Of a stretch of DNA of 64,000 bases, positions 1 through 64,000 are shown one piece after another. Position 1 is the stretch's first letter; the number at the start of each line of letters is the position of its first letter. Both the position numbers and the translations under genes were made by a program. The DNA is from Deltaproteobacteria bacterium (GTDB lineage Bacteria; Myxococcota; JACPTQ01), in assembly GCA_016192705.1 (NCBI GenBank), contig JACPTQ010000029.1:1-64000 (forward strand), given 5' to 3'. A model generated the notes under the pieces. The model made no database searches. It worked only from the letters and a program-made list of their open reading frames with translations, and was not told the origin of the DNA.

Positions 1-68
1 CCGACGCGGCCCTCTGCCAACCCGACGCCCTCGAGTGAAATCACCGCTTAACCGGGGATCGGGGTCAA
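1..68 (-). repeat. End of a third copy of the 0.5-kb inverted-repeat element
   Basis: Read on the minus strand, this stretch begins with the same terminal motif (TTGACCCCGATNCCCGG, then TTAAGCGG) that opens the two full copies at 21851 and 31474. It continues with a GGCAG-GGCCGC-TCGG segment also present in the copy at 21851, until the window edge cuts it off. The terminal motif lies at about 44-68. The element therefore points out of the window to the left, and its end faces the lipoprotein gene that follows. Confidence 0.7.
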
Positions 69-80
69 ATCGGCCGGGTG

Positions 81-110
81 TTGAGCGCAGACGCTCGCGT
101 CTGTTACACT
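81..110 (+). promoter_or_regulatory. Putative sigma-70 promoter of the first lipoprotein gene
   Basis: A -35-like TTGAGC at 81-86 and a -10-like TACACT at 105-110 are separated by 18 bp. The expected transcription start is about 117, only a few bases before the chosen ATG at 122, so the leader would be very short. The promoter lies just outside the end of the inverted-repeat element. Confidence 0.45.
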
Positions 111-121
111 TTCAGTCGTTC

Positions 122-967
122 ATGCGGGTTCGGCGAACAGCGTTTTTGGTGATGGCGGTACTCGTCGCGTGTGAGCAAGGCCCACAGAGCCTTGGCGAGA
201 ACTCCGTTTCGGAGCCGCTCGCCGAGCGGACATCGGGGCGCGTCGGGCTCATCGTGGGTTCCGTACGAACGAACGACAGGGACCTCGGCGCCGATACGGT
301 GCGGTTCGACGGTTTTTTTGCGCGCCACCGCGGCATCAGCGCCATGGCGACAATCGATGCGCTTGACGTGCGCGCAGTCGCAGACGTCTTGGGCCATCGC
401 GCCGGCGAGTGTTGGATTGAGGCGCAGCCGTCGACGGAGCGGGGAGAAATAGAACTGCTTGAGGTCGGCGCCCTTTCGGCACAAGGCGCGGCAACGGAGC
501 GCCTCGACGCGAAGACGGTCCCGCGTTTGCTCGACCGGATTTCAGGCACTTTATACAAGACCGCGCATGACGTCACGCTCGGGGTCGATCGACGCGTTCG
601 GGTTCGATCGATGGGGGGAGCGTCTGTCGGCCCGTTTGAGGTGCGTCTGGAAATTCCGAGCGCGATGAACCTCGTGGCGGTGCGTGGGTGGACGGCCGGC
701 CGCGCGCTTGAACTCGCTTGGAATACCGATGGCTCTGTTGGCGATGCGGTCGTCCTCTCGATTCGAGCGGGTCAAACGACGTCGCGTTGCGTCGTCGCTG
801 ACAAGGGCGATTTCACCGTGGATGCGTCGTATGTGGGGGAAGGCCGCGAGGCGATTAACGTGGCCGCGACGCGCGTTCGGCTGTCGTCATTCTCAGCAAC
901 TGGGCTTCAGTCGGCGCATGCCGCGGTTCTTGTCGAAGAGAACTTGAGCGTCAGCCGTGGCGAGTGA
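122..967 (+). CDS. Predicted lipoprotein of unknown function
   Basis: This 281-residue protein opens with MRVRRTAFLVMAVLVAC, a charged n-region, a hydrophobic stretch and a lipobox ending at Cys17, so it is probably exported and lipidated. An upstream in-frame start at 35 exists, but it would place 29 unrelated residues before the signal peptide and lies inside the repeat end; the ATG at 122 is preferred. The mature part has no motif I recognise and looks like a soluble, mostly beta domain. The 3' end overlaps the next gene by 11 bases, so the two are probably co-transcribed. Confidence 0.65.
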   Translation: MRVRRTAFLVMAVLVACEQGPQSLGENSVSEPLAERTSGRVGLIVGSVRTNDRDLGADTVRFDGFFARHRGISAMATIDALDVRAVADVLGHRAGECWIEAQPSTERGEIELLEVGALSAQGAATERLDAKTVPRLLDRISGTLYKTAHDVTLGVDRRVRVRSMGGASVGPFEVRLEIPSAMNLVAVRGWTAGRALELAWNTDGSVGDAVVLSIRAGQTTSRCVVADKGDFTVDASYVGEGREAINVAATRVRLSSFSATGLQSAHAAVLVEENLSVSRGE

Positions 968-1313
968 CCGCGACCACCGTCGTTACGTGAGAAAACCCGT
1001 CGGCGTCGAAGTGCGCGCGGGCGAGGCGACTCACAGCGGCGACATTTTTTTTGAGTCGGGCGATTTGAGCGTTGGCGGCGCGTTTCTGGAGAGCGAGTTT
1101 TTTTTCGAGGTGGGCGAGCAGTTTTCGATCTCATTTGCGCTTCCTGGGACGCACCGGATCGCGGCGCGTGCGCGCGTGGTGTGGATTGCGGACATCGGGC
1201 ATTCGGAGGCGCCGACCGCGCGCAAGGGGAAGCCTGGAATGGGGATTGAGTTCGTCGAGCTTCGCGCGGACGACCGAAAACTGATCGCTGACTTCCTCGC
1301 GACGCAAGGCTAG
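957..1313 (+). CDS. PilZ-domain protein
   Basis: A 118-residue single-domain protein starting at GTG 957, inside the 3' end of the lipoprotein gene. It shows the PilZ layout: a basic RRYVRK motif at residues 8-13, DLSVGG at 36-41, and a GMGIEF strand near the C-terminus. PilZ domains bind cyclic-di-GMP through the RxxxR and (D/N)xSxxG motifs; both are present in recognisable form, so binding is plausible but unproven. It resembles the small stand-alone PilZ proteins common in myxobacteria. Likely a cytosolic effector. Confidence 0.8.
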   Translation: MASDRDHRRYVRKPVGVEVRAGEATHSGDIFFESGDLSVGGAFLESEFFFEVGEQFSISFALPGTHRIAARARVVWIADIGHSEAPTARKGKPGMGIEFVELRADDRKLIADFLATQG

Positions 1314-1325
1314 ACTCGCGCTCAG

Positions 1326-2375
1326 ATGGAAACGATTGCAGTGGTCGTGGCGGCGGTGTCGCTCGCGCTCGTGGGCATTGTGCTGTTTCTCGTCGTCGCG
1401 CTTCGCGAGCGGCTGCGGGATGTCGCGCGGAGCCAAGAGGTGTCGCGGAGTCACGAAGAGTCGGTCGCGTCGCTTGAGCGGTTGCACGATCGGCTTGCGG
1501 CAAGTTTTGGTGAGCGCATCGCATCCCTCGAGCAAAGAACCGAGACGCGACTCGGCGCGATGCAGGGCGTTGTTCAGCAGAAGCTCGAAGAGACGCTCAA
1601 GACAAACCTCGGCGCATTCAAGGATTTGACGCCCATTCTTCAAGGCGTCTCATCGGCGGCATCGCGCATCGCGGATGTGGGGCGCCACGTCGATGGTCTG
1701 TCGCGTATATTGGCGCAGCCGAAACTTCGTGGGCTCGCGGGCGAGTTTCAGCTCAAGGAGATTTTGGCCGACACGCTTCCGCCCGAGAAATTCGAAATGC
1801 CGTTTGCCGTGGCCGACGGTTACGTCGATGCGGTCATCCACCTTGCGGCGGGCGATCTTTACATCGACGCAAAATTTCCGCTCGACGATTTTCGGCGCTC
1901 GTTAGAGCCCGGCCTTGGCACAGCGGAAATTGAGGCGCATCGCAAGGCGTTTTTTGCAAAGGTCAAAACCGAAATCGCTTCGATTCGAAAAAAATACCTC
2001 CTTCAGGGAACTGGGCTCGATTACGCGCTTTTATTCGTGCCGTCGGAAGTTGTCTTTCTCGAACTCATCCAGAACGTCGAGCTTCATCGGCACGCTATTG
2101 AGAATCATGTGGTGCCGTGTTCGCCGGTGTCGCTCTTCGCGTACCTTCAAGCGATTGCGCTTGGGTTTCGATCGGAAAAGGTCGCGGAGGATGTTCAACG
2201 CGTGGAGCAGCAGATTCGCACGCTCGCGAAAAAATTTGAGACGTTTTGGGCGAGCTTCGAAGCTGTCGGGCAACGCATCGTTCAGGCGCAAAAGGCGTAC
2301 GACGATGCGGGAAAGCACGCGGGCCCCGTGACGGGGATTTTCAATTCGCTTGTGTCGGGGGACGTTGAAAAATAG
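1326..2375 (+). CDS. rmuC: DNA recombination protein RmuC
   Basis: A 349-residue protein. Residues 3-25 form an N-terminal membrane anchor, followed by a charged coiled-coil region (about 26-95) and the RmuC core. Core signatures include LRGLAGEFQLKEIL, a DAVI strand followed by GDLYIDAKFPLDDFRRSL, and LDYALLFVPSEVVFLELI, resembling a restriction-endonuclease-like fold. RmuC proteins limit recombination at inverted repeats and are thought to be nucleases. This one is shorter than the 400-500 residues usual in enterobacteria, mainly in the coiled coil. It follows the PilZ gene by 12 bp. Confidence 0.85.
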   Translation: METIAVVVAAVSLALVGIVLFLVVALRERLRDVARSQEVSRSHEESVASLERLHDRLAASFGERIASLEQRTETRLGAMQGVVQQKLEETLKTNLGAFKDLTPILQGVSSAASRIADVGRHVDGLSRILAQPKLRGLAGEFQLKEILADTLPPEKFEMPFAVADGYVDAVIHLAAGDLYIDAKFPLDDFRRSLEPGLGTAEIEAHRKAFFAKVKTEIASIRKKYLLQGTGLDYALLFVPSEVVFLELIQNVELHRHAIENHVVPCSPVSLFAYLQAIALGFRSEKVAEDVQRVEQQIRTLAKKFETFWASFEAVGQRIVQAQKAYDDAGKHAGPVTGIFNSLVSGDVEK

Positions 2376-2434
2376 GGGATTGATATCGAGAACTTGCTGC
2401 GCGAGCCGCCGGCCCACGTGAAAAACTAGACACC

Positions 2435-2650
2435 TCAGGTGCCGCCAAATCCAATCGTGACCTTAGTTCCGTCCTCGACGATGACCGGCACGCGGCGCAC
2501 GCCTTTCGACAGCGCCAACATCTCGCCGATGCGATGCGCGTCACGGTTCTTCACGTCGACGTAAACGACCTCGACCTTTTTTGCCTGGAACGCCTCACGG
2601 GCGGCCGTCGTGTACGGTCAGGTGTCTTTGCCATAAATGACAACAGCCAT
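2435..2650 (-). CDS. CXX-star type small selenoprotein (UPYT), in-frame UGA
   Basis: On the minus strand a strong ribosome-binding site (GGAGG, 6 bases before the start) leads into ATG 2650. The frame reads MAVVIYGKDT, then UGA at codon 11, then PYTTAAREAF and on to a normal UGA stop at 2435, 71 residues in all. With UGA read as selenocysteine the product is a complete thioredoxin/glutaredoxin-fold miniprotein: first beta strand, U-P-Y-T active site, helix, second strand (VEVVYVDV), and a cis-Pro strand (RRVPVIVEDG) followed by TIGFGG. Small redox proteins with a UXX(S/T/C) motif are an established selenoprotein family (UXX-star/CXX-star). A conventional gene finder would miss it. It is divergent from the PhaC-like gene. 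Confidence 0.85.
2596..2620 (-). promoter_or_regulatory. Selenocysteine UGA with possible SECIS hairpin
   Basis: The recoded UGA is at 2620-2618 on the minus strand. Five bases after it, 2612-2596 can fold as a small hairpin: CACG pairs with CGUG, a two-base AC bulge follows, GG pairs with CC, and CCG forms the loop. Bacterial SECIS elements lie just 3' of the UGA and are poorly conserved outside enterobacteria, so the hairpin is suggestive only. Confidence 0.4.
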
Positions 2651-2688
2651 CTCGCACCTCCTTGCGCCTTGGATGATACAATAACCGC

Positions 2689-3825
2689 GTGCTGTTCCTC
2701 CAACCGTCTCGCAAGGGACTGGCCCGTGAGCGCGCCATGCGCGTCGCGTCGGACCGCGCGCTTCTTCGGTTTGTCAACGGCCTTTCGCGTCTCCTTGACG
2801 GTCGCCAACCGCTCGTCGGCAAGACGCCCAAGGACGTCGTTTTCAAGGAGGGGAAGCTCGAGGTTTGGCGTTACCGCACGCCAAAAGAGCCCGCGATCGC
2901 GCTCGGCACCGAGGAGTGGGTCGTCTCGAACAAGCCCGTGCGCGTTCCACTCCTCATCATCCCGCCGCTCATGGTGCGTCCCTACGTCTACGATTTGCGA
3001 CCCGGGCACAGCCTCGTCGAGTTTTTCGCCGCGAGCGGCTTCGACACGTTCCTCGTTGATTTCGGCGAACCGGATCAGAGCGATGCCCACGTGCGCCTCG
3101 ACGATTACGTTCTTTCGTTCGTCCCAGCCGCGCTCAAAGCCGTGCGCGCGGCGTCGGGCTCGCGGGCAGTCTCCATCTTGGGGTACTGCCTCGGTGGGAT
3201 TTTTGGACTTCTTTACAGCGCGGCCTGGCACGACCCCGACATTGCCGCCATCGTGACTGTTGGCGCTCCGATCGACTTTCGCAAAATGGGGATTTTGTCG
3301 GTCTTCGCGAAGACCGCGCAGGGTCAAGTGTCGCGCCTTTCGCGACGCATTGGAAATATTCCAGGTGGCCTTTCGGCGACCGGTCTAAAACTCATCACGC
3401 CGCTCAAGATGGTGACGCGTTACGCGGACCTCTTCGTCAATCTTTGGGATGACGAATTCGTGAAGGGGTACGACTCCATTAACCACTGGATGAACGACTT
3501 CATCGACTACCCGGCCGCTGCGTTCCAGCAGTTCTTCGGTGAGTTGATGGTGGGCAATAAGCTTGTGTCCGGCGATCTCAAATTTGGCGATCGCGTTGCG
3601 AACCTCAAAGACGTGCGTTGCCCGGTCCTTTCGTTTGCAGGCGAAGACGACAAAGTCGCGGCGCCCGCGAGCGCCAAGGAGATCCAAGCGGCAGTTGGAA
3701 GCAGCGACCTTGAGTATCATTTGGTGCCCGGCGGTCACATCGGAGTCATCGCGGGGGGGAGCGCGCCCGAGCGCGTTTGGAAGCCGAGCGCGACGTGGCT
3801 GAGGGCAAAAACGGAGGGCGGTTGA
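2689..3825 (+). CDS. PhaC-like alpha/beta hydrolase (polyhydroxyalkanoate synthase family)
   Basis: A 378-residue protein with the alpha/beta-hydrolase layout of class III PHA synthases: a VPLLIIPPLMVRPYVYDLRP strand-loop near residue 85, a nucleophile elbow GYCLGG with Cys167 instead of Ser, an acid in AGEDDK at about 321, and a catalytic His350 in GGHIGV. Cysteine in the elbow separates PHA synthases from ordinary lipases. The start is GTG 2689, 6 bp after a -10-like TACAAT, which would give a leaderless message; ATG 2737 is the alternative. No phaE, phasin or phaA/B genes lie nearby, so polymer synthesis is inference. Confidence 0.7.
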   Translation: MLFLQPSRKGLARERAMRVASDRALLRFVNGLSRLLDGRQPLVGKTPKDVVFKEGKLEVWRYRTPKEPAIALGTEEWVVSNKPVRVPLLIIPPLMVRPYVYDLRPGHSLVEFFAASGFDTFLVDFGEPDQSDAHVRLDDYVLSFVPAALKAVRAASGSRAVSILGYCLGGIFGLLYSAAWHDPDIAAIVTVGAPIDFRKMGILSVFAKTAQGQVSRLSRRIGNIPGGLSATGLKLITPLKMVTRYADLFVNLWDDEFVKGYDSINHWMNDFIDYPAAAFQQFFGELMVGNKLVSGDLKFGDRVANLKDVRCPVLSFAGEDDKVAAPASAKEIQAAVGSSDLEYHLVPGGHIGVIAGGSAPERVWKPSATWLRAKTEGG

Positions 3826-3840
3826 AGGGTGAGGTGACGC

Positions 3841-4125
3841 ATGCTCTTTCTCGGCTACTACAGTGTCGAATCGGACAAACTTGAGACGGCGATGGCGAAG
3901 CGGCTCGAGTGGGATGAGGTGAAACCCGACGGATTTCGCATGGTGTGCGACTACGTGGTCCTCGGGAAATCCGCGCCGTTCGAAGGGGTGATGGTCATTG
4001 AAACGGCGAACGCCGAGGATTTGAACACGCTCATTTTGTATTACGGCGACACCGTGAAGATCGACGTTCGTCCGGCGAGCGACGTTTTGTCCGCGATTCA
4101 AATGACCAGGGCCGCAAAGGGGTGA
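3841..4125 (+). CDS. DUF3303-like small protein
   Basis: A 94-residue cytosolic protein, MLFLGYYSVES..., with a central strand ending in VIETANAEDL and a final YYGDTVKIDVRPASD segment. This spacing resembles small alpha/beta DUF3303-type (ferredoxin-like fold) proteins. It starts 15 bp after the PhaC-like gene, and its stop overlaps the GTG start of the kinase, so the three are probably one transcript. Function unknown. Confidence 0.6.
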   Translation: MLFLGYYSVESDKLETAMAKRLEWDEVKPDGFRMVCDYVVLGKSAPFEGVMVIETANAEDLNTLILYYGDTVKIDVRPASDVLSAIQMTRAAKG

Positions 4126-5249
4126 ACATCCTCGCGGGGAAATACGAGATTCACGGCCTCATGGCGGTGGGGGGCGTCGCGGAGATCTATTTGGCGCGGG
4201 CGCGCACAAAGCGCGGCGGCGGGCGCGTGGTGGTCGTCAAGCGGTTGTTGCCGGCGCTTGCGCGTGAGCCAGAGCTGTCGCGCATGTTGCTCGCTGAGGC
4301 GACGATTGTGAGCGTGCTCGAGCATCCGAACATCGTCCAAGTTCTGGATCTCGGCACCGTCACGGAAGGGGACGGGACGGACTACTTCGTTGTCATGGAG
4401 TACGTTCACGGGCGGGACCTCGCGGATTTGCTTGGGCGCTTGACCGAAAAGAATCGGCGGTTGCCGATGCCGGTTGTGTTCGAGATTGCGCAGGCGATTG
4501 CATGTGGGCTCGCTTATGCGCACGGCGCGCGTGACTACCAGGGGCGACCGCTCGGGATTGTCCACCGCGATATGTCGCCCCACAACGTGCTGGTGTCGTT
4601 TGGGGGCGATGTGAAGATCAGCGACTTTGGAATCGCGAAGTTTGCGACGGACGACGTGACAACCGAGGCGGGGGTTTTCAAGGGGAAGTTTCGGTACATG
4701 TCGCCGGAGCAGGCAGCGCGGAAGAACGTCGATCATCGGTCGGATATTTTTTCGCTCGGTATTTTGCTTTGGGAAATGATTGCGGGTGAGACGTTGTTCG
4801 CCGCGAAGAGCTTGCTGGAGACCGTTGAGCGCGTGCGGAAGGCGCGAGTGCCGGACTTGCGCGAGAAGCGGCCAGAGGTCCCGGCGGCGATCGCGGAGGT
4901 TGTGAAGACGGCGCTTGCGCGAAAAGTCCACGAGCGGTTTCAATCGGCCGAGGCCATCGGTGTCGCGCTTGAATCCGCAGGGGCGGCGCTGCCACGCGGC
5001 GCGACGACACCGACGTTGGCCGACGTGATGCGCGAACAGTATTCTGATGCGGAGCGGGCGTTGCCAAAGATCGCCATGGCGAAGGCGAGGGAGGGCGAAA
5101 CGACGGCGGCGCGACGTCGCGAAACAGGCGCTCTCGATGAGACGATGACGAAGACGATTTTGGGGCGGGCCGAGCGCCGGGCGGAGTCCGCGGGCGACGT
5201 TTCGTTTGTCGACTTGGTGCTCGAGGAGCTGAAGCGGGCGTCGGGATAG
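4122..5249 (+). CDS. Hanks-type Ser/Thr protein kinase
   Basis: A 375-residue cytosolic kinase starting at GTG 4122 in a GTGA overlap with the previous gene. Visible kinase motifs are a glycine loop AVGGVAEIY (residues 15-23), ATP-anchoring Lys40 in VVVVKR, C-helix Glu59, HRDMSPHN with catalytic Asp150, DFG with Asp168, and the SPE motif in YMSPEQAA. All key residues are kept, so it should be active. The C-terminal 80 residues are charged and unassigned, with no membrane segment or sensor domain. Many such kinases are typical of myxobacteria. Its substrate is unknown. Confidence 0.88.
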   Translation: MNILAGKYEIHGLMAVGGVAEIYLARARTKRGGGRVVVVKRLLPALAREPELSRMLLAEATIVSVLEHPNIVQVLDLGTVTEGDGTDYFVVMEYVHGRDLADLLGRLTEKNRRLPMPVVFEIAQAIACGLAYAHGARDYQGRPLGIVHRDMSPHNVLVSFGGDVKISDFGIAKFATDDVTTEAGVFKGKFRYMSPEQAARKNVDHRSDIFSLGILLWEMIAGETLFAAKSLLETVERVRKARVPDLREKRPEVPAAIAEVVKTALARKVHERFQSAEAIGVALESAGAALPRGATTPTLADVMREQYSDAERALPKIAMAKAREGETTAARRRETGALDETMTKTILGRAERRAESAGDVSFVDLVLEELKRASG

Positions 5250-5279
5250 TCGGGGAGAAAACCGGTCGGAGGGCGAGAG

Positions 5280-6080
5280 ATGAGCGGAGAGGCGCGATTG
5301 TTTGAGGGCAAAGTGGGAATCGTGACGGGCGGTGCGACCGGAATTGGGCGCGGGCTCATGCGGGGTCTCGCGGCGGCCGGTGCACGCGTGACGATTGCAA
5401 GTCGAAAGGAAGACCGGTTGCGCGCGGCGGCTGCGGAGGTCGTGGAAACAGGCTGCGACGCGCCGCACGTTGAAGTGTGCGATGTGCGCGATGCGGAGAG
5501 TTGCGAGAGGATGGTTAAAGCGACCGCCGAGAAGTTTGGGCGACTTGATTTTTTGGTGAACAACGCCGGGGCGAATTTTTTGTGTCCGGCGATGGCAATT
5601 TCCGCAAACGGGTGGCGCGCCGTGGTGGAAACGGTGTTGAACGGAACGTTCTTTTGCTCGGTGGCGGCGGCGCGGGTCATGATGGAGTGTGGCGGCGGCG
5701 CCATCGTGAACATGGCGGCGACAAACGGCTGGAATGGATCGCCACTCATCGCGCATTCGGGCGCCGCGAAGGCGGGCGTGTTGAATCTAACGGAGACGCT
5801 TGCGGTTGAGTGGGCGCCATTTAAGATTCGCGTGAATGCGGTGGCGCCGGGCCCGGTTGCAACGGAAGGCGCGAAGGAGCGGCTCTGGCGCGAGGACGAC
5901 GCGCGGCGACGCATTGAGGAGGCGATTCCGCTCGGTCGAATGGCGAGTGTCGACGATTGTGTGCAAGCGACCCTCTTTTTGCTCTCGCCGGCCGCGGCTT
6001 ACATCACGGGCACAACGCTGGCGGTCGATGGCGGTGAGCGGCTTCGAAACTGGAATCGGCTTGGGCCGCTGCCCGGTTGA
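5280..6080 (+). CDS. SDR oxidoreductase, 2,4-dienoyl-CoA reductase-like
   Basis: A 266-residue Rossmann-fold short-chain dehydrogenase. It has the nucleotide-binding TGGATGIG (16-23), NNAG, and the C-terminal APGPVATEGAKERL signature. The usual YxxxK is changed: Lys164 remains, but the Tyr position is Ser160 (AHSGAAKAG). The same substitution and the PG(P)xxTEGxxRL motif are typical of 2,4-dienoyl-CoA and peroxisomal-type enoyl-CoA reductases, so this is probably an auxiliary beta-oxidation enzyme and not a dead SDR. A GGAGGGCGAGAG ribosome-binding site precedes ATG 5280. Confidence 0.75.
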   Translation: MSGEARLFEGKVGIVTGGATGIGRGLMRGLAAAGARVTIASRKEDRLRAAAAEVVETGCDAPHVEVCDVRDAESCERMVKATAEKFGRLDFLVNNAGANFLCPAMAISANGWRAVVETVLNGTFFCSVAAARVMMECGGGAIVNMAATNGWNGSPLIAHSGAAKAGVLNLTETLAVEWAPFKIRVNAVAPGPVATEGAKERLWREDDARRRIEEAIPLGRMASVDDCVQATLFLLSPAAAYITGTTLAVDGGERLRNWNRLGPLPG

Positions 6081-6123
6081 TCGACAGATGGATTCGGCGT
6101 CGGTTCTGGGTTATTCGAATGCG

Positions 6124-6774
6124 ATGTCTTCTCTTCTCGTTGTCGGCTGTGATTCGGCCTCGCGCTTTTGCATCGAGCGCGCCGCGTCGGTTCGCGGTTT
6201 TCGCGTTGAGGTTTGCCGGTCATTGGATGAAGCGCGCGGGCGGCGAGAGGCGCCGCGGGTTGCGGCCGCCCTCATCGACGCAAACTGCTTCGCGCGTTCT
6301 GCACCGGGGAATGGTGCGCTCGGCTCGGTCGTACGTGAGTTCCCTTACGTGGTCGTTGTTTGCGCTCTTCATCGCCTTGCTGAGGTGGCGAACTCTGGAG
6401 TGTTCGCGACGCTGACAACGCCTTTTTCCCTCGCAGATGTCGATCGCGTTTTGACGAAGATCGGGCCGCCGACGACAGCCATTCCTTGGGACGCTGAGCG
6501 GTCGGTGGTCGTTGACGGCGCGTCGGGGGAAGGTGCGGGACTCGACTTCGCGCTGCAAGAGGCTGTCGATCGTCAGCTCGCCGCGTGGGGGGATGCCCAG
6601 CCAGCCGAAATCTACGAGTTCTTTGTTCGCGCGCTCGAGCGCCCACTCATTGCGCGAATGCTGGAGCTGACGCGGGGCAATCAAGTGGTAACGGCGGCGC
6701 GCCTCGGCCTTAACCGCAACACGCTTCGCAAGAAGTTGAAGTACCTCGGTCTCCTCAAGGTCCACACCCCGTAG
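6124..6774 (+). CDS. Receiver-like regulator with C-terminal Fis-type HTH
   Basis: About 216 residues. The N-terminal half looks like a response-regulator receiver (LLVVGCDSASR at the first strand, AALIDANCF at the phospho-acceptor strand), but the acidic pair after strand 1 is degenerate. The last 45 residues (LIARMLELTRGNQ...LNRNTLRKKLKYLGL) are a Fis-family DNA-binding helix-turn-helix like the tail of NtrC proteins. The AAA+ domain is absent. The frame is open upstream into the SDR gene; ATG 6124 fits the receiver start and ATG 6088 is an alternative. No partner kinase is adjacent. Confidence 0.65.
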   Translation: MSSLLVVGCDSASRFCIERAASVRGFRVEVCRSLDEARGRREAPRVAAALIDANCFARSAPGNGALGSVVREFPYVVVVCALHRLAEVANSGVFATLTTPFSLADVDRVLTKIGPPTTAIPWDAERSVVVDGASGEGAGLDFALQEAVDRQLAAWGDAQPAEIYEFFVRALERPLIARMLELTRGNQVVTAARLGLNRNTLRKKLKYLGLLKVHTP

Positions 6775-6783
6775 CGACAAGCG

Positions 6784-7521
6784 GTGGAAAGCCCAGCCCT
6801 TCGACTTGTCCTCTTCAGCGTCGCCATCGTCGCCGCCTCGATGGCGGGCAGCGCGGTTCCGCTTCTGACAACCTTCACGCGACGACGTCTCCAATTCGCC
6901 CTCGCGCTCTCGGCCGGCCTTCTCCTCGGCGCCGCCTTCTTCCACATGATTCCCGATGCCGTCCAGATCGGCGGTGCGACAGTTCTTTACGCGACGCCCA
7001 TCGGCTTCATCACGCTCTTTCTGCTCGAGCGCTACCTCATGGTCCACGTGTGCGCCCCCGAGGAAGAGGATTGCGAGGTCCACACGTTCGGGCTCACGGC
7101 GTTCGTCGGCATTGCGTTTCATTCGCTCACGGAAGGAATCGCCGCAGGGTCCGCGTTAACGTCGCAATCGCTCGCGTTAACTGTGTTCATGGCGGTTCTG
7201 TTACACAAAATTCCGGAATCGTTCGCGCTTGCGCTCATTCTTCGCAGCGCCGGTAATACGCCGCGCCGTGTGATCGCGGTTGTCGGGATGCTCGCCGCCT
7301 CGTTTCCGCTTGGCGCCGCTATTTTTTTAGTGGTGCCGAGTCTCTCGGGTGACTCCGAGATTCGAACGTTCGCCCTCGCGTTTTCGGCCGGCACGTTTCT
7401 TCACATTTCTTTCTCGGACCTGCTGCCCACGGCGCACCGCCACAGTGAAAGTCGCGTGGGGACATCGATCGCGACGGTTGTGGGGCTCGCGATCATGTAC
7501 GCGCTGACGGCGGTGTCGTAG
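6784..7521 (+). CDS. ZIP-family metal transporter
   Basis: A 245-residue inner-membrane protein with about eight hydrophobic segments. The metal-binding ZIP motifs are present: FHSLTEG in TM4 (about residues 112-118) and LHKIPE in TM5 (about 140-145). A short acidic cytosolic loop (CAPEEEDCEVH) may also bind metal. ZIP proteins move zinc, iron or manganese into the cytosol; the substrate cannot be fixed from sequence. It starts at GTG 6784, 9 bp after the Fis-type regulator. Confidence 0.88.
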   Translation: MESPALRLVLFSVAIVAASMAGSAVPLLTTFTRRRLQFALALSAGLLLGAAFFHMIPDAVQIGGATVLYATPIGFITLFLLERYLMVHVCAPEEEDCEVHTFGLTAFVGIAFHSLTEGIAAGSALTSQSLALTVFMAVLLHKIPESFALALILRSAGNTPRRVIAVVGMLAASFPLGAAIFLVVPSLSGDSEIRTFALAFSAGTFLHISFSDLLPTAHRHSESRVGTSIATVVGLAIMYALTAVS

Positions 7522-7584
7522 TTCGTGGCAAGGAGAGGATCGAAGATCCCACTCGCGTCGGTGTTTGTGATACGAGAAAAGTGA

Positions 7585-9054
7585 ATGGCGCCGGTGTTTC
7601 CAAGCGAAAGTGAATTCGTCGCTCGGGTGAAGGCGGTGGGACGCGACCGCGCGCGCGGCGTTGTGTGGCGAGAGATTCCAGCGGACCTTGATACACCCGT
7701 CGGAGCGTTTCTGAAGCTCGACACCGGGGGGCCAGCTTTCTTGCTCGAGAGCGTCACGGGTGGCGATCGGTGGGGACGGTACAGCGTCATCGGCATCGAC
7801 CCCGAAGCGATGGTGACGGTGGGCGCGGGGGAGGGCGACGCGTGGGCACTTCTGCGCGAGCGGCTCCTACCGTTTGCACCCAACCTGCATTCCGCGGTGC
7901 CAATAAGCGGCGCGGTTGGTTTCGTGGGCTACGACGCGGTGCGTGCGTGGGAACGTCTGCCCGAGAGGACCCCATTGAAGCGTGGGCGTCGTGCGCCCGA
8001 CGCGATGTTCATTGTTCCGAGAACGATTGTGACGTTCGATAACCTCCGGCATCGGATGATGGTTTCGTCGTCGGTGACGGTGGCTGGGTCGAGTCCAGAG
8101 GCGGCGTACGCGGATGCCGTCAGGCGCGTCGATGCCGTGGTGGCGGCGCTCAGAGCCCCTATTCCGAACGACCGGAACGGACCAACCAAACCTGCGACTC
8201 CGGTGTTTTCGGAGCGCGAGCCGCGAGCCGCGTTTGAAGCGAAGGTTGAACGCATCAAAGAATATATTGCCGCTGGGGACGCGATCCAAGTTGTGATCTC
8301 GCGGCGGTTCGAGGTGAAGGCGCCGGCCGTCGACCTCTTTCAAGTTTACCGCGAACTGCGAACATCGAACCCGTCGCCGTACCTCTTTTTTTTGCGGGGC
8401 GGCGATGTAACGCTTGTGGGTGCGTCGCCCGAGATCCTCGTGAAAGTCACGCCGGGCGCCGATTCGCGGGCGATCGTCGAGGTGCGACCGATAGCGGGGA
8501 CGCGGCCACGGGGAGCGACCGAAGACGACGATCGGCGATTGGCGGATGAGCTTTGCGCGGACGCGAAGGAGCGAGCGGAGCACCTGATGCTCGTCGACCT
8601 GGGGCGAAATGATGTCGGCCGCGTCGCGAAGGTTGGGTCGGTTTCAGTCCCAGAATTCATGACGGTCGAACGCTATTCACACGTGATGCACCTCGTGTCG
8701 CACGTGAAAGGCGAGCTTGACCCACAGTTCGATGCGTACGATGCGGCGCGTGCGGCATTCCCGGCGGGAACGTTGTCGGGGGCGCCGAAGGTACGGGCCA
8801 TGGAGATTATTGACGAGCTTGAGGGCGCACGGCGTGGACCGTATGGCGGCGCGGTTGGGATGCTCGGTTGGGATGGCTCAGCGAATTTGGCGATCACGAT
8901 TCGAACGCTCGTGGCGTCGCGCGACGAATGGGTGGTGCAGGCGGGTGCGGGAATTGTCGCCGACAGCGATGCGGCGCGCGAAGCGGAAGAGTGCGAGAAT
9001 AAGGCACGTGCGGTGATGGCGGCGATCGAGCGGGCTGCGGGGCCGGGAGAGTAA
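7585..9054 (+). CDS. trpE: Anthranilate synthase component I
   Basis: A 489-residue chorismate-utilising enzyme and first gene of the trp cluster. With TrpG it converts chorismate and glutamine to anthranilate. The C-terminal chorismate-binding domain shows [12 protein letters not shown] in the form [42 protein letters not shown] and [16 protein letters not shown]. An LLES motif near residue 52 matches the usual Trp feedback site. The 63-bp upstream gap shows no leader peptide or attenuator. TrpG follows after 4 bp. Confidence 0.95.
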
Positions 9055-9058
9055 GGGA

Positions 9059-9652
9059 ATGCGGGTCCTGATGATCGACAACTACGACTCGTTTACGTAC
9101 AACCTCGTCCAATACCTGGGCGAGATTGGCGCGGAGGTGGTCGTTGTGAGAAACGATGCGCTCACGGTCGACGAGATCGCGGCGCGTGCGCCCGACGGAA
9201 TTGTTATTTCGCCGGGGCCCTGCACGCCGAATGAGGCCGGCGTTTCGGTGCCGGTTGTGAAGCGCTTTGCAGGGGCGGTGCCGATATTGGGCGTTTGCCT
9301 CGGTCACCAGTCGATCGGCGCGGCGTTTGGTGGCGATGTCGTGCGGGCGGCGCGCGTCATGCACGGAAAGACGTCGATGATTCTGCACGACGGATCGGGT
9401 GTGTTAGCGGGGTTACCGAATCCGTTTGAAGCGACGCGGTATCACTCGCTCATCGTGAAGCGCGAGACGCTGCCGGCTGCGTTGCGCGTCACGGCGTGGA
9501 CGGCGGACGGCGAAATCATGGGGCTCGCGCATCGGAGCCTTGCGATCGAAGGCGTGCAGTTTCACCCGGAATCGATCTTGACGACTTCGGGAAAAGATCT
9601 GTTGCGGAACTGGGTTGCGAGCGTTGCGGGTGCGCGCGAGATGCCGTCATGA
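9059..9652 (+). CDS. trpG: Anthranilate synthase component II (glutamine amidotransferase)
   Basis: A 197-residue class I amidotransferase that supplies ammonia to TrpE. The catalytic Cys lies in [10 protein letters not shown] and the His and Glu in VQFHPESI, making a complete triad; the N-terminal [16 protein letters not shown] is typical. The stop overlaps the trpD start (ATGA), indicating translational coupling. An equivalent PabA role cannot be excluded, but the trp context favours TrpG. Confidence 0.95.
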
Positions 9653-10683
9653 TTCGCGAGGCGATTGCGCGGGCGCTCCGCGGGGATGCGCTGTCTGTCG
9701 ATGAGGCGGCAACGGTTGCGAGCGAAGTGGCTGCGGGTGGAGCGACGCCGGCGCAAATCGGGGCGTGGCTCGTGGCGCTTCGAGCGAAGGGAGAGACGGT
9801 CGACGAGATTCTCGGTGTCGCGCGGGCGTTTCGCGCGGTTGCGACAAGAGTGCCGGGCGAATTCGCGGGCGCGATCGACACATGCGGGACGGGGGGCGAC
9901 GGCGCGCAAAGCTTTAATGTTTCGACGGCCGCCGGGATCGTTGCGGCGGCGGCGGGTGCGGTTGTCGCGAAGCACGGCAATCGAGCGGTTTCGTCGCGTT
10001 CGGGGAGCGCGGATGTTTTGGAGGCAGCGGGTGTGCGTATCACCGCGGCGCCGGCTGTTGCGGCATCGTCGCTCGCTCTGAATCGGTTTGCGTTTCTGTA
10101 TGCACCGGCCTATCACCCCGCGATGAAGCACGCGGCGCCCGTGCGGCGTGAAATCGGTGTGCGCACTGTGTTCAACTTGGTCGGGCCGCTGGTCAATCCG
10201 GTCCCACTCTCGGGGCAGCTGCTTGGCGTCTTTGATGAGGCGCTTGTGGGACCGCTCGCAGCGGTGTTGCGTGGACAGGGCCTTAAGCGGGCGATGGTGG
10301 TTCACGGTCGAGACGGACTCGACGAGCTTTCAGTCGTTACGACCACGCTGGTTGCGGAATTGAAGCCGAGCGGCGAGATTTCGACCTACGACGTTTCGCC
10401 TGAAGATGTTGGGATTGCGCGCCATGCTTCGGGCGACGCACTGCGGACGCGCGATGCGAATGAAAGCGTGGCGAGGATGCGCGCGTGTTTTGAAGGCGAG
10501 CCTGGAATTGTACGAGATGCTGTTCTCGTCAATGCGGGTGCGGCACTCTATGTGGCTGGGTGCGCCGGCTCGGTTCGCGACGGCAGTCAGTTGGCCGTTC
10601 AAGCGATTGACGGCGGTGCCGCTCGGGCCACGTTGGAGAGTGTCGTGCGGACTTATGCGAAAGACGACGGGAGGACGTTGTGA
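9649..10683 (+). CDS. trpD: Anthranilate phosphoribosyltransferase
   Basis: A 344-residue enzyme joining anthranilate to PRPP. Start ATG 9649 overlaps the trpG stop; a longer frame from 9496 only reads back through trpG. The PRPP/Mg signature [36 protein letters not shown] and the [18 protein letters not shown] region are intact, as in the canonical family. It overlaps trpC by four bases. Confidence 0.95.
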
Positions 10684-11465
10684 GCCGATTGGCCGCAATT
10701 CTGGCGACGAAAGCCGCTGAGGTTGAGTTTCGAAAGCGAGTCGCGCCCTCTGCGGTGGTCGAAGACGCTGCCCGTCGAATGTCAGAGCCGATACGAGATT
10801 TTGCGGCGGCGCTTCGGGCTGCTCGGACGACACCGGCGGCCATCGCCGAAATCAAACGGGCGTCGCCCTCGAAGGGCCTGCTCCGCGCGCAGGTCGACGT
10901 CGCGGCGCTTGCCAAGACGTACACCGACGCGGGCGCCGCGGCGCTGTCGATTCTCACCGATCACACTTATTTTGGCGGCGATTCGTTTGACCTCACGACG
11001 GCCCGTGCGAACACACCACTCCCCGTCCTTCGTAAAGATTTTATTATCGACGAATACCAGGTGTACGAGAGCCGGCTCATCGGCGCAGATGCGATTCTCC
11101 TTATCGTTGCGGCGCTGGCCAAGGACCGGTTGCAGGCGCTTCATCGCCTCGCGGCCGACTTGGGGCTCGCCGTTGTCGTCGAGGTCCATTCTGAACGCGA
11201 ACTCGAAGTCGCGCTGAAGGTTGGCCCGGCCATCGTTGGCGTCAACGCGCGCAATCTGGCGAATTTTTCCGTGGATGTTGGAGTTGTCGAGCGCATACTG
11301 CCGCGCGTTCCAGCGACGCTCATCCGCGTCGGCGAGAGCGGCGTTCGCGCTCGGGACGACGTCACACGAATGGCCGCGGCCGGCGCGGAGGCTGTGCTTA
11401 TCGGCGAGAAGCTGATGACGGCGAAAGACCCGGGAGCCGAGCTTCGCGCGCTGATCGGGTCGTGA
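10680..11465 (+). CDS. trpC: Indole-3-glycerol phosphate synthase
   Basis: A 261-residue TIM-barrel enzyme converting CdRP to indole-3-glycerol phosphate. It begins at GTG 10680 in a GTGA overlap with trpD. Family motifs are clear: IAEIKRASPSKG, SILTDHTYFGG, VLRKDFIIDEYQVYE, GVNARNL and GESGV. It is a stand-alone enzyme, not fused to TrpF, and is followed by trpF in another four-base overlap. Confidence 0.95.
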   Translation: MSRLAAILATKAAEVEFRKRVAPSAVVEDAARRMSEPIRDFAAALRAARTTPAAIAEIKRASPSKGLLRAQVDVAALAKTYTDAGAAALSILTDHTYFGGDSFDLTTARANTPLPVLRKDFIIDEYQVYESRLIGADAILLIVAALAKDRLQALHRLAADLGLAVVVEVHSERELEVALKVGPAIVGVNARNLANFSVDVGVVERILPRVPATLIRVGESGVRARDDVTRMAAAGAEAVLIGEKLMTAKDPGAELRALIGS

Positions 11466-12106
11466 GCCGTCGTTTGCTCGTTAAGGTTTGTGGCCTTGTG
11501 CGCATCCGAGACGCCGTCGCGGCGGTCGAGCTCGGCGCCGATCTCATCGGCCTTAACTTTTTCGCCGACAGCCCGCGGTTTGTTTCACCGCGACGCGCGC
11601 GCGCCATCGCCGATCGCGTGCGGGGCGCCGTTAAGCTGGTCGGGGTTTTCGTCAACGCTCCCGAAACCTTAATCCGCGCCGCAATCGACGACCTCGGTCT
11701 CGATTTCGTTCAGCTTCACGGCGACGAGCCGCCCGACTTTGTGCGCGCGATCGGACCACACGCGGTCAAGGCGTTTCCGCTTGCGACGCGGCGCGACCTC
11801 GCGGCAATCGAGCGGTTTCCTTGCCCCAACTTTCATTTGCTTGATGCCCGCGCGCCTGTTCGCGGGGGTTCGGGACACCGCGCGAATTGGTCGTTGGCAT
11901 TTGAGGCGGCGGCCCAACATCGCGTTTTCCTTGCGGGTGGGCTCACACCTGAAAATGTCGCGACGGCGATTCGGGCTGTGCGCCCTTATGGTGTCGATGT
12001 CGCGAGCGGCGTCGAATCAGCCGCTGGAATCAAGGACGCAAAAAAAATGGATTCGTTTCTGGTGGCCGTGCGCGCTACTTATTCTCTTCGAACTCCGCGT
12101 CGATAA
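11462..12106 (+). CDS. trpF: Phosphoribosylanthranilate isomerase
   Basis: A 214-residue TIM barrel catalysing the Amadori rearrangement of PRA to CdRP. It starts at GTG 11462 overlapping trpC. KVCGL with the catalytic Cys, [14 protein letters not shown] with the catalytic Asp, and [14 protein letters not shown] at the phosphate site are all seen. The last ten codons run into the 3' end of dnaK on the other strand (12075-12106). No trpB or trpA follows, so the final steps must be encoded elsewhere. Confidence 0.94.
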
Positions 12107-14006
12107 CGTTGTCATCGCGCTTCGCTTTGCCCGTGCCGTTTCCACCGCCCGCACCCGACGCGCCACCACCACCACCGGCCGCGCTGCCGCCGTCCCCCGG
12201 CCCTGCGCCCGCCGCCTTGTACGCCGCCTCCGCGACCTTGTGCATGGCCGCCTGGATTCGGTCGTACGCTGCGCGCATCTGGTCGGCGTCCTTTGATTCG
12301 AGCGCCTCTTTGCCCACCGCGATCGCCGTGTCGACTTCCTTCAGCGCATCGGCGGGCGCCTTTTCTCGCAAATCCTTGACCTGCTTCTCAACTTCGTAAA
12401 CCATCGCGTCAAGCCGATTCCGCGCCTCGACCTCCTCGAAGCGCTTCTTGTCGTCCTCTTCCGACGCCTTCGCCTCATTCACCATCCGCTCAACTTCGTC
12501 CTTCGAAAGCCCGCTCGACGCTTCGATCTTGATGGTGTTCTCTTTGCTGGTCGCCTTGTCCTTTGCCGCAACGTGAACGATCCCGTTCGCGTCGATGTCG
12601 AACGTCACCAGAATCTGCGGCACCCCGCGCGGCGCCGTTGGAATCCCACCCAGCGTGAACTTCCCGAGCGTGCGATTCCCACTCGCCATTTTTCGCTCGC
12701 CCTGAAGCACGTGCACTTCAACCTGTGTTTGGTTGTCAGACGCTGTCGAATACACGCGCTCCTTCTTCGTCGGGATCGTCGTGTTGCGCGGAATCAGCAC
12801 GTCGCACACACCACCCAACGTCTCGATCCCGAGCGACAAGCTCGTCACGTCCAAAAGGAGCAAGTCCTTAACGTCGCCCGCCAAGACGCCGCCCTGAACC
12901 GCCGCTCCGATCGCGACAACTTCATCCGGGTTCACGCTTCGGTTCGGCTCGCGCGCGAACAACTTCTTGACCGCCTCCTGCACCTTCGGAATTCGGGTCG
13001 AACCCCCAACCAGCACGACCTCGTTGATGTCGCCCGGCCGTTTCGCGGCATCCTCCAGCGCGCGCCGGCACGGCTCGAGCGTCCGCTCAATGATCTCATC
13101 CATCAGCTGCTCGAGCTTCGCCCGCGACAGCCGAATGTTCATGTGCTTCGGCCCGTTCTGGTCGGCCGTCAAAAACGGCAAATTGATGTCGGTTTCGAGC
13201 ATCGACGACAGCTCAATTTTCGCGCGCTCCGCCGCATCCTTAAGCCGCTGCAACACCATCTTGTCTTTCGACAAATCGATCCCGCTGTCTTTCTTAAACT
13301 CGTCGATGAGATATTGCATGACGCGCTGATCGATGTCGTCGCCGCCCAAGTGCGTGTCGCCGTTCGTCGACTTCACCTGGACGATGTTGTCGCCGACCTC
13401 CAAGATCGAAATGTCGAACGTGCCGCCGCCGAAATCGTACACCGCGATGAGCTCGTCCTTCTTCTTGTCGAGGCCATACGCAAGCGCCGCCGCCGTCGGC
13501 TCGTTGATGATGCGCTTGACGTCGAGCCCCGCAATCTTCCCCGCATCTTTTGTCGCCTGCCGCTGCGAATCGTTGAAATACGCGGGCACCGTAATGACGG
13601 CCTCGGTCACCGTTTCGCCGAGATAGTTCTCCGCGGCCTTTTTCAACTTCTGCAATATCTTCGCGCTCACCTCGGGCGGCGACATCCGTTTGCCGCGCAC
13701 GTCCACATGCGCATCGCCATTCGGCGCCGTGACGACTTTATACGGCACGCGCTTCGACTCGGTCGCCTGCTCGTGCGCCTTCATCCCCATAAACCGCTTG
13801 ATCGAATAGACGGTGTTTTCAGGGTTTGTGACCGCCTGTCGCTTGGCGATATTCCCGACAAGCGTTTCGCCCTTTTCGTCCCAGGCGACGACCGACGGCG
13901 TCAGGCGCGACCCCTCTTCGTTCGAGATGACCTTGACGTCTTTGCCTTCAATGACCGCGACGACGGAGTTCGTCGTGCCGAGGTCGATACCGATGATTTT
14001 TCCCAT
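12075..14006 (-). CDS. dnaK: Chaperone DnaK (Hsp70)
   Basis: A 643-residue Hsp70 with GIDLGTTNS at the N-terminus, the [13 protein letters not shown] phosphate motif, [10 protein letters not shown], the [14 protein letters not shown] linker to the substrate-binding domain, and a Gly/Ala-rich tail ending near [13 protein letters not shown]. Its ribosome-binding site (AAGGAG) lies 8 bases before ATG 14006. grpE and dnaJ are not next to it. Either this is a split heat-shock locus or one of several dnaK genes, as often found in myxobacteria. Confidence 0.97.
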
Positions 14007-14040
14007 TTCTATCGCTCCTTAATGAACCTGCCTCGCGCGT

Positions 14041-14068
14041 AAGATAGTCACGAATTGCGGCGGGTCAA
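14041..14068 (-). promoter_or_regulatory. Promoter of dnaK
   Basis: On the minus strand TTGACC (14068-14063) and TATCTT (14046-14041) are 16 bp apart, a good housekeeping-type promoter with a predicted start near 14034. The -35 box overlaps the lolA stop codon, so dnaK can be transcribed separately from the genes upstream. No CIRCE inverted repeat was seen. Confidence 0.6.
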
Positions 14069-14679
14069 GGGTTCCTGATGACGTTGGCATTCTTCGGAAT
14101 TCTGAACGTAAAAAGGCTCGGTTTCAGCGCGGGGTTTTCCTCGATTCTCGAAAAGGTCATCTCGTTTGTATTGCCAACGGGGTCAAAAACGATCGTTTTC
14201 ATGACGCGCCCCGTCTCGCGGTCAACGTGAAAATAGAGCTTCTTGAAGTGCGACTCGCTCTTTTTCGGCACGAGCTCGAGCACGTCGAGGCCGCCCAGCG
14301 GCTCGCCCGCCTTGATGTCAAACTCCTCCGCGAGCTTCCCCTTGCCCCACAAAAAACTAACCGAGCTCGACAGCCGGTCCGCCCGAAACTCTTGCTCCGT
14401 CACCTGATTTTCATCGGCCTGATAGATCCAGAGCGTCTTTCCGTCCGCAACAAACTCCTTTTTCGTCGGCTTCAAATAGTCCCACCGCATGAGCCCGGGC
14501 TTCTTAAAGTAAACTCGCCCGCTCGAAATCTGCTTTCGCTTGTACACTTTATACGTATAAACCTGTCGAAACGTCGCCGAAAAACTCCGCGTCTTCTCGT
14601 AGAATCCCTGGACCTTTTCGACGACGCCCTCAGCGCCCCCGATCGCCGCAATCGCCATCAATCCTACGATTCCCAACAT
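14065..14679 (-). CDS. lolA: LolA-like outer-membrane lipoprotein carrier
   Basis: A 204-residue exported protein with an N-terminal hydrophobic signal. Family features are VQGFYEKTRSFSATFRQVY, SSGRVYFKKPGLMRWDY, ADGKTLWIYQADENQV and a late TFSRIEENPALKPSLFTFRIP strand, all placed as in LolA/LolA-like carriers. It would ferry lipoproteins across the periplasm, fitting a window rich in lipoproteins. It lies 58 bp upstream of dnaK and 66 bp after the acyl-CoA dehydrogenase gene. Confidence 0.85.
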   Translation of the reverse strand: MLGIVGLMAIAAIGGAEGVVEKVQGFYEKTRSFSATFRQVYTYKVYKRKQISSGRVYFKKPGLMRWDYLKPTKKEFVADGKTLWIYQADENQVTEQEFRADRLSSSVSFLWGKGKLAEEFDIKAGEPLGGLDVLELVPKKSESHFKKLYFHVDRETGRVMKTIVFDPVGNTNEMTFSRIEENPALKPSLFTFRIPKNANVIRNP

Positions 14680-14745
14680 TACTTTGACCCCGCTTTCATC
14701 ATCCGACCACGTTCACGTTCACGATCACGCGGTGATTGTCTTCCC

Positions 14746-15903
14746 TTAGACGCGCAGGCCATTCTTCAGGATCTGCCGCGCAATCACGAGCCGCTGAATC
14801 TCGCTCGTCCCTTCGCCGATTTCGCAGAGCTTCGCGTCGCGCCAATAACGCTCAACCGGAAACTCGCGTATGTACCCGTAACCTCCATGGATTTGAATCG
14901 CCCGGTCACACGCCCGGGTCGCCGCTTCCGACGCGAACAGCTTCGCCGCCGCCGCCTCGAACGGCGTTCGCAATCCCGCGTCCTGCATGGCCGCCGCGCG
15001 CCGCACCAAAAGCCGAGACGCTTCGTACGTCGTCGCCATATCGGCGATCATCCATTGAATCGCCTGGTTCTCGGCGATCGGCTTACCAAACGCAACCCGC
15101 TCGAGCGCGTATTTTCGCCCCTCCTCAAGCGCGCCGCGGTGAATCCCGAGCGCAAGCGACGCAATAGAAATTCGCCCGCGCTCCAGAACGCCGAGCGCGC
15201 CCTGAAACCCTTTGTCGACGTCGCCGAGCCGATTCTCATCCGGCACCACGCAATCTTCGAAAACAACTTCCGTCGTGTCCGACGAGCGCATCCCGAGCTT
15301 CTCGAGGTGCTTCCCAACACTAACTCCCCTTGAGCTGCCGCGCTCGACAACAAACGCGGTAATCCCGTGTTGTTTGTTCGGGCCCGTCTGCGCGAGCACC
15401 ACATAGATGTCGCCAACCGACCCCTGCGTAATAAACATCTTCGTGCCGTTAATGACCCAGTCGCCGCCCCGCCGCTCCGCGCGCGTTTGCATCCCACCCG
15501 CGGCGTCGCTTCCGCTCCCCGGCTCGGTTAAGCACCACGCCCCGAGCGCCTCGCCGCGCGCAAGCCGTGGCAGCCACCGTCGCTTTTGCGCGTCGTTGCC
15601 CTGCCGCGCGATGTGCGCCGACGCGAGTCCGTTGTGCGACGCGATCGTGAGCGCGAGCGACCCGTCGTGACGCGCGATCTCCTCGATCACCACCGAAACG
15701 CTCGTCATGTCGAGCCCCGAACCGCCGTACGCTTCGGGTGCGGCCATTCCGAGAAGTCCGAGCGCGGCGAGCTTGGGGATGATCTCGCGCGGAAATCGCT
15801 CCTCGCGATCCCACTTCGTCGCGTGCGGAGCCACCTCGGCCGCGGCAAACCCACGAACCGCCTCTTCCAGAACGCGCTGCGACTCATTCAGCTCGAAGTT
15901 CAT
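14746..15903 (-). CDS. Acyl-CoA dehydrogenase
   Basis: A 385-residue FAD enzyme with the three-domain acyl-CoA dehydrogenase layout. Motifs are [10 protein letters not shown] and [13 protein letters not shown] (FAD/substrate), [12 protein letters not shown], the [20 protein letters not shown] helix, and GEGTSEIQ carrying the probable catalytic Glu. It is closest in style to short/branched-chain or butyryl-CoA dehydrogenases, though the chain length used cannot be read from sequence. It overlaps the upstream gene by four bases. With the dienoyl-CoA reductase-like SDR at 5280 it suggests fatty-acid degradation. Confidence 0.92.
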
Positions 15904-16874
15904 GGATTCTCCTCAACCACGATCGCCGCACGATACACACGATTCGTGACGGCGTTCAAGAATGAAAAGCTGTCGCCGTACGAAGCGAGGAGCCACGGCG
16001 CGAAAATCGGCGTTTCGGCGACGGCCGCGACCCCAAGCGGGGTTGGCGTCGATCGGCCCGGGCGCACGTAAAAGAGCTCGCGATCTTCCGCGAGGACGAC
16101 GCCGCCATCCGAGAGCGCCACGAGCGCCGTGTATTCGAGCGTGGTTCCGACGGGTGGCGGCGGTTCGTTGTCGCCGTTGCCATCGTGAAGTCCCGCATAG
16201 GTTTCGTCGCTCGCGAAAATGAAGCGGTCGGCGTTCGCGATGCTTTCGCGGCGAATGTGCGTTGAGTAAGGATACCCTTTGCGAATCGCGCCTTCGGGCG
16301 AAACCTCGACGAGCAGATTGAGCTCGCCGGCGACGCGCGCGATGGAGCCCTGGCCGAGAAAAAAAACGGAGCCGTCGGCACGGGTGGCGATGGCGGTCAC
16401 GCGGCGAAAGCCAGCGGCCGACTCGGCGACGCCGCCGTAGGCGCGGATTTGGCGATTGTAAAGGAGCTCTTCGCCGGTCGCCGGGTTAATCCGCGCGCCG
16501 ATGGGGCCGCGAGATTCGCCGTCGCCATGCGGAAGTATGCCGTAAAGGCGTGACGCCGTGTCGACCGCGGCGATCGGGCGCGACACAAAGGTGATGGTTG
16601 GGTGTGCCTCCATGCCCGGAGTCGGTTCGCCGTCAAACGTCGCGTAAACGCCGCCGGACGCGCTTTCGGCAAGGCCCGTAAAAGTAACGCCGTCGACAAG
16701 CGGGACCGCGTGCCCGCCCGCAAGACGGACGAGGCGACGTCGACCCCGGTCTGCAACGAGCAGCCCGCCGCTTTCGAGGAAAAGAACGCCGACCGGTTCC
16801 GAAACAAAACGCGACAGATCGATTTGGGCGAGGAGCGTGAGCTCCGCTTTGAGCGTGACCGGCGCTGCCGTCAT
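15900..16874 (-). CDS. Unknown protein, probable beta-propeller
   Basis: A 324-residue protein without a signal peptide or membrane segment. It contains repeated short strand-turn units such as GVLFLESGGLLVADRGRRR, ITFVSRPIAAVDTASRLYG, ATRADGSVFFLGQGSIARV and ALVALSDGGVVLAEDRELFYV, typical of NHL/SMP-30-like propellers. No enzyme residues can be assigned. It is coupled by ATGA overlaps to both neighbours: the two-TM protein before it and the acyl-CoA dehydrogenase after it. Confidence 0.6.
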   Translation of the reverse strand: MTAAPVTLKAELTLLAQIDLSRFVSEPVGVLFLESGGLLVADRGRRRLVRLAGGHAVPLVDGVTFTGLAESASGGVYATFDGEPTPGMEAHPTITFVSRPIAAVDTASRLYGILPHGDGESRGPIGARINPATGEELLYNRQIRAYGGVAESAAGFRRVTAIATRADGSVFFLGQGSIARVAGELNLLVEVSPEGAIRKGYPYSTHIRRESIANADRFIFASDETYAGLHDGNGDNEPPPPVGTTLEYTALVALSDGGVVLAEDRELFYVRPGRSTPTPLGVAAVAETPIFAPWLLASYGDSFSFLNAVTNRVYRAAIVVEENP

Positions 16875-17344
16875 CCGCGGGACGCCTTTCTACGAAAGCG
16901 ATCGATCGCGTCGGAGATTGCGGCGAGGTCAAAGCCAACGCGCAGGAGGCGAATGCGCGCGGGCTTGGAAGGGGTTGCGGGAGCGGCGGCGGGCGCGAGA
17001 TCGTCGAGCGACGGATCACGCACGAACTCGACAGCGGGCATCAGCATCAACGTTGTTGACCGCATCGCGCTGCAGTCGTCAAGCGGTGCGACCTTTGGCC
17101 GCGAGAGGCCGCCGCGAAGCTCAACGCCACGCTCCGATACGGTCACGACCGCGCGCCATGCCGCAAGCTGGACGATGTTACGCACCGCGACGATGGCGCC
17201 AAGAAGCGCGATGAGAATGCTCCACGGGGCGTCGGCCGCGACGGCCTTCCACGAACCGTAAACAAGTATGTAAAGCCCGCCGAGCGCCGCGAAGAGCGAC
17301 AGCGCGAGATTGGCAATGCCGGGGCGCGCGCGGAACGACTCCAT
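16871..17344 (-). CDS. Small membrane protein with two N-terminal TM segments
   Basis: A 157-residue protein with two hydrophobic segments (about residues 12-30 and 42-60) followed by a cytosolic domain beginning VVTVSERGVELRGGLSRPKVAPLDD. This strand pattern is reminiscent of bacterial PH-like domains. It has a Pro/Ala linker and a basic tail (DAIDRFRRKASRG). It is the first gene of a coupled trio with the propeller and acyl-CoA dehydrogenase genes. Function unknown. Confidence 0.55.
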   Translation of the reverse strand: MESFRARPGIANLALSLFAALGGLYILVYGSWKAVAADAPWSILIALLGAIVAVRNIVQLAAWRAVVTVSERGVELRGGLSRPKVAPLDDCSAMRSTTLMLMPAVEFVRDPSLDDLAPAAAPATPSKPARIRLLRVGFDLAAISDAIDRFRRKASRG

Positions 17345-17361
17345 CGGCGCGCATTATGGGG

Positions 17362-20300
17362 CTAACGGACGGGATTCTTCAACCGATAGATCTCATCCTC
17401 AACCTCTTTCGCGAGCGCTCGCTGAATCTTAGCTTGCCGCGCGTCGACCGCCGCTGGTTTTGTGTGGGGGTCGCCACTCTTTCGACCGGTCTTCGCTGCG
17501 TGCAACTTGAGAAACAGTTCGAACTCGCGAATCGCCGTACCCGTTTGGCCCGCGATTTTGGCCGCCCGCCCGAGCATCATGTGGGGCTCGGGGTCGGTTG
17601 GGTCGAGGCGCGCAACCGCCCGAAAATCGTTGAGCGCAAGCGTCGGCAAATTCACCTGCATATACGCCTGTGCGCGCTTCTTGTGCGCATCGATGTTTCC
17701 CGACTTGAGTGAAATCGCGCGGGTGTACATCTCGATCGCCTTCTGCGGCTGACTCGACGCCACGAAATAGTCGCCAAGGAGAAGATAAGCCGCGCGGTGG
17801 GTTTTCGTACGTTTCAGAATCGCTTCGAGCAAAACCTTCGCGGCCGGCAGCTCGTCGCGCGAAAATCGAATTCGCGCCGCGCGAAACTGCGCCTCGATGA
17901 TGTCAACTTCGTTTCGGTCTTTTGTGAGAAGTTTGACCGCTTCTTCGTAATGGTAAAGCGCCTCCGCGCCGTTGCCGAGGCGATCGAATGTCTTCGCGAA
18001 CCAGAGTCGATAGACGCCGTTCACCGGGGTTTTGTCGGTCGCCGCTTTCAAGTCGTCTTGCGCCTCGAGAAGAAGGCGTTGGGTGCTCATGTCGCCGCCC
18101 AACTCTGTGAGCGCGATGAGCGTTCGCGCGCGCCAATAACGCGCCTCGATGATTCCGGGGTTCTGTTGGATCACTTGGTCGAGGTAGCGGCGCGCATCGA
18201 GAAACGCGTCGCGGCCGCCGGCGTCGAAGTTCGCGCGGGCGATTTGGACCAGGAGGAACGGGTCTTTCGGGTTTTCTTTGATGGCGAGATTGAATTGGTT
18301 GAGGGCGTCCGCGAGGCGCTTCTGCTGGCGGTAGTTGAGGGCGAGTTCAAGGCGAAGGCCAGGGTAGTGGGGATCGAATTTCTGGACGAGGTCGAGCGCC
18401 TTCAAGGCGAGCGCCGAACGCCCCGTCTGCCCATAAACCCGCGCAAGATTGAAGTGTGCGCTGACGAAGCTCGGCGCTTTCGCGATGGTTTTTTTGTAAG
18501 CCTCTTCAGCGGCCGGGAAATCGCGTTGCTCGAGATAAACGTCGCCAAATCCCGCCGTGACGGCCGGTGCGTCCGGGATAACTTTCTGTGCGTCCTTGAG
18601 AACGCTGAGCGCGTCATGAAAGTTTTTGCGGGCGAGGAGCCCCTGAATGTAATGAACGAAAATCTCCGCCTGAATCTCGCGCGCCTTTTCGGATGAAATC
18701 GCGCGCGACGCCTCAATCGCAACGCGAAACGCCTCGACCGAGTCGGCTGTTTCATTGACCTCCGGGTGCGCGAAGATTCGACCCCTCAAACTCATGAGGC
18801 GCGCCACGCGCTCATTCGTGCGTTCGATTTCGCGCGGTGTTCGGTTCGCCCTTTTTTTCTCTTCTTCAAGGAGACGGAGCGCCAGCTCGCTCGATTTTCG
18901 CGCACGCAAAGGTGAGCCGGCTCCCAACTCGGCACTGCCGAGCCCAGTTTGCGCGTCAACGTCGGGCGGCGAGGCTTTGATGGCGGCCTCGAAACGGGCG
19001 GTCGCGGCTTTCCAGTCGCGGCGTTTGAGTTCGAGGCCGCCGAGGTCGGTGAGGAGCTCGCTTCGAAGGGACGCGAGCTGTGACTTCGCAAGGCCGGCGT
19101 CGAGCCACTTGATGGCGGCAACGGTGTCGCCGTCGTCGCGCGCGAGGCGGCCCAAGACCGCGTAGGCTTGGGCGAGCTCATCGGGGGAGGCGGCGGCGAG
19201 GAGGGCGCTTTGCGGTGCGACGAGAAGGTTGAGGTAATGGCGGGCGCCGGTCTTGTCTTTGAGGAGGTCGAGGTGCACGAGCTTTCCGAGCGCGAGGTAG
19301 GACGATGCGTGGAGCGGGCTCGCTTGGAGCGCGTTGCGGAAGTGCTTGAGCGCGGTTTGAGCGGGGGAGGCGGCGGGTGCGGTTGCGCGTGTGGGAGCGG
19401 TTGCGGTTGCGGTTGCGGGCGCGGGTGCGGAAGCGGTTGCGGTTGCGGGTGCGCGTGTGGGAGCGGAAGCGGTTGCGGGCGCGGATGCGGTAGCGGGAGC
19501 GCGTGCGGGAGCGGATGCGGGTGCGCGAGCGGGGATTTGACGCAAAGGCGCGGAGACGCCAAGGGAAGCGGGCTCATTCCTTGCGTCTTTGCGGCTTGGC
19601 GCCTTGGCGTTGAAATCCCCTGCGGACGCGGGAGCGGGAGCGGGTGTAGCCGGCGTCGCCGAGTGTCCTATTGTTGCAAGCACCAACCGCCCCAACTGGT
19701 AGTGCGGGGCTGCGTACGTCGCGTCGATTGTCGCGGCCTCGGCGAGCGCCCTGACAGCCGCCTCGCGGTCTCGCGGGTCAGAATCCGTTCCGCTCTTCAC
19801 CTGCTCGACAAACGAGAGGCCCCTCAAAAACGACACCTCGGCGTCGCGTTTCAGAGTCGCTTCAGCCCGATCGAGGTTTTCGCGCGCGGTCGTGAAGTTT
19901 CGCTTCACGATAAACCACACGGCTTTCGCCTTGTTGTATTCCGGGTCACGAACGCCGGCCTTTTCAAGCTCGTTCATGAGCGCCTCCGTTGACGCTTCTG
20001 CTATCGTACGCGCACCCGACTGCGGCCCGTGCAGAATGAGAATGATCGACTGTAGCTTGAGGAGTTGCACGCGCGCTTTGTTCGGAATTTCCGCCAAGAG
20101 TTTGAGCTGCGCATTTTCGTCCGAGCTCCGCTCAGCGCCATCGCGGGCCGCCGATCGCTCCGGCGCTTTCGCTTTTGTTCGCGTGAGCGCCTGAAGCTGA
20201 TCGAACGCCTCCATATACTTGCTGAAGACGTCGACCCGAATCGCTGCGCGGGCGTCCGCGAGCGCCTTCTCTGGATTCCCAGCGGGTTCACCCGCCGCCC

Positions 20301-21825
20301 CGCGTCCGCCGCCTCGTCCGGGACTGCGGCCGGATCCACCACGTCCGCCGCGCTCGGCCGGGGCCTCCTCGTCGCCGCCGCCCAAAAGGTTCAGGCCGAA
20401 CGGGTCGACGACGATTAAAACGACAGCCGCCGCGACGACACCGCCGAGGACCGCGAGCTGCTTTCGGCCGACGGCGAGTTTTCCGCGCGGGCGCGCACCA
20501 GGCAACGCTTTCTTCGTCGGTGCGGCCCCTTTTGCGGGTGGAGCCCCCAACGCCTTCTTCTTGTCCTTCGCTTCGTGGGCCTCTTTTCTTGCTTGCGCTT
20601 TAGCCGCCGCCTCAGCCGCTTTTTTGGCCTGTTTTTCACGCTTCTCGCGTTCCTTGCGCTCCCTCCGAGATTCGTTTTTTGGTGGCGTCGTGGGCGCGGC
20701 ACCCGGAGCAGATGCGGACGCCAGTGCTGTCGCGGTTGCGGAGGCCGGTCTCGCCTCTCTAGCGACTTCGGCGATGCGCAGCGTGGCGAGTGCTTGAAAG
20801 TCCGACTCCGACGCGATCGGCGTCCAGTGGACGCCATCGGTCGAAACTTCTTCGTGACCATCGAGGCGTTTCTCTTCGAACAGCGTTCGCACCGTCGTGC
20901 GGTCAAATGGACCAGAGACCTGGCCGTCCGCGCCGCGAATCGCCATTTCTGACGCGGCTCCAGTCGAAACCGAAGCAGGGGCGCCACCACCCAGCCCGAG
21001 CGATTCCCCGAGGAGGTTGTCGTCGGTGGCGAAACCGTTCTCGGCAGCGGCCGGTGACGCGGGCGCCTCCGCGTCGGCAAGGTCGAGCTTAAAAGGGTCG
21101 TCGGTCGCCGCGGTCGACGCCGTCGGTCGGCCGATCGGTGCCTTTTCCGGTTGCGGCTTATCGATTTGTGTCGGCGGTTCGAAAGCGTCGAGCGAAAAAT
21201 CGAGGTCGCGTGGGTCGACCTCGGGCGTGGATCCGGGAACAGCAGGAACTTGACGCAAAGGCACGGAGACGCCAAGAGGAGAAGTTCCTGCCTCTTCGCC
21301 TTCGTGGCTTTGCGCCTTCGCGTTGAGGTCTCCTTTTGACGCGGACGGTGGTTCGTCTGGGATTTCAAAGTCGTCTTCGTCCGATGGCGCAAGGTACGGG
21401 CTTTCGGGTCGCGGCAAAGGGGGTGGCGCACCGGGCGCGTCGTTGTCCTTAAACGATGTGGCAAGGTCGTTTTCGAACGACCCAAATTCATCGATCGGCG
21501 CTGGGGCTGCCGGTTTCGGCGAGGAGGGCTCGTCTAACGTGAAATCTGTCGCGGGGTTCTCCGGAACCTCTGCCGTCGGCGATTGGGTCGATTGAGCGGG
21601 CTCAACGTCGCGCGCAGGAATCGTTATCTCGGTGGCACAGTTCGGACACCCGACGATCGCGCCTTCGGGCGGAACCGCGTCGGCGTCAATCTCGAGAATC
21701 GCTTTACAGCCAGCGCACGTGAACTGAAGGAGCGCTTCGCCTTCACTTAGGCCGACCGGCTCGCTTGTTCCCGTTTCGCCTGGCAACCGACTGCCCCTTT
21801 CCGTTCCCTCTTGTTTTTGTAACAC
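17362..21825 (-). CDS. Giant zinc-ribbon, GYF and TPR protein
   Basis: A 1487-residue protein starting at GTG 21825. In order: an MJ0042-type zinc ribbon (CAGC...GCPNC, residues about 35-65); a disordered acidic/Pro region with one repeat insertion (about 165-194); a GYF_2-type domain (GPFDRTTVRTLFEEKRLDG...GVHWTPI, about 295-345); a Lys/Ala-rich stretch; a membrane segment (LAVLGGVVAAAVVLIVV, about 455-475); then a long external part of TPR units to the C-terminus. This part is interrupted by a second repeat insertion and an Ala/Pro/Thr low-complexity tract (about 736-820). Zinc-ribbon plus GYF proteins of this plan are common in myxobacteria and are thought to be scaffolds. The upstream neighbour is a repeat element. 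Confidence 0.75.
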   Translation of the reverse strand: MLQKQEGTERGSRLPGETGTSEPVGLSEGEALLQFTCAGCKAILEIDADAVPPEGAIVGCPNCATEITIPARDVEPAQSTQSPTAEVPENPATDFTLDEPSSPKPAAPAPIDEFGSFENDLATSFKDNDAPGAPPPLPRPESPYLAPSDEDDFEIPDEPPSASKGDLNAKAQSHEGEEAGTSPLGVSVPLRQVPAVPGSTPEVDPRDLDFSLDAFEPPTQIDKPQPEKAPIGRPTASTAATDDPFKLDLADAEAPASPAAAENGFATDDNLLGESLGLGGGAPASVSTGAASEMAIRGADGQVSGPFDRTTVRTLFEEKRLDGHEEVSTDGVHWTPIASESDFQALATLRIAEVAREARPASATATALASASAPGAAPTTPPKNESRRERKEREKREKQAKKAAEAAAKAQARKEAHEAKDKKKALGAPPAKGAAPTKKALPGARPRGKLAVGRKQLAVLGGVVAAAVVLIVVDPFGLNLLGGGDEEAPAERGGRGGSGRSPGRGGGRGAAGEPAGNPEKALADARAAIRVDVFSKYMEAFDQLQALTRTKAKAPERSAARDGAERSSDENAQLKLLAEIPNKARVQLLKLQSIILILHGPQSGARTIAEASTEALMNELEKAGVRDPEYNKAKAVWFIVKRNFTTARENLDRAEATLKRDAEVSFLRGLSFVEQVKSGTDSDPRDREAAVRALAEAATIDATYAAPHYQLGRLVLATIGHSATPATPAPAPASAGDFNAKAPSRKDARNEPASLGVSAPLRQIPARAPASAPARAPATASAPATASAPTRAPATATASAPAPATATATAPTRATAPAASPAQTALKHFRNALQASPLHASSYLALGKLVHLDLLKDKTGARHYLNLLVAPQSALLAAASPDELAQAYAVLGRLARDDGDTVAAIKWLDAGLAKSQLASLRSELLTDLGGLELKRRDWKAATARFEAAIKASPPDVDAQTGLGSAELGAGSPLRARKSSELALRLLEEEKKRANRTPREIERTNERVARLMSLRGRIFAHPEVNETADSVEAFRVAIEASRAISSEKAREIQAEIFVHYIQGLLARKNFHDALSVLKDAQKVIPDAPAVTAGFGDVYLEQRDFPAAEEAYKKTIAKAPSFVSAHFNLARVYGQTGRSALALKALDLVQKFDPHYPGLRLELALNYRQQKRLADALNQFNLAIKENPKDPFLLVQIARANFDAGGRDAFLDARRYLDQVIQQNPGIIEARYWRARTLIALTELGGDMSTQRLLLEAQDDLKAATDKTPVNGVYRLWFAKTFDRLGNGAEALYHYEEAVKLLTKDRNEVDIIEAQFRAARIRFSRDELPAAKVLLEAILKRTKTHRAAYLLLGDYFVASSQPQKAIEMYTRAISLKSGNIDAHKKRAQAYMQVNLPTLALNDFRAVARLDPTDPEPHMMLGRAAKIAGQTGTAIREFELFLKLHAAKTGRKSGDPHTKPAAVDARQAKIQRALAKEVEDEIYRLKNPVR
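19369..19530. repeat. Ala/Pro/Thr-coding hexanucleotide tract
   Basis: About 160 bp built from variants of GCGGGT, GCGGTT and GCGGGA in tandem on the plus strand, coding for alternating Ala with Pro, Ser or Thr in the giant TPR protein on the minus strand. It directly adjoins the palindromic insertion at 19531. Such tracts change length easily by slippage in whole codon pairs. Confidence 0.8.
19531..19620. repeat. In-frame palindromic repeat of the GACGCAAAGGCGC type (first copy)
   Basis: Exactly 90 bp bounded by GGGGATTT and its inverted copy AAATCCCC. The arms (GACGCAAAGGCGCGGAGACG... and the reverse complement of ...CGCCTTGGCGTTG) form an imperfect long hairpin. It adds 30 codons to the giant TPR gene without breaking the frame, encoding the NAKAPSRKD type of peptide on the minus strand. 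Dispersed palindromes of this sequence type are known from several bacterial phyla, often giving NAKTQRRK or CVFASLRLCV peptides. Confidence 0.8.
21245..21333. repeat. In-frame palindromic repeat of the GACGCAAAGGCGC type (second copy)
   Basis: A second copy of about 89 bp, with arms beginning GGAACTTGACGCAAAGGC and ending TTCGCGTTGAGGTCTCC. In the giant TPR protein it encodes the segment starting DLNAKAQSHEGEEAG. It lies in the disordered region before the GYF domain, a place where an insertion is easily tolerated. Confidence 0.75.
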
Positions 21826-21850
21826 CGGGTGAGGGGCGGCGCAAAGTGGA

Positions 21851-22407
21851 TGAGACCTCGATCCCCGCTTAAGCGGCCAGTCATCTACTGCGCGTACCGT
21901 CGGCAGGGGCCGCTTCGGCGTGCCGACGTCCTCGGGTCTGACTTGTTTCGTAGGTCACTTGTTCTCACGGAAGAAAGCTATGTCTACCAATCGCGCAACC
22001 AGCCGGCGCCTCAGACCCTGCGGAGGCGCGCCTATGCGGGCCCCTGCCGACCCTAAGCGATTCCGGGCGGGCCGCTTTCCGGGGACGTATTCTTTGGGCT
22101 TGAGGGCGGTACGAGGGGTTCACCCGTTGGGTGTCGGCCACCGTTCGATCGACCCCCAAGTCTCCTAACCGCCATTCCAGGAAAACGGCGGAGTTCTGAT
22201 TGGGCGGGCGGGGATTGGGCAAGCGGAGGCTCGCGTCCGCAGGGGATGAGGTGCCGATGGGGCGTGGCATTGCCGTTCTCATGATGCTTGATTCATTTCG
22301 TACAGACTCACATTTCATGTCAGACCCGAGGACTTCCGCGAGCCGGAGCGAGCCCAACCCCGACCGCCCCACGCAAATCTGGCCAGTTATCCGGGAATCA
22401 GGGTGGA
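21851..22407. repeat. Inverted-repeat element, copy 1 (fills the 599-bp gene-free gap)
   Basis: The gap 21826-22424 between the giant TPR gene and the amidohydrolase is almost wholly this element. The left end (from 21851, TGAGACCTCGATCCCCGC) and right end (to 22407, TTATCCGGGAATCAGGGT) are imperfect inverted copies. Subterminal GTCCTCGGGTCTGA (left) and TCAGACCCGAGGAC (right) extend the inverted repeat to about 100 bp. The interior from about 22140 is nearly identical to copy 2, including a small GCGGA...TCCGC hairpin. No transposase or convincing gene lies inside; the open frame on the minus strand reflects DNA-level conservation. Confidence 0.85.
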
Positions 22408-22424
22408 TGAGAGGAGCTCTCAGC

Positions 22425-23759
22425 TCATCGCAGCGGGCGCTCGGCGCAATCGGCGAGGGGGGCAACCTGCGGATACTGGGCCTTGACGCGGCCAACGAGC
22501 GCCGCGAGCGATGTCGCGAGACAAACTTGACGCGGGACGCCGCAAACATCGACCGCCTCGCAGGTTTTTTCCTTGGGCAACGTGGCCAGCGCGGCCAGTG
22601 TCGGCGCGGCAACCATCGCGCGTCCATCGACCATCACCAACTCGACCGACTTCGGGTCGCCCCGCATCAGCGTTTCCAGCGCGTCGCCGGTGCTGGCCCG
22701 ACGCAACCCCACGATATCGGCGCGATAACCGGCCGCCAGCGTTCCAACATGTTTTTCGAGCCCAATCGCCGCGGCCGCACCGCTTGTGGCCATGGTGAGG
22801 AGTCGTGCGGGCGTCAAGTGCGCACGCACCGGCCCGTCCGCGTACAGTCGTCGAACATACGCAATCTCTTGCAGAAGCGTCGGGCTTCCCCCAAGATTCC
22901 AATCGGGCGCGAGCGCGACGTTAACGCCGGCAGCAGCGGCGGCGACCACGTCGGTTGTCATTTGGTAGAGCCGCATGTTCGACGACGGCGACCATATGAG
23001 TTGCCAGCCGCGCTCCGCGAGCGTGCGGAAATGCTCGGCCTTTAAGGGAATCCCGTGGACGATGCTCGTAATCCGATTCTGCACGAACGGCGGCCCCATC
23101 GCCTCGAGCTTCGTCCACTCCTTCAAGCTACTCGCATCGCGCCCCTCCGCGAGGTGAATCACGAACCGCGTGACGGGCGGTGTCGGGTTCGACAGAATCG
23201 CCTCCCACTTCGTCCGCGTCTTTCCGCGCAACTGCAACGGATCGCCGACCGTTCCGCCCATCTTCAGCTCGCCGAGTCCCGGGTTCTCCGCGTTCCGAAT
23301 GCCGCCCGTGTGGCACTTGTCCTCGCTTACGATCGTCGTCGTCCCGCCGAGCGCCGCCATCACCTCCGTGTAGAGCGTGACATCGCATTTCAGTTTCCGG
23401 TCGAGCGTGCTCTTCAGCTTCTGGAAGTCCTTAAAAACCTTCTCACCGAAGCGCCAGTTGTACCGGTTGTTGAACGTCGGCCGCGAGAAGCGCGTAAACG
23501 GAAAAAGGTTCCAGCCGATGTGGTTGTGCGCGTCAACGAAACCGGCGTAAAGGTCGAGCCCGGTGTCGATGACCGTTGCGCCCGCTGTGTCACACGTCGC
23601 GCCTGCGCAAACGATCGCGCCCCCTTCGATGACGACGAACCCCGCGGCCGCGGGCGCCGTGGGCGTAACAATCGTCCCCTTGAGCGCAATCCGAGTCGCC
23701 GCTTGGCTTTCAGCACCGATCGCGAAAAACACAATGGCCGTAACGATGATTCGTTTCAT
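22425..23759 (-). CDS. Secreted amidohydrolase
   Basis: About 444 residues; start ATG 23759, preceded by GAGGAAG, is preferred over ATG 23774. A signal peptide (MKRIIVTAIVFFAIGAESQA) leads to an amidohydrolase/dihydroorotase-like TIM barrel. It has the metal-binding HxH in DAHNHIGW, later metal ligands probably in HLAEG and IVHG, and DWNLGGS for the last Asp. The last 40 residues hold three Cys (EAVDVCGVPRQVCLA, and one near the C-terminus) that may form disulfides in the periplasm. The substrate is unknown. It is the last gene of the HKD-HKD-amidohydrolase operon. Confidence 0.8.
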   Translation of the reverse strand: MKRIIVTAIVFFAIGAESQAATRIALKGTIVTPTAPAAAGFVVIEGGAIVCAGATCDTAGATVIDTGLDLYAGFVDAHNHIGWNLFPFTRFSRPTFNNRYNWRFGEKVFKDFQKLKSTLDRKLKCDVTLYTEVMAALGGTTTIVSEDKCHTGGIRNAENPGLGELKMGGTVGDPLQLRGKTRTKWEAILSNPTPPVTRFVIHLAEGRDASSLKEWTKLEAMGPPFVQNRITSIVHGIPLKAEHFRTLAERGWQLIWSPSSNMRLYQMTTDVVAAAAAGVNVALAPDWNLGGSPTLLQEIAYVRRLYADGPVRAHLTPARLLTMATSGAAAAIGLEKHVGTLAAGYRADIVGLRRASTGDALETLMRGDPKSVELVMVDGRAMVAAPTLAALATLPKEKTCEAVDVCGVPRQVCLATSLAALVGRVKAQYPQVAPLADCAERPLR

Positions 23760-23777
23760 TTTCTTCTTCCTCATCGC

Positions 23778-25133
23778 CTAAAGCGACAGCTCGGGCGCCC
23801 ATTGCCCCGCAAAAACCGCCCCATAAAACTTTCGCCGCGTGTAGTCGACGCAGCGGCTTTTCGCATTGGCTTGGTTGTAAAGCCCCGCTGCGACGCCCTT
23901 TCGCCGCACCTCGAGGTACTCCGCGCGCGTCAACGAAATCACCATCTTGAAGTACGTCGTGTCCCAATGGATGGGGACGCATTTCCCCGCGGGTGGGTTG
24001 TTAAACGTCTCGATCATCTTTTGCACGCGATCGCGGTTTAAATCCCAAAGCCAATCGAATTCGCGCTGAAATGCCGCGACGAGCGCCGTGTTGTCGGCGA
24101 CCGCCCCGTCGATGACTTGGAGGTTTTCGGCGTTTCCTTTTTCGGCGGTGGTCGACCAATTGTAGCTTCCAGTCGCGAGCGTTTTCCCATCGGCGATCGC
24201 GTATTTGTGGTGCATGAGCTGCGAATAGGGGTGCCAATAGGCGAGTCCATAAACTTTATACCGCACGGGCGTGTTACAGGCCTCGAGTGCCTTCACTTTT
24301 GACGCCCCGATGTTGTATTCGCCCATGTCGGTTACGACGCGGACCTTTACGCCGCGCGCGACGGCCGCGCACGTCTCGTCCTTAATCTGGTCCGTGTCAA
24401 AGTGCGCGGTTGCGATGTCGAGCGTCGTCTTCGCGTTCTTAATGAGCGCGATGAGGGCGTCGTTCAAGAGCATCGTCGTCTTTGAGTTTTGCGACGTGAA
24501 GAGCGTTACGATTCCGTCTGCGGCTGCCGGGGCGACTCCAGAGCCCGGGTCGACGCGCGGGTAACGTGGCCGCGCGCCCGCCGGCAATGGAAAATCAACG
24601 GTGCGCGCCCAGAGGCGCTCGAACTCCGCCTGAAAGTCTTTCGCGACGCCGACGAAGTTGTTGAAGACGGTGATGTTCTCGCTGTACTTCTGCTCCGCGC
24701 CCGTCGACCAGTTCGCGCTTCCGGTTGTGATCGTCTGACCATCAATGACGGCGAACTTTTGGTGCATCGTTCCGCTTACGAATCGCGCGTCGCATCCGAT
24801 GTTCTCAACCGCGGCCGATTTCGACTTCGCCGCGGCCGAGTTCCCCGCGTGCAAGACAAACCGACATTTGACCCCGCGCTTCACGGCGTCGGCGAGCGGC
24901 GTCCACATCGCGACTTGCCCGGGACTCACGCTGTACATGGCGATGTCAACGGTCTTCGTCGCTTTCGCGATCGCGCGCGCGACCGCCTCATGGCCTCCGC
25001 CCTTCGGCGAGAAGAAAACCTCGACCGATTTCGCAGCGCCTTCTTGCGCGCGTGCACCCTGTCCAAGAAAGAGAAGCGCCAGGAACCCCGCGCCCGCTCT
25101 GCCCGTCGTAAGAACCTTTCGCGTTCGCCTCAT
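23778..25133 (-). CDS. Secreted phospholipase-D-like protein with two HKD motifs
   Basis: A 451-residue exported protein (signal to about residue 29) with two tandem PLD domains. HxK motifs are GTMHQKFAVIDGQTITTGSANWS and LMHHKYAIADGKTLATGSYNWS-type segments, each followed by the expected Ser/Asn. The last 70 residues are a Cys-containing extension. The PLD-like superfamily includes phospholipases and non-specific nucleases (Nuc type), and GSxNWS with short domains fits the nuclease-like branch. RBS AAAGGAG precedes ATG 25133. It lies 24 bp after the HhH-bearing paralogue and just before the amidohydrolase. Confidence 0.85.
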   Translation of the reverse strand: MRRTRKVLTTGRAGAGFLALLFLGQGARAQEGAAKSVEVFFSPKGGGHEAVARAIAKATKTVDIAMYSVSPGQVAMWTPLADAVKRGVKCRFVLHAGNSAAAKSKSAAVENIGCDARFVSGTMHQKFAVIDGQTITTGSANWSTGAEQKYSENITVFNNFVGVAKDFQAEFERLWARTVDFPLPAGARPRYPRVDPGSGVAPAAADGIVTLFTSQNSKTTMLLNDALIALIKNAKTTLDIATAHFDTDQIKDETCAAVARGVKVRVVTDMGEYNIGASKVKALEACNTPVRYKVYGLAYWHPYSQLMHHKYAIADGKTLATGSYNWSTTAEKGNAENLQVIDGAVADNTALVAAFQREFDWLWDLNRDRVQKMIETFNNPPAGKCVPIHWDTTYFKMVISLTRAEYLEVRRKGVAAGLYNQANAKSRCVDYTRRKFYGAVFAGQWAPELSL

Positions 25134-25157
25134 CGATTTCTCCTTTGCAGCGCCCCG

Positions 25158-26498
25158 TCAGGGCGTCGTTGGAACTGGAATGGGATCCGCTTTGAGACAA
25201 TTCTTGATTCGATTGAACTTCGCTTTCGTCATCACTTTTTTCGTCACGAGCTCGTCGATCGTCGCGTAGGGACGATTATCGCGAACTTTGGCCGCGCCTT
25301 CCCACCCCATTCCCGGCAAGTTGTTAATGTCGGTGAGCGTCGCCGAATTGATGTCGACCTTCTTGTTCGGGTCGCACGTCTTGGGCGGCGTCGGAACTTT
25401 GCCCGCGTCGAAGATGCGCCGAAACTCCGCCATGTATTGGCTTGCGACGCGCGCCCCCGTCACGACGACGACGTTTTCATCGTTCCCGTTTTCAGCTTCG
25501 CCCGAGAAATTAAACGACCCCGTGATAACCGTCGTGCCGTCGATGATGATGGTCTTGCTGTGCAAAACGCCCGGATTCGAGTCGGCTTTCACAGGCGCCC
25601 CGAGCGCGATGAGATCTGGCCCGATGCTCTCTTTGGCGAAGACGTTCATGTTCTCAAAGACCGCCTGAACCGTGAGCCCCGCGCGCTTCTTGTCGAGGAT
25701 CGCGCTTTTCATCGTGGGCATCGTTTTACGGATGGCGAGTTTTTCGGGTCCGCGCGGAATAAAATTGGTGAGCGAAAACGCCATGATGTGAATGCTCGTT
25801 TTCGCCGCGAGCAATTTGTTGACGAGAAATCGGCCGCAGTTGTCTTCGGGCGCAAAGCAAACCTCGACGGTCGCATCGCCCACGGTCACGGGCGCCTTCG
25901 ACGTGTTGGCCGGCGAGCCAATGCCGAACTTTCCGGCGACGAACATCTCTTCAAACTCCTTGGCGTAGGTCGCGGCGATCTGATCGTTGCAAATCTTGAG
26001 CGAGTTGTTGTGGTTTTCGTAGGCGTCGGCGTCGATCGGGTTAAAACTCCCCGTCCAAACGCACTTCCCGTCACGCACGTAGAACTTGTTGTGCATATAG
26101 CTCGTCTTCGTGTCGTATTTCGTTTCGATCCCCTCGCGCTCAATCTGCTCCCACTGCGGGCAAACGTGAGGATCGCTCTTCACGCGCTTCCATCGGTACA
26201 TCGCGTCGCCAAGCACCCGCACCTTGACGCCGCGGAGCTTCGCGCGAATGAGCGCGCTCGTGACGACGTCGTTGTGGAGCTCGTAGACGGCGACGTCGAG
26301 CGTTCGTTCGGCGCCGTCGATGTAGACGCCAAGCTTTCGGTCGATGCTCTCGGGGTTCACGCGGGCGGCGGCCTTGTTGTAGTCGTAGACCTGGCTAAAA
26401 AAGACTTCGATGGGGGCGGCCGATTGAGCCTGCACCACGATGGGAGCCGAAAAAACCGCGAGTGATGCTGCGACTGGGAGGAAGCGAACAGACAACAT
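25158..26498 (-). CDS. Secreted PLD-like protein with C-terminal ComEA-type HhH domain
   Basis: About 446 residues. ATG 26498 sits 7 bases after GGAGG; ATG 26504 is too close to it. Signal peptide MLSVRFLPVAASLAVFSAPIVVQA. Two HKD domains follow: YMHNKFYVRDGKCVWTGSFN, and VLHSKTIIIDGTTVITGSFN with downstream SGEAENGNDEN. The C-terminal 65 residues, KVDINSATLTDINNLPGMGW and following, are a helix-hairpin-helix domain like ComEA/PsbU, which binds double-stranded DNA. A nuclease-like domain fused to a DNA-binding domain suggests extracellular or periplasmic DNA as substrate; this is inference. Confidence 0.85.
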   Translation of the reverse strand: MLSVRFLPVAASLAVFSAPIVVQAQSAAPIEVFFSQVYDYNKAAARVNPESIDRKLGVYIDGAERTLDVAVYELHNDVVTSALIRAKLRGVKVRVLGDAMYRWKRVKSDPHVCPQWEQIEREGIETKYDTKTSYMHNKFYVRDGKCVWTGSFNPIDADAYENHNNSLKICNDQIAATYAKEFEEMFVAGKFGIGSPANTSKAPVTVGDATVEVCFAPEDNCGRFLVNKLLAAKTSIHIMAFSLTNFIPRGPEKLAIRKTMPTMKSAILDKKRAGLTVQAVFENMNVFAKESIGPDLIALGAPVKADSNPGVLHSKTIIIDGTTVITGSFNFSGEAENGNDENVVVVTGARVASQYMAEFRRIFDAGKVPTPPKTCDPNKKVDINSATLTDINNLPGMGWEGAAKVRDNRPYATIDELVTKKVMTKAKFNRIKNCLKADPIPVPTTP

Positions 26499-26572
26499 GC
26501 ACATGCCTCCTTCTCTAGGCTCTCGTTAGACGGGGGGCGCCGCGACTTTATTCAATTGGTATCCCTTTCCTA

Positions 26573-26601
26573 TTAACAGGAGCGCCCCACGGGCGTAGAA
26601 T
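26573..26601 (+). promoter_or_regulatory. Promoter of the TPR gene at 26612
   Basis: TTAACA (26573-26578) and TAGAAT (26596-26601) are 17 bp apart. The expected start is near 26608, leaving a leader of about four bases before ATG 26612, and no ribosome-binding site is visible. Confidence 0.6.
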
Positions 26602-26611
26602 TCGCATCGAA

Positions 26612-34914: not shown

Positions 34915-36057
34915 TTAGCTGGCTTTTTTTTCGGCCGTGTGCGTCAGCCCCCACGGAAACCGCGCGGGGCCGTAACTCTCGAAAAGTCGCCCCCAACCCG
35001 TGTCGAGCGCGCGCCTCACGCGCCAATGCCCGATCGCCGGATACCAAAAAACGTCGTGGTACAAAATCGACGCCGCGTACGACCAGGGCGCGATCACCGT
35101 GCGCAGCAGCAACTTCTCGAGCGGCTTGAGCGGCCCCCAGTAAATGGCCTTCTGTCCGCGCGACGCAAACGTGTCTTCGGCCCCCGAAAAATTCCAATTC
35201 TCGCGCGCCGCATCCTCGTCGCCGACGATTTCGATTTCGCTCGGGTTTCCGCACCCAAGCCCCGCCTCGTGCGCCAGCCGAATGTACGTGAGCTTCATCG
35301 GGTCAAACCCCATCATCTTGGCGGCGGTCGCGTCGATCGCGACCTGATCCGCCGACGCGAGAATCACGTTCTTCTCGTGCCAGCGCATGCATCGCGGCCC
35401 CGGTCCGTCGCCCGCGAATGTCCCGTCCATCACCGCAAAAATGCCCGGGTGAATCTCCTTTTGAATCGTCAGCAAATCGACCAGCGTCTCGTGAATCACC
35501 GAATGGGTGAAGTGCCGCTTCTCGTGGAGCAGCCCGCCAAACGCGTTCTTCATCGCGCCCGTCGTTGTCGTGAACACGTGCGTCTTCATCGTCGGAAGGT
35601 GAAGCACGTTGTTCCCGATGAACCGTTTTGGAATCTGAATGCCGTTCGGGAAAATATCGGGCAGCACGAGCATCTTCCCCTTGGGCTGGTAAGTCGTCCA
35701 CTCCTCGCCCTCATAGAGGTGAACGTTTCGCAGCCCGTGACTCTCGACAACCGGGAGCTGATTGTTCGCGACCTCTCCGCGCCGCGCACTCACCACGACG
35801 GTTCGGTTGTGACACGCGTAAATCCGGTCGCGCGCGAACCCCTCGGCCAAAAGCCCGCGAATCACGCCATCAAGCTGCCACGGCGGAGTCGAACACGCGG
35901 GATAAAACGTGTGCCAAGTGATGTTAATCTTAAGCGCCGTCTGGTTCGCCTTCGGCAGCGCTTCCGAAATACCCGCAATTTTCAGAAGCCGCGTATAGTC
36001 CTCGAGCACCGTCTCCGGCCTCGTCCTGAGCACCGCGACTTTCGACCGATTCGCCAT
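34915..36057 (-). CDS. DUF362-domain protein
   Basis: A 380-residue cytosolic protein; ATG 36057 follows GAGGTGAG. It shows the DUF362 pattern: ALKINITWHTFYPACSTPPW, the helix LDGVIRGLLAEGF, HLPTMKTHVFTTTTGAMKNAFG, and DGTFAGDGPGPR. No ferredoxin-type Cys cluster is present, unlike some family members. The role of DUF362 is not established. The close spacing to the flippase-like gene suggests an operon dealing with lipid or cell-surface chemistry (inference). Confidence 0.75.
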   Translation of the reverse strand: MANRSKVAVLRTRPETVLEDYTRLLKIAGISEALPKANQTALKINITWHTFYPACSTPPWQLDGVIRGLLAEGFARDRIYACHNRTVVVSARRGEVANNQLPVVESHGLRNVHLYEGEEWTTYQPKGKMLVLPDIFPNGIQIPKRFIGNNVLHLPTMKTHVFTTTTGAMKNAFGGLLHEKRHFTHSVIHETLVDLLTIQKEIHPGIFAVMDGTFAGDGPGPRCMRWHEKNVILASADQVAIDATAAKMMGFDPMKLTYIRLAHEAGLGCGNPSEIEIVGDEDAARENWNFSGAEDTFASRGQKAIYWGPLKPLEKLLLRTVIAPWSYAASILYHDVFWYPAIGHWRVRRALDTGWGRLFESYGPARFPWGLTHTAEKKAS

Positions 36058-36096
36058 CACCTCACCTCAATCCCGACATTAAGTTATACCACGCGA

Positions 36097-36753
36097 TTAA
36101 CCGGCGTCCACGCGCTTCACAAAAATCTCACGCGCGATCTCCGGGTCGAGTGCGAGCGACGTCTCGCCAAATTCGATGACGCACGCCGGTCGCCGCTGGC
36201 GCAAGCGAACCACACTTCCCGCGATGACACCGAGTGACGACAGGCGATTCAATCGATCGATATACTTGGGCGCGATGAAAACAATTCGCCCCGCGTTCCC
36301 GATGTCGAGATCGGGAAGTGGCGTGACGAGCGGCCGCATCTCACGCGCTGCCGAGGTACAGCATTCACCTTGCGGGATCGGCTTTTGGTGCGGGCAAAGC
36401 GGCGGGTGCCCGAGGAACGTACAAACCGACGCCGTCACCTCGGGCGACAGCGCGTGCTCAAACGCGCACGCCCCCGCTTCCATCACCTCGCCGCGCAAAT
36501 CAAACAGATCCGCGAGCAGCCGCTCCGCCAGCCGATTCCGCCGCACGACGAGTCGCGCGATCTCTTCGCCCTCGGCCGTCAGCAGAAGCCGGTCGCCCTC
36601 ATTCACGAGGTGCTTCGACGCGACGAGCTTTGCGATCTCGTCCCGCACGTTGAAGTCTGGGAGCATCGCCTCAAGCCCCGCGACCGTGGCGTCCCCCTCT
36701 TCGCCGAGCGCGAACACGCGCTCCAAGATCTCCTCGCGGGGATCGTGGATCAC
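36097..36753 (-). CDS. DtxR/MntR-family iron-dependent regulator with FeoA-like domain
   Basis: About 218 residues. GTG 36753 in a GTGA overlap with the Cys-rich gene is preferred; an upstream reading frame only runs antiparallel-out-of-frame through that gene. The N-terminal winged helix (residues 1-60) is followed by a DtxR dimerisation/metal domain with HALSPEVTASVCTFLGHPPLCPHQKPIP. A FeoA/SH3-like domain (GRIVFIAPKYIDRLNRLSSLGV...IARE) completes the protein. Cys residues in the metal region resemble other metal-sensing DtxR proteins. The position at the end of the feo operon points to iron-dependent control. Confidence 0.8.
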   Translation of the reverse strand: MIHDPREEILERVFALGEEGDATVAGLEAMLPDFNVRDEIAKLVASKHLVNEGDRLLLTAEGEEIARLVVRRNRLAERLLADLFDLRGEVMEAGACAFEHALSPEVTASVCTFLGHPPLCPHQKPIPQGECCTSAAREMRPLVTPLPDLDIGNAGRIVFIAPKYIDRLNRLSSLGVIAGSVVRLRQRRPACVIEFGETSLALDPEIAREIFVKRVDAG

Positions 36754-37010
36754 GGCCGCCTCACTTTCATTTGAACGATGTCCTCGCCACGCGACGCGAC
36801 GCGCGGACCCTGACCGCTGCCCGGTTCCCCTACACGAAAGAGGCGCTTCAACCAATTCACAAGGCGCGAATCACCGGGCCATTCATAGCCGCACCCTGGG
36901 CACTTCACGAGATTGCACTTGTCGCCCATCGGGCAACCGCCGTGGCACCGATTCGCTTCCAAGCTTCGTTCGAACCGGTTCCCGCAAAGTGGGCACGCGA
37001 TCTGACTCAT
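36750..37010 (-). CDS. Small Cys-rich zinc-ribbon protein in the feo operon
   Basis: An 86-residue protein starting at ATG 37010, overlapping the feoB stop (ATGA). Seven Cys are arranged CPLC, CHGGCPMGDKC, then CPGC, consistent with a zinc ribbon or an iron-sulfur site, followed by a basic helix (LVNWLKRLFRV). It may assist FeoB as FeoC does in other bacteria, but no homology to FeoC is visible, so this is inference from position. Confidence 0.7.
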   Translation of the reverse strand: MSQIACPLCGNRFERSLEANRCHGGCPMGDKCNLVKCPGCGYEWPGDSRLVNWLKRLFRVGEPGSGQGPRVASRGEDIVQMKVRRP

Positions 37011-40000
37011 GGCATGACCCCCGCGAGCCATTTTGCTCTCTCAACCGCCGACGATGGTGCAAATCGGATTTCGCCTGTCCCACGCGCTGCTCCTCGTATC
37101 GATGAAACCTCCACGCTCTCGGTTGACGCGCCATTTCGCGCAACCTTCAACGTTGCCACACCGCCTTGCGCCACAACCTTCTCCTCGCGGCCACCCACCT
37201 TCACCGACAACACCGCCCCCGGCAATCGGTTGTTATCCGCGTCAACAACGGGCCCCACGCGAATGGTCGCGTGATCCCCGTCGACCGCCACCGCGACCGG
37301 CAACGCACCCGCGGGCTCGCCGCGTGGCATCACGGCATTTAAAAGCCCACCCACGCCAAACGCCAACGGAAAAATAAACGCGACCATGCCCGTTGCGACC
37401 TTCCATCCGCGCTCCTTGACGATCATAAGAACGTTCGCGACACACGGGATGAAGAGTGTGATGGTGGTCATCGCAACAACCACTTGAATGCTCCCCAGCA
37501 CTTCGCGGTGCGACATGTCGAACAGCTTCGTCGCACCAAAATCGCGTCGCAAGAACCCGATGAGAAAGGCCTCGGCCGCGTCACTCGGCAAGCCAAGAAA
37601 AGTCACGACGACGGGCTCGAGCGCACGCGTGATGCCACCCAGCAGATTCAGTTTGTCGAAGAGAAATAGGAACAGCGTCGCAATCACGAAAAGAGGAACC
37701 GCCTCCTTCAGATACCACTCGACGCGCCCGACCGTCTTGATGACGATGTTGGCGATTTCGGGGCGACGAAGCGGGGGCAACTCGAGGATGAGATCGCTCG
37801 TGCGGCCTGGAATGACTTTCGCGGCGATGAATCCGACCGCGAGCATGACGAGCACCACGGCGCCCACCCACCACATGGCCGTGGCAAAGCTGAGGGTCGC
37901 GAGCATGGCGAGGATAACGCCGAGCTGCGCGGAGCACGGCACCCCGAGCGCGAGAAGCAGGGTCACGAGGATGCGCTCTTTGCGTGTTTCCAGGATGCGC
38001 GTCGTCGTCGTTGCCATCGTGTCGCACCCAAGCCCAAGAACCATGGGGAGCACAGCTTTGCCATTTAGGCCAATGACGCGAAAAAGTTTGTTCACCATGA
38101 CGGCGAGGCGCGGCAAATAGCCCGAGTCCTCGAGCACACTGAAGGCGAGAAAGAACGTGAGGATGATCGGCAAGATGAGCGCGATCGCATACGTGAGCGC
38201 CATCGTCACGACGCCGTAAGGTCCCGAGACGAGGTCGCGCACGAACGCAAAGGGAATCGGCTGCACCGCGCCATAAACGAGCCGATTGAGAAAGCCACGC
38301 CAGTTGCGGATTTCAACGCGTGCCTCGCGTTCGCCTTCGGCAAAGGCATATTCGACGCGGACTTCACCCGGCTCGCCCCGAACAACGGCGCCGAGCGATC
38401 CGCTTCCCGATGCCACGTAAGCGGACACCGCCCCGTCGATGTACGGCGCCACTTCTTTGCCCAACACCGTTTCAAATCGGAAAGCGATCGTCGCCTTGCC
38501 GTCGCGCAACGCCTCCACGCGATTCAACGTTCGCACGTCACTCGAGAGATACGCGCCGAGCGGCTTCTCGCTCCCGTCGGGAAGCGGCTCGCCAATCCAC
38601 CGTGAATTTGCGCCCGGCGCGCCGCGCGTGATCGTCACCGTGCGCGACCCAACGACCTTCCCAAACACGTCGTTCTGTAAGAAATCGACCGCGGTTTTGG
38701 CGCCAAACCCACCGACAAACTTGTACGTGACCAAAAGGACAACGATAAGGAACGGCACGCCCCACACGGGGTGCATCGATGAGCGCGACACAACGCGCAA
38801 AAAAGGCGCCTCGAATCGCGCGCGTCCAACGGTGAACGCCGCGAGGAGGCCCGTCGCAACAATCGCAAACGAGACCTCTGGAACAACGCTCGCGACACCC
38901 GACGCCCAAAGAATCGTGTGCGCCAAATAAAAGACGACGTAGGCGATCGCTTGGGCTGCAAAAGTTGTCATCACGGCGCGCATGGTGGGTCGCGCCCGCG
39001 CAAAGAGCAGGGCGTTGAACAAAAGCAAGATCGCAAAAAACACCCAGCCGCCAATTGTCTCGATGCGCTCCAGAAAAACCGCGCCAAAGCCAAGCGCGTC
39101 GAGTGGATCGTCGGGCAGTTTCGTCGACGCGTCGATCGCCGCGATGCGCCGGGCCGCGGCGTCGATGGCCACCGCCGTCGGGTAGGACGCGAGCACGGTG
39201 AGAACAACGGCGGCAATACGCGCTCCCCAGGTGCGTCGCGACTTTCCCAAGAGAGCCTCGGCAACGCGTTTCTCCGAGGCACGCGCCGCCATCGCCTCGG
39301 CGTCGCGCACACGCGCCGCGTTCATCGTCGCAAAAACGGGGAGTGCCAATCGCGCGGCGGCCGACCGCTCGATCTCAGCGATCCGCACCACGGAATCGCG
39401 CGACAGATGCGCGACCGACCACGCGTCGAGCGTGCGGTCACCCGCGACGAGCATCGCCGCAAACCCGCGACGTCCGCGCAACTCGGCCGGTAAGAGCGGG
39501 CCCATCTCGGTCACCGCAAATTCGACGGCTTCGGGATACCGCGTCGCGACGCGCGCCACCGCCGCCTTTCCAAGCGCGTCCCAGATCCCCGAAATCCCTT
39601 CGCGCCGCGTGGCGACCGTCTCAACGACCGGAACTCCGAGCACCTCCGAGAGGGCGCCTCTGCCAATCGCAACGCCGCGGGCCTCCGCCTCGTCAATCAT
39701 ATTGAGCACGAGGATTTGCGGCACCTCGAGTTCGGCCATTTCTATTGTGAGGACCAGCGCGCGCGCGAGGTTCTTTGCGTCGGCGACCTGCACAACGACA
39801 TCGCCCACTTCAAGGCCGAGCAAAATGTCGCGCGTGACCGCCTCGTCTTCGCTCGAGGGCACGAGGTTGTTGGTTCCCGGCGTGTCAACGACTTCTGAGA
39901 ATCCGCGGCTGCGGGCGGTGTCGAGCGCTCCACGCGCGATCTCGACGGTTGTTCCAGGAAAGTTCGACACCGTCGCGTACTTCCCCGTGAGCGCCCCAAA

Positions 40001-40060
40001 AATAACGCTCTTCCCGACGTTCGGGTTCCCGACCAGAACGATGCGTCGTGCCTTACTCAT
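37007..40060 (-). CDS. feoB: Ferrous iron transporter FeoB, enlarged
   Basis: A 1017-residue FeoB; typical members have 650-800. G domain: GNPNVGKS (11-18), DTPGTNNL and LNMID. Then come two membrane blocks with the gate motifs GLGCDTMATTTTRILE and GVPCSAQLGVI. Two additions stand out: a hydrophilic beta-rich insertion of about 120 residues between membrane segments (about 466-585), and an Ig-like beta extension of about 105 residues after the last membrane helix. ATG 40060 is preferred over TTG 40063 and lies at the predicted transcription start. FeoA is not present as a separate gene. Confidence 0.88.
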   Translation of the reverse strand: MSKARRIVLVGNPNVGKSVIFGALTGKYATVSNFPGTTVEIARGALDTARSRGFSEVVDTPGTNNLVPSSEDEAVTRDILLGLEVGDVVVQVADAKNLARALVLTIEMAELEVPQILVLNMIDEAEARGVAIGRGALSEVLGVPVVETVATRREGISGIWDALGKAAVARVATRYPEAVEFAVTEMGPLLPAELRGRRGFAAMLVAGDRTLDAWSVAHLSRDSVVRIAEIERSAAARLALPVFATMNAARVRDAEAMAARASEKRVAEALLGKSRRTWGARIAAVVLTVLASYPTAVAIDAAARRIAAIDASTKLPDDPLDALGFGAVFLERIETIGGWVFFAILLLFNALLFARARPTMRAVMTTFAAQAIAYVVFYLAHTILWASGVASVVPEVSFAIVATGLLAAFTVGRARFEAPFLRVVSRSSMHPVWGVPFLIVVLLVTYKFVGGFGAKTAVDFLQNDVFGKVVGSRTVTITRGAPGANSRWIGEPLPDGSEKPLGAYLSSDVRTLNRVEALRDGKATIAFRFETVLGKEVAPYIDGAVSAYVASGSGSLGAVVRGEPGEVRVEYAFAEGEREARVEIRNWRGFLNRLVYGAVQPIPFAFVRDLVSGPYGVVTMALTYAIALILPIILTFFLAFSVLEDSGYLPRLAVMVNKLFRVIGLNGKAVLPMVLGLGCDTMATTTTRILETRKERILVTLLLALGVPCSAQLGVILAMLATLSFATAMWWVGAVVLVMLAVGFIAAKVIPGRTSDLILELPPLRRPEIANIVIKTVGRVEWYLKEAVPLFVIATLFLFLFDKLNLLGGITRALEPVVVTFLGLPSDAAEAFLIGFLRRDFGATKLFDMSHREVLGSIQVVVAMTTITLFIPCVANVLMIVKERGWKVATGMVAFIFPLAFGVGGLLNAVMPRGEPAGALPVAVAVDGDHATIRVGPVVDADNNRLPGAVLSVKVGGREEKVVAQGGVATLKVARNGASTESVEVSSIRGAARGTGEIRFAPSSAVERAKWLAGVMP

Positions 40061-40066
40061 CAACGA

Positions 40067-40095
40067 ATTCTACACCCGTCCCAACTTGATAACAA
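40067..40095 (-). promoter_or_regulatory. Promoter of feoB
   Basis: On the minus strand TTGTTA (40095-40090) and TAGAAT (40072-40067) are 17 bp apart, with the start expected within a base or two of ATG 40060. The -35 box overlaps the Fur-box-like palindrome, so repression by bound Fur is easily explained. Confidence 0.6.
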
Positions 40096-40106
40096 CTCGC
40101 ATTATC
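40088..40106. promoter_or_regulatory. Fur-box-like palindrome upstream of feoB
   Basis: GATAACAACTCGCATTATC matches the 19-bp Fur consensus (three GATAAT-type hexamers, last inverted) at 13 of 19 positions, with the outer hexamers intact. It lies between fur and feoB over the feoB -35 box. Confidence 0.65.
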
Positions 40107-40152
40107 ACTATAGCGCAAAAACACGACCCGCGAATGTCCATCCCAAACGCCC

Positions 40153-40614
40153 TCACGAAATGCACTTCCGACAAAGCCCGTAAAGCTCGTGTTTGTGTCG
40201 CGACAATCGGAATCCGTACCGCTTTGCAACCGCGTCCTGAAGCGCTTCAATCTCGTCGTCCTCAAATTCGACGATCGTCCCGCACGATTCACAAATAAGG
40301 TGGTCGTGGTGCCCGTCGTGGTCTTCAACCTCGTAGCGCTTTTCGCCATCGCCAAACGTTCGCGCGACCGCAACGCCGCAATCCGACAAGAGCCGCAGCG
40401 TCCGATAAACCGTCGCCGCCCCAACCCCGCGATTTCGCCGCTTCACGGCGCGCGTCAACTCTTCGGCGTTGATGTGCCCAGACGCCGCCAAAAACGTCTC
40501 GATGATGAGGTCGCGTTGACCCGTCGACCGAAGCCCCTTTTGCGCGAGATACCGCCGCACGCGCTCCCACGCCTCATCTTTATGGACATGCTTCTCAACC
40601 GTGCGCGGACCCAT
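40153..40614 (-). CDS. fur: Ferric uptake regulator Fur
   Basis: A 153-residue Fur-family repressor. The winged helix includes GLRSTGQRDLIIETFLAASGHINAEEL and GVGAATVYRTLRLL. The metal sites include HHDHLICESCG with the CxxC, and a second CRKC at the C-terminus, a structural zinc site typical of Fur. GAGGGAG precedes ATG 40614. It is immediately upstream of the feo operon and has its own Fur-box-like palindrome upstream, indicating iron-dependent control of both. Confidence 0.9.
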   Translation of the reverse strand: MGPRTVEKHVHKDEAWERVRRYLAQKGLRSTGQRDLIIETFLAASGHINAEELTRAVKRRNRGVGAATVYRTLRLLSDCGVAVARTFGDGEKRYEVEDHDGHHDHLICESCGTIVEFEDDEIEALQDAVAKRYGFRLSRHKHELYGLCRKCIS

Positions 40615-40641
40615 CTCGGCTCCCTCGCCTCCCGAACGCGC

Positions 40642-40656
40642 TGAGAACGATTCTCA
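40642..40656. promoter_or_regulatory. Fur-box-like palindrome upstream of fur
   Basis: TGAGAACGATTCTCA is a 7-1-7 inverted repeat like the TGATAAT-N-ATTATCA core of Fur boxes. It lies 28 bp before the fur start codon, suggesting autoregulation. Confidence 0.5.
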
Positions 40657-40728
40657 ACAGCCATTTCAATATGACGAATCCACCGGAGCCTGTCAATCGC
40701 CCCCATCGCACCCACGTACGCGCGAACG

Positions 40729-43700
40729 TTACCACTCCGTGTATCGCGTCACCCCCGGAACATTCGCGCCTCCAGCTGTCCCGCCAATCCACTTCACTTC
40801 GCGCGAATCGACAAAGACGGCGTTGACCCTAAATTTCTTTGTCGCATTGGACACCCACTCGGAGTCGAACAGGTTCTGGGACATATTGAAGCGGCCGAAG
40901 CCACTTGCGATGTCGCCACATGAAACCCCCAGCCACGCAAACCCAACAGTGCCGATCGCCACATCTTGCGCCGTGCGGCAATTCGACGGGAACGGTGGAC
41001 TGTTGGCCACGACGCCAAACGACTGGCAGTCGGGCGTTAGCGTTCGCATGCACCGCCCCATCCCGCCCGAACTCGAATTGATAGCGGAGTAAAGGTAACC
41101 GCCATCTGGATCCACACGAACGGCCTGAACGGAACCCGACGTACCCACGACCTGTGACGCAGCGATAGAGGTTGGCCAGCGGTCGTTGTTGCACGACGAA
41201 ACTGCAGGAATGGTCGCTGTTCCCCAGATTCCTGCTTGCGTACCAAGCCAAATCGCGCCGTTAACGGTATCAACCGAGATCCCATTTGTATCATTTTGAA
41301 CGGCGAACAAACTGGCAACGCTCCAACAATCTGTGGAACCCGAATAAAGATCGACCGCCCGAATCCCATTATCTGTCGCGGAATACGCGCGTCCGTCTTG
41401 ATGAACGGAGACACCCCGTGACCTTCGATTCGTAAAGTACGGCGTGCAAGGAAGAACGATGTCGATCGACCCCGCGTCGACCGAGCAAACTTCGATGCCG
41501 TTGTCGTGCGTTGCGAGCACGAGTCGATGCATAAGCCCACTCTTCCAAACCGCGACATCACGAATCTTGTTTGATGGCGTCTCGTTTACGTAAGATCGAA
41601 TAATCGCACCGGTCACTGGTTCAATGAGGACGAGTCCGTTGTTCCCCGTACCGACCCACATTCGCGTCGGTGTGTGCTCGGCAATCGCAAAGACGTCATC
41701 GTTCAAAACCCCGGACGCGAAATTCACTTTCGCCGGCCAGTAACTGTAACCCGCATCTAGGATCTTCGTTCCCGTCACCGGACTCGTGACCGACACCTCG
41801 GCCGTTGTGTAATCGCTGATGCCGTTCGGTACTTCGCCGGTGATCGTCGTCGCATTCACAATGACCTGATTGATGAGGTCGGCGCTCCCATCGCTCCTAA
41901 AGAATTTGACGATGAGACCCGCGTCGGGATTGAAGTTCGCGCCGGTGATTGTGACGTGCTGATTCGTCGGCGACGCCCTCTGCGAAATCGTTGGCCCGAC
42001 GGGCGGGTAAATCGACGTGATCGACACCGCCGGAATGTACTCGAACGCGCTCGGAAGAATCGCGTACGTCTCGCCGCCGTCGCAACCTGGCTTGCAAACT
42101 TCGACGTCGACGCGCCCCGTGTAAGCCGATGCCGGCGTCGTTACGTTGATCTGGTTCCCGCTGACCACGAACATCGAGAGCACAGGGCCGCCATCGAAAA
42201 GGACACTCGTGACGCCACCAAAGTTTCGCCCGAAGATCACGACCGGCACACTCCCCTCGACCGTTCCCATGCTGGGCGTAACCGATGTGATCGCCAAGTC
42301 GTTGGAGCTGTCATACGCAAAGCCGGGAGCCAACGTCCCGCTCCCCGTGGTGTTGTACGCCGTAATGGGCGCGGATCCGGCTCCCGAAGCGGCCGGCGTC
42401 GTTCCGGTGATGAGCGTCGGGTTTACAAACACCTTCGAAAGGAGAGTGCCCCCGTCGGCCACGCCGTGGAGCCGCACCGTGGTCGCCGGTGAGAAGCCGC
42501 TCCCTATAATCGACACCGCCGTTCCGCCCGCGTACGGCCCAGCGTCTGGCGAGATCCCCGTCACCGATGGACCCACCGTGTAGTAAAACGCGTTGCCGAG
42601 CGATCCCACGCCACCCGCCGAGCTCACCGTGGCGGTGACGTAGCCTGGCCCCGGCCCAGATGGCGTGGTCGCGGTAATCGTCGTTTCGTTGACGACGACG
42701 ATGCTCGACAAGAGCCCGCCGCCATCAAACGAGACACTTGCGTCGACGAAGTTCGTACCCGTTATCGTAACGGGCGCCGGGCTAGACGCCGAGCCTTCAT
42801 TCACATTCGGAGTAACGCCCGTGTTCATAACCGACGTGATCGTCGGCGGCGCCACGTACCGGAATGCCGTCGGCGCATTGGCCATCCCATAAGGCGTCGT
42901 CAAAACAACCGCCGCGTTTCCGGCCGGCCCCGCGGGCGTGGTCGCAAACACCTTGCCTGTGCCCGGTTCGTAAACGAACGACCCCGCTGGATTCGAACCG
43001 AACGTCACACCCGTTACGCTCGCAAGGTTTGCCCCGGTGAACTCGACCGACGTCCCGCCCGCCGTCGGCCCCAAAACCGGCGTAATCCCGGACAGCGTCG
43101 GACCCGGCATGTAGTTGAACGTGCAATCGGACGCATCCGCGCACGTCTTGGTCTCGCCCATCGTCACCGAAACAACCTTCGTTCCCTGACCCGCTGGGAT
43201 CGTAATCGACATCGTTGTCGAGCTGACCAGCGTCGTCGAACCCCAACCCGCGATGAACCCGGCATCCGAAAAGCTACTCCCCGTGATCGTGATGGAGATG
43301 CCGCCGTCCTGCGACCCGGCTTTCGGCGAGATGCTCGTTACCGTGAAATTGGGCGTTACAGCGAACAACACGGTTTCGGGCGACGACCCGAAGAGCGCGT
43401 TCGTGACGACAACGTTCTGTTGCCCTTCCGACAGCGATGCCGTCACGCCGGTGATTGTTGTCGGATTAACAACTAAAAACTGCGTCAACGGAACACCGCC
43501 GAGCGTCGCGCCCCCCGCATCGGCGAAATCGGTTCCATAGATTGTGACCGGCGTTCCACCCGAGGATGGGCCAGTCGACGGAACAATCGACGAAACGTGC
43601 GGTGGCGGCAGATACGTGAACGGGCTCCACGTTCCTCCAACGGGCGGATCAACCTGAACAGAAACGGCGCCGGTACCGCGCGGCGCAAATCCGGTGACTT

Positions 43701-46700
43701 GGTTCGGAAGAATCGGTCCCGAAATCGCCATCGGCACGCCGCCAAAGTAAATCGCTGTTCCCGCGTCAAATTTGGTGCCCGTAACCGTGACCCATGTTCC
43801 GCCATCTTCGGCGCCGTAAAGCGGCGAAACGTTCGAGATGGTCGCGGGACCCGGTGACGCGACTGTGTACGTGTAGCCACTATAGGGCGACGACGACCCA
43901 CCAACCGCGGTGACAACGACGTCGACGGTTCCAGGCGCGTGAACCTGCGTCACACCGGTCATCGACGTCGTTCCGGTGACCACGACGTTTAGGAGCGGCT
44001 GTCCTCCGAATGTCACCGCCGCACCCGCACTGAAGTTCGCCCCGGTGATCGTCACCGAAGTTCCGCCCAACTCCGTGCCGCTCGAAGGCACCACCGACGA
44101 AATCGTCGGTGCCTCCAAATACGTGAACGCGTTCGCGAGCGGTGTTCCCCCCCCAACCGACACGTCGACAGCGCCCGGTGAATGCGCTGGTGTCAATCCG
44201 TCGATCTCATTCGTATTTACAAAGGTGGGAAACTGGAGTGGCACTCCGCCAAACAGGACGACCATACCAGCGTCAAAGCCCGCCCCAAACACGCGCACGC
44301 TCGTTCCACCGGCGGACATCCCGGTCGCCGGTTCCACACTCACAACGGTTGGCCCCGAAACCGGCGCCCCCGAATAGGTGAACGTCGCGGCGTTCGACGT
44401 CCCGCCGAGAGCGGTTAACGTTACGGGTACCGCCCCAGCGTCGTTGAAGGCGGGTGATATGGCCATGATCTTTCCAGACTCCGCACCCGCGTCCCAGAAC
44501 AAGACGGCCGACAACCCATCAAACTTCACGGACTCCAAATCGACGAGGTCCGTTCCAAAAATCGCGACAAATGTTCCGCCCGACGGCGTTCCCGACGCCG
44601 GGACAAGCGTCGTGATGGTCGGCGGCGCGACGTAAGTGAAGGCGTTCGCCGCGATCGCCTGGCCGTAGTCGTCGACGACGGTGATATTAACGGGCCCTGG
44701 CGAACCCATGGCCGGCGCATAGACCGACATTTTTTTCGTCGGCGATGGCAGCTCATACACGACCCCAACCGCTTCGACCCCATCAAAGTAAACGAGCGTC
44801 GCGTTTGGAACGAAGCCGTCGCCATCGATCGTCACGGTTGTACCACCCGCCATAGGTCCAATCGCGGGCGACACCGACGCAATCGAGACGACCGGGTTGT
44901 ACGTAAACCTCACGCCTGAATCCCACATGCCACCGATGTTTGGCGTGTACGCCGTCACAGCCACTTGGCCCGGAACAGCCGCTGGCGGTGAGAACCCGGT
45001 CATGACAAAACTGCTCACGTACCCGGCGTCGGAAAGATTCACGCCGCCCAACTGGACGATTGTCGACGGCACGAAGTTCGTGCCCGTCACGGTAACCGAC
45101 GTTCCGCCCCCCATCGGGCCAACCACCGGCGCGATGCTGCTCACCGTCGGCACGCCGCCGTCTTCGCTATAATAGGTGAACCCACCGGTGAGCGTCGCAA
45201 GACCGTTCTGGTTATACGCGACAACGTTAACGACTCCCGGCGCGACGGCCGTCGGCAAGAAACCCCGTGCCTCGTAAATGCCCGCGTCGACCGTCGTGAT
45301 GCTTACGGCCGGCACCGGCGTCGAGCCGATTGAAAACCCCGTCCCCGCGATAAAACCTTGACCACGAATTGTGACCGGAATCCCACCTGCCTTTGGTCCG
45401 CTGGATGGCACAACCACCTCAACAACGGGACGCGCCTCGTAAGTAAACGCGCTCGATAACTGTCCAGAGCCTTTCTGCGTGATGACCGTCACCGGTCGCG
45501 GACCATCGCTTGCGCTTCCCGGCGGCGTGAGACCGCGCAAAAGTTCTGGCGTGTCCACGACAATATTCGACAGCGGATTCGGACCGATATACGCGGTCGT
45601 CGGAGCACTCAGGTCAAAATTTGCGCCCCGAATCTCGACGAGGGTCCCGCCTATCTCCGGACCGGTCTGAGGCGATATCGACGAAAGAACGGGCGCCCCG
45701 ACGCCGGCTCCAGAGTAATAACGAAATCCGCCGTCAAGAACGGCTGTCCCGCAAACCCCCGACACCGACAGATCGACATACGCCGATCCGGCATCATCGA
45801 GAAAAACCGTGGCCGGCGGCGCGATGACGGTGACTTGCGTTCCACCGTCAGCAACGTCGCCCAAAACGGTCGCGGCGCTTGCGCCAAAATATACGACCGA
45901 TCCTTGCGTGAACGACGAGCCCGAAATCAATACTTTGGCTCCGCCATCGGGGTTGTCAATCGCGCCCGTTAAGAAGCCGGTGATATCGACGACATTGACC
46001 CGACTAATCGCGCTCGCCCCCGCAACGTAAACATGTCCACCAGAAAATGTTGCGGTGCCGCCGGCCGCGCTCACACGAAGATCGACATAATTGGGAGCCG
46101 CGGTCGGCCCCGCGTCGGCCAACACCAGTGGAACAACGGCGCGAATGACGCTCGTGCTCTCGACACTCGCGTCGGCGGATTGAATCGCGCCAAAGAGGAC
46201 CGACGTCGCACCGATGAAATTCGTGCCGCGAATGACAACCGTTTCGCCCCCAGAAAACAATCCACAGCGCGGATCGATCGACGTGATCGTCGGCGCTGGA
46301 ATGAGCGCGCTCGCTTCCTCAACGTTCAGCGTGACCGGGTTGGTCCGCCTCCCCGATGGATCAATGACTTCGACGTCGTAATGGCCTACCGAAAGGTTGA
46401 CGCCCGCAGGAAACATTGGATTAAGGTCCCAACGGATTTCAGTGGACCTTTCAAAAACGACTCCGTCCGCCGGCCCGACGAGGCGCATGACCTCGCCACC
46501 ATCAAGCGAGAGGGTGACGGTGAATGTGGCGTTGGCTTTAAGACTCTCGCCGGTGGCATGCACTTCAACTTTCGGGACAAAGTTCACGCCCGAAAGAACG
46601 ACGGAGGCATCCGGCGCTTGGTTTGATTGGGGGAGCCGATCCGGGGAAATGCTCAAAAGCTCGGGTGAACGTTGGCCGCTGGTTCGCGTGCAGGCGACGG

Positions 46701-46818
46701 CGGCCGCCAGAGCGATAACCGACGCGAAAGCAACACTTGGCGCGCGCTTACCCAGGGCAAAACTCTCCTTCGCGAGGCGGACCCTTCCGTCCTCCTTGAT
46801 TCTACGGAAGAGCCGCAC
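40729..46818 (-). CDS. Giant TIG/IPT-repeat surface lipoprotein with C-terminal propeller
   Basis: A 2029-residue protein starting at GTG 46818 with a long basic n-region and a lipobox ending AAAVAC. About 17-18 tandem TIG/IPT Ig-like domains follow, each opening with a pattern such as SSIxPxxGPxxGGTxVTIxG and about 85-90 residues long. The last 330 residues contain short strands (MWVGTGNNGLVLIEP, LVLATHDNGIEVCS, AIWLGTQAGIWG) typical of two-component-regulator propeller repeats. The likely role is a long fibre displaying a propeller head at the cell surface for adhesion or polysaccharide binding; this is inferred from architecture only. Confidence 0.82.
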   Translation of the reverse strand: MRLFRRIKEDGRVRLAKESFALGKRAPSVAFASVIALAAAVACTRTSGQRSPELLSISPDRLPQSNQAPDASVVLSGVNFVPKVEVHATGESLKANATFTVTLSLDGGEVMRLVGPADGVVFERSTEIRWDLNPMFPAGVNLSVGHYDVEVIDPSGRRTNPVTLNVEEASALIPAPTITSIDPRCGLFSGGETVVIRGTNFIGATSVLFGAIQSADASVESTSVIRAVVPLVLADAGPTAAPNYVDLRVSAAGGTATFSGGHVYVAGASAISRVNVVDITGFLTGAIDNPDGGAKVLISGSSFTQGSVVYFGASAATVLGDVADGGTQVTVIAPPATVFLDDAGSAYVDLSVSGVCGTAVLDGGFRYYSGAGVGAPVLSSISPQTGPEIGGTLVEIRGANFDLSAPTTAYIGPNPLSNIVVDTPELLRGLTPPGSASDGPRPVTVITQKGSGQLSSAFTYEARPVVEVVVPSSGPKAGGIPVTIRGQGFIAGTGFSIGSTPVPAVSITTVDAGIYEARGFLPTAVAPGVVNVVAYNQNGLATLTGGFTYYSEDGGVPTVSSIAPVVGPMGGGTSVTVTGTNFVPSTIVQLGGVNLSDAGYVSSFVMTGFSPPAAVPGQVAVTAYTPNIGGMWDSGVRFTYNPVVSIASVSPAIGPMAGGTTVTIDGDGFVPNATLVYFDGVEAVGVVYELPSPTKKMSVYAPAMGSPGPVNITVVDDYGQAIAANAFTYVAPPTITTLVPASGTPSGGTFVAIFGTDLVDLESVKFDGLSAVLFWDAGAESGKIMAISPAFNDAGAVPVTLTALGGTSNAATFTYSGAPVSGPTVVSVEPATGMSAGGTSVRVFGAGFDAGMVVLFGGVPLQFPTFVNTNEIDGLTPAHSPGAVDVSVGGGTPLANAFTYLEAPTISSVVPSSGTELGGTSVTITGANFSAGAAVTFGGQPLLNVVVTGTTSMTGVTQVHAPGTVDVVVTAVGGSSSPYSGYTYTVASPGPATISNVSPLYGAEDGGTWVTVTGTKFDAGTAIYFGGVPMAISGPILPNQVTGFAPRGTGAVSVQVDPPVGGTWSPFTYLPPPHVSSIVPSTGPSSGGTPVTIYGTDFADAGGATLGGVPLTQFLVVNPTTITGVTASLSEGQQNVVVTNALFGSSPETVLFAVTPNFTVTSISPKAGSQDGGISITITGSSFSDAGFIAGWGSTTLVSSTTMSITIPAGQGTKVVSVTMGETKTCADASDCTFNYMPGPTLSGITPVLGPTAGGTSVEFTGANLASVTGVTFGSNPAGSFVYEPGTGKVFATTPAGPAGNAAVVLTTPYGMANAPTAFRYVAPPTITSVMNTGVTPNVNEGSASSPAPVTITGTNFVDASVSFDGGGLLSSIVVVNETTITATTPSGPGPGYVTATVSSAGGVGSLGNAFYYTVGPSVTGISPDAGPYAGGTAVSIIGSGFSPATTVRLHGVADGGTLLSKVFVNPTLITGTTPAASGAGSAPITAYNTTGSGTLAPGFAYDSSNDLAITSVTPSMGTVEGSVPVVIFGRNFGGVTSVLFDGGPVLSMFVVSGNQINVTTPASAYTGRVDVEVCKPGCDGGETYAILPSAFEYIPAVSITSIYPPVGPTISQRASPTNQHVTITGANFNPDAGLIVKFFRSDGSADLINQVIVNATTITGEVPNGISDYTTAEVSVTSPVTGTKILDAGYSYWPAKVNFASGVLNDDVFAIAEHTPTRMWVGTGNNGLVLIEPVTGAIIRSYVNETPSNKIRDVAVWKSGLMHRLVLATHDNGIEVCSVDAGSIDIVLPCTPYFTNRRSRGVSVHQDGRAYSATDNGIRAVDLYSGSTDCWSVASLFAVQNDTNGISVDTVNGAIWLGTQAGIWGTATIPAVSSCNNDRWPTSIAASQVVGTSGSVQAVRVDPDGGYLYSAINSSSGGMGRCMRTLTPDCQSFGVVANSPPFPSNCRTAQDVAIGTVGFAWLGVSCGDIASGFGRFNMSQNLFDSEWVSNATKKFRVNAVFVDSREVKWIGGTAGGANVPGVTRYTEW

Positions 46819-47067
46819 CGGTCGCCACCCGACACTGTGGGTAAATGTGGTCCGCGCGATGAATCTCGCAACAGGGCCTGGGGTCTAATGTTCCCATCGC
46901 GTCGCCCAATGAACGGTCACCTGACCCCGGTCGGCTGTCGCAATGGCCCCGCGGCGCTCGATTCTGTGGTAAACAGCTGGGCCTTGCGTGGTACGCGCAT
47001 TGCTCACGTTATGCTCGAAGTTCTCGTTGTAAGCGTCAAACGCAGGGGAAACCAGGGGAAACAAGCG
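46819..47067. other. Divergent intergenic region, nothing firm recognised
   Basis: These 249 bp separate the divergent TIG-repeat and 1022-aa lipoprotein genes and must hold both promoters. I see no confident -35/-10 pair, hairpin terminator or repeat. A longer frame of the plus-strand gene stays open through part of it but has no signal-peptide start there. Confidence 0.5.
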
Positions 47068-50000
47068 ATGTTGGGGCGGAGGAATCGTCGAATGTGGAAT
47101 CGAAAGTGGAGCTGGGGCGCGGTTGCAATCCTTGGGGTCGGCGCCGTCGGATGCGAGTACGAGTTTTCGACGGAGCGCCATGTTCCCGCGCGCGGAACGC
47201 TCGGCGAAGAAGTTTATAAGATTGTCCTTGACGAAGCGGCGCACTCGGCGCGCGACCAACAGGCGCGCGTGGGACGGGTTGAGGCGCAGAAAGACGACTT
47301 CATCACGGCGGTCGACAACGTTTTGCCGCCCGCTATGCACGACCCGGTTCAGAAGCTCTTGACGTCGATGCTCCCGCTTTATGACGAAGACATCTTTAGC
47401 CGCACAACAAGAAGCGTCGCGAGCCTCTTGGGCGACATGGCGCTAGACAACGCCTATTTGACGGCGGCCGTGCGCGGCGATCTCAAAAAGAATTATCTGC
47501 CGGGTGGACGAAGCCTCGTACAACATATCGTGTCGTTTCCGAGCCTTCGTGAGCAGCTTTCCGATTTCGTGAAGATGGCGCTCGCCTACGACGGGCGCGG
47601 CGAAGATGGGCGGTTGAACGACGAAGCGGCGACACTCGCGAACATGGTCGGTGTCGCGTCGCGACGATTGAAGGAGTACACGGCGTCGGCGGACCCCGAG
47701 CGGACGGCGTACCTTTTCGCCGACTTGCTGCTGAAAGAAGACGACCGCGTGGCGCGCCCTGGACTTGCGCCGATGCTCGCCGCGCGCCCAGATTCGCGGG
47801 GGATCGCGCGGGTTCGAATTAACGCGGCGACCGGCAAGGTTTACGCGCCGTTTGTCGATGGCGACAACGATGGCCTCGCGGATGTGAACGCGGCCGGACA
47901 GTTCGTCGGCGCCGACGGACAACCGATCGCGCTTGAGCCGTTTGGCGCGTCGACCGCCGATGGAATCACGCGGAGTGCGGACGGTCGCGCTCTGGCGGCT
48001 GATGGCAAAGCGGTATTCGATTACGTCGACTTGAACAAAACACTCGCGGGCGCGCTGTTCGACGACACGCACGCCTTGATCGGAAAAGAGCTGCTCTTCA
48101 AGGCGGCGAAGACAATTCCGGTCGTTATGGGTCAGCGGGTCTCGGCGCGCGGGCCGAATGGGCGCGCGTTCAACGCGTTCGGCGCGAGCGATGCGCCTCT
48201 CCTCGATCTCGTTCACGCGCTGATGGCGGCGGCCGATATTCCCGACTTGTCGAAACTGCTCACCGGTGCGAAAAAAATCATCGACACAAAGCCGGACGCC
48301 ATCGCGGGCGCCGTGCGAGAGCTGAAGCGACTCCACGCGGTTGCGGAAGCCCACGCGGAGGCGCTGGGTGAGCGCGGAAACACGCTGCTCGACGACTTGA
48401 AGCCGATCCTTGTTGAAATCATCGAAACGGACGGGCTCCTCCAGGCGCTGCTCGAAGGGCTCGTGACGCCGATCGCCGAGGACTCGGACCGCGGGATGTT
48501 GCTCCAACTGAAATACAAAAAGGACCGCGTCACCATCGCTGAAACGAATGCCGGCCAGGCGGCCGTCTACAACACGCTCGTCGATCGAACGCGCCCCGAC
48601 ACGAACCAGAACCGCAGCCTCTTCATGCGGACGCTGCACCTTTTATACGACACGTACAAAGTCTCGTTCGCGCCCAAGGTCTTTAACCGGTTCGACGCGG
48701 GTGCGCTCATCACGATTCCCGACCTCGCGATCTTTTATCTCGATTCGGTGGCCGGGAATGCGCGCGTCAGCTCGATGGTCTCGACGATCACCCGCCTTCT
48801 CGGAACGCCACTCGCCGAGCGTCCGACGCCCGAGCAGGTTAACCGATTCATCAACACACCGAACGCGCTCATGAGCGAGCCGGTCGGGCGCGACGGCGTG
48901 CTTGTTCGCGAATACCACGGCGATGCGCTCCTCGCGCTCGAGGCGGCCGGGCTGCAAAAATCGCTGAAGCCAATCGTCAAACCGTTCTCGGATCGCGGCA
49001 AGACGGAAGTCCTCGTAAAGTTTTTCGTCACGCTCTACAAACACTGGGCGTCGCCACAGTCGAACTACCAAAGCTCCGACCCGGCGCAGCCGATGTGGTC
49101 GAAGCGAAGCGGAATCGTGCGTTACGAGCCGGTCCTCATCGAGCTTTGGTCGTCGCCGTTCATGCCGCGACTTCGCGCCTTCGCAAAGGAAGCGCTCCGA
49201 ACGGAGGTCGATGGCATCAAGTTCACGACGCTCCTCGAGCGCGCCGCACGGAAACTCTTTAAGGGAGACGCGCTCCTCAAGACGCGCGACAACCGCGTCG
49301 AGCTGACGCACGAGAACGGCGTTCGCGTCACGCCCCTCACACCTTTCGACCTCATTCGAAACGCGGTCTCGAAAATCGACCGCGCCTTCGCGAACAACGC
49401 GTCGGCGAAAGCGCTGTGGCTCGACATGCGGACCGCCGTTCAGGACCTGTATTTGGAAATCGACGAATCGTCGGGCGCGCCGAAGCTCAAGAACCAAACG
49501 GGGATCGTGTTTTTGTCGCACGCGCTTGAGAAGCTCGCGGAGCGCATCCGCATCCATGAACGAACGCCGGGCGAAATGTCGAGGCGCCTCAAATCTGTTT
49601 ATGCAGACACTGAGGAAATCCTGACGGGGTATGACTTTGCGACGATCTTCGACGCGCTGACGCTCATCGATGGCCGCGCAGAGACAAAGATCTACACGCA
49701 AGATCTGTTGAAGCACATCCTTTTGAAGACGGGCGACGGGCGCGATGCGCTGTTGCGATCGACGGCCATTATGTTCTTTACGATGCTCGACGGCGCCGTG
49801 ATTCAGCCGGTCGCGCGGTTTTGGGGGAACGCGCTTGATCCGGACCGAGACTTGCTGTGGAAGCTGCTTGATTTCCAAAAGCGTGTCGACGCGCTCGACA
49901 CTGAGGGAACATTCATCAAGCTCCTTCGAAGCGGATTCGAGCCGTCGGTTCGCGGCGAAACGCCTTTCGGGATTCTTGGCAACGTCATTCGCGACGTGCA

Positions 50001-50136
50001 CCGCGTGAATCCGGCGGAGACGGGCGCGCTGTCGGAAGCCGACCATCGGTCTGTTTTAGGCGGCGCTTACGAATATCTGCTCGACACAAAGCATGGCGTC
50101 GAAAAGCTGATCGAAATCACGAAGAACAGAAAATAG
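47068..50136 (+). CDS. Large lipoprotein of unknown function
   Basis: A 1022-residue protein from ATG 47068 (AGGGGA 8 bases before), or ATG 47092 (GGAGG 9 bases before). Either gives a lipoprotein signal ending AILGVGAVGC. The mature part is mostly helical. Around residue 260-275 a calcium-loop-like DGDNDGLADVNAAG is seen. No enzyme signature is recognised. A FadL-type porin gene follows after 15 bp, so the two are likely made together and may form an outer-membrane uptake or anchoring unit. Confidence 0.7.
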   Translation: MLGRRNRRMWNRKWSWGAVAILGVGAVGCEYEFSTERHVPARGTLGEEVYKIVLDEAAHSARDQQARVGRVEAQKDDFITAVDNVLPPAMHDPVQKLLTSMLPLYDEDIFSRTTRSVASLLGDMALDNAYLTAAVRGDLKKNYLPGGRSLVQHIVSFPSLREQLSDFVKMALAYDGRGEDGRLNDEAATLANMVGVASRRLKEYTASADPERTAYLFADLLLKEDDRVARPGLAPMLAARPDSRGIARVRINAATGKVYAPFVDGDNDGLADVNAAGQFVGADGQPIALEPFGASTADGITRSADGRALAADGKAVFDYVDLNKTLAGALFDDTHALIGKELLFKAAKTIPVVMGQRVSARGPNGRAFNAFGASDAPLLDLVHALMAAADIPDLSKLLTGAKKIIDTKPDAIAGAVRELKRLHAVAEAHAEALGERGNTLLDDLKPILVEIIETDGLLQALLEGLVTPIAEDSDRGMLLQLKYKKDRVTIAETNAGQAAVYNTLVDRTRPDTNQNRSLFMRTLHLLYDTYKVSFAPKVFNRFDAGALITIPDLAIFYLDSVAGNARVSSMVSTITRLLGTPLAERPTPEQVNRFINTPNALMSEPVGRDGVLVREYHGDALLALEAAGLQKSLKPIVKPFSDRGKTEVLVKFFVTLYKHWASPQSNYQSSDPAQPMWSKRSGIVRYEPVLIELWSSPFMPRLRAFAKEALRTEVDGIKFTTLLERAARKLFKGDALLKTRDNRVELTHENGVRVTPLTPFDLIRNAVSKIDRAFANNASAKALWLDMRTAVQDLYLEIDESSGAPKLKNQTGIVFLSHALEKLAERIRIHERTPGEMSRRLKSVYADTEEILTGYDFATIFDALTLIDGRAETKIYTQDLLKHILLKTGDGRDALLRSTAIMFFTMLDGAVIQPVARFWGNALDPDRDLLWKLLDFQKRVDALDTEGTFIKLLRSGFEPSVRGETPFGILGNVIRDVHRVNPAETGALSEADHRSVLGGAYEYLLDTKHGVEKLIEITKNRK

Positions 50137-50151
50137 GGAGGCGAGCGAGCG

Positions 50152-51489
50152 ATGAAACGTACAGCAAAGATAATGACAGCAGCAGCGCTCCTCGGCGGAA
50201 TCGTCGCGAGCGGCGAGCGCGCGGAGGCGGGTGGGTTTTGGCTTCCAGCGCGCGGCGCTCGGAGCCTCGCGATGGGTGGCGCGACGGTTGCGGGCGCGGT
50301 CGATGGCTCGGCGATGTGGGACAACCCGGCGAACCTGGCGGCCTTTGACGGGTCGCGGCTCACGGTTGACCTCGGCCTCATTCAGCGCGGGACATCGTTT
50401 CAGCGTGAAGGATCGTCGATCGAGACAAACAACAGCGCAGCGCCGCAAGTCGATCCGTCGGTTTTCTTCACGACCGATTTGGGCACCAAGAATTTCACGT
50501 TTGGCGTCGGCGTTTGGGCGCCGTACCTCTCGCCGACGACATTCGACGAAAACGCCGACACACGTTACCAGCTCGTGTCGTCCACCGGTTCGATCATGCT
50601 TTATCAGGGGCTTGGCGTCGCGTGGCAGCCGAGCAAGTATTTTCGCATCGGTGCCGTGCTCGAAAACATGACGGTCAAGGTGCGCTTCATCAAGATGGCG
50701 TCGGCGTACACGGGCTTCATCGCGCAGCCTGAGTCGAAGGACTGGGACATGCTCGTCAAGATGGAAGGGACGAAGGCGGTCAATATTTCGGGCGCGTTTG
50801 GGCTTTGGTTGAAACTCGGCAAGCTCCCGATCGAAATCGGGGCGTCGACGCAGCTTCCGATCGATCTGAATTTCGACGGCACCATGGAAGCGCGGCTACC
50901 GTCGTCGGTCTTTTTTGACAACGCAAAGGCTAACGGCAACTCGGCGAAGTTCGATATGTCGATGCCTTGGATCACGCGTGTTGGTCTTCGCGTCGCGCAG
51001 GAGAAGTGGGATGTCGAAGCCGCGTACAAATACGAGCGATGGCGAACCATTCAAAACCTCGCGATTTTGCCCGACATTGTCGTGACGGGGCTTCCCGCGA
51101 TGGAAGAGCAGCGCATTCACCCGATCAACGTCCCGAAATACTTCCGCGACGCGCACTCGTTTCACCTGGGCGGGTCGTTCCGCATCGGCGAAAAAGTGCG
51201 GATGCGCGCGGGTTACTTTTTCGAGCGCGGCGCTGTTCCACCACAGACGCTCTCACTTGAAAACGCCGACATGAACAAGCACGGCTTCTCGCTCGGCGCG
51301 AGCGTCGCCGTCGGCTCTTGGGAAATCGACATGGCGTACGCGCACATCGCGATGCAGACGACAACCGTGCAGGACTCACTCGTCACGCAGCAAAACCCGG
51401 TCAACGAGGGCGGCGCGTCAACGGTCGGCAACGGCACATTCACCGGCAGCTACAACATTTTCGGCGTCGGCTTCTCGAAGAAGTTTTAG
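50152..51489 (+). CDS. FadL/OMPP1/TodX-family outer-membrane transporter
   Basis: A 445-residue beta-barrel protein with a signal peptide to about residue 26 (...GERAEA). The mature N-terminus has the FadL hatch pattern GGFWLPARGARSLAMGGATVA followed by the NPA-like WDNPANLAAF. Alternating amphipathic strands run to a terminal ...GVGFSKKF with the C-terminal Phe expected for BAM insertion. FadL-type proteins take up hydrophobic compounds such as fatty acids; the dehydrogenase, dienoyl-CoA reductase and lipase genes in the window fit such a diet. The stop overlaps the DUF2723 gene stop tail-to-tail. Confidence 0.85.
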   Translation: MKRTAKIMTAAALLGGIVASGERAEAGGFWLPARGARSLAMGGATVAGAVDGSAMWDNPANLAAFDGSRLTVDLGLIQRGTSFQREGSSIETNNSAAPQVDPSVFFTTDLGTKNFTFGVGVWAPYLSPTTFDENADTRYQLVSSTGSIMLYQGLGVAWQPSKYFRIGAVLENMTVKVRFIKMASAYTGFIAQPESKDWDMLVKMEGTKAVNISGAFGLWLKLGKLPIEIGASTQLPIDLNFDGTMEARLPSSVFFDNAKANGNSAKFDMSMPWITRVGLRVAQEKWDVEAAYKYERWRTIQNLAILPDIVVTGLPAMEEQRIHPINVPKYFRDAHSFHLGGSFRIGEKVRMRAGYFFERGAVPPQTLSLENADMNKHGFSLGASVAVGSWEIDMAYAHIAMQTTTVQDSLVTQQNPVNEGGASTVGNGTFTGSYNIFGVGFSKKF

Positions 51490-53261
51490 TCTGTAAGGGC
51501 GAATCGACCCGCCAGCTTGGACGCGGCCTCGTCGCATCGCTGAACGCCCGCGCGGTCACCAACGGTTGTGTAGGCGCCGCGAAGCTGTTTGTAGCCGGAA
51601 GCATAGAGCCCTGGGATGTCGGCGTCTGCAGCACGTGGTGGGAACGCCTGCAGTGGCCTTGCGACGACGCGTTTGGCTATCGCTTGCAAATGCACCTCGA
51701 GCTCGTCGGGTCGAGGCGTCGGAACCATCGGCGCGAGAAACTCGACGACGACGCCAAACGGGGCGAGGCGATCGGCGCGACTCATCTGCGAGGCGACGCC
51801 TTGCGTGACGAAGACGCGACGGCCCGCCGTGTGCGCGGACGCCATGACTTCACGCGAGAGCGCGCGACCCGGGACGAAGGGGACATTAAGCGACGGTTCG
51901 CGGCGCCGAATCTCGTTGACGTACCACGAGTGTCCAAGAAGCGCGACGTGAATCACGCGAACGTCTTGACGCTCACGCACAGCCTCTTGCAAGTACGTGA
52001 GGACGCTGTAGTCGCGGTCGCCGTCGATGAAGAGAAGCGCGTGCGGCGGCAAAAGCGCGAGCGCGTCGCGACCGTACGATTCGGCGAGCTTGTGGCGCTC
52101 GGGAATTGCTGCGGGGACGCTCTGAGCGGCTTGAAGCGCCAACGCGAGGCCGAGCCCCGCGATGAGCGCGACGCGGACGGCCCGAAAACGCGGCAGCGAT
52201 GCCAGGAATCTCAACGTGACTTCGAGGCCGATCGCAGCAACGGCGCCGACCATGACGAACGGGAAGAGGTCGAACCGCGCCGCGATCTCCTCGCCGAATG
52301 CGTCGACCGGATTATTGAAGAGCGCGTGGAGCAAAGGACCTGAAAAGATCCATGTCGCCAGACTCGCCAGTCCCAAGCCGCTCTCAGGGACTCCAGCGCC
52401 ACCGCGAACCGATCTGATGGCGCCGATGACCGCAAGGAGGAGAAGCGCGGGGCCAAGCGCCGCAACCGTTCGCGCGAGGTGCGCAGCGACGTGGTCCCAA
52501 CCGGACTCCGTCCCTCGAAGCAGCCCGAACGAGAAGGTTCCATAGTCAGAGCGAAAGATGTGCCGCGCGAGGCCGTCGAGCGTTTGGGTATCACCCCAAC
52601 GCGGCCACTCGGTTCCGTCGCGCGTAATGACGAGTACGAGGTAAGGCGCAAGACCCGCGGTGATTCCTGCGACGGTTATCGCAACCACGCGGCCCCTCGA
52701 CCTTCCAGCGAGCAACTTGAGAAACGCGACGACGGCAAGCGGAAACCCGAGAACGATCGTGTGGTGATTCGCGCCGCCAAGACCCACCGTCAAACCGAGT
52801 AAGAACGCACGCAAGCCAATTCGCGCCGTTGGAGAAGACGACGCGGCGAACCAGAAAAGCGTCGCGGCGATTGCGGTGTGGAGCGTAAATACTTCGGCAA
52901 CCCCCGCCTGAAAAACGAACGTGGGCGAAAATGCTATGGCGGCAACACTGATGGCGCACGCCGGGAGCGACAGACCAGCCAATCGCAATCCGCGTGCGAG
53001 CGCGAAGAGCGTCCAGGCCGCCGCAAGTGCCGACACGAGCGCAACGCGCCAGGCGACGGTTCCGGCCGGGATTTGCGCGGCCGCGTGTCCAAGCAGCGTA
53101 AAGAGTGGGTACCCGGGTGGATGCGCGACGCCGAACGAAGCCGCAACCGCGGTCAGCTCGCCCGAATCACCGCCCTGCACCGTGTTGGTTGCGAGCGCGG
53201 CGTAGAAAACCGCGGCACCGCCAAAGAGACTCCACTCACAGGAAGCACGACCGAGCTTCAC
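51486..53261 (-). CDS. DUF2723 membrane protein (GT-C-like)
   Basis: About 591 residues with some ten hydrophobic segments and a soluble C-terminal third. GTG 53261 overlaps the nuoN stop (GTGA); the longer frame upstream is antisense or out of frame with nuoN and is rejected. The GGDSGELTAVAASFGVAHPPGYPLFTLLGH region is the DUF2723 hallmark, with the Asp-containing first loop of GT-C glycosyltransferases related to protein O-mannosyltransferases. A sugar-transfer role is inferred. Its coupling to complex I genes is unusual. Confidence 0.8.
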   Translation of the reverse strand: MKLGRASCEWSLFGGAAVFYAALATNTVQGGDSGELTAVAASFGVAHPPGYPLFTLLGHAAAQIPAGTVAWRVALVSALAAAWTLFALARGLRLAGLSLPACAISVAAIAFSPTFVFQAGVAEVFTLHTAIAATLFWFAASSSPTARIGLRAFLLGLTVGLGGANHHTIVLGFPLAVVAFLKLLAGRSRGRVVAITVAGITAGLAPYLVLVITRDGTEWPRWGDTQTLDGLARHIFRSDYGTFSFGLLRGTESGWDHVAAHLARTVAALGPALLLLAVIGAIRSVRGGAGVPESGLGLASLATWIFSGPLLHALFNNPVDAFGEEIAARFDLFPFVMVGAVAAIGLEVTLRFLASLPRFRAVRVALIAGLGLALALQAAQSVPAAIPERHKLAESYGRDALALLPPHALLFIDGDRDYSVLTYLQEAVRERQDVRVIHVALLGHSWYVNEIRRREPSLNVPFVPGRALSREVMASAHTAGRRVFVTQGVASQMSRADRLAPFGVVVEFLAPMVPTPRPDELEVHLQAIAKRVVARPLQAFPPRAADADIPGLYASGYKQLRGAYTTVGDRAGVQRCDEAASKLAGRFALTD

Positions 53262-54781
53262 CGGAGGGCGGCGAACGCTGAATAGCCGAAGTCGTACAGC
53301 CGGCCGGGCAATACGCCGAGCGCAAGAACGAGGAAGACGAGAAGAACAACGGCGATCGAAACGACGGGCAAGCGCGTCGGCGTCAGCTCCTTTTCGGGTC
53401 GTCGCATGTACAAGAAAATGATGAGCTTCAAGTAGTAACCGAGCGCGATGAGGCTGTTGAGCGCGATGAAAATGGCGAGCGTGTACAGCGTGCCGGATGC
53501 GGCACCTTGAACGCCGGCACCTTCTATCGTCGCGCGGAGGAGATAAAACTTTGCGAAAAAGCCCGCCGTGGGTGGGATTCCGCCGAGCGACATCAAAAAG
53601 ACAGTGATGGCGATGCCGGCCGCCGGCGCCTGCCATCCAAACCCGCTCCACGCATCGAGCGTAAGATTTTCGTCGCCACGTCGGCCGAGGAGAATGACGA
53701 CGCCGATCGCGCCCAAGAAGGTGAGCCCGTATGTCGCGAGATAAAAAAGGACGCCCGCAAGCGCGTCGCGACTCGCCGCTCCGTCTCCCTTGCCGAGCAC
53801 GAGCCCTGCGACCGCGACCCCTGCAAGGACGTAACCCGCGTGCGCGATGCTCGAATACGCGAAAAGGCGTTTCACGTTCGACTGCGTGAGCGCGGCCAAA
53901 TTCCCGACCGTCATCGTGATGAGCGCAAGCACGACGACCGGCTCAACCCACATCGCCCCCGCACCGCCGCCAAACGACATAGGGAAGACGCGCACGAGCG
54001 CCGCAAACCCGGCGAGCTTTACCGCGGCACCCATGAAGGCCGTCACCGATGTCGGCGCGCCCTGATACGCGTCGGGCGTCCACATGTGAAACGGAACGGC
54101 TGCCACTTTGAACGCGATTCCGCCAAGCACCAGGAAAACGCCGACCACAAACGCGGTGTTTTGCCAGACGGCGCCCCCCGCGGCCGCCGACTTGAGCGCT
54201 GCAAATGAAAGCGTCCCGGCCTCACCCCAAATCAGCACGATACCGAAGAGGAGGATGGCGCTTGCGAACGACCCGAGCAGAAAGTACTTGATCGACGCTT
54301 CGACCGAGAGATCCGTCGACCGCCAATACCCTGCGAGCACGTATATCGATAGGCTGAGGAGCTCGATACCAAGGAAGAGCACAATGAAATCCCCGGCCGA
54401 TGCCACGACCAGCATTCCCGCCGCGGCGAAAAAGAGAAGCGCGTAATATTCGCCGCGCGCGATTTGATGTTCGCGCAAGTAATCGACCGATAACAGCACC
54501 GCAAACACGAGAAATGCGAGGACGCCGACGCCGACGAACGACGCAAATCGGTCGACAACCATCGCCCCATCGAAGAACGTCGCGCCACCGCCCGCCGAAA
54601 CGGTGATGCCGACCATCGCAAGACCCGCCGATACCGCCCCCGCGATGGCCAAGTATCCCAGGTACTCGCGACGCTCGCCGCTTCCGAAAACCTCGAGCAA
54701 TAAGAGCGCGACGCCCGACGCCGCGAGAATGACGAGCGGCAAAAGCGCAAACGTGGTGCTCATCTGGACCACCGGATTCAT
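53258..54781 (-). CDS. nuoN: NADH-quinone oxidoreductase subunit N
   Basis: A 507-residue polytopic antiporter-like subunit of complex I. Family marks are the Glu/Lys-bearing helices, FLGIELLSLSIYVLAGYWRST, EASIKYFLLGSFASAILLFG, FKVAAVPFHMWTPDAYQGAP and KRLFAYSSIAHAGYVLAG. About 14 membrane helices. The start overlaps the nuoM stop by four bases. It translocates protons within the membrane arm. Confidence 0.94.
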   Translation of the reverse strand: MNPVVQMSTTFALLPLVILAASGVALLLLEVFGSGERREYLGYLAIAGAVSAGLAMVGITVSAGGGATFFDGAMVVDRFASFVGVGVLAFLVFAVLLSVDYLREHQIARGEYYALLFFAAAGMLVVASAGDFIVLFLGIELLSLSIYVLAGYWRSTDLSVEASIKYFLLGSFASAILLFGIVLIWGEAGTLSFAALKSAAAGGAVWQNTAFVVGVFLVLGGIAFKVAAVPFHMWTPDAYQGAPTSVTAFMGAAVKLAGFAALVRVFPMSFGGGAGAMWVEPVVVLALITMTVGNLAALTQSNVKRLFAYSSIAHAGYVLAGVAVAGLVLGKGDGAASRDALAGVLFYLATYGLTFLGAIGVVILLGRRGDENLTLDAWSGFGWQAPAAGIAITVFLMSLGGIPPTAGFFAKFYLLRATIEGAGVQGAASGTLYTLAIFIALNSLIALGYYLKLIIFLYMRRPEKELTPTRLPVVSIAVVLLVFLVLALGVLPGRLYDFGYSAFAALR

Positions 54782-56517
54782 CGGCGCTCCTCAGCCTTTG
54801 GCGACGGCGGACGTGTGATTGGCGACGGCGGCTGCGCGGGAGCGAACGTCGGGCGCGGAACCCGTTGGAGGAGGTTCGGCGCAGCGAGATTCGGCGTGGG
54901 AATCGGTTGCACCTGCAGCGTTGGGCGTGGCGGCACCACACTCGGTGCACCAAGTCTCACCGTGGAGCCGGGCGTGGCCGCCGCGACGATTCGTGACCGC
55001 TTCTCGACAAGCGCGGTGAACACTTTAACCGACGGCTCAAGGCGCGAGAGCACCGGGCGCGGAAAAACGCCGATCGCGAAAAACAGCACAAGGAGTGGGG
55101 CCATGTAGACGATTTCGCGCGGGGCGAGATCGCGAAGCGATGCGACTTTTTCGTTCACCGGCCCAAACATCGTCCGCTGATACGCGATGAGAAGATACGC
55201 GGCGCCGAGTACCACGCCGATCGTTGCAACGCCCGTCCAGGCTTGAATCGCAGGAATCCCCGTCGACGCGAAGCTGCCGGACAAAATCAAAAACTCGCCG
55301 ACGAACCCGTTCATCCCGGGCAGCGCCGCGGACGACAGCACCGTGATGAGGAAGACCACTGCGATCGCCGGTGTGACCTTGAAGAGGCCGCCGTAATCGG
55401 AAAGTTTGCGCGTGTGCGTACGCTCGTACAAAAGTCCGACGATGAGGAAAAGCGCGCCGGTCGACAGTCCATGGTTAATCATCTGAAGTGCCGCGCCCGT
55501 GACAGCCTTCGGTTCAAGCGCGACGAGCCCGAGCATGACGAATCCGAGGTGGCTGACGCTCGAATACGCGACGAGTTTTTTTAGGTCGCGCTGCGCCATC
55601 GCAAGAAGCGCTCCGTAGACGACGCCAACAACCGCAAGCGCCGCGAGTGCGGGCGCCGCTGCGCGTGCCGCATCGGGCATGAGCGGCATTGCGAACCGGT
55701 AAAACCCGTAAACGCCCATCTTAAGGAGGACGCCCGCGAGGATGACGCTGCCGCCGGTCGGTGCTTCGGTGTGCGCGTCGGGGAGCCACGTGTGGACCGG
55801 GACCATCGGCACTTTGATCGCGAAGGCGAGCGCGAACGCGAGAAACGGGAGCCACTGCTTTCCAGGCGCGATGGCGTCCTTGCCGAGCAGCACCGCGAGA
55901 TCAAAGCTCCGCGCGCCCGTTTCGAAGTAGAGGTAAAGCATCGCGAGGAGCATGAGGACCGAGCCTGCGACAGTGAAGAGGACGAACTTCACGGCCGCGT
56001 AATGGCGCCGATCGCCGCCCCAGACACCGATGAGGAAATACATCGGCACGAGCATCAACTCCCAGAAAATGAAAAAGACGACGAGGTCGAGCGCGCAAAG
56101 GGCCCCGAGCATGCCCGCTTCAAGGACGAGCATTGAAATCATGTACTCGCGGACGCGGTCGGTGATCTGTGAAAATGCGGCGAGGATGACGATGGGTGTC
56201 AAGAGCGTCGTCAACACGACGAGGGAAAGCGCGACACCGTCGACGCCGAGGTGATAAACCGCGCCGACAACCGGAAGCCAATCGATGCGCTGCTTAAAAG
56301 CGAACACCGAACCGGCGGCCGGCGCGTACCGCACGATGAGCACGAGCGAAACGGCGAGAACGATAAGCGACACGACAAGCGCAAACCCACGAATGGTGCG
56401 CGTCTCGTTTCGCGGGAAAAGCATGAGGAGCGCGGCGCCGATGAGCGGCAAGAAAACGAGGACCGAAAGGAGCGGCGAATTCGGGGCGCTCAAGTAAGCC
56501 GGGGTAAACGGATTCAT
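54778..56517 (-). CDS. nuoM: NADH-quinone oxidoreductase subunit M
   Basis: About 579 residues; ATG 56517 in an ATGA overlap with nuoL is preferred over 56526. The antiporter-like core has FFIFWELMLVPMYFLIGVWGG, FAFAIKVPMVPVHTWLPDAHTEAP, KKLVAYSSVSHLGFVMLG and MINHGLSTGALFLIVG. The last 55 residues form a Pro-rich tail (PPRPTLQVQPIPTPNLAAPN and on), absent from most NuoM proteins and probably disordered. Confidence 0.94.
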   Translation of the reverse strand: MNPFTPAYLSAPNSPLLSVLVFLPLIGAALLMLFPRNETRTIRGFALVVSLIVLAVSLVLIVRYAPAAGSVFAFKQRIDWLPVVGAVYHLGVDGVALSLVVLTTLLTPIVILAAFSQITDRVREYMISMLVLEAGMLGALCALDLVVFFIFWELMLVPMYFLIGVWGGDRRHYAAVKFVLFTVAGSVLMLLAMLYLYFETGARSFDLAVLLGKDAIAPGKQWLPFLAFALAFAIKVPMVPVHTWLPDAHTEAPTGGSVILAGVLLKMGVYGFYRFAMPLMPDAARAAAPALAALAVVGVVYGALLAMAQRDLKKLVAYSSVSHLGFVMLGLVALEPKAVTGAALQMINHGLSTGALFLIVGLLYERTHTRKLSDYGGLFKVTPAIAVVFLITVLSSAALPGMNGFVGEFLILSGSFASTGIPAIQAWTGVATIGVVLGAAYLLIAYQRTMFGPVNEKVASLRDLAPREIVYMAPLLVLFFAIGVFPRPVLSRLEPSVKVFTALVEKRSRIVAAATPGSTVRLGAPSVVPPRPTLQVQPIPTPNLAAPNLLQRVPRPTFAPAQPPSPITRPPSPKAEERR

Positions 56518-58412
56518 GACCGGCACCTGAGGAAGAAGAGGAGAAGCACCGCGATGCCGATGATGAACGTCGTTGCGTAGCGCTGGACTTGGCCGTTTTG
56601 CGCGAGACGGGCGAGGTGGCCGATGCCATGCGCAAACGCCGACGCGCCGCCAAGAATCACGACGTCAATTAGGAAAAAATCGACGAGACGCCAGAGCATG
56701 AACCCCGTGACCATGACGACGCGCGGCACGAAGCGCCCGAGCGCATGATCGACGTACCACTGCTCGCGTGAGGCGGTGGCGACCTTTTCCCACGCAGTCG
56801 CGAGGCGCAACGCCGTCGGCGACGGCCCGCCCCAATAGAGTTTGTACGCGACGAAAAATCCTGCGGCGCCCACGCCAAGCGCCATGAGCATCGGCGGCAA
56901 ACTTTCTGAGAAGCTCGGGGGGTGCGCTTCACCCAGGAATTTTCCGATCGGCAAGAGCCCTGGGAAAAACCCGCCGCCCACAACCGACAGCGCCGCAAGC
57001 ACAATGAGCGGAACGGTCATCGACGGTGGCGATTCGTGTGCGTGTTCGGCTTCATGAGATGGCTTGCCAGTGAACACGATGAAGAACAGGCGGAACATGT
57101 AAAACGCCGTGAGCCCGGCCGTTGCGAGCGCGACGCCAAAAAAGATCTTTGCGCCGGGCAGCGTCGAGTGAAACGCGGCATCGAGGATTTCGTCTTTCGA
57201 CACCCATCCCGATAAAAACGGCAGCCCCGCGATCGCGAGCGTCGCGACGAAAAACGTCTTCGCGGTGCGCGGCACCTTCGACCAAAGCCCGCCCATCTTG
57301 CGAATGTCCTGCTCGCCCGACATCGCGTGAATTACCGACCCCGCGCCGAGGAAGAGGCACGCCTTGAAAAACGCGTGCGTCATCAAATGAAAAATCCCGG
57401 CCGAATACGCCATCACCCCGACGCCCAAAAACATGAACCCGAGCTGCGACACCGTCGAAAACGCGAGAACCTTCTTGATGTCGGTTTGCGTGACCGCAAT
57501 CGTCGCCGCGAAAAACGCCGTCACCGCACCAACGCCCGCGACCACGCTGCTCGCAACCGGCGAAAGCGCGTACAAAAACCCGAGCCGCGCGACCATATAG
57601 ACGCCCGCCGTGACCATCGTTGCCGCGTGAATGAGCGCCGAGACCGGCGTCGGACCGGCCATCGCATCAGGCAACCAAAAATAAAGTGGAAGCTGCGCGC
57701 TCTTTCCGATGGCGCCCACAAACAAGAGAAGCGCGATGACCGTCGCGTGTGGCGCAAGCGCCGCAGCGTTCGCCTTTAGCTCGCCGTACGACAGCGAGAA
57801 ACTCCGGTCGGGTGCGGCCTGCGCGAAAACCCACCCGATGTAAAAGATGGCGAGCAAGAATCCCGCGTCACCAACGCGATTTGTGATGAACGCCTTCTTC
57901 CCGGCAGACGCCTTCGCGTCGTCCTCGAACCAGAATCCGATGAGAAGGTACGAGCAAAGCCCCACGCCTTCCCAGCCGACGAACATAACCGGGAGCGAGT
58001 CGCCAAGGACGAGCATCAGCATCGCGAACACGAACAGATTGAGGTACGTGAAGTAACGCGCGAAGCCCGCGTCGTGCGCCATATAGCCGACGCTATAAAC
58101 GTGAATGAGGAAACTGACGCCCGTTACGACGAGGGTCATCACGCTCGACAGGTTGTCGAACAGCAGGCGCACTTCGATCGCGAAGTTGCCGGCGACGATC
58201 CACGAGAACCCCGGCGCGACGTGCACGACGTCGCCACGGCCTCCCGCGACGCCAACGAAGGCGACGAGCGCGAGCGCAAACGCGATCCCCACGACGCCGC
58301 ACCCAACGAACGCGACCGTTTCGCGCGCAAGCCGCCGCCCGAACACGGCGTTCCAAACGGCGCCCGCAAGCGGCAATAAAGGAATCGCAAAGAGAAGCGC
58401 GTTCGATCGCAT
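56514..58412 (-). CDS. nuoL: NADH-quinone oxidoreductase subunit L
   Basis: A 632-residue complex I subunit with about 16 membrane helices, including the long lateral helix region at the C-terminus. Conserved stretches are FVGWEGVGLCSYLLIGFW, GAIGKSAQLPLYFWLPDAMAGP, VSALIHAATMVTAGVYMVAR, KKVLAFSTVSQLGFMFLGVG and MTHAFFKACLFLGAGSVIHA. It lies 4 bp after nuoK in the operon. Confidence 0.95.
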   Translation of the reverse strand: MRSNALLFAIPLLPLAGAVWNAVFGRRLARETVAFVGCGVVGIAFALALVAFVGVAGGRGDVVHVAPGFSWIVAGNFAIEVRLLFDNLSSVMTLVVTGVSFLIHVYSVGYMAHDAGFARYFTYLNLFVFAMLMLVLGDSLPVMFVGWEGVGLCSYLLIGFWFEDDAKASAGKKAFITNRVGDAGFLLAIFYIGWVFAQAAPDRSFSLSYGELKANAAALAPHATVIALLLFVGAIGKSAQLPLYFWLPDAMAGPTPVSALIHAATMVTAGVYMVARLGFLYALSPVASSVVAGVGAVTAFFAATIAVTQTDIKKVLAFSTVSQLGFMFLGVGVMAYSAGIFHLMTHAFFKACLFLGAGSVIHAMSGEQDIRKMGGLWSKVPRTAKTFFVATLAIAGLPFLSGWVSKDEILDAAFHSTLPGAKIFFGVALATAGLTAFYMFRLFFIVFTGKPSHEAEHAHESPPSMTVPLIVLAALSVVGGGFFPGLLPIGKFLGEAHPPSFSESLPPMLMALGVGAAGFFVAYKLYWGGPSPTALRLATAWEKVATASREQWYVDHALGRFVPRVVMVTGFMLWRLVDFFLIDVVILGGASAFAHGIGHLARLAQNGQVQRYATTFIIGIAVLLLFFLRCRS

Positions 58413-58416
58413 CCGC

Positions 58417-58719
58417 CTAGTTCCTCAGCGTCTTCACTTCGTCCAAGTTCGCCGTCCGCCGGCGCCGGTAAACCGCAATGACGATCGCGAGCCCAACCGC
58501 CGCCTCAGCCGCCGCAACCGCAATCACCAAGAACGCAAACACGTGCCCGTCAAGCGCCGCCCGCAGCCGCCCATACCCGACGAGCGCCAAGTTCGAAGCG
58601 TTCAACATCAGCTCAACCGACATGAGCACGATGAGCACGTTTCGCCGCGCGACGAACCCGATCGCGCCGACCGCGAAAAGCACCGCTGCAAGCCCAAGGA
58701 TTTGTTCGTTCGGCACCAT
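58417..58719 (-). CDS. nuoK: NADH-quinone oxidoreductase subunit K
   Basis: A 100-residue protein with three membrane helices. The membrane Glu residues are seen in VLIVLMSVELMLNASNLALV and AVAAAEAAVGLAIVIAVYRRR, the standard NuoK pattern. It lies 2 bp from nuoJ and 4 bp from nuoL. Confidence 0.95.
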   Translation of the reverse strand: MVPNEQILGLAAVLFAVGAIGFVARRNVLIVLMSVELMLNASNLALVGYGRLRAALDGHVFAFLVIAVAAAEAAVGLAIVIAVYRRRRTANLDEVKTLRN

Positions 58720-58721
58720 GC

Positions 58722-59510
58722 CTAAATCCTCTTCTTCGCCATCACGACGGCGCCCACGATCGCGACGAGCAGCAAGAGCGACACAATCTCAAATGGGTAA
58801 GCATACTTTTCGAAGAGCAGCCCGCCCACTTTCGCCGTCGTTCCGAACGACGGGTGAACGATCGGCACGCTAAACACGCGAACGGCCCGAGCCCCCTTGG
58901 CATCGGTGACAGTCACGTGCAGTGCAAGTTTAGAATCGAGTCCGTCAAGCTTCGACTCCTTCTTGACCGCCGTAACCTTGAGTTGCCCATCCGGCGTCAT
59001 CCTCCCCCCCGCGCCTATCATTGATGATGCGTCGACCATCGACCACGTGTACGGCGGCGCGCCCCCCGCCGCGATGAGCTTTATCGACATCTCTTCGCCC
59101 GCGACAACCGACGGCAACCGCTCGGTCACCATTCGAAGCGCACCCCCCGGCGCCGCTGGCTCATCGTCTCCGCGAGGCTGCGTCGCCCAAACCGCCACAA
59201 CGCCGACCACGCACGCCGCTGCCATCCCGAGCCACTTCGTGATCGTCCACTTCGTTTTGCCGAGCTCTTCGTCCGACAAATTGAGCAGCATGATGACAAA
59301 AATGAAAAGCACCATGATCGCGCCCGCGTAGACCATCACCTGAATCGCCGCGAGGAAGTGCGCCTGGAGCACAACGAAAACGCCCGCGAGACAGAAAAAG
59401 CAAAAAACGAGCGCGACCGCGCTGTGAATCGGGTTCCGCGCCGCAACGACAAAAATCCCCGCGCCGAGAGCGAGCGCACCGAAAATCCAAAAAAAGATCT
59501 GCTCCGCCAT
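58722..59510 (-). CDS. nuoJ: NADH-quinone oxidoreductase subunit J with inserted Ig-like domain
   Basis: A 262-residue NuoJ; usual length is 160-200. Normal parts are the N-terminal helices, with AIQVMVYAGAIMVLFIFVIMLLNL, and a C-terminal GGLLFEKYAYPFEIVSLLLLVAIVGA. Between them (about residues 112-222) is an insertion with a VVAGEEMSIKL strand, AAGGAPPYTWS, GGRMTPDGQLKV and KLALHVTVTDAKGARAV, the layout of putative-Ig (He_PIG/cadherin-like) domains. It would lie on one face of the membrane in the loop before the last helix. The start overlaps the nuoF stop by one base. Confidence 0.9.
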   Translation of the reverse strand: MAEQIFFWIFGALALGAGIFVVAARNPIHSAVALVFCFFCLAGVFVVLQAHFLAAIQVMVYAGAIMVLFIFVIMLLNLSDEELGKTKWTITKWLGMAAACVVGVVAVWATQPRGDDEPAAPGGALRMVTERLPSVVAGEEMSIKLIAAGGAPPYTWSMVDASSMIGAGGRMTPDGQLKVTAVKKESKLDGLDSKLALHVTVTDAKGARAVRVFSVPIVHPSFGTTAKVGGLLFEKYAYPFEIVSLLLLVAIVGAVVMAKKRI

Positions 59511-60799
59511 TACGGGTGCCCTTGCGCATCACGATGGAGCGGGCAACCGCGCCCGTCCATATGCGCCTCAAACACCCCCCGAAACTTGTTCACGAACCCC
59601 TTCGTCGGCATCACCGCCGCATCCGCGAGCACGCAAATCGTGTTCCCCACCATGTTGTCGCAAATACCGAACAAGAGCCCCATGTCCTTGCGTATGACGT
59701 CCGGCTCGCCTCCGTGCTCAAGCCGTTCCATCAGGCGATGTAGCCACCCCGTTCCCTCACGGCACGGCGTACACTGCCCACACGATTCGTGGTGAAAAAA
59801 CTTCAGCGTGCGCGCGAGAATCTTCACGACGCACCGCCCCTCGGCGATGACCATTGTCGCCGCGCTCCCGAGCATCGTCCCCTTCTTTTTTAGCGTCTCG
59901 AAATCCATCCCAACGTCGATTTCGTCCACGGTGAGAGGCGCCGACGACGCCCCGCCCGGAATCACCGCAAGCAGCTTCTTGTCGCCCACGATGCCGCCGC
60001 AGTGCTCGTAAATGAGCTCTCGCAAATTCGCCCCCGAGTGCAGTTCGTAAAGCCCCGGCCGCTTCACGTCGCCGCTCATGCAAAAAAGTTTCGGCCCGCC
60101 TTCGCCCGCGATCCCATACCCTGCGAACCAATCGGCGCCCTTTGCGAGAATCCACGGAACATACGCAAGCGTCTCAACATTGTTGATGATGGTCGGACAC
60201 CCGAAAGCGCCGACAACCGCGGGGAACGGCGGCTTGATCCGCGGTTCGCCGCGCTTCCCTTCGAGCGACTCAAGCAGCGCCGTCTCCTCGCCACAAATAT
60301 ACGCCCCCGCGCCCGGGTGCACCGTCACGTCGAGCTCGTACCCCGACCCGCACACGCTCTTCCCGAGCAGACCCTCCTTATATAAGGCGTCAACGGCGTC
60401 CTGAACGATTCGCCGCGCTTTGAAGAATTCGCCGCGCACATAGACATACGCATGGTGAACATTGAGCGCATACGACGAGATGACCGTCCCCTCGAGAAAA
60501 CCGAACGGATCGCCCTCCATGAGCAGCCGATCCTTAAACGTCCCCGGCTCGCCTTCATCGGCGTTCACCGCCAAATAGCGCGGCTTGGGATTGTCCTTCG
60601 GCAAAAAACCCCACTTCACGCCCGCAGGGAATCCGGCGCCGCCGCGCCCGCGCAAGCTCGCCTTTTTCACCTCATCGATAACCGCCTGCTGGGGCATCGC
60701 GAGTGCCTTGTCGAGCCCCTGAAATCCGCCAAGCGCCTTGTACCCCGCGATCGTGAGCGCCTCCGGCTTTCCAAAATTCTTTGTGGCAAACAGCTCCAT
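59510..60799 (-). CDS. nuoF: NADH-quinone oxidoreductase subunit F
   Basis: A 429-residue NADH- and FMN-binding subunit of the peripheral arm. Motifs are the FMN/NADH glycine loops RGRGGAGFPAGVKWGF and NADEGEPGTFKDR, GAGAYICGEETALLESLEGK, and the N3 [4Fe-4S] ligands in ESCGQCTPCREGTGW plus a later GNTICVLADAAVMP Cys. It is complete and the key Cys residues are present. It lies 5 bp after nuoE. Confidence 0.95.
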   Translation of the reverse strand: MELFATKNFGKPEALTIAGYKALGGFQGLDKALAMPQQAVIDEVKKASLRGRGGAGFPAGVKWGFLPKDNPKPRYLAVNADEGEPGTFKDRLLMEGDPFGFLEGTVISSYALNVHHAYVYVRGEFFKARRIVQDAVDALYKEGLLGKSVCGSGYELDVTVHPGAGAYICGEETALLESLEGKRGEPRIKPPFPAVVGAFGCPTIINNVETLAYVPWILAKGADWFAGYGIAGEGGPKLFCMSGDVKRPGLYELHSGANLRELIYEHCGGIVGDKKLLAVIPGGASSAPLTVDEIDVGMDFETLKKKGTMLGSAATMVIAEGRCVVKILARTLKFFHHESCGQCTPCREGTGWLHRLMERLEHGGEPDVIRKDMGLLFGICDNMVGNTICVLADAAVMPTKGFVNKFRGVFEAHMDGRGCPLHRDAQGHP

Positions 60800-60804
60800 C
60801 GTGC

Positions 60805-61275
60805 CTAATTCTTCGCCAGCAACCTTTCAAACGACTCGACCGTCAAATTCTCGTGGTAGTCCTCATTCACTTGAACGACCGGCGCCGTTCCGCACGCCGC
60901 AAGACACTCGACCTCCTCGATCGTGAACTCGCCGTCCGCGGTTGTCTCGCCAACATCGACGCCACATCGCCGCGTCGCCGCCGCGACGAGGTCCTCGGCG
61001 CCACGCAGCATGCACGCGATGTTCGTGCAGATCTGCACATGCCGCCGACCAACCGGCGCTTTTCTGAACATCGAGTAGAAACTCACGACCTCATACACCT
61101 GCGCCGCCGTGAGCCCGAGGACACCGGCCGCAGCATGAACGACTTCGGCCGTGATGAGGCCGGTGCGCGCCTGAGCCAAGTGCAGCACGGGAATCAGCGC
61201 GGCACGCTTTTGCGGGTAGCGCGAAATGAGCGCGTCGATCTGTTGCTTTTCGGCGGCCGTGAACTCGAAAGGCAC
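60805..61275 (-). CDS. nuoE: NADH-quinone oxidoreductase subunit E
   Basis: About 156 residues from GTG 61275 (VPFEFTAAEKQQIDALI), the first base of which is at the predicted transcription start; a longer frame has no such support. The [2Fe-2S] thioredoxin-like domain has CTNIACML and ECLAACGTAP providing the four Cys of cluster N1a. First gene of the operon nuoE-F-J-K-L-M-N. NuoA-D, G, H and I are not in the window. Confidence 0.92.
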   Translation of the reverse strand: MPFEFTAAEKQQIDALISRYPQKRAALIPVLHLAQARTGLITAEVVHAAAGVLGLTAAQVYEVVSFYSMFRKAPVGRRHVQICTNIACMLRGAEDLVAAATRRCGVDVGETTADGEFTIEEVECLAACGTAPVVQVNEDYHENLTVESFERLLAKN

Positions 61276-61280
61276 GCGGA

Positions 61281-61310
61281 AACCTATTCGCGGATCGGAT
61301 CGACTGTCAA
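61281..61310 (-). promoter_or_regulatory. Promoter of the nuoE operon
   Basis: On the minus strand a perfect TTGACA (61310-61305) and TAGGTT (61286-61281) are 18 bp apart. The start expected 6-7 bases later falls on GTG 61275, so nuoE would be leaderless. Confidence 0.65.
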
Positions 61311-61427
61311 GACACGCAGCGCGATCGGATCGTGGTCGCGATTCCTCGATATCGGCTCGAATTCGCAGTTGCACCAGCGCCCGTGGGGTGCGAAAAGAGT
61401 GCGACACCATTTTCACGGAGGGATGCG

Positions 61428-61994
61428 ATGATGAGAATCTCACCTCGGAGAAGTTTTTGGACGATCGCCGGCGTTATCGTTGGTGCGGGTGCATGCAGCA
61501 GTGCGTCGAGCCCCGCGAGTGATGCGGGGACCAGCGCACTGACCGTGACGTCGTCGTCGTTCACCAACAACAGCGCGATCCCCGCGAAGCACGCGACAAC
61601 GAACGTTGACGGCGGGCAAAACAAATCGATCCCGCTCGCGTGGTCGGGGGCGCCCGGCACGACGCAAACGTTCGCGGTCGCGACGATCGACACGTCGGCG
61701 CTGAACTTCATCCACTGGATCGTCGTCAACGTTCCCGCAACAACGCTGAGCCTCGCCGAGGGCGCGTCCGACGCGGGGATCACAGGCGCGACGCAGCTCA
61801 CAAATGACTTCATGACGTCCGGCTACGGCGGGATGGAGCCGCCGCAGGGTGAAAACCACACGTACGTGACGACCGTTTACGCGCTCAACTCTTCGCTGAG
61901 TCTCTCCGGCACCGTTCCTTACGCGACCTTCCAAAGCACGATTGCGTCAAAAATCGTTGGCCAGGGGTCGATCACGGGGACATTTTCTCGATAG
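61428..61994 (+). CDS. PEBP-family (YbhB/YbcL) lipoprotein
   Basis: A 188-residue protein from ATG 61428 (GGAGGG precedes). Signal with lipobox FWTIAGVIVGAGACSSA. The phosphatidylethanolamine-binding fold is marked by ALNFIHWIVVNVPA and GYGGMEPPQGENHTYVTTVYAL, with the ligand His in HW and the PPxGxxHxY loop. The usual DPD ligand-site motif is changed to IDTSA. YbhB-type proteins are of uncertain function; export as a lipoprotein is atypical for the family. Confidence 0.8.
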   Translation: MMRISPRRSFWTIAGVIVGAGACSSASSPASDAGTSALTVTSSSFTNNSAIPAKHATTNVDGGQNKSIPLAWSGAPGTTQTFAVATIDTSALNFIHWIVVNVPATTLSLAEGASDAGITGATQLTNDFMTSGYGGMEPPQGENHTYVTTVYALNSSLSLSGTVPYATFQSTIASKIVGQGSITGTFSR

Positions 61995-62006
61995 CGCTAC
62001 GATCGC

Positions 62007-62432
62007 GTGGACCCGCTTCGTCTGGCACACCTCATCGCCATTTGCTTATGGGGCGGGCTCGTCCTCGCCGAAGCGGTCATCGAACTCGCGAGTCGGTCCG
62101 ACGACGAAATTCGCTCCGCCGCGCGCCTCCATTATTTCACGGACCTCATCATTGAAATCCCGCTGCTCGTCGCAATCGTCACGACTGGTGCGGTCCTCAC
62201 GCTTCGCGTTTGGCCTCCAACGCCGCTTCACATCATTAAGATAGCGGCCGCATTCGCCGCGATCGCCGCAAACGCCGTCTGCGTCCTCTTTGTCGTAAAG
62301 CGCCACCAAGCCGCCCAGGCGAACGACGTTGCGCGCGTTCGCGTCCTTCACCGCCGCGTTCGCTGGACCGGCGTCGGTGTTCCGTTTGCGCTTGCAGCCG
62401 CCGCGATCGGTCTCGCCCGTTTTTCGGGTTAG
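62007..62432 (+). CDS. Small integral membrane protein
   Basis: A 141-residue protein beginning at GTG 62007 with four predicted membrane helices (about residues 5-27, 48-68, 78-100 and 120-138). It has an RSAARLHYFTDLIIEIP segment and a basic loop before the last helix (VRVLHRRVRWTGVG). It recalls small four-helix domains with conserved His such as CopD- or DUF2214-like proteins, but no assignment is safe. Confidence 0.5.
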   Translation: MDPLRLAHLIAICLWGGLVLAEAVIELASRSDDEIRSAARLHYFTDLIIEIPLLVAIVTTGAVLTLRVWPPTPLHIIKIAAAFAAIAANAVCVLFVVKRHQAAQANDVARVRVLHRRVRWTGVGVPFALAAAAIGLARFSG

Positions 62433-62433
62433 A

Positions 62434-62491
62434 GCCGCGCCCGCGCCCGCTCCCGCGCCCGCTCCCGCTCCCGCGCCCGCTTTCCCTCCGT
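62434..62491. repeat. Intergenic CCCGCTCCCGCGCC hexanucleotide tract
   Basis: About 58 bp of CCCGCG and CCCGCT units in a non-coding gap (62433-62574), the same unit class as the Ala/Pro tracts at 19369 and 33026. The remaining gap has no recognisable feature except the ribosome-binding site of the next gene. Confidence 0.75.
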
Positions 62492-62571
62492 TCGCGCCTC
62501 CTTCCTTCGCCCACCCCTCGCGACCCCATCCGATTGGTGAGGGCCGCGCTCAGCGGCTTCGAAAGGAGTTC

Positions 62572-63111
62572 TCAATGCATCGCTTCATTGCTCTCGACGT
62601 CGCGTTTGAGTTCGCGCATCGGCTCGCGCCAGTGCTCACAGTTATTCGTCGCAAGGATCGTTCTCTCGAAGATTAGCTTCGACGTGCCGTAGCCAGCACC
62701 GTTCTCAACATCTCGGAAGGCGATGGCAAGTCGTCGCTGCGTGACCAAGCCCGCTTCTTCGAAATCGCTCGCGGGTCGTGTCGCGAAGCGCGGGCGGCTC
62801 GCCGACTCGCGGCGATATGGGTATACATCGATGACACGCGAAAGCAGGTTGCCGAGTTCGCCTGACGCGTCGTCGATGAGATCCAAGAGCGCCGCACACT
62901 CACACGCTTCACCACGCGCGATGGCGTAGCAACGCCGTTTGTCAGCTTTCGCAATTCGCCCGGCGCCTTCGGCGACGTTCGTCAGGACCGACAATGACGC
63001 TCTATGGAATTGATCACGCACTACTGCGTTTGCGATTGGAAGTCGTTGTGCAAGCCGCGCGAAATCGCGTGCGACTCGAAAGCAGTCGAGGCGTTCGATG
63101 GATGCGGTCAC
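62572..63111 (-). CDS. Four-helix-bundle (S23-type) protein with unusual C-terminal extension
   Basis: From GTG 63111 the frame gives IERLDCFRVARDFARLAQRLP, VRDQFHRASLSVLTNVAEGAG and RCYAIARGEACECAALLDLI, a good four-helix-bundle protein for the first 100 residues. The frame then stays open for 80 more residues because it runs antisense through the neighbouring pseudogene, so the true end is doubtful. The strongest start signal (AAAGGAG, then ATG 63157) belongs to a 13-codon leader frame whose stop overlaps GTG 63111 (GTGA), implying coupling or an old frameshift. Confidence 0.65.
   Translation of the reverse strand: MTASIERLDCFRVARDFARLAQRLPIANAVVRDQFHRASLSVLTNVAEGAGRIAKADKRRCYAIARGEACECAALLDLIDDASGELGNLLSRVIDVYPYRRESASRPRFATRPASDFEEAGLVTQRRLAIAFRDVENGAGYGTSKLIFERTILATNNCEHWREPMRELKRDVESNEAMH
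62575..62865 (+). pseudogene. Four-helix-bundle (S23-type) protein gene with a nonsense codon
   Basis: ATG 62575 is preceded by AAAGGAG. The frame reads MHRFIALDVAFEFAHRLAPV on to RSLED, then TAG at codon 34 (62674-62676), then LRRAVASTVLNISEGDGKSS, RDQARFFEIARGSCREARAA and a stop at 62863-62865. The downstream part is unmistakably the second half of a four-helix-bundle protein (NI(A/S)EGxG, RFFxIARGSxxE). At the TAG these proteins normally have Gln (DQLRRA), so a single CAG to TAG change explains it. At 96 codons it is also shorter at the C-terminus than the usual 115-125. Confidence 0.8.
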
Positions 63112-63318
63112 GGAAACGGTGTAGGGGTTGCAGTAACGGGAAGCGGCATTGGATCTCCTTTCGAAAGCGTGAGCCGAAAGTGAGGCGAGCCGTGGAGAGC
63201 ACAGCCCGCCTCCGCTCCCGCGCCTGGAGCCCGCGTGCGCTTTTCAACGCCATCGCGACCTCTTCTCCTCGCCGGCGTTTGGCGATAACGTCGCACCATC
63301 TCTCGAAACGGAGGATGC

Positions 63319-64000
63319 GTGACGTCGACGATCGAATTTCATGGCGCAGCGGAAACGGTGACGGGGTCGCGCTACCTCGTGCGAGCGGGCGACGAAACGC
63401 TGCAAGTCGACTGCGGCCTCTACCAAGGGCAGGACGACATCGCGCGCCACAACCGCGACGAATGGGCCTACGAAGCCCGCGAAGTCGACCACCTCATCTT
63501 GACGCACGCGCACATCGATCACGCGGGACTCACACCGCGCATGGTGCGCGAGGGGTTTAAGGGCGCCATCACCACGACACCCGCATCGAGCGACCTTGCC
63601 GAGATCATGTTGCCCGATTCGGCGCGGATCATGATGAGCGAAGTTGAGTGGCACAACCGCAAGAACCAGCGTCGCGGGCGACCAACCGAAGAGCCGCTCT
63701 ACGACGAAGGCGACGCGCGCCGAGCCGTCGAGCGACTTGCGCAACTGCCTTATGGCCGCGAAGGGCACGTGGGACGTGGGTTTGCGGTGACCCTCATCGA
63801 CGCGGGGCATATCTTGGGGTCGGCGACGGCGTGTCTCAAAGTCAAAGCGAACGGCACAACGAAACGCATCGTCTTTAGCGGCGACGTCGGCGATCCGGGC
63901 AAGGCGGTCGTGCGCGACCCGGCGCCACCGCCCGCGGAGTTTCGCGCGCCCGACGTCATCGTCATCGAATCAACGTACGGCAACCGACTCCACAAAGACC
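63319..64000 (+). CDS. MBL-fold beta-CASP-type nuclease (partial)
   Basis: The gene begins at GTG 63319 (CGGAGGA just before) and runs off the window after about 227 residues. FHGAAETVTGSRYLV at the N-terminus and LTHAHIDHAG (the HxHxDH metal motif) mark a metallo-beta-lactamase-fold hydrolase of the RNA-processing CPSF/YsxC-like exonuclease group. Further family motifs are DAGHILGSATACL and FSGDVGDPGKAVV, then VIESTYGNR. The beta-CASP region would follow beyond the window. Confidence 0.88.
   Translation, partial: MTSTIEFHGAAETVTGSRYLVRAGDETLQVDCGLYQGQDDIARHNRDEWAYEAREVDHLILTHAHIDHAGLTPRMVREGFKGAITTTPASSDLAEIMLPDSARIMMSEVEWHNRKNQRRGRPTEEPLYDEGDARRAVERLAQLPYGREGHVGRGFAVTLIDAGHILGSATACLKVKANGTTKRIVFSGDVGDPGKAVVRDPAPPPAEFRAPDVIVIESTYGNRLHKD

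Follow-up and report, generated by a model that had tools for sequence, protein, structure and literature searches.

A double-Sec reading frame on the minus strand

In the window analysed here (a stretch of 64,000 nucleotides from a Deltaproteobacteria bacterium, contig JACPTQ010000029.1), a minus-strand gene predicted to encode a small selenoprotein with two in-frame UGA codons was identified (Table 1). The frame is opened by an ATG at position 2650, with the ribosome-binding motif located a few bases 5' of this start, and it extends beyond the second UGA, in the same frame, through two sense codons to a TAG stop (UGA GGT GTC TAG, positions 2437-2426). When TGA is read as selenocysteine (Sec, U), the deduced product comprises 74 residues: MAVVIYGKDTUPYTTAAREAFQAKKVEVVYVDVKNRDAHRIGEMLALSKGVRRVPVIVEDGTKVTIGFGGTUGV. 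A preliminary description of this DNA had placed a 71-codon selenoprotein gene with a single Sec at the same location. Its start codon, ribosome-binding site and UGA at codon 11, within a U-P-Y-T motif, were all retained, whereas its end at position 2435 was not, as the TGA taken there to be the stop is assigned here as a second Sec codon in view of the match to the family model, the codons present in relatives and a hairpin located further downstream (see below). Judged from these lines of sequence evidence, the gene is real and encodes a selenoprotein with two in-frame Sec codons, the frame first reported being too short. The gene boundaries are thereby corrected; a C-terminal Sec-UGA is easily mistaken for a stop.

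Table 1. Features of the double-Sec gene and its surroundings (positions within the window)
Feature	Position	Strand	Details and basis
Double-Sec UXX-star protein CDS	2426..2650	-	74 aa, TAG stop at 2426-2428; NF041114 match, translation, AlphaFold2 pLDDT 95.9
UGA codon 11, Sec of UPYT active-site motif	2618..2620	-	Relatives: TGA 14/66, TGC/TGT 52/66 (search pattern admitted only Cys or Sec)
UGA codon 72, C-terminal Sec of U-G-V-stop	2435..2437	-	Relatives: TGA 64/66, one Cys, one Ser
Ribosome-binding site AAGGAGG	2656..2663	-	Shortly upstream of ATG; direct sequence reading
Candidate SECIS, codon 11	2591..2603	-	CGCC[CGUGA]GGCG, loop 18 nt past UGA; marginal bSECIS fit
Candidate SECIS, codon 72	2400..2418	-	CGUGGGCC[GGC]GGCUCGCG (2418-2400), 8-bp stem, loop GGC, loop 24 nt past UGA, -12.3 kcal/mol

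The deduced protein was matched over its full length by the NCBIfam model NF041114 ('UXX-star selenoprotein family 1'), with a score of 108.2 bits against a cut-off of 72 and an alignment covering model positions 1-70 of 70, the final U-G-V included. In comparison, the protein truncated at the second UGA scored 104.4 bits, its match stopping at model position 68. A chance match is implausible given the E-values obtained for this model (1.8e-31) and for the Pfam Glutaredoxin model (2.7e-11). Both hallmarks of NF041114 were present, i.e. a C-terminal U-x-x-stop and a U/CxxT motif at the glutaredoxin active-site position (U11-P-Y-T14), while UXX-star families 2 and 3 (NF041211 and NF047338), which belong to the same superfamily and are of the same length, scored 49 and 53 bits, below their respective cut-offs of 100 and 97. 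UXX-star membership, as had originally been proposed, is thus upheld above a curated cut-off, and the protein is very probably a double-Sec member of this family.

In a 2026 review, the family is listed as 'distant Grx-like protein 1', with the motif UxxT and two as the number of Sec residues (PMC13188914, Table 1), so the double-Sec form was already known. The protein described here resembles this entry in its full-length match, the UxxT motif, two Sec residues and the C-terminal U-x-V-stop, with no distinguishing difference. Judged from the end of the model and the names of the sibling families, the stop codon is most likely what the 'star' of UXX-star stands for (U-X-X-stop), in which case the family-defining Sec would be that of codon 72 and not that of the UPYT site. 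As an NCBIfam model for the family exists, current NCBI annotation could detect the gene.

Predicted fold and possible function

Structure prediction using AlphaFold2, based on 56 sequences, returned a strand-helix-strand-helix-strand-strand arrangement in which the chain ends after the strand formed by residues 63-66. Foldseek matched this model to glutaredoxins (A. fulgidus Grx-1, cGrx1 and methanoredoxin), and a profile search retrieved E. coli Grx3, the first active-site Cys of which aligned to residue 11. The thioredoxin-type fold suggested earlier for this Sec-encoding frame is therefore borne out at the level of prediction, and the fold is predicted to be that of a glutaredoxin truncated after the fourth strand. 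Both cGrx1 (PDB 7c10) and E. coli glutaredoxin 3 (PDB 3grx) share the glutaredoxin fold, their first active-site Cys corresponding to codon 11. Classical glutaredoxins, however, carry a CxxC motif and continue beyond strand 4 into a C-terminal helix, whereas the UXX-star protein possesses a Thr in place of the second Cys (Thr14, invariant in the 56 sequences) and ends after strand 4 with Sec-Gly-Val. A classical dithiol glutaredoxin was ruled out by the presence of UPYT in place of CxxC and by the end of the chain after strand 63-66.

The protein may represent a stand-alone glutaredoxin-like oxidoreductase with two selenocysteines. In the glutaredoxin active site, Sec11 would then take the place of the nucleophile, and Sec72 could substitute for the absent CxxC partner as the resolving residue. 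The bond between the two would be a diselenide in this species, and a selenenylsulfide where relatives carry Cys at codon 11. The likely task of such a protein would be the thiol/selenol-based reduction of a disulfide, a peroxide or a metal(loid) adduct. With respect to the proposed resolving role of Sec72, we consider the arguments for and against to be about evenly balanced. Cys/Sec, Sec/Sec and (rare) Cys/Cys pairs can be naturally compared across this family within a single small fold.

The main alternative for the function of the protein retains the same gene and the same two Sec residues, but assigns the selenols to the binding of a metal or metalloid (e.g. mercury or arsenic) and not to a redox pair. 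It has been suggested in a review that the Sec of UXX-star proteins may be a metal-binding ligand or may contact unknown substrates (PMC13188914), whereas the placement of residue 11 in the glutaredoxin active site and the lack of metal-resistance genes among the recurrent neighbours examined argue against a metal-binding role, which we regard as possible, albeit rather improbable. Clustering of the genes neighbouring the 66 relatives (see below) revealed only local, clade-level conservation and unrelated functions (NDK, TPR, radical SAM and EF-hand proteins). As these neighbours are not conserved and offer no functional clue, no operon partner is claimed.

Relatives and candidate SECIS hairpins

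Relatives were collected by a search of 195 genomes of the phylum (Myxococcota), in which 21 members exceeded the NF041114 cut-off and one further member came close to it, and by a contig scan, which added members from Planctomycetota, Acidobacteriota, Thermodesulfobacteriota, Bacillota and other groups. The contig scan set is biased towards Cys11, since its pattern required Cys at codon 11, whereas the phylum search is free of this bias. The tail pattern demanded a stop codon, which cost none of the 22 phylum members. The final set comprised 66 genes from several phyla, four duplicates having been left out together with a divergent, mostly Nitrospinota group (L104, L107-L115, L119-L133 and L135-L141), the members of which carry Cys11, are devoid of the C-terminal Sec tail and end near GYTGD.

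As had been anticipated for homologues of this protein, codon 11 was found to specify either Cys or Sec in all 66 genes, the pattern having admitted only these two residues; UGA was observed at this position in 14 of the 22 members from the phylum search. At codon 72, the two genes deviating from UGA were L077 (Cys, TGC) and L067 (Ser, TCA), representing rare replacements of the C-terminal Sec. From UGA72 in 64 of 66 genes and the 14 UGA versus 52 Cys codons at position 11, the C-terminal Sec appears to be constant and Sec11 facultative. On a poorly resolved tree, approximately eight changes of the codon-11 state were observed, at least four of which fall on supported branches.

Codon 72 was followed by two further codons and a stop in each of the 66 relatives, corresponding to x-(V/I/L)-stop. 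The first of these residues was mostly Gly, for which all four codons were used, the second was V, I or L, and much synonymous variation was present in both. These observations argue against a 71-residue selenoprotein with a lone Sec at codon 11 that ends at UGA72, as do the Cys at codon 72 of L077, the extension of the family model to the V preceding the TAG, and the strong hairpin that follows UGA72 in almost every relative, also where codon 11 is Cys and no other Sec codon would need a hairpin. Although TGA can serve as a genuine stop and UGA72 is overlapped by a terminator-like hairpin that is followed by a T run, this shorter version is considered highly improbable.

Hairpins of the SECIS type, as predicted from sequence, follow both UGA codons. 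According to the published bSECIS model, such a hairpin lies 16-37 nt after the Sec-UGA, with an energy threshold of -7.5 kcal/mol. The candidate for codon 72 fits this model in its stem of 8 bp, spacing, energy and the G at the first loop position, and is located 3' of the TAG stop in the window; when positions were drawn at random from the window, ~1.5% of them scored equally well or better. In 63 of 64 relatives, the matching place was occupied by a perfectly paired stem of 5 bp or more; the stem sequences were very different, and the loops included GGTC, AGGTT and CGTGC. Swapping of the hairpin arms between relatives, followed by re-optimisation, reduced the score from 19.2 to 9.2. The family represents a clean test system for bacterial SECIS elements positioned beyond the stop codon.

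A terminator-like hairpin, GGCACC-TGA-GGTGTC followed by TAGTTTTTC (positions 2443-2429, minus strand), was observed to overlap the codon-72 UGA and could compete with the downstream SECIS candidate. If active, this terminator would end the transcript ahead of the codon-72 SECIS, which would then be lost in this species. Three terminator-like sites were counted in the stretch, compared with 0.6 in shuffled sequences, and the tails of the relatives carry no T run directly behind the stop, short ones excepted.

The hairpin associated with codon 11 is a marginal candidate, consisting of 4 bp with G as the second loop nucleotide and a predicted energy that varied with the folded stretch, from -7.1 to -9.2 kcal/mol. 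Its score was matched or beaten at 28% of random window positions, making it weak when taken alone, and the sequence downstream of codon 11, folded alone, displayed no stability excess over shuffles; the case for a SECIS at this codon is therefore purely one of a comparative motif. The sequence CCCGTG was present at this hairpin in 13 of 14 Sec11 genes versus 1 of 52 Cys11 genes (p = 9e-12, for sequences that are not independent), and Arg18 was encoded by CGT in 13/14 and 7/45 genes, respectively. When independent tree pairs were compared, the association of CCCGTG with Sec11 took the same direction in nearly all of the approximately four usable pairs, a number too small for significance.

Highly improbable as well is a reading in which only Sec72 is genuine and UGA11 represents a recent mutation or sequencing error in a gene that is dead in this strain, since the predominance of Cys11 in the collected set and the weak codon-11 hairpin of the window are countered by the occurrence of UGA11 in 13 other genomes, 12 of which share the CCCGTG motif, and by an otherwise intact frame with coding-like codon usage both 5' and 3' of UGA11. 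Under the double-Sec reading, the gene, its boundaries now corrected, encodes a functional-looking selenoprotein from a catalogued family, and sequence-based evidence points to two putative SECIS elements. A more elaborate proposal, tentative in its entirety, is that of a 74-residue redox protein acting through an intramolecular diselenide, whose C-terminal Sec would depend for its decoding on a SECIS situated entirely in the 3' UTR, past the stop, and whose active-site residue would switch between Sec and Cys among relatives.

Selenocysteine machinery and other UGA-interrupted frames

The machinery for Sec incorporation, the presence of which in this organism had been predicted, was located in the same genome. 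A tRNA-Sec with a UCA anticodon (76.4 bits), SelA (557.8 bits), SelB (648 aa, with the elongation-factor part above cut-off and the frame continuing through the C-terminal region) and SelD (368 bits) were identified. The selD gene (L029, G000:C70:50295-51221, minus strand) contains an in-frame UGA within GAGUACK, suggesting that SelD is probably itself a selenoprotein. Across the phylum, tRNA-Sec was detected in 19 of 22 genomes with a UXX-star gene, compared with 117 of 173 others (p = 0.09), the three lacking it being drafts; this co-occurrence is consistent with the selenoprotein reading, without being decisive.

A scan of the window for further genes interrupted by UGA yielded one weak candidate, a plus-strand TGA at positions 19081-19083, which, outside the double-Sec gene, is the sole TGA of the window to be flanked on both sides by coding-like codon usage (55 and 302 codons).
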